Source: Candidatus Roizmanbacteria bacterium | GTDB taxonomy: Bacteria; Patescibacteriota; Microgenomatia; UBA1406; GWC2-37-13 | Assembly (NCBI GenBank): GCA_013335175.1 | Contig: JAAXWC010000016.1 | Location: 1 to 32,216, forward strand | Length of the DNA stretch: 32,216 bases | Direction of reading: 5' to 3' | In this document: piece after piece, positions 1 through 32,216 of the stretch | Position numbering within the stretch: position 1 is the first letter of the stretch | How the letters are laid out: the number at the start of each line of letters is the position of its first letter | Notes under the pieces: generated by a model | Databases searched by the model: none | Seen by the model: the letters and a program-made list of their open reading frames with translations, nothing else | What the model was told of the DNA's origin: nothing | Position numbers and translations under genes: made by a program

Positions 1-8
1 CCGCAAAA

Positions 9-27
9 CCCTGAGCATGTCGAAGGG
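9..27. repeat. Short palindromic repeat
   Basis: The arms CCCT and AGGG enclose GAGCATGTCGA, giving the 19-nt unit CCCTGAGCATGTCGAAGGG. From memory, near-identical 'CCTTCGACAnGCTCAGGG' palindromes occur in intergenic DNA of many unrelated bacteria, but I cannot verify copy number here. It directly abuts the 70-bp repeat that follows and has no gene over it. Confidence 0.5.
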
Positions 28-96
28 TGAACGACCAGGGTGGTGCTTTGAACCCTTTTTTTTGTGAACCTGATACGTCTTAGCGCTAAACTACAG
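27..96 (+). repeat. 70-bp imperfect direct repeat, copy A
   Basis: This stretch starts GTGAACGACCAGGGTGGTGC, has a T8 run, and ends near CTACAG. It aligns over its whole length with 1787-1857 at roughly three quarters identity, with the first 28 bases differing at only three positions. AGGGT (38-42) can pair with ACCCT just before the T run, so it could act as a weak intrinsic terminator. On the minus strand the core reads GGTTCAAAGC, loosely like a tRNA T-arm. The two copies bracket the DUF4143 ATPase and the kinase remnant. Confidence 0.55.
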
Positions 97-122
97 TCCC
101 TTGGTCTTCCCATGGCGAGCTC

Positions 123-1262
123 CTACTCGGCGACAAAATCTAAATAATTATCAGGATGAATTACTCCAAGTTCTTTTGACAGGGGATATGCAGTGACCCA
201 GTCCCTCGGAATTATAGGCTTTACTTCTTTCATTGACCATTTACACTCAAAAGGATATAGCTCTCCATCCCGTTCTTCAATTAAATCAATTTCCCGTTGT
301 TCGTAAGTTCTCCAAAAATAAGACTGACCATAGATATTTGTATAAGTCCTCTTTTTTAATCGTTCGGTAATGATGAAATTTTCCCATAACTGCCCAATAT
401 CATTTCTCAAACTTAATTCATTGAACTGTGAAATGACACCATTTCGAATGCCATTATCTAAAAAGTAATACTTTGCCTTACTTGTTACTTCTGATCTTAA
501 GTTTCGACTAAATCCCCCAAGTCGTATAATTACAAACGTTTTTTCTAGAAGATCGATGTATCGTGCAACTGTTTTTACATCAAATCCAAGTTGAGTTGAT
601 AACTCGTTGAAGGACACTTCACTCCCAATTTGAAAGGCAAGTAGTTTTAGTAAATCCAGTAATAATCGCGGTGCTTTTATCGTTTCAAGTGCGAGTATAT
701 CTTTAAAGAGATACGAATTTACAAGCTCGGTGATAATACGATTTTTTTCATCGCGAGAGGTAGCTGTTACTATCTGAGGGTAACTTCCATATATGAGAAA
801 TTCTTCAAGTTTTTGTTTTAAATCGAATTTGTTTTTATTGCTCTTCAATAACTCAAGCTGAGAAATTGGATACATCGTCAGCGTTGTTTTTCGACCAGTG
901 AGCGGTTCACCAACTTCCTGCGAAAGATCAAACGAAGATGACCCTGTAACTATAACCTTAATGCCAGGAATTGTGTCAATAATTATTTTGAGAGCTTTCC
1001 CAATATGCGGTATAAACTGAGCTTCATCGATAGCGAGCAGTTCATACCCCTCAACATATTCTTTAATTCTGGATAGATCAAGGGATGACAACAGTTCTTG
1101 TGTTCGAATATTATCTCCCGTATCGAGTCGATACCGCAGTTTAGTAACTTTTAAAAAGTTATCAAGAAGCGTAGTTTTTCCGACTCTTCGAGCTCCATAC
1201 AAAATAAGTACTTCTTTTGGATGAAAAAAATTTGCTAAATCCTCGTAGATTCTTTGTATCAT
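123..1262 (-). CDS. AAA ATPase with C-terminal DUF4143 domain
   Basis: This is a 379-aa soluble P-loop ATPase of the widespread AAA_14/DUF4143 family. Walker A is GARRVGKT at residues 23-30 and Walker B is LLAIDEAQ at about 75-82. The C-terminal half (about 180-360) is the DUF4143 region, with a winged-helix-like stretch near 215-240. Near 330-345 it has REIDLIEERDGELYPFECKW, which looks like a PD-(D/E)XK-type nuclease fold (E-I-D ... E-C-K). Family members are common, mobile, poorly understood genes of accessory DNA, often discussed as defence- or toxin-related. No role is assigned. A TGGTATAAT extended -10 box lies 8 nt upstream of the ATG and there is no Shine-Dalgarno. The gene is intact and lies between two copies of a 70-bp repeat. 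Confidence 0.88.
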   Translation of the reverse strand: MIQRIYEDLANFFHPKEVLILYGARRVGKTTLLDNFLKVTKLRYRLDTGDNIRTQELLSSLDLSRIKEYVEGYELLAIDEAQFIPHIGKALKIIIDTIPGIKVIVTGSSSFDLSQEVGEPLTGRKTTLTMYPISQLELLKSNKNKFDLKQKLEEFLIYGSYPQIVTATSRDEKNRIITELVNSYLFKDILALETIKAPRLLLDLLKLLAFQIGSEVSFNELSTQLGFDVKTVARYIDLLEKTFVIIRLGGFSRNLRSEVTSKAKYYFLDNGIRNGVISQFNELSLRNDIGQLWENFIITERLKKRTYTNIYGQSYFWRTYEQREIDLIEERDGELYPFECKWSMKEVKPIIPRDWVTAYPLSKELGVIHPDNYLDFVAE

Positions 1263-1270
1263 ATGATTTA

Positions 1271-1276
1271 ATTATA
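1271..1276 (-). promoter_or_regulatory. Extended -10 box of the DUF4143 gene
   Basis: On the minus strand the sequence reads TGG-TATAAT with 8 nt between the hexamer and the ATG at 1262. This is a perfect -10 with a TGn extension. A transcript starting about 7 nt downstream would have a leader of only 1-2 nt, matching the leaderless pattern seen elsewhere in this window. No convincing -35 is visible. Confidence 0.5.
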
Positions 1277-1281
1277 CCACA

Positions 1282-1330
1282 ACTCCATAAATTTGGCATA
1301 ATTTAAGGATTTGCACTCCATAAATTTGGC
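1282..1330. repeat. 33-bp-period direct duplication
   Basis: The 16-mer ACTCCATAAATTTGGC occurs at 1282-1297 and again at 1315-1330, a period of 33 bp. The second copy encodes the last residues (NLWS) of the kinase remnant and the first lies just past its stop. It looks like a small slippage or end-joining duplication at the edge of decaying DNA. Confidence 0.75.
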
Positions 1331-1631
1331 GAAGTTGTCTTATTCCATTCAGGCTGACGAGTTAAGTCAATTGGATGACTCCCATGTTCATTCCCTCTCG
1401 AAACTACTCTATGAATGAGCGTTAAAAACTGGTCTTGATTATCAGAGGCACCACAAATAATCAAAGTATCGTACTCCTGATCGCTTAATGCAGTTTCTAC
1501 TTTCTCAATATTCCATATCCATCGAAAATGATTTTTTTTGTTTTGTTGAAACATCTCTTTATTAATTCTGCACAAACTGATTATTTCCCTGTACCCGACA
1601 AACCTTCAATCAAGCAATTTTTTCTTGCCAT
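1303..1631 (-). pseudogene. Decayed P-loop nucleoside/shikimate-kinase-like gene
   Basis: From an ATG at 1631 the minus strand reads MARKNCLIEGLSGTGK, a typical start of small AAA_18-type kinases. An in-frame TAA follows exactly where the Walker A Thr/Ser is expected. After the stop the same frame continues SVCAELIKR, again family-like (GTGKTSVC.EL..R). A second frame then carries NHFRWIWNIEKVETALSDQ and YDTLIICGAS, which matches the middle of these kinases (H-x-WD-x-xKV), so about 40 residues have been lost and the frame has shifted. The rest to 1303 (90 codons can be read from an alternative TTG at 1575) does not match the family. The gene is dead: stop, internal deletion and frameshift. 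The original substrate cannot be told. Confidence 0.7.
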
Positions 1632-1786
1632 ATAATAAGCTTACTAAATTTGACTACATTTGCCCACGAGGATCGGGTCCGATTTTGAGGGTAAAATATA
1701 CATTTGATACATTGTGAAATTGTACCGAAGAGGTTTAATACTAAAAAAGATCATTGGAAGGCTCTGCATATTCTACTATTTGTTTT

Positions 1787-1857
1787 GTGAACGATCAGGG
1801 CGGTGCCTTGAACCTTTTTTTTTTACGAGTCTGATTCGTCTAAATGCAAAACTGCTG
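1787..1857 (+). repeat. 70-bp imperfect direct repeat, copy B
   Basis: Starts GTGAACGATCAGGGCGGTGC and contains a T10 run. CAGGGC and GCCTTG form a 6-bp stem with a GGT loop, while copy A has CAGGGT/GCTTTG at the same place, so the stem is partly kept by compensating or wobble changes. It has the same orientation as copy A. It lies between the kinase remnant and abiEii, in a 276-base stretch (1632-1907) where I see no gene. Confidence 0.55.
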
Positions 1858-1907
1858 GATCTCAACGTTATGCATCGTTTAGATCCTGCAAAGAGAGCAT
1901 ATTGAAT

Positions 1908-2612
1908 TTATTTGTCCTTACTCAAAATGTTCGATTCGTGTAACCGAAGGTAAAAGAGAAGATCACTTTTCAGATGTTCTTTCACCCAGCTTTTCTGTTT
2001 TGAGTCCAGTAACTCACCTAAACCGGCAAGCAGTTCTGACTGTTTCACGTTTTCAACAAGCGTTTGTGCTCGTGTCAGAGAGTCTTTAAGTGAATATTCA
2101 GACTTTTCGAGTAAATATTCTTCATTTATATTCCACTGTTCTTTCAAGAAAAACCAAAGATCATACATATCACGACTGGCAAATTTTTTTCGTGTCAAAA
2201 GCGCTGCTAATTTTCCCGCAATCATATCATCCTGTTTCATAACAAGCATTGATATGCCTAACAAGTTTTTTACTTCAAAGGCAGATTTTATGACACGTTT
2301 TGAGATCTCGACTTTTACACTCCGTTCTCCTTTTGTATAGCTTAGGAGAAAAAAAAGGGTATGCTTTTTATCTTGAGCTTCCAGAATTGTCCCAAATGGC
2401 GGCAGTATTGATTTAAGTCGTTCAAAGACTTCTTCTTTTTTTGAAGAGTCCAGTAAATCAAAATCAAGATCAACTGAGAAACGAGGAAGATTGTAGAACA
2501 AGAGTGCTGCAGTCCCTCCTTTAAAACCCAGACTGTTCCGAAGATAGGGATCCGAATATATAGCACGAAGAATCCCGATTAAGGTACTTCGATGAATGTC
2601 AATGTTTACCAT
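1908..2612 (-). CDS. abiEii: AbiEii/AbiGii-family toxin (type IV TA nucleotidyltransferase)
   Basis: A 234-aa protein of the nucleotidyltransferase-fold AbiEii/DUF1814 family. These are the toxins of type IV toxin-antitoxin and abortive-infection systems, where the toxin transfers nucleotides to a cellular target (tRNA acceptor ends in studied homologues). Motif evidence: GFKGGTAALLF (the GG of motif I), then RFSVDLDFDLL with the paired acidic residues of motif I. A later lysine-rich region, KQDDMIAGKLAALLTRKKFASRDMYDLW, splits as KQDDMIAGKLAAL and RDMYDLW and matches family motifs III-IV. I chose the ATG at 2612 because AAGGAGGA lies 4 nt upstream, one of the few real Shine-Dalgarno sites in the window. 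An upstream in-frame ATG at 2657 would overlap abiEi by 59 bases. With this start the overlap with the antitoxin gene is 14 bases, so the two are translationally coupled. Confidence 0.88.
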   Translation of the reverse strand: MVNIDIHRSTLIGILRAIYSDPYLRNSLGFKGGTAALLFYNLPRFSVDLDFDLLDSSKKEEVFERLKSILPPFGTILEAQDKKHTLFFLLSYTKGERSVKVEISKRVIKSAFEVKNLLGISMLVMKQDDMIAGKLAALLTRKKFASRDMYDLWFFLKEQWNINEEYLLEKSEYSLKDSLTRAQTLVENVKQSELLAGLGELLDSKQKSWVKEHLKSDLLFYLRLHESNILSKDK

Positions 2613-3186
2613 ATTCCTCCTTATATAACTGATGATAGCTTTCCACTCGTTTTTCAAACGCTTTGTTATGATACAATTTTTTCAAATTTTCCACTTTCTC
2701 CCAGTTAAGCACGCCCAGATTGTCAAAATGGTAGTTTTTATAAATATATACCGCATCTAAAAAAGCGCGCTCTAGAGTTGCAATAGCATACCCCTCCTTA
2801 TGCTCTACCCCATCCGCATTCGTAAGTATACTTGAATTTATCCGTCTGTACTGAATAGCTACACCCTGAACGGATAGAGCTCTTGTTATGTACGATATTG
2901 CAAAAATCGTTTCGTAATACTGAAATGTAACGCCACCTCTACTTAATACTGTTTCAAGACTTATGTACGAAGGAGTGTACAGTTTATTGGCGATTTCATA
3001 ATGACTATATTCAATTTTGGCATATATTCCTCGTTGAATTCTTATAAGTTTATTGATCTTGGTAAAATAGTGAAGTCGCCCCCGTAGACTGTCATAGGGG
3101 ATATCCGGAAAAAGCTGCGCAATTTCGTCAAAAGAAAACACTGTTTGCGGTCTCGTGTAAAGACTAAGGATAAAATTATTGTCCAT
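2599..3186 (-). CDS. abiEi: AbiEi-family antitoxin
   Basis: A 195-aa protein with the AbiEi_4 layout. The N-terminal winged-helix DNA-binding domain covers about residues 1-65 (VFSFDEIAQLFPDIPYDSLR, then LIRIQRGIYA, the conserved 'R.G.Y' wing). The C-terminal domain has YISLETVLSRGGV and the ATLERAFLDAVY motif near 150-161. In studied systems AbiEi both neutralises the toxin's effect and represses its own promoter by binding inverted repeats. Upstream is a matching arrangement: TTGACT-17-TAAAAT with three CTGGAAG half-sites. It is the first gene of the two-gene operon. Both genes look intact. Confidence 0.87.
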   Translation of the reverse strand: MDNNFILSLYTRPQTVFSFDEIAQLFPDIPYDSLRGRLHYFTKINKLIRIQRGIYAKIEYSHYEIANKLYTPSYISLETVLSRGGVTFQYYETIFAISYITRALSVQGVAIQYRRINSSILTNADGVEHKEGYAIATLERAFLDAVYIYKNYHFDNLGVLNWEKVENLKKLYHNKAFEKRVESYHQLYKEEYGKH

Positions 3187-3192
3187 ATTAAG

Positions 3193-3243
3193 CTGGAAGT
3201 TTGAATTATTCCAACTTCCAGTTACATTTTATATGTCTGGAAG
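3193..3243. promoter_or_regulatory. Probable AbiEi operator: three CTGGAAG half-sites
   Basis: CTGGAAGTT at 3193-3201 and AACTTCCAG at 3213-3221 form a perfect 9-bp inverted repeat with an 11-nt spacer. A third CTGGAAG lies at 3237-3243. Start-to-start spacings are about two helical turns. One half-site lies inside the -35/-10 spacer and two lie between the -10 and the abiEi start, where a bound repressor would block transcription. AbiEi proteins are known to bind inverted repeats, so autoregulation is the natural reading. Confidence 0.65.
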
Positions 3244-3254
3244 ATAAAAGTCAA
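3226..3254 (-). promoter_or_regulatory. Promoter of the abiE operon
   Basis: On the minus strand the -35 box TTGACT (3249-3254) is separated by 17 bp from the -10 box TAAAAT (3226-3231). Each box matches the sigma-70 consensus at five of six positions. The predicted start is near 3219, leaving about 33 nt of leader that contains most of the operator. Confidence 0.65.
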
Positions 3255-3320
3255 GTCTGGGTTACATTTTTCAGATTTCGCTTTGTCCACTCTAATCAAC
3301 CCTACTTAGATACCCGACCA

Positions 3321-3509
3321 ATGCACTTGTTTTCTTTTCTGCTTCGAAAACTATGTATCGCCGTTTTATTGGCAGGGACAATTTTATTTATTTTGCTGCT
3401 TTTATCACTAAAAATTAACTGTAGTGTTTTTTTAATGTTCGTTCTACTCACATTAATAGAGTACGCATTGTTCATCATAGCTTGTTTTATTGTGATTAAA
3501 GGAAAATGA
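3321..3509 (+). CDS. Small hydrophobic two-TM protein, possibly a fragment
   Basis: From the ATG at 3321 this encodes 62 residues with two strongly hydrophobic stretches (about 8-30 and 33-58) and a basic tail (IKGK). I do not recognise it. The frame stays open upstream to a TTG at 3201, but that start lies inside the abiE operator, so it is unlikely. The composition would suit a small inner-membrane protein or the membrane tail of a longer, lost protein. There is no clear promoter or Shine-Dalgarno. Its TGA overlaps the ATG of the next tiny frame (ATGA). Confidence 0.3.
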   Translation: MHLFSFLLRKLCIAVLLAGTILFILLLLSLKINCSVFLMFVLLTLIEYALFIIACFIVIKGK

Positions 3510-3631
3510 AAGAAGCGTTAAATTCCTACATAGAATTCACTTTTAAAACTAGTGTGGAAGAAAACTCATTTCCGCATGATCCATTATCATACGTGAAGAC
3601 TTACATTTGTGAAAGAATTTTTTTCGTGTAA
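3506..3631 (+). CDS. 41-aa frame overlapping the previous one, doubtful
   Basis: Starts MKEALNSYIEFTFKTSVEEN and stops at 3631. Its ATG overlaps the TGA of the two-TM frame (ATGA), an arrangement usual in real operons, and it is the only reason to list it. The end runs into a 12-bp stem (3594-3638), so it may be the 5' remnant of a longer gene cut at an element boundary. No family is recognised. Confidence 0.2.
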   Translation: MKEALNSYIEFTFKTSVEENSFPHDPLSYVKTYICERIFFV

Positions 3632-3655
3632 GACTTCAGTCAGGGTCTCGAACCC
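3594..3655. repeat. Two consecutive hairpins, the second T-arm-like
   Basis: The arms TGAAGACTTACA (3594-3605) and TGTAAGACTTCA (3627-3638) pair with one mismatch around a 21-nt T-rich loop. They are followed by GGGT-CTCGA-ACCC (3643-3655) and CTTTT. On the minus strand the second stem reads GGGGTTCGAGACCCT, like a tRNA T-arm with its TTCGA loop. It resembles the tRNA-Glu T-arm at the other end of the plus-strand block (TCGAACCCC shared), so it is a candidate left junction, or simply a terminator. Confidence 0.4.
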
Positions 3656-3908
3656 CTTTTCGCCTCAAAATTGCAGGAAGTATTTGGCCAAATAATTGAT
3701 GAAGATACTTTTAGCCTCAGTTTTATATTTTGTGAGCTGGTATTCACTTACTTCGAACTATTTTGAGGCAATCTTAAATGAGTACATGAGCATTTGCAAG
3801 AATCTTCGGCAGTATTGCGCTTACCAAGATTGAGATAACTCATAATCGGAAATATTATGACAACCTTTCTAACATCAAAGGTAAAAAAGAGAGAAATCTA
3901 ACTCTATA
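3656..3908. other. Gene-free stretch
   Basis: I see no coding region here on either strand. A perfect 9-bp inverted pair, GCCTCAAAA (3662-3670) and TTTTGAGGC (3761-3769), lies 90 bp apart. GCCTCAAAA recurs at 9261-9269 upstream of the recombinase unit. The remainder is AT-rich sequence leading to the GNAT promoter. Confidence 0.5.
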
Positions 3909-3936
3909 TTGAAATTAGCCTATTAGGCTATATCAT
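3909..3936 (+). promoter_or_regulatory. GNAT promoter with palindromic operator in the spacer
   Basis: TTGAAA (3909-3914), a 16-bp spacer, and TATCAT (3931-3936) form a sigma-70-like promoter only 6 nt before the ATG at 3943. The spacer contains the perfect palindrome TAGCCTA-T-TAGGCTA (3916-3930). A repressor bound there would sit between the -35 and -10 boxes. The predicted transcript start falls on or next to the ATG, so the mRNA is probably leaderless. Confidence 0.55.
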
Positions 3937-3942
3937 TTATAT

Positions 3943-4437
3943 ATGGGTGAAATGTCAGATGTACAGATAAAATATAGCGAATTTGATCCAAGCGGAAACG
4001 TGAGTCAAATTGGTGGAAAACAAGAGGTTGCGTTGGAGAAACAGCAAGAATTATCCATACAGGAGCAGGCAGCAAAATTTGGAGGTCGATTAGACACTGA
4101 CGATTGGCAATATATACAACTACTGGCAAATAAAACGAATGAAATGTTAGGAAGGGTTGCCGCCCATAACGATAATAGCTCGAAAGATACTGTTTTTGTA
4201 GATGATTTATGGGTGGATAATTCGGTCCGCAATATGGGAGTAGCGACTTTTTTAGTGAGTGTCTTTGAGCAATTAGCTTCACAACATAACATTAACAAAA
4301 TCCGACTTTTTGCCAGCGGTGAAGGCGATTTATTTACCTTTTACAATAAACTTGGATATAACCGAGAGACTCCGACTAGCACCATAATGACCAAATATCT
4401 AAATTCAACACCACTACACGTAGAAGGGCTTAAGTAA
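3943..4437 (+). CDS. GNAT-family N-acetyltransferase
   Basis: A 164-aa protein. The C-terminal part is a GNAT acetyl-CoA-binding fold: FVDDLWVDNSVRNMGVATFL (about 86-105) covers beta-4 and motif A, with R-N-M-G-V-A as the pyrophosphate-binding loop (usually Q/R-x-x-G-x-G/A). IRLFASGEGDLFTFYNKLGY (about 120-139) is motif B with the usual FYxKLGY. Residues 1-45 are charged, rich in Q and E, and not part of the fold. The substrate cannot be read from sequence. The gene stands alone behind its own palindrome-bearing promoter and is the first gene of the plus-strand accessory block. A second possible start (MSDV) lies three codons in. Confidence 0.8.
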   Translation: MGEMSDVQIKYSEFDPSGNVSQIGGKQEVALEKQQELSIQEQAAKFGGRLDTDDWQYIQLLANKTNEMLGRVAAHNDNSSKDTVFVDDLWVDNSVRNMGVATFLVSVFEQLASQHNINKIRLFASGEGDLFTFYNKLGYNRETPTSTIMTKYLNSTPLHVEGLK

Positions 4438-4481
4438 GATTCCGATATTCAATGTGACCCCAAGGGTCGAGGTTCGGAATC
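4438..4481. repeat. Nested inverted repeats after the GNAT gene
   Basis: GATTCCG (4438-4444) pairs perfectly with CGGAATC (4475-4481). Inside them GACCC-CAA-GGGTC (4456-4468) forms a second 5-bp stem. The structure starts right after the GNAT stop and has no T run, so it is not a classical terminator. It could be a cruciform or an mRNA 3'-end stabiliser. The rest of the 210-nt spacer up to 4611 shows no gene. Confidence 0.5.
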
Positions 4482-4611
4482 ATATTATCCCTGATCTCAT
4501 TACTCTCTTCAACTTATTCTCGAATAGACTAGGCCAGATGGCATTTGCCCCTGTAAGCTACTCCGTATGAGTATTCGAAGTATGGGTAACAATAAAGTAT
4601 CGCTGGCAAAC

Positions 4612-4627
4612 TGCGACACGTGTCGCA
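4612..4627. promoter_or_regulatory. Palindromic operator TGCGACA-CG-TGTCGCA (site 1)
   Basis: A perfect 16-bp palindrome whose left end is 36 nt upstream of the ATG at 4648. GCGACA inside it falls where a -35 box would be, about 18 nt from the AT-rich AATAAATAA that would serve as a -10. The same motif occurs at 9225-9240, and a degenerate copy at 6306-6321 has the same distance to its start codon. Three sites at three gene starts in 4.6 kb point to one shared DNA-binding protein. Confidence 0.7.
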
Positions 4628-4647
4628 TTCAAGAATAAATAAGCTAT

Positions 4648-5085
4648 ATGGCTAAATCCGACAAAACCGACACAAAAACTGGCATAAAGAAGAAACGATT
4701 TCTCGAAGCTCTTGAGAATAAGTCATACGGTGTCAGTGTTCTTGAGGCATGCAAGATTGCGAGAGTGAATCGTCAATACATGTATGAACTACGCTCGGAA
4801 GACCCTGACTTTGCTATGCGATGGGATCAGGCCATTTTGTTTGGCAAACAGACTCTTCAAGATATGGCCATGTCAGTGATTTGTGAACAGCTGAAGAGCG
4901 GTGATAAGACAGTTGCAATGTTTGTCCTACGCCAGCTTGATCCGCAGACTTGGAATAAAGATCGTGAGCGAGTTGGAGAAAATGCAGGACCAGTGCAAAT
5001 GACCCATACAGTATCGCCTCGTTTTGCTAAAGTAATGGAGAGATTACTCAGAGAGACAGAAAACCCTGTGACATCAATAACGTAA
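4648..5085 (+). CDS. HTH protein resembling phage terminase small subunit
   Basis: A 145-aa protein. Residues about 16-65 (KKKRFLEALE, VSVLEACKIARVNRQYMYEL, then RSEDPDFAMRWDQAI) follow the layout of the DNA-binding region of terminase small subunits and HTH_Tnp-like proteins: a helix, a trihelical HTH, and the typical 'DPDFAxxWDxA' stretch. In phages this subunit recognises the packaging site. No large terminase, portal or other packaging gene is present, so here it may instead be a transcription regulator or an accessory DNA-binding factor of the recombinase. It sits directly behind operator site 1, which is consistent with autoregulation. The C-terminal part has no recognised domain. The gene is intact. 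Confidence 0.65.
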   Translation: MAKSDKTDTKTGIKKKRFLEALENKSYGVSVLEACKIARVNRQYMYELRSEDPDFAMRWDQAILFGKQTLQDMAMSVICEQLKSGDKTVAMFVLRQLDPQTWNKDRERVGENAGPVQMTHTVSPRFAKVMERLLRETENPVTSIT

Positions 5086-5102
5086 ATTGATAGAATACAG
5101 AT

Positions 5103-5555
5103 ATGCAAATTTATTCAAAATATGGACCACCAGCGCAAAACAATGTACTGCTTGAGCTTCATGTTCCAGAATTTGAACCTATAAAAGAGTTTTATGGAAA
5201 ACTTGGTTTTGAAATTGTTTGGGAACGAAAGCCTGAAGGGTTCAAAGGATATCTTGTTATAAAACGAGGAGACAATATCCTGTGTTTTTGGGCGGGAAAT
5301 GAGAAAGTACTTGAGCATGAATACTTTAGCCAGTGGAACAAGGATACTAAAAGAGGATATGGTGTTGAACTTGTTATCATGGTCGAAGATGTAGAAGCTA
5401 CATATGAAGAAGTAAAGAAGTTTGCAAAGGTTGTTGAGGAAATGAAGGTAAAGCCTTGGGGACTCAAGGATTTCAGAATCGAAAACCCTTTTGGTTACTA
5501 TCTGAGGATTACTCAGTATCACAACATTCTGGATGATAGAAACGCAGTAAAGTAA
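5103..5555 (+). CDS. VOC-superfamily (glyoxalase/bleomycin-resistance-like) protein
   Basis: A 150-aa protein with the paired beta-alpha-beta-beta-beta modules of the vicinal oxygen chelate fold. LLELHVPEFEPIKEFYGKLG (16-35) opens module 1 and GYGVELVIMVEDVEATYEEV (85-104) opens module 2. Possible metal-ligand positions H20 and E89 are present. The last strand, LKDFRIENPFGYYLRI, has Arg where metal-dependent glyoxalases carry the final Glu, so it may be a binding protein of the bleomycin-resistance type. It lies 17 nt after the HTH gene and only 2 nt before the SDR gene, so the three are likely one transcript. The substrate is unknown. Confidence 0.8.
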   Translation: MQIYSKYGPPAQNNVLLELHVPEFEPIKEFYGKLGFEIVWERKPEGFKGYLVIKRGDNILCFWAGNEKVLEHEYFSQWNKDTKRGYGVELVIMVEDVEATYEEVKKFAKVVEEMKVKPWGLKDFRIENPFGYYLRITQYHNILDDRNAVK

Positions 5556-5557
5556 TT

Positions 5558-6286
5558 ATGAAAATTGCAGTTGTTACAGGAGCCAGTACAGGAATTGGAA
5601 GATCGATATCAATCGCTCTCGCTTCTCATGGCTATTTTGTTTATTTACTTGCGAGAAGACAAGAACAACTTGAACAAACAAAAAAACTAATTACCGACCA
5701 AGGTGGACAATCAGAAAGTGTTGTGGCTGATCTTAGCTCGCTCGACTCAGTGAACGAAGCAATTGCAACAATAAAGAATAAAGCAGGATCTATTGAAGTT
5801 CTAGCAAACATCGCAGGAGTATGGCATGGAGTAGATGAGGTATTTGCTGGAAAAGATTTTGAAACATTTGAACAGAAAGTTATTCTTGATACTTACAATG
5901 TAGGAACTATTGTTCCAACTCTTTTAGCCCATGCTTTTATTCCACTTATGAAATCTAATGGAAAGATAATAAATTTGTCTGGAACTTTTGAAAATGGTGC
6001 AAAAGGTTGGCTCCCATACTATGTGTCAAAAAGAGCTATAGAAGATCTTACAGTTGCCTTATCTCAAGAATTAGAAGACAGGGATATTCAAGTAAACTGT
6101 ATTTCGCCTTCAGACACTGCTACTGAAGCGTATGCGAAGTTTTTTCCTCAATACATGGATGAAGCTATCAATCCTGAAAAAATTGCAAACAAGGTTCTCG
6201 AGCTGGTAGATCCCGAGGACAAATTGACAGGAAAAGTGATTGTCATGAAGAAGGACAAAGAACCAGTCGAAGGTTTCCATTCATAA
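5558..6286 (+). CDS. Short-chain dehydrogenase/reductase (SDR)
   Basis: A 242-aa classical SDR acting as an NAD(P)-dependent oxidoreductase in the cytoplasm. The Rossmann motif TGASTGIG is at 7-14, with ARR at 32-34 after beta-2 suggesting NADPH preference. NIAG (84-87) stands for the usual NNAG. The catalytic residues are N114, S141, Y154 and K158 (YYVSK). VNCISPSDTATE follows as the conserved post-catalytic loop, with P-S-D in place of the usual P-G. The C-terminus is complete. It starts 2 nt after the VOC stop, so the two are co-translated. A VOC/SDR pair suggests modification of a small carbonyl compound, but nothing in the sequence names it. Confidence 0.9.
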   Translation: MKIAVVTGASTGIGRSISIALASHGYFVYLLARRQEQLEQTKKLITDQGGQSESVVADLSSLDSVNEAIATIKNKAGSIEVLANIAGVWHGVDEVFAGKDFETFEQKVILDTYNVGTIVPTLLAHAFIPLMKSNGKIINLSGTFENGAKGWLPYYVSKRAIEDLTVALSQELEDRDIQVNCISPSDTATEAYAKFFPQYMDEAINPEKIANKVLELVDPEDKLTGKVIVMKKDKEPVEGFHS

Positions 6287-6294
6287 CAAAATCC

Positions 6295-6336
6295 TCGCAG
6301 TAAGCTGCGACAACTGGCGCAGTAAACGAGTATAAT
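6295..6336 (+). promoter_or_regulatory. Promoter and operator (site 2) of the HEPN operon
   Basis: TGCGACAACTGGCGCA (6306-6321) matches sites 1 and 3 at about 13 of 16 positions, and CTGCG/CGCAG (6305-6322) are its outer arms. GCGACA (6307-6312) can serve as the -35 box, followed by an 18-bp spacer and a perfect TATAAT at 6331-6336, 6 nt before the ATG. A bound repressor would cover the -35. An extra half-site, TCGCAG (6295-6300), pairs perfectly with CTGCGA (6305-6310). The transcript start is expected at or beside the ATG, so the mRNA is leaderless. Confidence 0.65.
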
Positions 6337-6342
6337 CCGAGT

Positions 6343-8118
6343 ATGGAAAAAGCCGAGTTTGAACAGCTAATATCTCAGTTAGAAACAGATGCGTCTTCGG
6401 TAAAATATGACTTTCAGATCGCTGAATTCTTCGAAAAACTACTCGATGAAAACAAAGTAAAACTCACGCCAGAGCAGGATCAAAAATTGAGATGGGAGTT
6501 TTTGCTCTTTCGTCTAACCACAAAAAATAAGTTCGCAAGTGATGGTACATCAACTGACAGATTTGTTCCGATGGCAATATTTGAAGGTGGTGGGATTTTT
6601 CCAGATCCAAATTCGCTTACTCCCGCTTTGGAATATTTTGAGGAAAGAGCGAAGATGTGCACCAACTCAATACTAAAGGCGAGATATCTGGATATCCTAT
6701 GGGAAAAGTCACAATCAAAATCAAAGCACTTGTTTGCTATCGAGGCAGTATCAGAATACCTGTCAAATGTTGACCAATACGAAAACGAGGAAGCAATCAT
6801 GGAACGGCTTGACGGCTTACAGCGAGCAACTGAACTAGCGTTGATTATCGAGAAGAATACAGATAAAAAAATTCTTACAAATAAGATTGTATCCAAGCTC
6901 AATGAGCAAATCGAATCTACATCGAAGACTGGAAAGTGTCGTTGGTTGATAGAAATGTTTGAGCTTGTTGTATCATTGATCAGTTTCTATTCAAATGAAG
7001 AACTTTTGAGGTTTGCCTCTGTGTGCGATTTGGCAGTTGATAGCTATCATAAAGAGAGCAATTTTCACATACAACGACACTTCCTCGCCCTCAAGTCTCA
7101 GCTATTGAAGTCCGTACTCCCCACTTCAAAACAAGAGATTGACGAAGCAATAGGTCAAACATATCTCGATGAAGCGGATGCTAAGTCGGATAGCGGGATT
7201 GTGAGAGCTCATTTTTTACAGGAGGCGGTTGATCATTTCAACAAGTTGGGGAACAAGAAGAAAGTTGACGAGCTAATTTCTCAGATAAAAGACGCAACAA
7301 AACAAGCCATCGATAACAAAGAGTTCAAACAGTTTTCATCAACAATTGAGCTAAAACCTGAAGACGAAAAAAGTATCAAGGAAAGCCTTGGTAAAGGTGA
7401 GGAGGTTCCAGAACGCATGGGAACAGTGTCAACATTTTTTCCTAACTGGAATCATGCAGTAAAAATGACTGAGGATCATAGTAAAAAGTTTGTTTTTATG
7501 CACTTGGCGAAAAAGGTTACGTTTGGAAGTAAATATCCAATAAGCGACCCTCGCACACCTGAGAAAGAGACTGAGGATCAAGTGATGGGTAATTTCCAGA
7601 TAGAAGTTCAAATAGCTAATCAGTGGCTGACAATATTCCTTGGTCAACTCATAGAAGCAGACAAGGTTTCAGCAGAAGATTTTAGAAAGTTTTTTAGCAA
7701 GTTGGAATTGATTGATCCTGATACTTACTCAACAGTTATGGAGGGAGTGAATTTGTATTTTGAGGGTAAACATTTCCAAGCAGTATGTGTTTTAGCTCCT
7801 CAATTGGAAGATCTTTTGAGGCATTTACTTTCCATTTTCGGGGGTCAAACAACTACTCTACATAAAGACGCTCACGCTTTTACAGAGAAAAACTTGAATA
7901 GAATCCTTGCTGAACTACGTCCACATATTTCTGACGAACTATTTCACTACATCTCTTGGGTTATGGATGATTATCGAGGATACAATTTGAGATATATGGT
8001 CGGTCATGGTTTTTTCAAAACCAAGCATGGTAGCACTTTATACTCAACTGCGCTCCTCCATATTTTTTGTGTGTTGATTGCTAACACTAACATTGTTATG
8101 AAAGTTCAAGAAAAGTGA
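6343..8118 (+). CDS. DUF4209-like protein with C-terminal HEPN-type domain
   Basis: A 591-aa, mostly alpha-helical, soluble protein. The N-terminal two thirds resemble the helical region usual in DUF4209 proteins (PDPNSLTPALEYFEERAKMC and then ILKARYLDILWE near 110-120). The C-terminal region holds the DUF4209 signature: a helix with QAVCVLAPQLEDLLRHLLS, then TTTLHKD, then DDYRGYNLRYMVGHG. The latter contains R550-x4-H555, the R-x4-6-H pair of HEPN RNases, though Tyr follows the Arg instead of the usual Asn. HEPN domains act as RNases or as structural or antitoxin partners in many defence and TA systems. It starts at a leaderless promoter with operator site 2. The next gene, also HEPN, begins 10 nt after its stop. 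The biological role is not known. Confidence 0.65.
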   Translation: MEKAEFEQLISQLETDASSVKYDFQIAEFFEKLLDENKVKLTPEQDQKLRWEFLLFRLTTKNKFASDGTSTDRFVPMAIFEGGGIFPDPNSLTPALEYFEERAKMCTNSILKARYLDILWEKSQSKSKHLFAIEAVSEYLSNVDQYENEEAIMERLDGLQRATELALIIEKNTDKKILTNKIVSKLNEQIESTSKTGKCRWLIEMFELVVSLISFYSNEELLRFASVCDLAVDSYHKESNFHIQRHFLALKSQLLKSVLPTSKQEIDEAIGQTYLDEADAKSDSGIVRAHFLQEAVDHFNKLGNKKKVDELISQIKDATKQAIDNKEFKQFSSTIELKPEDEKSIKESLGKGEEVPERMGTVSTFFPNWNHAVKMTEDHSKKFVFMHLAKKVTFGSKYPISDPRTPEKETEDQVMGNFQIEVQIANQWLTIFLGQLIEADKVSAEDFRKFFSKLELIDPDTYSTVMEGVNLYFEGKHFQAVCVLAPQLEDLLRHLLSIFGGQTTTLHKDAHAFTEKNLNRILAELRPHISDELFHYISWVMDDYRGYNLRYMVGHGFFKTKHGSTLYSTALLHIFCVLIANTNIVMKVQEK

Positions 8119-8128
8119 GAGAAGAATT

Positions 8129-9208
8129 ATGCAGATAATATATTTCCCATATCTCAACCTCAAGAACCAAGATGAGCTCGATTTTGGCGACTTCAAAATA
8201 TGGAATTTTGATCGGAAAGCTAACGAATACATTCCTGATGAAACTCTGCGTTCATATATTGGAAAGCTGATGGCTTCAAATGTCACAAGAAAACAACCAA
8301 TAAAAGATATTGGAGTTCTCTCTATTGGTGCAGTTGATTTTCGAGTGTTCAATGAAGAGGAATTTCAACTTGCAAAAGAAGCAAGACTTTTGATGTTTGT
8401 TTCCTACATATCAAAGGTAAACATCTCAGCGACTGGAGTAAATGGGGGCCACTACATGGCGACTTCAGAAAACTTCACATATGTTACACAGAATTTTCAA
8501 CCCGAAAGTGATCACATAGCAGAACAGTCTGGATTTATTGTTAGAAAGCTCATGGGTGGGTATAGAGTTGATGAGGTAACGTTCAACTCTCCATCTTTTT
8601 TGCTCACACCAATGCGGTTTGCACTAGATGGTGAGTTGATTGGACATTTGCTTTTGTTGCGCAAGAAACAAAAAAGACTCTACAGGCGGATACTTAGAGC
8701 AATAGATTTGCTTTTCGAGAGTTATTTCAACGATCCCTATCTTAGTCTCAATGCACGAGTATTGTTGCAAGTTGGTGCTTTTGAGGTCCTTCTAGATCTG
8801 CCTGAAGAAGGACAACGTAGAGTATTCAAGGACTTGATACACCAACATACGGACAACACTAGAGAAACACAGGTAAAATTTTACTCCGAGAGAAGAGGTT
8901 CAAAAGTGAAAGAGAAAGCGTCAAGAAAGGTAAAATGGGCTGATAAATTTTACACTCTCCGCAATCACATAATTCACGGCAATGCAGTACCTATTGACGA
9001 TTTTTACTTCGAAAGAAAACAAAGACATATTGATGTTTCGCTTCTATTCTTCATTTTGATTATCAAAAGATTGATCAATGAAAAATTACCCAGACCTTAT
9101 TACTTTGATACTATCGACTGGAAAAAGACAGATTATGCAGTTGATAATCAATATGGTTTTGAGTTTGTGGACCACAGCATTATGAGAAGATTGTCTCGTA
9201 TTCGTTAG
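8129..9208 (+). CDS. Apea-like HEPN protein with canonical RNxxxH
   Basis: A 359-aa soluble protein. The C-terminal domain (about 175-320) matches the Apea-like HEPN pattern: a long helix LYRRILRAIDLLFESYFNDP, then LNARVLLQVGAFEVLLDL, a charged insert, then KFYTLRNHIIHGN with R278-N279-x3-H283, the canonical HEPN RNase motif. The N-terminal about 170 residues are a beta-rich region (FGDFKIWNF and so on) that I cannot assign. It follows the DUF4209-like gene by 10 nt, with a weak GAGAGAAG upstream, so the two form an operon. Two different HEPN proteins side by side suggest either an RNase with a partner or a two-component defence module. An RNase activity is inferred from the motif only. Confidence 0.65.
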   Translation: MQIIYFPYLNLKNQDELDFGDFKIWNFDRKANEYIPDETLRSYIGKLMASNVTRKQPIKDIGVLSIGAVDFRVFNEEEFQLAKEARLLMFVSYISKVNISATGVNGGHYMATSENFTYVTQNFQPESDHIAEQSGFIVRKLMGGYRVDEVTFNSPSFLLTPMRFALDGELIGHLLLLRKKQKRLYRRILRAIDLLFESYFNDPYLSLNARVLLQVGAFEVLLDLPEEGQRRVFKDLIHQHTDNTRETQVKFYSERRGSKVKEKASRKVKWADKFYTLRNHIIHGNAVPIDDFYFERKQRHIDVSLLFFILIIKRLINEKLPRPYYFDTIDWKKTDYAVDNQYGFEFVDHSIMRRLSRIR

Positions 9209-9224
9209 AAGCTTTATTGCTCAC

Positions 9225-9240
9225 TGCGACACATGTCGCA
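9225..9240. promoter_or_regulatory. Palindromic operator TGCGACA-CA-TGTCGCA (site 3)
   Basis: The 7-bp arms are perfect and identical to site 1; only one central base differs. It lies 17 nt after the second HEPN gene and 86 nt before the 60-aa gene that leads the recombinase unit. Downstream are a TTGACG (9272-9277) and AT-rich sequence, but no -10 as clear as at site 2. It probably controls the recombinase transcript and may also mark the 3' end of the HEPN operon. Confidence 0.65.
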
Positions 9241-9310
9241 ACCTCACTTTTTAGCGATTTAGCCTCAAAACTTGACGTAACCCCGTTGATGTTTGGTAGC
9301 TTCAAGTTAG

Positions 9311-9493
9311 ATGGCAAATCTAACTCTTACCAAAGCACGAAAAATTCTGGGAAAACTGGCAGAAGACGTATCTGATGCTGACCTTGAACAAGAGATGAAA
9401 ACAGCTCAACTTCTCAAGATGCTTTACTTTAGTCATTTGAAGAAAACACCATCCAATAGTTCGTATAATAAAGAGACCAATGGAAAAACTTAG
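9311..9493 (+). CDS. 60-aa protein preceding the recombinase
   Basis: A small basic and acidic alpha-helical protein: MANLTLTKARKILGKLAEDV followed by SDADLEQEMKTAQLLKML and a polar tail. It overlaps the recombinase start by 14 bases, so the two are translationally coupled. I do not recognise a named family. Small helical proteins directly upstream of large serine recombinases can be excision (directionality) factors or regulators, but nothing in this sequence proves either. Its leader carries operator site 3. Confidence 0.6.
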   Translation: MANLTLTKARKILGKLAEDVSDADLEQEMKTAQLLKMLYFSHLKKTPSNSSYNKETNGKT

Positions 9494-11012
9494 AGCTGTT
9501 ATCTATATCCGTGTTTCTGATGAAAGTCAGATCAAGAACAATAGTCTTGAGACGCAACTCAAGGCATGTCATAACTATGCATCAGTCAATGATCTCGAGG
9601 TGGTGAAAGTCTTTAGAGAAGAAGGTGTTTCAGCAAAACACATTCACACTCGACCAGAAATGAGATCTCTCCTTCAATTCTGCACTCTCAAGAAGAACAG
9701 TATTTCACAGGTAATTGTTTACAAAATGGATCGTTGGACACGCAACGTTGAGGAAGGACTGGCCGCAATGTCACTTCTTTCAAGGTCAGGGGTCTCGGTA
9801 AGTCCAGCCACTGAGGTGACAGAACAAAACCCTATGGGTAAAGCAATGCGGACAATTCTCATGGCTTTGGGTGAACTAGATAATGGATTGAAATCAGAGC
9901 GTGTCAAAGACAACATGCAAACGATGTTCCGAAATGGTTTGTGGCCTTGGAAACCTCAAATTGGTTATATACGACCCAAAGGCGATAGAGACCAGATAAA
10001 AGGTAAGCCAGCGGTAAGGGATAATAGATACAGCGAAATGATCAACTTACTCTTTTCTAAGGCTTCAGAAGGGCAGTATTCAAAACAATGGCTGGCAAAA
10101 TATCTAAATTCACTTGGTTTTGGTAAATCCTATGGCAAACCTGCTGATGGTAAACTGATAACACACATCATGAAAAACCCATTTTATTATGGAATGATGT
10201 ATGCCCCTCGATGGAGAGAATATCAAAGAGGGATTCATGAGCCAATCGTTGATCAGATCACTTGGGAAAAAGCGAACATGAATACTTTCAAGAATAAACG
10301 AACATATAACACTCAAGACAGCGTTCTATACCCTCTCAAAGGTCTTCTGTCCTGTAGCAATTGTATGCACGCCCTCACATCAAGTAACCCTTTTGGCAGG
10401 GCAAAAAATTATCTTTACTACGAGTGTCACAATAAAGCCTGCATCAAAAAAGAACGTATCGGAGCTGATGCGGCACAAGAGCAATTCCTCTCAATACTCT
10501 CAACACTCAAACCTTCAAAAAGAGTTCTCAAAATGTTCGTGACCTTGGTCTTTGATGAATGGGATGAAACTATTGAGATAACAAGAAAAGAAGCATCACT
10601 AAGGGATGAAAAAATAAAACAACTTGAAGCAGAAATCATAACTACAAACCAAGGAAATGCCAAAGGTATGTTGACTGATGGTGAAGCCCTATCTCATATA
10701 GAAGATCTTAGAAGAGAAATAACAGTACTTAGTGTTGAAAGATCTGAAATGAAGATCGATGAGTACAACACTGAAGCAGTGAAGAATTTTACGGAGACGT
10801 TTTTAGCCAACCTAGATAGGTTCTGGCTACAACTCGACTTAGCAGAAAAACAAATGCTCCAAACGCATATTTTCCCTGCAGGAATGCTTTGTGAGAATAA
10901 AGGAATTCGAATCAACGGTTTAGCACGATCTTTCGAGCTAATCGAAGCAATGAAAGATAAGAATTTCCAAAATGTGATCCCACGGGGATTCGAACCCCGG
11001 TTAGAAGGCTGA
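9480..11012 (+). CDS. Large serine recombinase
   Basis: A 510-aa site-specific recombinase. The N-terminal resolvase domain has AVIYIRVSDESQ with catalytic Ser13 and R11, and YKMDRWTRN with R85 and R88. The 'recombinase' domain follows (PWKPQIGYIRPKG, then IMKNPFYYGMMY near 225-235). A zinc ribbon with CSNC and a second CHNKAC pair lies near 292-322. A coiled-coil segment covers about 360-420, as usual in large serine integrases. The last 12 residues (VIPRGFEPRLEG) are read from the antisense of tRNA-Glu: the gene overlaps the tRNA by 38 bases, a hallmark of an integrase whose 3' end was joined to its target. The gene is complete, and likely drives integration and excision of the block to its left. 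Confidence 0.93.
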   Translation: MEKLRAVIYIRVSDESQIKNNSLETQLKACHNYASVNDLEVVKVFREEGVSAKHIHTRPEMRSLLQFCTLKKNSISQVIVYKMDRWTRNVEEGLAAMSLLSRSGVSVSPATEVTEQNPMGKAMRTILMALGELDNGLKSERVKDNMQTMFRNGLWPWKPQIGYIRPKGDRDQIKGKPAVRDNRYSEMINLLFSKASEGQYSKQWLAKYLNSLGFGKSYGKPADGKLITHIMKNPFYYGMMYAPRWREYQRGIHEPIVDQITWEKANMNTFKNKRTYNTQDSVLYPLKGLLSCSNCMHALTSSNPFGRAKNYLYYECHNKACIKKERIGADAAQEQFLSILSTLKPSKRVLKMFVTLVFDEWDETIEITRKEASLRDEKIKQLEAEIITTNQGNAKGMLTDGEALSHIEDLRREITVLSVERSEMKIDEYNTEAVKNFTETFLANLDRFWLQLDLAEKQMLQTHIFPAGMLCENKGIRINGLARSFELIEAMKDKNFQNVIPRGFEPRLEG

Positions 11013-11047
11013 AAACCTACTGTCCTAGGCCTCTAGACGATGGGACC
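10975..11047 (-). tRNA. tRNA-Glu (anticodon UUC)
   Basis: A 73-nt cloverleaf including the discriminator. The acceptor stem GGTCCCA pairs with TGGGATC, with A73 as discriminator. The D-arm CGTCTAGAGGCCTAGGACA is typical of tRNA-Glu. The anticodon loop TTTTCAG gives UUC. The T-arm CGGGG-TTCGAAT-CCCCG is perfect. The anticodon stem GTAGG/CCTTC has one T-T mismatch. CCA is not encoded. The 3' half overlaps the recombinase stop region, so the gene is the likely attachment site and remains a complete tRNA. Confidence 0.93.
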
Positions 11048-11102
11048 GCTTAAAGGTAATCATATTTTAACAGATAACATGTATAAAATCGAGGATATTT
11101 TC

Positions 11103-11759
11103 TTATTTACCTGAAAGTTTCTTCTTTAACCCTTGAAGTAATTCTTTGGCCACTTCTTGTCCTCCTAAGCCAAATGAAAGCCCTCCCGCGAGTGCAACCA
11201 TCGCAATAATTCCCGTAAAGAGGATACGGATCAGATCCTGTGCAATACCAAGCTGGTTCATCCCAACTAAAACGGTAAAAAAGATGATAATGGTTTTTGA
11301 AACTACTGCAAGAATATTAGCCGATGTTTCGCCCAATGTGGTAACACTCTGACGAACCAAGTCCGAAACCAAATTAGCGACAACAAGTCCTACAAAACCA
11401 ATTACAACCGTAACAATGACATTGGGAAGATACAGAAGAAAATTATTAATTACCCCGGTAGCACGCGATAATCCCCAAATTTCCAGTGTCGGAATAAGAA
11501 ATAATATAATGACAGACCATCGTAAAACTTCAGCCAATACCTCTTCCCAAACCTTCACCTCGTTCTTGTTCATCAGTCGCATTCGCTGCAATATCGTTGC
11601 AAGTCGAAAAAACGAAAGAAGACCAATAAGAAGCTTTTTCAGAAGTCCGGCGAGAATAACACCGATAAGGAGTACCACAACCCCTCCAATAAGATTTGGT
11701 ACAAAATCAAAAAAACGGGAAACAGAATGCATGATAAATTCATTGATAGGTTGGATCAT
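11103..11759 (-). CDS. MscS-like conserved-TM-helix membrane protein
   Basis: A 218-aa protein with four to five hydrophobic helices: about 18-40, 72-92, 105-132, 147-170 and 178-200. It ends with the motif ALAGGLSFGLGGQEVAKELL, the pore-helix-like 'conserved TM helix' repeat (PF05552) related to MscS pore sequences. The beta domain of true MscS channels is absent. Family members are small membrane proteins with a suspected channel function. It starts 24 nt after yraN on the same strand, so it may be the last gene of the pyrG-rplS-yraN transcript. The stretch TAGGATAGAGAT just upstream could be a weak ribosome site or a poor -10. Confidence 0.75.
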   Translation of the reverse strand: MIQPINEFIMHSVSRFFDFVPNLIGGVVVLLIGVILAGLLKKLLIGLLSFFRLATILQRMRLMNKNEVKVWEEVLAEVLRWSVIILFLIPTLEIWGLSRATGVINNFLLYLPNVIVTVVIGFVGLVVANLVSDLVRQSVTTLGETSANILAVVSKTIIIFFTVLVGMNQLGIAQDLIRILFTGIIAMVALAGGLSFGLGGQEVAKELLQGLKKKLSGK

Positions 11760-11783
11760 ATCTCTATCCTACATACAACCCAA

Positions 11784-12152
11784 TTAAAAATCAACCGCTT
11801 CAAAAAACTTAAGTTCAGAAACACTTCCTTCTGGAGTTAAAACAAGGGATATAACATCAAACGAGAGCATATAGTTTTGTAAATGAAACTGCTGAATATA
11901 TGCAGTCATGGCAAAACGAAGATGGCGTACTTTTGTTGGCGTAACCGATTCATAGGGCTGTCCCGCAGAAAGACCCATTCGAGTTTTTACTTCGATAAAA
12001 TGAATTTTACTTAGTTTTTTTGCAACAATATCCAGCTCTCCGTACTTGGTACGATAATTTCTATGTAAAATCTGGAAGCCACTCTTGATTAAGTAATCTG
12101 TCGCTTGCTGCTCTCCGTAGGAACCAATAGATTGGTTAGAAGATGTATGCAT
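11784..12152 (-). CDS. yraN: YraN/UPF0102 family endonuclease-like protein
   Basis: A 122-aa protein of the UPF0102 family, with a restriction-endonuclease-like fold related to Holliday-junction resolvases. The motifs follow in the usual order: IGSYGEQQATDYL near 8-20, LHRNYRTKYGELDIVAKK (with the G-E-L-D acidic pair) near 33-50, and IHFIEVKTRMG (E-V-K) near 50-60. The cellular role is uncertain. Its ATG overlaps the rplS stop by one base (TAATG), so it is translationally coupled to L19, and rplS with yraN is a common bacterial neighbour pair. Confidence 0.9.
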   Translation of the reverse strand: MHTSSNQSIGSYGEQQATDYLIKSGFQILHRNYRTKYGELDIVAKKLSKIHFIEVKTRMGLSAGQPYESVTPTKVRHLRFAMTAYIQQFHLQNYMLSFDVISLVLTPEGSVSELKFFEAVDF

Positions 12153-12484
12153 TATTTATGACTATACAGTTTGTGTCGAAGCTTCGATTCAGAAAGGAAC
12201 CGAATGAAATAGAGCTTTGATTTCTGATAGCTCGATTTTTTGACTACTTTAATACCTCCAATAAATGGTGAAGAAAGAGGAATAATTCGCTCAACACCAA
12301 CTCCGGTTTTGGAAAGTTTTCGAACAGTAATCATACGATTATTGTCTGAATCCCCTTTTATTTTCAATAAAATTCCCTCGAAGAGCTGTTGGCGTTCTTT
12401 ATCGCCTTCTTTGATTTTATAGCTGATTGCAATCGTGTCTCCGACTGACATATCTTTGTCCTGGTAGGTAATACTATTTGCCAT
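12152..12484 (-). CDS. rplS: 50S ribosomal protein L19
   Basis: A 110-aa ribosomal protein L19, near the normal length of about 115. Diagnostic stretches are VGDTIAISYKIKEGDKERQQ, then FEGILLKIKG, MITVRKLS-TGVGVERIIPL and the basic tail FIRFLSESKLRHK. I start it at the ATG at 12484 (MANSITYQDK). An upstream in-frame start at 12541 would add 19 residues that L19 does not have and would overlap pyrG. There is no Shine-Dalgarno. It begins 19 nt after pyrG and is coupled to yraN. Confidence 0.95.
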   Translation of the reverse strand: MANSITYQDKDMSVGDTIAISYKIKEGDKERQQLFEGILLKIKGDSDNNRMITVRKLSKTGVGVERIIPLSSPFIGGIKVVKKSSYQKSKLYFIRFLSESKLRHKLYSHK

Positions 12485-12503
12485 AGAATTTGTATTGTAA
12501 CAT

Positions 12504-14162
12504 CTATTTTCCCGTTTGGCAAGCGGCAATGAAACCGACAAAGATTGGATGTGGTTTCAATGGAAGACTCTTGTACTCCGGATGCCCTTGCGTACCCATG
12601 AAAAATGGATGCACGTCTTTTGGTAACTCAACAATTTCGACAAGATTCTCAGCAACTGAACGAGCAGAAATCACTAACCCGTTTTTTTCAAAATCCTCGG
12701 TAAACTCATTGTTAAATTCATATCTGTGTCGATGTCGTTCACTGGTAAGACCATCTGTATTTTTGATAAAATCTCCTGCTTTTTTGTAAAGATCATATGC
12801 TCGTGTTCCCTGTTTAACCTTCGCTTCCCAGCCCCCTAAACGCATCGTGCCTCCATATGCTCTTCGTTCCATGAGCTCCTTTTGTGAAGGAATTAGATGG
12901 ATAACCGGATGTTTTGATTTTGGATCGTTCTCTGCCGTGTTGGCATCTTTCCATCCAAGGACATCCCTCGCAAAGGAAACACAGGCAAGTTGCATGCCAT
13001 AACACAGTCCTAGATATGGAATTTTTTCTTTTCTTGCATAGGAAGCTGCCGCAATCATTCCTTCTGATCCCCGTTGTCCCCATCCTATCGGAACAATAAT
13101 ACCATCTGGTTTTCCAATACTTTCAACTCCCTCTTTTTCTATTTTTTCTGCATCTATCCAGTGCATTTTTACCTCTACACCTACTTTCCAAGATGCATGA
13201 TCTATCGCGTCAAATAAGGCCGCATAAGAATCTCGTAGTTGATAATCTCCAGTCCCAAAATATTTTCCAACAATTGCAATATCTATTACCTTATCTTTCT
13301 TTGTCTTCACATTTTCAACAAATGCAGCCCATTCCGCAAGCTTTGGTGTTTTCACCTCAAGATGCAGCTTATTCAGAATTTTTTCTGTCATATTTTGTTT
13401 CTCTAACGTAAGAGGAATTTCGTAGACTGTTGCAAGATCAGGGGTAGAGATAATATCCTCCGGGCGCATATTGCAAAAAAGTGCAAAGCGATCTCGACGG
13501 CGCTGATCTATGTATTTTTCTGAACGGGCAATGATAAAATCGGGCTGAATTCCCATTGAGTTAAGTGTTTTTACGGAAAGCTGGGTTGGCTTTGTTTTTG
13601 GTTCACCCAAATGGTTGGGAGTCGGAACATAGCTGACATGGATGTGAATAACATCTCCGGGATGTTTAAGGGTTATAATTCTTGATGCTTCATAATAAAA
13701 AATGTTCTGGTACTCCCCTGCTGTTCCACCGAGTTCGATAAGAACAACATCTGCTTTATTCTTTTTTGCAACCGTTTGGATTCGGTCTATAATTTCATTG
13801 GTTAAATGTGGAATTGCCTCTACATCCTCACCGTTGTACTCAAAACGACGTTCTCGATCAATAACAGTCTGATAGATCTGGCCAATGGTTACAAAGTTCA
13901 TTTTTCCCATTTCCGAACCTAAAAATTTTTCGTATGTTCCGATATCCATGTCTGTCTCTGCGCCATCTTCACACAAAAATGGATCTCCATGTTCCACAGG
14001 ATTTATTGTGCCTGCGTCTATGTTTAAATAGTTCTCGAATTTAATGGGCGTTACCTTATAACCAGCTAATTTAAGAAGTAAACCTACCGATGCAGTCGTT
14101 ACACCCTTTCCGATACCGGAAATAACCCCACCTGAAACAAAAATGTATTTCAAGTTTTGCAT
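12504..14162 (-). CDS. pyrG: CTP synthase
   Basis: A 552-aa full-length enzyme converting UTP to CTP with ATP and glutamine. The synthetase domain starts with KYIFVSGGVISGIGKG (5-20, P-loop) and has the conserved FENYLNIDAGTINPVEHGD. The class I glutamine amidotransferase domain has nucleophile C387 in YLGLCYGMQ (most enzymes read LGICLGMQ) and the H527/E529 pair in GTQGHPEY. The oxyanion-loop region reads VPIGWGQRG where VPGGFGxRG is usual, a mild divergence. A TATAAT box lies 5 nt upstream of the ATG, giving it its own promoter. rplS and yraN follow. Confidence 0.97.
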   Translation of the reverse strand: MQNLKYIFVSGGVISGIGKGVTTASVGLLLKLAGYKVTPIKFENYLNIDAGTINPVEHGDPFLCEDGAETDMDIGTYEKFLGSEMGKMNFVTIGQIYQTVIDRERRFEYNGEDVEAIPHLTNEIIDRIQTVAKKNKADVVLIELGGTAGEYQNIFYYEASRIITLKHPGDVIHIHVSYVPTPNHLGEPKTKPTQLSVKTLNSMGIQPDFIIARSEKYIDQRRRDRFALFCNMRPEDIISTPDLATVYEIPLTLEKQNMTEKILNKLHLEVKTPKLAEWAAFVENVKTKKDKVIDIAIVGKYFGTGDYQLRDSYAALFDAIDHASWKVGVEVKMHWIDAEKIEKEGVESIGKPDGIIVPIGWGQRGSEGMIAAASYARKEKIPYLGLCYGMQLACVSFARDVLGWKDANTAENDPKSKHPVIHLIPSQKELMERRAYGGTMRLGGWEAKVKQGTRAYDLYKKAGDFIKNTDGLTSERHRHRYEFNNEFTEDFEKNGLVISARSVAENLVEIVELPKDVHPFFMGTQGHPEYKSLPLKPHPIFVGFIAACQTGK

Positions 14163-14167
14163 ATCCT

Positions 14168-14173
14168 ATTATA
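14168..14173 (-). promoter_or_regulatory. -10 box of pyrG, near-leaderless
   Basis: On the minus strand TATAAT is followed by AGGAT and then the ATG at 14162. A start about 7 nt downstream of the hexamer falls inside the ATG region, so the transcript has essentially no leader. It lies in the 43-nt gap between topA and pyrG. Confidence 0.45.
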
Positions 14174-14205
14174 CACAAGGAAACTTTTTAACAAGGGGAA
14201 AATTG

Positions 14206-16323
14206 TCATTCCTGACTCCGATCTTCCTTCACGTTCTTCTTCGTCACTTTTTTCTTTGTCTTTGGTTTTACTTCCACCACGTTCCGTGTTTGTTTTTTCT
14301 CTGGTGCTTTTGCGTCTTTCAATGCCCACGCGGAGAAATCGCATTTTGGCCATTTTTCACATCCATAAAACCGTTTCTTTGATTTTGAATATCGTACCGC
14401 GATTTTTCCGCCACACTTTGGACAGGTATAATTGTTGACAAACTGCAAAAATGGTTTGGTGTTTTTGCACTCAGGATATTTGCTACAGGCATAAAACTTG
14501 CCAAAACGAGAAAATCGGACCACAAGCGGAGCTCCGCACTTATCGCAGGGTTCGCTCACTTCTTCTTCTACATCAATAACTTTCGTATCTTTTTTTTGAA
14601 CAATGAGTTCCTCTTGAAAGGGTTTATAGAAATCGGTTAAAAATGCGACAATGTTATTTTTTCCCTCAGCAATTAAATCCATAGATTCCTCCATCTGAGC
14701 GGTAAAATCCAAGTTAAAAAGTTGTGGGAATGATTGCGATAAGTATTCCGATATGCTTTCACCGAGTTTTGTTGGAGAAAAATAGCGGTTTTGTTTTTCA
14801 ATATAGTTTTTTTCCTGAACCAGCGAAATGATTGGCGCGTAGGTTGAAGGACGTCCAATCCCCTTTTCTTCAAGAATCTTGATAAGCGACGCCTCGTTGT
14901 ATCGCGGCGGAGCCTTTGTGCTTAGTTCTTGAATTTCAAACTCACTCAAGGAAACAGGATCGCCAACCTTGAAACTAACCGCAGCAGAATGTTTTGCGGC
15001 AAAATCCGGCTGAGCAACTCGCAAAAATCCATCAAATAATACCTGCTGGTACTCCGATTCATAGGTGTACTGTTTCTTTGAAGTAATTTCTACTTTTGTA
15101 GTCTTTATAGATGCCTCTTTCATCTGTGTCGCTACCGCTCTATTAAAAATAAGATCGTATAAACGTTTTTGATTTAAGTTTAGTTTTTCGAGTTTATCTA
15201 CATTTTGTTCAAGTTTTGTGGGACGAATAGCCTCGTGTGCTTCTTGTGCCATTTTTGATTTTGTTTTATACCCGCGTGGTTTTTCCAAAGCATATTCCTC
15301 TCCATAGGCCGTTTTAATATAATCTTTTGCTTTAAAAACAAACTGTGTAGAAAGATTAAACGAATCAGTTCGGTGATAGGTAATTAACCCGCGTTCGTAC
15401 AGATCCTGAGCAAGACGCATTGTCATTTTAGATGAAAAACCATGCCGAATAAACGCATCTTGCTGCAATAAAGACGTTGTATAGGGAGGCGGAGGAAATC
15501 GGGAGGAGATATCTTCCCGAACATTCGTTATTTCAAATGTATCCGAAACCTCTTCTTTTTGAATTTCTAGGGCTTTTTCTGGCGAAATAATAGTTTTTGT
15601 GTAGGTATATTCTCCGGCAAATAAACTGAGTTTAAAGGATTGTTCTACCGGTTCATCCTGAAGTTTAATGAGTTTCGCTCGCAACGGTTCTCCAGCAATA
15701 AAATTACCATAAAGCTGGCAATATGGCTCTAAAGAGAAAGCGCGTATTTCTTTCTCCCGCTCGACCACCAGGCGCAGTGCAACTGTCTGAACACGACCGG
15801 CTGACAACCAGTTTTTTCCCATTTTTTTCCATAATAAGGGAGATAATTCGTACCCTACAATTCGATCTAAAATACGACGTGCCTGTTGTGCCTTAACAAG
15901 TTCTGTTCGCAGTGTTGCAGGGTGCTCTAATGCCTCTTGAAGAGCATGTGCCGTAATTTCGTGAAATACAATTCGTTTGAGTTTTCCGTCTCCCAGAAGA
16001 TTGAAATCCGGCCATTCTTCTTTGATAAACCCAAGGATATAGGCTACATGATAGGAAATAGACTCTCCCTCTCGGTCAGGATCTGTTGCTAAGTAAATTT
16101 GATCGTGCTCTTTTACCAGTTCTCGCAGTTTCGCGACAACCTTTTCTTTATTTTTCATTATTTCGTAATCTGGCTTAAACTGATGTGTGTAGTCTATAGA
16201 CATTGTCTTTCCCGGGAGGTCTCGAATATGCCCCATGGTAGCATAGACAAAAAAATCCTGATCTTTGAGAATTCGATTAAATGTACGAGCTTTGGTTGGC
16301 GATTCGACTATTATAAGAGCCAT
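14206..16323 (-). CDS. topA: DNA topoisomerase I (type IA)
   Basis: A 705-aa enzyme relaxing negatively supercoiled DNA. The Toprim domain begins ALIIVESPTKA with E7, and DPDRE is at 81-85. The active-site tyrosine is Y316 in GLITYHRTDS, where bacterial TopA more often reads GLITYMRTDS. EKGIGRPSTYAPII marks the later core motif. Two C-terminal zinc ribbons follow (CDKC...CSKYPEC and CPKC...CEKWPKC), then a lysine-rich tail. The final codons (RSQE, stop) lie in sequence resembling the GTCATTCC-type dispersed repeat, so the repeat may have contributed the C-terminus. It lies directly downstream of the atp operon and probably has its own -10 there. Confidence 0.97.
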   Translation of the reverse strand: MALIIVESPTKARTFNRILKDQDFFVYATMGHIRDLPGKTMSIDYTHQFKPDYEIMKNKEKVVAKLRELVKEHDQIYLATDPDREGESISYHVAYILGFIKEEWPDFNLLGDGKLKRIVFHEITAHALQEALEHPATLRTELVKAQQARRILDRIVGYELSPLLWKKMGKNWLSAGRVQTVALRLVVEREKEIRAFSLEPYCQLYGNFIAGEPLRAKLIKLQDEPVEQSFKLSLFAGEYTYTKTIISPEKALEIQKEEVSDTFEITNVREDISSRFPPPPYTTSLLQQDAFIRHGFSSKMTMRLAQDLYERGLITYHRTDSFNLSTQFVFKAKDYIKTAYGEEYALEKPRGYKTKSKMAQEAHEAIRPTKLEQNVDKLEKLNLNQKRLYDLIFNRAVATQMKEASIKTTKVEITSKKQYTYESEYQQVLFDGFLRVAQPDFAAKHSAAVSFKVGDPVSLSEFEIQELSTKAPPRYNEASLIKILEEKGIGRPSTYAPIISLVQEKNYIEKQNRYFSPTKLGESISEYLSQSFPQLFNLDFTAQMEESMDLIAEGKNNIVAFLTDFYKPFQEELIVQKKDTKVIDVEEEVSEPCDKCGAPLVVRFSRFGKFYACSKYPECKNTKPFLQFVNNYTCPKCGGKIAVRYSKSKKRFYGCEKWPKCDFSAWALKDAKAPEKKQTRNVVEVKPKTKKKVTKKNVKEDRSQE

Positions 16324-16339
16324 AAAAAAAGTGTTTTAA

Positions 16340-18174
<1,835 letters not shown>

Positions 18175-18207
18175 TTAATATAATTAGTAATTTGAAATTT
18201 TGTATTT

Positions 18208-19065
18208 TCAAGCCTCTACCGACTCCTTTGCGGTAATCATGTCGAGCAATTCATAGGTAATCTTTTCCTGACGCAATCGATTCCGTGTTAAAGTTAAATC
18301 ATACATTACTTCTGTTGCATTGTCGGTGGCATTTTTCATGGCTATCATACGAGAAGAGTGCTCTGCTGCCTCAGTATTTAATATAGCCGTTCTAATTTTT
18401 TCCTCTAAAAAGCTCTGTAACAGATGATCTACCAATTCTATCGGATTTGGCTCAATGGTATACTCATTTTCCTCTTGCTGCGAAGCTTTTCCCTCCGCAG
18501 TATACTCTAGAGAAAACGGTAAAAATAGCTCCCTCTTTGGTTCCGACCGTAAGGTAGAAATAAATGAATTGTATACTAAATACACGCTCTCATATTTGTC
18601 CTCAAAATAGTGTTTTAAGGCTAGCTCAAATATGGCAGCTGTATCCATTGCTCCAACGTGCTCTGAAAAGTCAGCTATGATAGGTGCTCCCATCAGACTC
18701 ACAAACACTGCGCCTTTTTTACCGACAGTAATAAAATCTGTTTTTTTAAAATCTACTTCTTTTAAAAGAACTCGGAACAAATTCATATTAAATGCTCCAC
18801 AAAGACCTTTATGCGACGTAAACAAAATCATTAAACTTCGGCCGTTGTTCTCTGTGTGTGTTACGAGAAGATTACTGAGCGAAATATCGACCGTCGGTAG
18901 GAGCCGCGAAACAATTTCCTCAAGACCTGTTTTGTACGGTCTTCCCTGCAAGGCAACCTCCTGGGCTTTTTTCATTTTCACCGCAGAAACAAGCTGCATC
19001 GCCTTGGTTATTTTTTTTACGTTTCCTACTGATTTAATTTTTTTTCGAACTTCTCGTAGATTCAT
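18208..19065 (-). CDS. atpG: ATP synthase F1 subunit gamma
   Basis: A 285-aa rotor-shaft subunit. The N-terminal helix MNLREVRKKIKSVGNVKKIT and KAMQLVSAVKMKKAQ, the mid-protein SHKGLCGAFN, and the C-terminal helix with AMKNATDNATEVMYDLTLTR and NRLRQEKITYELLDM are all diagnostic. It begins right after a 178-nt spacer from atpA that is filled with hairpin repeats, the longest spacer in the operon. Confidence 0.96.
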   Translation of the reverse strand: MNLREVRKKIKSVGNVKKITKAMQLVSAVKMKKAQEVALQGRPYKTGLEEIVSRLLPTVDISLSNLLVTHTENNGRSLMILFTSHKGLCGAFNMNLFRVLLKEVDFKKTDFITVGKKGAVFVSLMGAPIIADFSEHVGAMDTAAIFELALKHYFEDKYESVYLVYNSFISTLRSEPKRELFLPFSLEYTAEGKASQQEENEYTIEPNPIELVDHLLQSFLEEKIRTAILNTEAAEHSSRMIAMKNATDNATEVMYDLTLTRNRLRQEKITYELLDMITAKESVEA

Positions 19066-19070
19066 GTATC

Positions 19071-19231
19071 GTGATCATTCCGGACTTGACCTGCCTGCAA
19101 CGACTTGCTTGCATAGCGGACACGGTCCGAAAAATATTAAATTTAAAAATACTGGATCCTGAATCAAGGTACCATTGTATAGACCCTGAACTAAATTCAG
19201 GGTGACAACATTCTATTGTCAGTTCAGGATG
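19071..19231. repeat. Cluster of dispersed palindromic repeats between atpA and atpG
   Basis: Two kinds of unit are visible. The first (about 19075-19131) begins CATTCCGGACTTGAC and ends GGTCCGAA, so its ends are inverted copies. The second is the hairpin ACCCTGAA-CTAAA-TTCAGGGT (19183-19203) followed by GTGACAACA, flanked by partial copies CCTGAATCA and TCAGGATGACA. Similar GTCATTCCGG and CAGGRTGAC fragments recur at 14210, 21500 and 22754. Nothing codes here. Confidence 0.6.
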
Positions 19232-19243
19232 ACAAAAACTTTT

Positions 19244-20743
19244 TTATTTTACCAACTCTTTTACAAATTTTTCCAATTCTTTTTCTTCTTCTTCACCTAA
19301 TATTTTTTTATCGTTTATCTTTTCTAATAATTTTTTGCCTCTCGTGTGAAGTGCTTCTACTAATTTACCTTCAAAAATCTCGACTTCTTCTACTGGCAAA
19401 GCATCAAGATAGCCTCCTTTAGCGGCCCAAATTATTGCTACCTGAGTGGCGAGATCATACGGATTATTCTTCTTCTGGCGAAGAATCTGCGACATACGAG
19501 CACCTCGGCCAAGAAGTGATTTTGTTTCTTCATCTAAATCTCCTTCAAACTGAGCAAAGGCTGCTTTTTCTCGATACTGTGCAAGATCCAACTTCAATCT
19601 ACCGGCTACCTGCTTCATTGCTTTCGCCTGAGCGGTTGCTCCCACACGGGAAACAGAAACGCCGACATTAATAGCTGGACGGATACCTGAATTGAATAAA
19701 TCAGATTCAAGGAAAATTTGTCCATCCGTAATGGAAATGACATTTGTCGGGATATATGCGGAAACATCATTTTCCAGTGTTTCAATAATTGGCAAAGCAG
19801 TTATTGATCCTCCACCGTACTCTTCAGTTACACGACAGGATCGCTCTAAAAGTCGGGAATGGAGATAAAAAACATCTCCTGGATAGGCCTCACGCCCTGC
19901 AGGTCTTCGAAGAATAAGCGAAATCTGTCGATACGCATACGCGTGTTTTGTAAGATCATCATAAATCACCAAAACATCTTTCCCTTTGTCGAGGAAGTAT
20001 TCTGCAATTGCAGTTGCACTATACGGCGCGATGTACTGTTGAGATGCAGGATCTGCGGCTGCGGCAGATACAACTATAGAATAATCCATTGCTTTGTTTT
20101 CTTTTAACAATTCAACCAATCCTGCGACTTTTGAATTTTTCTGACCAATCGCACAGTAAATACAAATAACATTTTGACCTTTCTGACTCAAGATCGTATC
20201 AATTGCAATGGTTGTTTTACCCGTGCCGCGATCTCCAATAATAAGTTCTCGCTGTCCTCTTCCTATGGGGATAAGAGCATCGATTGCTTTTATACCAGTT
20301 TGAAGCGGTACCGTTACTGACTTTCGTGCTACAACACCGGGAGCCATTTTTTCTACCGGATACAACGTATCTGCTTTTATAGGGCTACCTCCGTCTATTA
20401 CCTCACCAAGGGGATTTACTACTCGACCAATAATTTCGTCTGAGACGGGAACTGAAAGCGTTTTACCGGTTGCCTTCGCAAGATCTCCAAACTGAAGTGA
20501 TAAATAATTTCCGAGTACAATTGCACCGACCTGATCTTCTAAAAGATCAATAACCATAGCCGTAACGCCGGAGTCAAAAGTAATCATTTCACCATACGAT
20601 ACATTATCCAGTCCTTTTAGGGTAATAACGCCATCTTTTACTTCGGTAACCCATCCTATCTCCTCTGTTTTTACATTAGGATGATAAGAATCAATTTCTT
20701 TTTCTATATCTTGTACGTTTTGATCAATAATTTTCATAGACAT
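19244..20743 (-). CDS. atpA: ATP synthase F1 subunit alpha
   Basis: A 499-aa non-catalytic nucleotide-binding subunit. Walker A GDRGTGKT is at 170-177, with conserved SVSRVGATAQAKAMKQVAG (Arg finger region) and the RGARMSQILRQ stretch. The N-terminal helix that docks the delta subunit (about residues 5-20, DQNVQDIEKEIDSY) is still present even though delta lacks its partner domain. The ATG overlaps atpH by 20 bases; a second Met three residues in is equally possible. Confidence 0.97.
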   Translation of the reverse strand: MSMKIIDQNVQDIEKEIDSYHPNVKTEEIGWVTEVKDGVITLKGLDNVSYGEMITFDSGVTAMVIDLLEDQVGAIVLGNYLSLQFGDLAKATGKTLSVPVSDEIIGRVVNPLGEVIDGGSPIKADTLYPVEKMAPGVVARKSVTVPLQTGIKAIDALIPIGRGQRELIIGDRGTGKTTIAIDTILSQKGQNVICIYCAIGQKNSKVAGLVELLKENKAMDYSIVVSAAAADPASQQYIAPYSATAIAEYFLDKGKDVLVIYDDLTKHAYAYRQISLILRRPAGREAYPGDVFYLHSRLLERSCRVTEEYGGGSITALPIIETLENDVSAYIPTNVISITDGQIFLESDLFNSGIRPAINVGVSVSRVGATAQAKAMKQVAGRLKLDLAQYREKAAFAQFEGDLDEETKSLLGRGARMSQILRQKKNNPYDLATQVAIIWAAKGGYLDALPVEEVEIFEGKLVEALHTRGKKLLEKINDKKILGEEEEKELEKFVKELVK

Positions 20744-20948
20744 GATATTTTAAATTTTGTAACCCTTGGGACAACGAAAGATCGATAAGCTTCGTATCAT
20801 AACGGATCACGACTCCGGCAAGCAGATCCTCTAAAACGACATTTTTGATCTCCCGTTCTCTCAGAACAGGAAAATGTGCGACGACAGTTTTAATTTCCTG
20901 TTCGTCTAACTGATATGGTGAATAAATGACTCCCAATTTTTTTGACAT
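20724..20948 (-). CDS. atpH: ATP synthase subunit delta, C-terminal domain only
   Basis: Only 74 residues, against about 175-180 in typical delta/OSCP. What is present matches the C-terminal part: LGVIYSPYQLDEQEIKTVV, then EDLLAGVVIRYDTKLIDLSL (the GGxxxxxGdxviDxS signature) and SQGLQNLK. The six-helix N-terminal domain that binds the top of F1 is missing, and the atpF stop is only 17 nt upstream, so no longer start exists. The b subunit is of normal length and shows no fusion. Either the peripheral stalk is built differently or the lost domain is encoded elsewhere. Confidence 0.8.
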   Translation of the reverse strand: MSKKLGVIYSPYQLDEQEIKTVVAHFPVLREREIKNVVLEDLLAGVVIRYDTKLIDLSLSQGLQNLKYHVYENY

Positions 20949-20965
20949 ATATTTCTTGATAGTAA

Positions 20966-21466
20966 TTATCTCAAAACATCTTTCGACATATTTTCGACAA
21001 TATGTGCGGTTAGTTTGCGTTGAACATCGGGAGTTAAGTAATCTTTCATCGCTTTCATTACGATCGAAAGACTCAACTCGAGTGTTTTATCTTTGAGTTC
21101 TGCATACATTTCTGCCTTTTCTTGTTCTATTTGTTTATGAGCCTTCGCAATAATGTCATCTGCTTCCTTTTTTGCGTCGGAAACGATACTTGCTTTCACC
21201 TCTTCACCTACTTTTTTGGCCTCTTTTACCAACTGATCCCGCTCTTTTCGCACTGTCTGGCGAAGGGATACTTCGTCTTCAGCGAGTTTAGCTTCACGCT
21301 TTTGGGCGTCGGCTAAAAGGCGTTCACGTTCTGCTTCTTTTGATTTTTCTGCTTTTATTGTCTTTACCAAAGGTTTGGCAATATATTTTGAAAAAACAAA
21401 AAAGAAAACTCCAAAATTTATAAGTTGAGCGATCAGCAATGCTGGCTCTATCCCTAATTTTTCCAT
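20966..21466 (-). CDS. atpF: ATP synthase F0 subunit b
   Basis: A 166-aa peripheral-stalk subunit. One N-terminal membrane helix (about 8-30, ALLIAQLINFGVFFFVFSKY) is followed by a long charged coiled coil rich in A, E and K (about 35-140). The length is normal for b, with no fused delta domain. It is preceded by a 103-nt spacer holding a palindromic repeat. Confidence 0.93.
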   Translation of the reverse strand: MEKLGIEPALLIAQLINFGVFFFVFSKYIAKPLVKTIKAEKSKEAERERLLADAQKREAKLAEDEVSLRQTVRKERDQLVKEAKKVGEEVKASIVSDAKKEADDIIAKAHKQIEQEKAEMYAELKDKTLELSLSIVMKAMKDYLTPDVQRKLTAHIVENMSKDVLR

Positions 21467-21499
21467 TTATTCTTTTACTTGATATTATTAATTAAGCTT

Positions 21500-21563
21500 T
21501 TGTCATGCCCGCTCGACCGGAATCGACCTTAAGAACGATTGACTCGGCAAGCGACAATGACAA
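21500..21563. repeat. Dispersed palindromic repeat between atpE and atpF
   Basis: Perfect 7-bp ends, TTGTCAT (21500-21506) and ATGACAA (21557-21563), enclose an imperfect palindrome with CCGGAATCGACC in the middle. The ends match the GTCATTCC-type units seen elsewhere in this operon. It would form a long mRNA hairpin right after the c-subunit gene. Confidence 0.6.
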
Positions 21564-21569
21564 TGCTGT

Positions 21570-22543
<974 letters not shown>

Positions 22544-22569
<26 letters not shown>

Positions 22570-22843
22570 CTTGAACCAATTTTATTAAGTTGTAAATACT
22601 CGAAATTGCGCCGAACACGATACCTAAAATAGTTAACAACGGCTTCGTCCTAAAAATAGAATCTAAATATATCCCCCCGAAAACACCAATCAGGAGGGGA
22701 ATTAACAGATAATACCCTATATTTATATAAGGTGCAAGTGGCTTTATCTTATTGTCGTTCCGGCTTGTCCGGAACCGACTTTTTTCCTCATCTTTACTCT
22801 TTATATGGCCGTGTCTATCGATATATGATATATCTTTTTTCAT
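22544..22843 (-). CDS. AtpZ/AtpI-like ATP synthase-associated membrane protein
   Basis: A 99-aa protein with two membrane helices (about 45-66 and 72-93): YYLLIPLLIGVFGGIYLDSI is the typical G-rich first helix, followed by KPLLTILGIVFGAISSIYNL. AtpI/AtpZ proteins assist c-ring assembly or carry cations and stand first in atp operons, as here. I start at the ATG at 22843, because the ATG at 22849 lies inside the -10 box and could not be transcribed. The charged N-terminal tail contains a palindromic repeat encoding RFRTSRNDN, apparently inserted in frame. Confidence 0.82.
22754..22779. repeat. Palindromic repeat inside atpZ
   Basis: GTCGTTCCGG (22754-22763), loop CTTGT, and CCGGAACCGAC (22769-22779) form a hairpin with 6 perfect inner pairs. 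It belongs to the GTCATTCCGG-type units of the atp spacers but lies within coding sequence, giving the stretch R-F-R-T-S-R-N-D-N in the cytoplasmic tail of AtpZ. This recalls Rickettsia palindromic elements inside genes. Confidence 0.6.
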
Positions 22844-22847
22844 AGTC

Positions 22848-22876
22848 ATTGTATCATTCTACCAAAGGATAGTCAA
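22848..22876 (-). promoter_or_regulatory. Promoter of the atp operon
   Basis: On the minus strand, TTGACT (22871-22876), 17 bp, TACAAT (22848-22853) preceded by TGA (extended -10). It is one of the best sigma-70 matches in the window. The expected start lies near 22841-22843, on the second ATG, so the atpZ transcript is leaderless. Confidence 0.75.
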
Positions 22877-22916
22877 CGCCACCAAATTAAAAATATATCA
22901 ATATAAATACCCCACC

Positions 22917-23618
22917 TTAATTCTTTTTGCTAATCAGCAAAAAAATAGATGGTCTATTAAAACGTAAATCAGAATATTTTTTATGTTGAATGTATGTCTT
23001 ATTTAAAACGGCTTCAACTTGAATTTGAATATCTATACCTTTTTGTTCTAAAACATTTAGTATGTCTATGATAGTTTGACGCTCTGCTTCAGGTAAATAC
23101 TGCAACTCAACAATCAATACTCCATTTGTTTTTAATACTCGAAGAGCCTCCGGTAGAATTGCGGTTGCCTGTGCTAGACTATCAATTGTATTACGTGTGA
23201 ATATGGAATCGAAATGAGCATCGGTAAACGGTAGTTCTTCTTTTCCTACATCAACTTTAATAAAATTAGATTCCAGTTGTTCCCTTGAATCTACATTAAT
23301 GAGTTGCTGTACGTCCACAATACCTGCTAATTCATCCACTCCTCCTGACCCAATATCGAGGACTTTTCCTTGCAGTTTTTGTTTTAATAAATCAGTTCTT
23401 TCCAATGCTGACACAGTTTCATATTCTGAATTTCCAGGGATGTCAGGATTTGCAGTTAGAGGCTTTTCTTGATTCAACTCATCCATCATATACTTCCTAA
23501 CTAATTCACTTTGACGAATGCTATTCGGCCATAACTCTTCATATGTCTGTACTGCTGACTTTATACTAGGGTACTTTTCGATTACACTGGATACATTATC
23601 GTTTTCTTGATTTTCCAT
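22917..23618 (-). CDS. Class I SAM-dependent methyltransferase
   Basis: A 233-aa soluble protein. Motif I is VLDIGSGG (86-93) for SAM binding, with an acidic residue after beta-2 (NVDS, D110), then VDVGKEELPFTDAHFDSIF (motif post-II/III of the Methyltransf_11 type) and LPEALRVLKTNGVLIVELQY. The first 75 residues are a helical extension without known motif. The substrate is unknown. It begins 7 nt after the dnaE stop on the same strand, so it is probably co-transcribed with dnaE. Confidence 0.85.
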   Translation of the reverse strand: MENQENDNVSSVIEKYPSIKSAVQTYEELWPNSIRQSELVRKYMMDELNQEKPLTANPDIPGNSEYETVSALERTDLLKQKLQGKVLDIGSGGVDELAGIVDVQQLINVDSREQLESNFIKVDVGKEELPFTDAHFDSIFTRNTIDSLAQATAILPEALRVLKTNGVLIVELQYLPEAERQTIIDILNVLEQKGIDIQIQVEAVLNKTYIQHKKYSDLRFNRPSIFLLISKKN

Positions 23619-23625
23619 AAAATAT

Positions 23626-26600
23626 TCATATAACTTTTTTTACCCCATTCAGCTTCATCGCGTTATCTACAATAATACAAAATTTATCATCTTTGAAATC
23701 AACCTTTCCTTTAAAAAGAAGTACCAAATTTATGTTAAGAAGCATTTTTAGTTTTACATAAGTACGAGGAAACACAACAACTTCTACAGAGCCAGTTTCA
23801 TCAAAAACCGTTATGAAAGCCATTTCAGAGTTATCTTTTTTTGTCTTAATAACTTTTTTTCCACTCACAACTCCGGCCAATACATAGGTTCTTCCAATAT
23901 CTTTTTCATTCAGCTCCCCCAATTTTTTCTTTACTTTTTCATCAAGAATTTCTTTGTACTGAGCAAGCGGATTTTTGGAAACCATAAAACCGATTACTTC
24001 ATTTTCTATGTTGCAGATTTCATCATCGGGGAGTTCGGGTATTATTTCAAAATCGTCTTCCATGTGTTTTGAATCGTCCTGATGAGCAAAAAGACCGTAC
24101 TGACCCTGGAGAGCATCTTCCTTGTGATCGGCAATTTCTTTTACCAATCGTGGATAGTGTTTCAGCAATGTGGCTCTGTTTGCGAACTGATCAAATGCCC
24201 CTGATTTAATGAGACTTTCGACTGTTTTTTTATTTACTCTCCGCAAATCTACCCGATGAAGAAAATCTTTAAAACCTGAAAAGATTGAATTTTTACGCGC
24301 TTCTAAAATAGAATCTATAGCAGAAGAGCCAACATTTTTGAGAGCAGATAAACCGAACAAAATAGAGCTTTCAGTAATGGAGAATGATGAAACTGATTTA
24401 TTTATGTCGGGAGGAAGTACCTTAATATCCATGTGGCGGCACTCCTCCAACGCCTGAGCCATTTTCATTTCTCGCATCGGGCCTGCAACTCCCTGGAGTT
24501 CTGAGGTAAGCAATGCGCTCATAAACTCTACGGGATAAATGGCTTTTAAATATGCTGTCCAGTACGCAATTAAGGCATAACACGCGGAGTGCGGCTTATT
24601 AAATCCGTACGAGGCAAATTTTTCAATAAAGTCGTAGACTTTTTCTGCGAGTCTTGCGGTATATCCATGAGCAACGCTCCCACTGACGAATTTTTCTCGT
24701 TCCTTTGCCATAATTTCCTTTTTCTTTTTTCCCATTGCACGACGAAGATTGTCTGCCTGTCCCATGGTAAAGCCAGCGAGTTTGTGCGCAATTTCCATTA
24801 CCTGTTCCTGGTAAACCAAAACACCGTAGGTTTCACCCAAGACAGCCTTCAAATCCTTGTGTAAATATTTAATTTTATCTGGATTTTTTTTGCCCTCTAA
24901 AAACATGGGAATCAGGTCCATAGGCCCGGGGCGGTACAACGCTACCATAGCGATAATATCCGTTAGGACCGTTGGTTTTAAATCTTTTGCTAGTCTCCGC
25001 ATTCCGCCAGACTCAAGCTGAAATACGCCAATCGTTTCTCCCTTTCCGATAAGATCGTAGGTTTTTTTATCATCGAGTGGAATTTCATGAATATCCAAAT
25101 CTTGTCCTGTTGTTTGTTGGATAAAGGCAAGAGTGTCTTCTACTGTGGTCAGATTGCGAAGGCCTAAGAAATCCATTTTGAGAAGCCCCACTGCCTTTTC
25201 ATCCACATTCATATCAAGGGAATACATGTCGTACTGCGTGGTTATTCTTCCTTCTTTTGCATCTCTCTGAAGCGGGACATAATTGGTAAGAGGCTGATCG
25301 GAAATAATAACGCCAGCGGCATGCACAGATGAGTGTCGAGGCAGCCGTTCAAGTCGTTCAGCGATATCTAAAACTTTTTTCGTTTCCGGTTCAGTGCCAT
25401 AGGCAAGTTTCAGGGGCGGTGATTCCTCGAGCGCAAGTTTTACGGTCATGTGCGAACCTTGTTTTCCCTGTGGTATCATTTTTGCAATTCTGTCGCCTCC
25501 AGAGTAGGACATTCCGAGAGCGCGAGCAACATCACGTACAGCAAGGCGTGCTTCCATAGTTCCAAAGGTAATAATTTGCGCTACTTTATCCTCTCCGTAT
25601 TTGTTGCGCACATACAGAAGAACTTCATCCCGTCGAACATCTGCAAAATCAATATCAATATCGGGAGGAGAAGGCCGTTCTGGGTTCAAAAATCGCTCAA
25701 ACGGAAGATTGTACTCAAGAGGATTAATATCTGTAATACGAAGCAGATAACAAACAAGAGACCCAGCAGCAGAACCTCGACCGGGGCCAACTGCTATTCC
25801 CTGTCCTTTCGCCCAGTTAATAAAGTCCTGTACAAATAAAAAGTAATCGTCATATCCTTTCTGTGAAATAATGCCAAGTTCATACTCAATGCGTTTTATT
25901 ATTTCCTCCTGGTTCATATGCTTTACCCGATCGATTCGCTCATAAACCATGTCGTGAAGGTACTGTGCCGCTGTTCGTGCGTCGGGGATTTTATATTTTG
26001 GAAAAATCATTTTCCCGTAAGGCAGTTCTACGTTACATTCTTCCGCGATTTTTGCTGCATTATCAACAGCCTCGGGGATATCCCGAAATAAGTCGCGCAT
26101 TTCTTCCTCTGTTTTGAAGTAATAGTCGGGGGTATCAACCATAGTAACCTGTCTGTCTTTTTCAAAAATAGCTCGTTGCGTTTGGATGCATAAAAGGACC
26201 TCCTGTGCATAGGCATCTTCTTTATTCAGATAATGAACGTCGTTTGTTGCGACAAGGGGAACTGCGTATTTTCGAGAAAGTTTAATGAGATCCTGGTTCA
26301 CCATGTCCTGTGCTTCTGCCCCCTCGTGACGCTGAAGTTCGAGATAAAAGTCGGATCCAAAAATTGAGAGATATTTTTTTAGCACTGCTTCTGCCTTGGT
26401 GTGTTGATTTTGGTACAAAAGACTCGGAATTTCTCCTTTTAGGCAAGAAGTAAGTGCAATAATTCCTTCGTGATACTGTTCTAATAATTCAAAATCTACC
26501 CGAGGTTTGAACGACATCCCTTCAAGATTAGCAGCAGTGGTAAGTTTGAGTAAATTTTTGTAGCCGTCTGTTGTTTTTGCTAGCAGAACGAGGTGATATG

Positions 26601-26853
26601 CGTCCTGCATTTCTGAAGGTTGCGGATCTTTACAGGAGCCCGCAGCCTTATAAGCTTCAATACCAATAATTGGTTTAATTCCTGCTTCTTTTGCTTTAAT
26701 AAAAAATTTGTGTGCTCCAAAAAGAGCTCCATGATCGGTAATGGCGAGTGCTGGCATTCCGAGTTCCTTGGCACGCTTTACCGTATCGACAATACGACAC
26801 ATGCCATCAAGAAGTGAGTATTCTGAGTGAAGATGTAAGTGAACAAATGCCAT
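23626..26853 (-). CDS. dnaE: DNA polymerase III alpha subunit
   Basis: A 1075-aa replicative polymerase of DnaE type, slightly shorter than the E. coli protein (1160). The PHP domain opens FVHLHLHSEYSLLDG with its metal-type histidines, then AITDHGALFG. The catalytic core has GPGRGSAAGSLVCYLL and PPDIDIDF (about 394-401, catalytic Asp residues). The helix-hairpin-helix region and a C-terminal OB-fold (YVLAGVVSGKKVIKTKKDN) complete it. There is no long tau-binding tail. A TACAAT box sits 6 nt before the ATG. Confidence 0.97.
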   Translation of the reverse strand: MAFVHLHLHSEYSLLDGMCRIVDTVKRAKELGMPALAITDHGALFGAHKFFIKAKEAGIKPIIGIEAYKAAGSCKDPQPSEMQDAYHLVLLAKTTDGYKNLLKLTTAANLEGMSFKPRVDFELLEQYHEGIIALTSCLKGEIPSLLYQNQHTKAEAVLKKYLSIFGSDFYLELQRHEGAEAQDMVNQDLIKLSRKYAVPLVATNDVHYLNKEDAYAQEVLLCIQTQRAIFEKDRQVTMVDTPDYYFKTEEEMRDLFRDIPEAVDNAAKIAEECNVELPYGKMIFPKYKIPDARTAAQYLHDMVYERIDRVKHMNQEEIIKRIEYELGIISQKGYDDYFLFVQDFINWAKGQGIAVGPGRGSAAGSLVCYLLRITDINPLEYNLPFERFLNPERPSPPDIDIDFADVRRDEVLLYVRNKYGEDKVAQIITFGTMEARLAVRDVARALGMSYSGGDRIAKMIPQGKQGSHMTVKLALEESPPLKLAYGTEPETKKVLDIAERLERLPRHSSVHAAGVIISDQPLTNYVPLQRDAKEGRITTQYDMYSLDMNVDEKAVGLLKMDFLGLRNLTTVEDTLAFIQQTTGQDLDIHEIPLDDKKTYDLIGKGETIGVFQLESGGMRRLAKDLKPTVLTDIIAMVALYRPGPMDLIPMFLEGKKNPDKIKYLHKDLKAVLGETYGVLVYQEQVMEIAHKLAGFTMGQADNLRRAMGKKKKEIMAKEREKFVSGSVAHGYTARLAEKVYDFIEKFASYGFNKPHSACYALIAYWTAYLKAIYPVEFMSALLTSELQGVAGPMREMKMAQALEECRHMDIKVLPPDINKSVSSFSITESSILFGLSALKNVGSSAIDSILEARKNSIFSGFKDFLHRVDLRRVNKKTVESLIKSGAFDQFANRATLLKHYPRLVKEIADHKEDALQGQYGLFAHQDDSKHMEDDFEIIPELPDDEICNIENEVIGFMVSKNPLAQYKEILDEKVKKKLGELNEKDIGRTYVLAGVVSGKKVIKTKKDNSEMAFITVFDETGSVEVVVFPRTYVKLKMLLNINLVLLFKGKVDFKDDKFCIIVDNAMKLNGVKKVI

Positions 26854-26859
26854 TCAAGT

Positions 26860-26865
26860 ATTGTA
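26860..26865 (-). promoter_or_regulatory. -10 box of dnaE, leaderless
   Basis: On the minus strand TACAAT, then ACTTGA, then the ATG at 26853. The 6-nt spacing is the same as in front of the HEPN operon and of the 346-aa gene. The -35 region is only T-rich. Confidence 0.45.
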
Positions 26866-26913
26866 CTAGGAAAATGAAAAAAAGCAGTGTGAAAAATGGG
26901 GACTGCATGTATC

Positions 26914-27936
26914 TTAAATCAGACCAAACACATTTTGAAGTCCTTGTTGCAGTTCTGTATCCACATAGATAACGCTTCCAAAATCGGTTGTATGCTGGTC
27001 CATTTTTTTGACATCAATACCGGGAGGAATCTGAATATATCGAGTCGTACAGATCGCCTGAATAGCTTCCAAAGTAGTATTTCCATTCGCTCGAAGTACC
27101 TGTAACCAACTCTCTGCCGAGTAAGAAAGGAGCTCCTGTCGAAGCTGCGTAGGAGATGAAAACTCCCCTCTCAGGCCTTTATTTTCCGCACTCATAACAA
27201 GAGCACAGTTTGCCCGTTTTCCACTCGAATTATATTCTCGTTTTCCGTGTTCAAACAATTTTAACGCGCAGAGTTTATTGCGTAACTCAAGCACGAGTTG
27301 TGACTCAGGATGCAAACTTTGTACCACGGCATTTACGTCGGTATTGAGCTTACCGACCATTCCATTCTGCTTCAGCATATGCGTTGCAAACGAAGGATAA
27401 AATAAATACATGAATGCGGGTAGACACAGTAAATTTCTACGAGAAATAGGATGATGTTTTTCTCCTTCGGATTGAGTAACTCGTTTATAAACGGTATAAC
27501 TCCCTCCAATAGCTGTCGTTGCCACTGCAGCAACAGCTTCCACGTCCTGGATAGTTCGGAACCCCTGGAGAGAACTTGGATCAATGGTGACGTCGAAAAT
27601 AGCGATCGTTTTCTGATCTTTTTGACAGGTCTGTAGTAATTCTAATGGAAAAATCGGATCATTATTTTTGTCCTTTGCAGTAAGTACCTGAGGTGAAGTT
27701 CCTTCATAGAGTCCTGGAACCATTCTGCTCTCGACGAAAACGGTATCAGCTTCGCTTGGTACGTGAATAGCTTCCGTAGTACCGTACTGCCAAAGAGGAT
27801 GTATTTTTGCATCGTGCAGCTCAATAGGAAGATTATCTTGTTTTAAAAGCTCAACGCCTGTTGCTGCTACAACAGAAGCAACCGGAGCAACACACATATA
27901 CCGAAAAAAATTATGACGAGACAAACCTCTTTCCAT
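26914..27936 (-). CDS. Three-TM protein, paralogue A of unknown function
   Basis: A 340-aa protein I do not recognise by name. The N-terminus MERGLSRHNFFRYM leads into a hydrophobic helix (about 13-28). A second hydrophobic stretch (about 132-150) and a third (168-185), preceded by SRRNLL, follow, so by the positive-inside rule a domain of about 100 residues and the C-terminal 150 residues face outward. It aligns with the 346-aa protein at 29689-30729 along its length: LHPES..L..LRNKLCALKL, then ICTTRYIQI against LATTRFVRI. The start at 27936 is preferred because the upstream ATG overlaps the -10 box (TGG-TATAAA at 27945-27950) and both paralogues then begin with MER. Confidence 0.6.
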   Translation of the reverse strand: MERGLSRHNFFRYMCVAPVASVVAATGVELLKQDNLPIELHDAKIHPLWQYGTTEAIHVPSEADTVFVESRMVPGLYEGTSPQVLTAKDKNNDPIFPLELLQTCQKDQKTIAIFDVTIDPSSLQGFRTIQDVEAVAAVATTAIGGSYTVYKRVTQSEGEKHHPISRRNLLCLPAFMYLFYPSFATHMLKQNGMVGKLNTDVNAVVQSLHPESQLVLELRNKLCALKLFEHGKREYNSSGKRANCALVMSAENKGLRGEFSSPTQLRQELLSYSAESWLQVLRANGNTTLEAIQAICTTRYIQIPPGIDVKKMDQHTTDFGSVIYVDTELQQGLQNVFGLI

Positions 27937-27944
27937 AGTCTCCA

Positions 27945-27950
27945 TTTATA
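27945..27950 (-). promoter_or_regulatory. Extended -10 box of paralogue A
   Basis: TGG-TATAAA on the minus strand, 8 nt before the ATG at 27936. It is the same TGGTATAAw form as upstream of the DUF4143 gene and paralogue B. Confidence 0.45.
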
Positions 27951-28016
27951 CCACATATTTAAAAGACATAAAGGGTATAACTATCATTCGCAAGCTACTT
28001 TGAATTAATTGACAGA

Positions 28017-29600
28017 CTAGGACTGTTTAAAAAAACCTTCCAACAAAGTTGCTGATTCTCGTGAACGTTCAAGACAGTAAGTATGATCACCTACTAGTAG
28101 TGATAAAGTAATATTTTTTACATTTGGGTACAATTTCTTCGCTCGCGTTTGTGCCAGTTGTTGCAAATTTTGTTTATCTTCAAAATTTCCATTTTTTACT
28201 AATTCTATAACCTTTCGACGTTCATTATCATCCGGAAATAGAGTTATCAATTCCTGACTAACAGGATCATCTACAGGTATGACAATTCTCATTGCTTCTG
28301 CATATACATTGAACGGGATTTGATCATACCGCAATGTTGTACCTGCAATCTCAGCATTTGGTTGTATTACATGATCTTCTAATTCCTTAAACCAATTAAA
28401 GGGGGTAATTTCTATTGGATCAGGATAGCGAAACATATCATTGCCAGCAATACTAAAAGATGTTTCTATGTTAATCCACTCTTTCTTAAGCTTCTCTTCT
28501 TGTTCTTTCAGTCTGGTAAGCATACTTATACCTTCAGCCATCATATCTGGGCTTTTTACCGTTCCACCCACCGGAGAAACGCTAAAAATATGATCAATTG
28601 TGATGTCATCATTATTCTTCTGTAAAACAGCCGGAACAATACGAGAAAGTTGCCCCCCCAAAGAATATCCAGCAAAAGAAAAATGGGTTATATGTATCCC
28701 CTTATTTTGTAGTTCCTTTAAAACTGCTTCAATCTGTGCTGAATAAAACAGACCTTCGCGATATGCATTGTTCAGATAGGGAAATGAATCTGTTGTCTGT
28801 CCACTTTGCTTCGTTGGCAAAAAAAGCATAAGTGGTATGGGTTTGTCTCCCTCTGGGTCATATGCATTTTTTATCGCACGCGTGTAATACATTACGTCAA
28901 TAGGATTTACGGTTGAACCCCACCCCGGTAACACCACAACCAAGCTGTCTGTAGGCTTTTGAAAAGGTTTTTCCGAACTTAAAAACGAGCGTGGATCACC
29001 TATCAACAAGATATTTTTATTTTCCATGTTTTCCTCTTTAACATTGGTTGTTACTACAAATGTTTCTCCAAATACATTATTCTCTGCTTCTCGGAAAGCA
29101 TATCTTGCCTGGGCAACGTATTGTTGATCTAATGTAAGCTCCGAATAATTAGCCGGAATCTCGGATGATTTATCCAAATTTTTTTTTATATCATCCGCGG
29201 TTTCAACACTTAATACTGGGAAATCTCTATTTAACTCTACCTTAGGAATAAGAGGAGAATCGGAAGATAAAGAAGTATACACATGTGAAACTACGGGCTC
29301 CTTTACAAGGTATGTATCTCCTATTGGTTTTAAGTTCGCTTGAAAATATTTAGTGCCATCATCAATATCAGTTCCAACTTGAACAACATGTCCCTGATTT
29401 GCTAACTCGTTGATGATTTGTGGTGCCGTAGGGACAGCGACAAGAACTTCAGCTGCAAACAAAGCACGAATTGCTAACATCCATGCTTTTTTCGGCAACA
29501 TACCGATTCGAGTTTTTTTCTTTTCATTCGTATCTTTTTGTTTATTTTGATGATTTATGGTAGTACCGGTATTTGCTTCGCCATGTGATAATTCCACCAT
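28017..29600 (-). CDS. Membrane-anchored alpha/beta hydrolase
   Basis: A 527-aa protein. Residues 1-36 are polar and lysine-rich (cytoplasmic), 37-56 form one hydrophobic helix, and the rest is extracytoplasmic. The hydrolase fold has VVVLPGWGST (221-230, oxyanion region), the nucleophile elbow GYSLGG with S313, and a likely catalytic histidine H506 in LLVGDHTYC. An Asp/Glu partner is not certain. The N-terminal 150 extracytoplasmic residues are unassigned. The function is probably an esterase, lipase or thioesterase at the cell surface. It stands between the two three-TM paralogues on the same strand, with its own TACTAT -10 box (29608-29613) 7 nt before the ATG. Confidence 0.72.
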   Translation of the reverse strand: MVELSHGEANTGTTINHQNKQKDTNEKKKTRIGMLPKKAWMLAIRALFAAEVLVAVPTAPQIINELANQGHVVQVGTDIDDGTKYFQANLKPIGDTYLVKEPVVSHVYTSLSSDSPLIPKVELNRDFPVLSVETADDIKKNLDKSSEIPANYSELTLDQQYVAQARYAFREAENNVFGETFVVTTNVKEENMENKNILLIGDPRSFLSSEKPFQKPTDSLVVVLPGWGSTVNPIDVMYYTRAIKNAYDPEGDKPIPLMLFLPTKQSGQTTDSFPYLNNAYREGLFYSAQIEAVLKELQNKGIHITHFSFAGYSLGGQLSRIVPAVLQKNNDDITIDHIFSVSPVGGTVKSPDMMAEGISMLTRLKEQEEKLKKEWINIETSFSIAGNDMFRYPDPIEITPFNWFKELEDHVIQPNAEIAGTTLRYDQIPFNVYAEAMRIVIPVDDPVSQELITLFPDDNERRKVIELVKNGNFEDKQNLQQLAQTRAKKLYPNVKNITLSLLVGDHTYCLERSRESATLLEGFFKQS

Positions 29601-29607
29601 ATCTACA

Positions 29608-29613
29608 ATAGTA
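29608..29613 (-). promoter_or_regulatory. -10 box of the hydrolase gene
   Basis: TACTAT on the minus strand, then TGTAGAT, then ATG at 29600. Another near-leaderless arrangement. A further TACAAT lies a few bases upstream, so the exact start is uncertain. Confidence 0.35.
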
Positions 29614-29688
29614 TTGTACTCTTACAAAATTTTCAAGAAGTAGCAGGAATTACTTTGACAACATTTTGGACTATTTAACGAAATAGCA

Positions 29689-30729
29689 TTAACTAGAGTT
29701 CAGATTGAACTTCTTTAACAAGGCTACCTCTAATGCTCTATTTATACCAAGTGTTATTTCAAAATCCTGATCTGTGCATGCAGCAATTCTATCGGGTTTT
29801 ACATATTCGCGAATTCGTACAAAACGTGTAGTGGCAAGATTATGAATCCCTTCGCGCAGAGTAGGCCCTTGTATCAAAAGTATTTGCTCTAGCAGTTTTT
29901 CCGGCATATCTGTTATTGATTTTACTATTTCCTGGGGGGTAGAATTTTCTAGCATTCCCTGAATATCTTTATGTGCAGCCCCCACTATTGTATGAAACGT
30001 TGAATGTTTTCTTGTGTTAACTACATCCCATTCCCCAGCACTAAGCAGTTTCAGAGCCAATATCTTATTTCTAAAATTTACCAAGATCTGATTGTATTCC
30101 GGATGTAATCCCACAGCTACATTACCAATATCATTAGCAGTTTTTCTGACGAAACTGTTTTCCAAACCAGTTGCAAAGTTTCTCAGAGATGGAACTGCAA
30201 GCCACCCTGCAATCAAACCCGTCCCTATTTTCAAAAAACCTCTCCGTTTGGGACGACTCGTTTCACTTCCTGAAAGAGCTCGATAAATGCTTTCCACTCC
30301 ACTTACAGTACCAATTGACAAACCAGCAAGTCCTTCTCCATTTTGTAGTACAGCCATTCTCATAAGATCCTGTTTACTTACAGTAATATCCCACAGACCA
30401 ATTACTACCTGATTTTGTAAAATTGTTTTTATCAAATCAGGCGGAAATTGCTTAATCAATTCTGATACAGAACTTGTTGCAATAAAACGAGGGTATAGTC
30501 CACCCCACTCTTTAAATAGATAATTTGTTTTGTTATCACTTTCTTGTTTGAACGTTGGAACGTTAATTCTTTCTGAAAGAGGCTTGCTATGATCATAATC
30601 CCACCAAAAATAATACTCTCCGAACCCTTTTCTCCGTACCGGTTCGCGTTCATTATGTAGAGATTCATATCCCAGCCCCACCCCACCAACAATAAGCGGC
30701 AATGCTTTTATAAACTGCTTTCTTTCCAT
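29689..30729 (-). CDS. Three-TM protein, paralogue B of unknown function
   Basis: A 346-aa protein paralogous to 26914-27936. MERKQFIKALPLIVGGVGLG is the first membrane helix. GEGLAGLSIGTVSGVESIYR (about 121-140) is the second. RPKRRGFLKIGTGLIAGWLA (150-169) is a basic loop plus the third, and it looks like a Tat motif (RRxFLK) in mid-protein. The C-terminal domain has LHPEYNQILVNFRNKILALK and FHTIVGAAHKDIQGML, faintly like the R-N and GxxH motifs of TraB/GumN-type proteins. Paralogue A has Ser-Ala-Glu-Asn instead of G-A-A-H. The start at 30729 is chosen over 30795 because a TGG-TATAAT box ends 6 nt before it. Confidence 0.6.
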   Translation of the reverse strand: MERKQFIKALPLIVGGVGLGYESLHNEREPVRRKGFGEYYFWWDYDHSKPLSERINVPTFKQESDNKTNYLFKEWGGLYPRFIATSSVSELIKQFPPDLIKTILQNQVVIGLWDITVSKQDLMRMAVLQNGEGLAGLSIGTVSGVESIYRALSGSETSRPKRRGFLKIGTGLIAGWLAVPSLRNFATGLENSFVRKTANDIGNVAVGLHPEYNQILVNFRNKILALKLLSAGEWDVVNTRKHSTFHTIVGAAHKDIQGMLENSTPQEIVKSITDMPEKLLEQILLIQGPTLREGIHNLATTRFVRIREYVKPDRIAACTDQDFEITLGINRALEVALLKKFNLNSS

Positions 30730-30735
30730 TGGGTT

Positions 30736-30741
30736 ATTATA
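30736..30741 (-). promoter_or_regulatory. Extended -10 box of paralogue B, leaderless
   Basis: TGG-TATAAT, AACCCA, ATG on the minus strand: a perfect hexamer with TGn extension and a 6-nt gap to the start codon. It lies in the 35-nt space after gatB and decides the start of the downstream gene. Confidence 0.6.
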
Positions 30742-30764
30742 CCATGATGTATGCAATACTAAAA

Positions 30765-32081
30765 TTAGTCCTTTCCTATTCTTTTCGATAGGCATTTTCC
30801 TAGTTCTTCTTTTACCACGCCGGCGTCAAACTGTCCTTTTCCCTCCTTCATAACCATACCGACAAGGAACATAATAACGCTTTCTTTTCCGCTTTTATAG
30901 TCGGTAACGGCCTTTTCATTTGCCTCAATTACTTTTTTAATTGCCTGTTCCAACGCCCCCATATCCGTCTGCTTTGGAGCATGAAGCTCTGCTAATTTTT
31001 CTGCAAATTCGTTTGGACTGAGCGAAGTGTCAATTTTTTTATTGATAATGGCATTGGCAATTTTTTGTCCTGCCTGTTCAACGTTTTTTATAAGCGCAAC
31101 AACCGATTCAAAGTACTCCGCGAGCGCGACATCGCGGGTGATGATATAAGCATCGGTATACCGCAGCCCAAACTCTTTTTCGTATCGAAATACTTTTTCT
31201 GATGGCAATTCAGGAAGTGCGTCTTTAATTCCCTGCAACGTTTCCTGGGTAAACTTCATTACTGGAATATCGGGTTCTGGGAAATACCGATAATCCTGGG
31301 CCTCTTCCTTGGAACGCTGGGAGTATGTTTCGTTTTTAGTGTCGTTAAATCCGCGTGTTTCTTGTTTCGGCGTCTCTCCTTTGTCTAATATCGCAGCCTG
31401 ACGTTTGAGCTCAAACTCAATCGCCTGCTTTGCAAATCGGAATGAATTAATATTTTTTACCTCAACTTTATAGGGAGGAAGATCTATCTCTCCTGGTCTC
31501 TTTAATGAGATATTTGGCTCCAGTCGCATGCTCCCCTTTTCCATGTCCGCGTCTGATACCCCAAGATATCGAATGATCGTGTGCAGTTCCTCTAAAAACT
31601 CTTTTACATCTTCTGCATTATCAAAATCGGGTTCTGTCACAATCTCCACTAGGGGAACACTCGAACGATTAAAATCTATCAGGGTATCCTCGCCCTGGTG
31701 CAGTAATTTACCGGTATCTTCCTCCATGTGTACTCTTCGAATACCAAACTTTTTATCCCGTATCTGGATATAGCCATCTACAGAGAGAGGTTCGTCGTAC
31801 TGGCTAATCTGATATCCCTTTGCAAGGTCTGGGTAAAAGTAGTGTTTTCGATCAAATTTTGAAATTTCATTTAGTTTACAGTTTAAAGCTACCCCAATAC
31901 GCTGTGCCCATTCAATAGCCAAGCGATTTGGCACCGGAAGAGCTCCCGGCATTCCCAGACACACCGGACACACATGACTATTTGGTTCTGTTCCAAAATA
32001 ATCAGCACTACACTGACAAAACATTTTTGATTTTGTTTTTAGTTCTACGTGAATCTCGAGTCCGATTACTGGTGTGTACAT
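30765..32081 (-). CDS. gatB: Aspartyl/glutamyl-tRNA(Asn/Gln) amidotransferase subunit B
   Basis: A 438-aa subunit of the GatCAB complex that converts Glu-tRNA(Gln) and Asp-tRNA(Asn) to the amidated forms. Diagnostic stretches are YTPVIGLEIHVELKTKSKMF, CxC...CPVCLGMPGALPVPN (zinc site), FDRKHYFYPDLAKGYQISQY, the VHMEEDTGKL loop and MEKGSMRLEPNISLKRPG. The C-terminal YqeY-like domain is present but short, and the whole protein is about 35-40 residues shorter than usual. No gatA or gatC is in the window. Its presence implies an indirect Gln or Asn tRNA charging route. Confidence 0.95.
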   Translation of the reverse strand: MYTPVIGLEIHVELKTKSKMFCQCSADYFGTEPNSHVCPVCLGMPGALPVPNRLAIEWAQRIGVALNCKLNEISKFDRKHYFYPDLAKGYQISQYDEPLSVDGYIQIRDKKFGIRRVHMEEDTGKLLHQGEDTLIDFNRSSVPLVEIVTEPDFDNAEDVKEFLEELHTIIRYLGVSDADMEKGSMRLEPNISLKRPGEIDLPPYKVEVKNINSFRFAKQAIEFELKRQAAILDKGETPKQETRGFNDTKNETYSQRSKEEAQDYRYFPEPDIPVMKFTQETLQGIKDALPELPSEKVFRYEKEFGLRYTDAYIITRDVALAEYFESVVALIKNVEQAGQKIANAIINKKIDTSLSPNEFAEKLAELHAPKQTDMGALEQAIKKVIEANEKAVTDYKSGKESVIMFLVGMVMKEGKGQFDAGVVKEELGKCLSKRIGKD

Positions 32082-32122
32082 AATAGTATTGGGTACTGAC
32101 TAGATAACTAATAACTACAGGA

Positions 32123-32215
32123 CTATTTGTTTTCCTTTTTGAGAAGACGTTTCAGATCTTTCAACATCGTAGCACGGTGATTAAACCGCCACTCCGATTC
32201 AATGATAAAGAGCGG
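32123..32215 (-). CDS. C-terminal tail of a transposase-like gene (partial)
   Basis: The last 30 codons of a minus-strand gene that continues beyond the window: PLFIIESEWRFNHRATMLKD followed by LKRLLKKENK and a TAG stop. The pattern (F-I-x-E-x-E-W-R-F-N-x-R, then a leucine/lysine helix) resembles the C-terminus of IS1595/ISXO2-type DDE transposases ('E.E.RYN.R'). With so little sequence this is tentative. It ends 41 nt before gatB starts. Confidence 0.4.
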   Translation of the reverse strand, partial: PLFIIESEWRFNHRATMLKDLKRLLKKENK

Positions 32216-32216
32216 A

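Follow-up and report, generated by a model that had tools for sequence, protein, structure and literature searches.

We find that two adjacent plus-strand genes, encoding the proteins P0001 (6343–8118) and P0002 (8129–9208), lie on a mobile island in the genome of a Candidatus Roizmanbacteria bacterium. Our best reading, to which we give a probability of roughly 0.6, is that they are defence cargo of this element, which would act through RNA cleavage and abortive infection and would be held down by a regulator of the island; the two proteins probably form a predicted co-regulated antiviral unit. The window (the whole 32,216-nucleotide stretch analyzed here) corresponds to contig C39; the genome, of 1.45 Mb, is complete by marker score. 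Its plus-strand gene order is P0004, a glyoxalase gene (5103–5555), an SDR gene (5558–6286), P0001, P0002, a 60-aa ORF and a serine recombinase. To our knowledge, the antiviral systems of ultra-small Patescibacteria are poorly described.

A preliminary description, made from the sequence alone, had proposed that two neighbouring HEPN-type genes with a role in defence form one operon. Both parts held up: the two genes share a strand and are spaced by 10 nt from the stop of the one to the start of the other, and a defence function is likely, given that P0001 belongs to a PADLOC candidate family, that relatives occur in P2-hotspot and R-M contexts and that an AbiE pair lies nearby. The families of both proteins are now placed more firmly than they could be then; a strict two-gene system is not established.

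P0001 and its assignment to PDC-S39

P0001 (591 aa) matched the PADLOC profile PDC-S39 with an E-value of 4.1e-41, residues 68–564 aligning to profile positions 70–581 of 615, and on this match we class it as a divergent member of that family. It carries an N-terminal DUF7380 domain (42.1 bits, against a Pfam cut-off of 27), a TPR-like solenoid and a C-terminal DUF4209 domain (26.8 bits, above the curated Pfam cut-off of 22.3). DUF4209/C6orf70 was classed in the HEPN superfamily in 2013, when members were described as fused to TPR and present in R-M related operons (Anantharaman et al., PMC3710099). The DUF4209 family overlaps the C6orf70 family of that study, and P0001 counts as a HEPN superfamily protein through its curated DUF4209 domain, which scores over the cut-off.

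The catalytic pair of P0001, R550-Y-M-V-G-H555, falls inside the DUF4209 match. In an alignment of 19 DUF4209 homologues including P0001, taken from several phyla, an archaeal plasmid and phages, R550 and H555 were kept in all 19. The residue following the arginine is N in 14 and H in four, and Y only in P0001, which bears out the earlier remark that its R-Y motif is less canonical and makes a reduced or altered activity of P0001 possible.

Nearly all of the AlphaFold model of P0001, which is of low confidence (pLDDT 65.5), is helical; in the PDB it came closest to designed helical repeats and to TPR domains, among them that of LGN. The model is consistent with a TPR-like solenoid joined to a C-terminal HEPN domain, an arrangement from which we predict that P0001 probably combines sensor and RNase in one chain. 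P0001 had been proposed to be a sensor, scaffold or regulator; the sensing part of that proposal is likely, whereas P0001 looks less like a protein that only regulates than like a self-contained sensor and RNase, in keeping with the mostly solitary occurrence of its family (18 of 21 loci).

P0002, a HEPN-like protein

P0002 (359 aa) has an N-terminal alpha/beta domain followed by C-terminal HEPN-like helices. The Pfam family HEPN_Apea matched residues 224–286 with 15.4 bits, below its cut-off of 24.4, and R278-N-H-I-I-H283 lies inside this sub-threshold match; in homologues of P0002 the same region matched HEPN_RiboL-PSP and HEPN_MAE_28990, also below cut-off. Because every Pfam HEPN match of the family falls below its curated cut-off, we call P0002 HEPN-like, and it probably represents a new HEPN family. 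PADLOC returned no match for P0002 or its relatives.

R278, H283 and G284 were invariant in 10 of 10 P0002 homologues. The occurrence of R-x4-H in both proteins, to which the preliminary description had drawn attention, is more than chance since the pair is invariant in all homologues of both alignments; the motif by itself is weak evidence, because R[NHD]xxxH is found in the C-terminal half of 16 of the 171 ORFs of the loci that we studied. When the DUF4209 profile was compared with that of P0002, YTLRNHIIHG of P0002 aligned with YNLRYMVGHG of P0001, with a weak score (E 0.034, probability 1.5%).

The structural model of P0002 is good (pLDDT 81, pTM 0.85) and comprises an alpha/beta N-terminal part (about 1–130) and helices spanning 168–319, with R278 near the end of the helix 266–282. 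Foldseek searches with this model gave nothing with an E-value below 0.7 in the PDB or 1.2 among the viral models of BFVD; the rmsd of every alignment was very high, and we took this outcome as uninformative, so the fold assignment of P0002 rests on sequence.

Relatives of P0002 were found in diverse settings. The closest, 51% identical, is on a WWE3 contig (L011/L018, DNA that is also an IMG/VR contig), in a prophage where its gene and the serine integrase gene converge and overlap at the integrase 3′ end, next to methylase and terminase-like genes, both named from reading of the sequence. Others are in an Actinomycetota MAG (L019, 46%), near an HTH-Panacea antitoxin gene; in genome G213 (L020, 42–44%); and in a MAG labelled Deltaproteobacteria (L021, 40%), near an R-M methylase and an AAA_13 ATPase. 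R-M operons of type III and type I contain the homologues of ~27% identity in Microgenomates (L022, L023); just upstream of each, at +1 and −4 nt, is the gene for a protein of 231–234 aa with a conserved R-N-x3-H of its own, and these two proteins are 52% identical to each other and had no Pfam match. These contexts suggest that the P0002 family travels with prophages and R-M loci, and the locus brings to notice a HEPN-like family, as yet without a name, that occurs in a prophage of Patescibacteria.

A predicted leaderless promoter and three operator-like palindromes

The best promoter predicted for the operon is of sigma-70 type, GCGACA-18-TATAAT (6307–6336, plus strand; 10 of 12 positions), with its −35 at 6307–6312 and its −10 at 6331–6336; promoter-like matches in the region were not above chance (6 against 7.3), the P0001 promoter being the best of them. 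Because the P0001 ATG at 6343 comes only 6 nt after the −10, the predicted mRNA is leaderless, and a palindrome at 6306–6321 overlies the −35, both as had been noted previously. Newly described here is the palindrome TGCGACAnnTGTCGCA, which covers the P0001 promoter and belongs to a set with the pattern TGCGACA-NN-TGTCGCA. Allowing at most one mismatch, this pattern has three copies in the 1.45-Mb genome, all at this locus. The copy at 4612–4627 (TGCGACACGTGTCGCA) ends 20 nt before the P0004 ATG; that at 6306–6321 (TGCGACAACTGGCGCA), which has one mismatch, ends 21 nt before the P0001 ATG; and that at 9225–9240 (TGCGACACATGTCGCA) is upstream of the ORF at 9311 and the recombinase gene. The three copies are good evidence for a putative regulon of the island and provide a concrete, testable regulatory motif.

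We also considered the palindromes as core sites of the serine recombinase that mark cassettes and rejected this on two grounds: their central dinucleotides differ (CG, AC and CA), and two copies sit 20–21 nt before start codons. The copy at 9225 is not favoured as a terminator, there being no T-run directly after the stem.

P0004 (4648–5085, plus strand; 145 aa) is a terminase-small-subunit-like HTH protein that matched the PHROG family phrog_4044 (terminase small subunit) with an E-value of 3.7e-7. Terminase small subunits are DNA-binding HTH proteins. Since one operator copy precedes its gene, P0004 is the leading candidate for a repressor that regulates its own gene, and judging from operator position and fold class it is the most likely regulator of the island.

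A mobile island at a tRNA-Glu gene

The gene for P0003, a large serine recombinase with resolvase, recombinase and zinc-ribbon domains, occupies 9480–11012 on the plus strand, and its 3′ end runs into the tRNA-Glu(TTC) gene on the minus strand (10974–11047), the integration site; the proposal that the island ends in a serine recombinase at a tRNA was thus correct. The start of the recombinase gene is overlapped by the 60-aa ORF (P0007, 9311–9493, plus strand), for which no family was found. In genomes of the same family, an MS-channel gene is followed by tRNA-Glu, with uvrB and uvrA near, and in the window the recombinase follows instead, the island breaking this conserved synteny. One relative (G785) carries a 43%-identical recombinase at the same tRNA. 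An integrative element is indicated by a recombinase gene that extends into a tRNA gene and by relatives that lack the insert.

The uvrB gene of this genome is on another contig (C22), behind about 15 kb of sequence. We looked for the left boundary of the island and did not find it, nor did we find a duplicated tRNA-Glu end in the left part of the window or upstream of uvrB on C22; the assembly may lack the left end of the island, and a short core suffices for large serine recombinases. The left part of the window contains AbiEi and AbiEii genes (1908–3186; PADLOC E-values 4e-56 and 3e-67). Separately, the ~15 kb before uvrB on C22 includes another AbiE-like gene pair, named by reading.

Distribution of the two families and of the pair

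A short-pattern search for P0001 in genome contigs gave no match, and we therefore followed its spread with the family HMM and in plasmid and phage records; every relative that we scanned matched PDC-S39. In the P2-like phage vB_EcoM-569R9, gpA and the portal gene gpQ flank a PDC-S39 gene, and a Salmonella plasmid with a P2-type prophage region has one in the same interval. IMG/VR contained about ten further related loci, of which those read were of P2 type. The gpA–gpQ interval is the hotspot that supplied the functional anti-phage systems cloned by Rousset et al. (PMC9122126). Another copy was between tail genes of a different prophage, and still others adjoin R-M genes, recombinases or transposases. 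Among 145 sampled genomes of the phylum, PDC-S39 was found in three, one of these being a false match: the weak hit in G069 (E 1e-4) turned out to be a different protein, and several other low-scoring matches were likewise set aside. Through this locus, the PDC-S39 candidate family is linked both with the defence hotspots of P2 phages and with a mobile island of Patescibacteria.

We then asked how often a PDC-S39 gene has a HEPN-like neighbour, defined as co-directional and within 150 nt. Eighteen of 21 loci had none; the exceptions were the window, L020 and L052. At L052 the neighbour is a DUF4145-like protein with RNSYLH, encoded 13 nt after the PDC-S39 gene, and at L020 a 357-aa PDC-S39-like protein (E 6e-24) is encoded directly upstream of the P0002 relative, as in the window. 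The exact pair, in the same order and on the same strand, is thus present in the window and in only one other, distant lineage (L012/L020). Three of the five close P0002 copies (L018, L019 and L021) have no DUF4209 partner, and their genomes have no PDC-S39 elsewhere; in the P0002 tree the window copy groups with a solitary prophage copy (94/98). A clade uniting the paired PDC-S39 genes was not shown, its support being 83/84 with a long-branch warning and 71/54 in a smaller set. At a further locus (L016), a gene overlapping PDC-S39 was considered as a PIN-type RNase and dropped; its LDQN motif was seen by eye only, and it had no family match.

These patterns suggest that the pairing of P0001 and P0002 is real but uncommon and facultative. 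In favour of a unit are its recurrence in two distant lineages, the close spacing and the single promoter. Because P0001-type genes are mostly solitary and most close P0002 copies lack a partner, each protein can probably act alone. HEPN-like genes that stand in tandem with partners of several kinds (L052, L022 and L023) suggest a recurring theme, but one subject to the weakness of the motif as evidence by itself. The preliminary description had named rarity of adjacency as grounds for giving up the pair; the pair does recur once, and the claim of a strict two-gene system is weakened.

Competing explanations

Just short of even odds go to the alternative that two independent defence genes are stacked on one island and share a promoter incidentally, through cargo packing as in prophage hotspots. 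The mostly solitary PDC-S39 genes, the solitary P0002 relatives and the grouping of the window copy with one of them all favour this, whereas the 10-nt spacing and single operator argue against it, as does the same-order adjacency of both families in distant L012/L020 despite the scarcity of PDC-S39 in the phylum. A true two-component HEPN–HEPN system, with P0001 as sensor or scaffold and P0002 as effector, or with the two joined in a mixed HEPN dimer, is possible though doubtful. It would fit the adjacency in two lineages, the R-Y variant of P0001 and the recurring tandems, both that of PDC-S39 with a DUF4145-like HEPN protein and those of distant P0002 homologues with an R-N-x3-H protein in R-M operons; the partnerless majority of close P0002 copies counts against it, as does the weak profile match between the HEPN parts, though the motifs align.

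A palindromic operator before a two-gene operon on a mobile element, and the HEPN toxins known from MNT/HEPN modules (PMC3710099), could suggest an addiction module of the island with one HEPN protein as toxin and the other as antitoxin. We consider this very improbable: both proteins keep the R/H pair, which an antitoxin would not need, and P0001, with its 591 aa, solenoid and HEPN domain, is unlike known antitoxins. In its strict form, as a dedicated toxin–antitoxin-like pair, we reject this explanation because the genes live apart, each occurring without the other in many genomes and the two not being found together as a rule. A phage satellite or remnant prophage, with P0004 redirecting packaging and the palindromes serving as packaging or replication sites, is likewise an unlikely identity for the island. 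The terminase match of P0004 would agree with this, as would the P0004 homologue in the WWE3 prophage (L011, about 1822–2016), which stands just before a terminase-like large-subunit gene in the prophage that also carries the 51% P0002 homologue; but the window has no capsid, replication or large terminase gene, the palindromes differ in their central dinucleotide, and the position of two of them just upstream of start codons, one exactly on a −35, fits operators.

The reading that we prefer, mobile defence cargo under an island regulator, has difficulties of its own. It offers no evident role for the glyoxalase and SDR genes that separate P0004 from P0001; the choice of P0004 as the protein that binds the operator is a guess, made from its position and fold class; and PDC-S39 itself is only a computational candidate, the literature that we searched containing no anti-phage experiment on it.

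Proposed mechanism

Under the defence-cargo reading, the serine-recombinase island inserted at tRNA-Glu would carry the co-transcribed HEPN-family pair as antiviral cargo. In the resting cell, a DNA-binding protein of the island, most likely P0004, would occupy the palindrome over the −35 and keep the leaderless operon low. Upon infection, the solenoid of P0001 and/or the N-terminal parts would sense a phage component, the solenoid being the likely sensor of P0001; HEPN dimers would then cut RNA, and growth would stop. This abortive infection is proposed by analogy with Tha, a prophage-encoded HEPN RNase of S. aureus with an RN-x3-H motif, which degrades RNA after sensing a phage tail protein (PMC11087260). 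P0002 would be a second HEPN-type RNase with its own alpha/beta N-terminal part, and it may either add a differently triggered RNase or be the executioner for P0001. Should the two unlike HEPN RNases indeed work together, the question becomes why a sensor-RNase would need a second RNase. A more specific version strikes us as quite unlikely: a new kind of antiviral unit with two different HEPN RNases in tandem, which has arisen repeatedly from different HEPN families and in which P0004 uses the one palindrome to repress its own gene, the HEPN operon and the recombinase region. If this were true, defence and excision would be coupled once repression is lost.

Relation to known systems

P0001 shares domain order and R-x4-H with PDC-S39 but differs in its identity of about 20% to other members, in having R-Y where they have R-N or R-H, and in being followed at 10 nt by P0002 rather than standing alone as is usual, although the protein itself still matches the family. 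With C6orf70/ERMARD-DUF4209 (PMC3710099) it has in common the DUF4209 HEPN domain and a TPR-like N-terminal part, in a family with R-M related neighbourhoods; unlike C6orf70/ERMARD, it is bacterial and encoded in a recombinase island.

P0002 resembles ApeA (HEPN_Apea, PF18739) in the R-N-x3-H of its C-terminal helical domain, and its distant relatives also have R-M neighbourhoods; it differs in scoring below the family cut-off, in lacking a PADLOC match and in its alpha/beta N-terminal part of about 165 aa, compared with ~300 aa for ApeA-NTD1. We liken P0002 to Tha (PMC11087260) by size (about 300–360 aa) and C-terminal R-N-x3-H only. Tha is carried by temperate phages and the WWE3 relative of P0002 adjoins a prophage integrase, whereas here a second HEPN partner is present. 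HEPN-MNT and other HEPN toxin–antitoxin modules similarly place a HEPN protein in a two-gene operon, but P0001 and P0002 are both of HEPN type, and neither has a nucleotidyltransferase partner.

The operator-like palindrome TGCGACAnnTGTCGCA has three copies genome-wide, every one of them inside the island (window positions 4612, 6306 and 9225). Genes for a glyoxalase and a short-chain dehydrogenase (window 5103-6286) separate the HTH gene from the HEPN operon and follow the former at close spacing.

A homologue of P0002, the HEPN-like protein of the operon, was found at the integrase end of a WWE3 prophage contig (L011/L018 and L025) that carries methylase-like, terminase-small-subunit-like, terminase-like and serine integrase genes. 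Distant homologues occur in two Microgenomates restriction-modification operons (L022:5280-7074 and L023:5279-7119), each immediately preceded by an R-N-x3-H protein of 231-234 amino acids that matched no Pfam family. At L052:295-2947 a gene of the PDC-S39 family, to which P0001 belongs, is followed, 13 nt on, by a gene for a 238-amino-acid DUF4145-like protein with the motif RNSYLH, and this pair is a further HEPN-HEPN tandem. At L016:7034-8422 a 462-amino-acid protein without a family match, possibly PIN-like and beginning MHKLIIYLDQNFISD, is encoded with an 8-nt overlap with the start of another PDC-S39 gene.

On the minus strand of the window, the overlapping AbiEi (2599-3186) and AbiEii (1908-2657) genes constitute a type IV toxin-antitoxin/abortive infection pair (1908-3186). 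Another AbiE-like pair lies ahead of uvrB on contig C22 of the same genome (L131:5197-6473).
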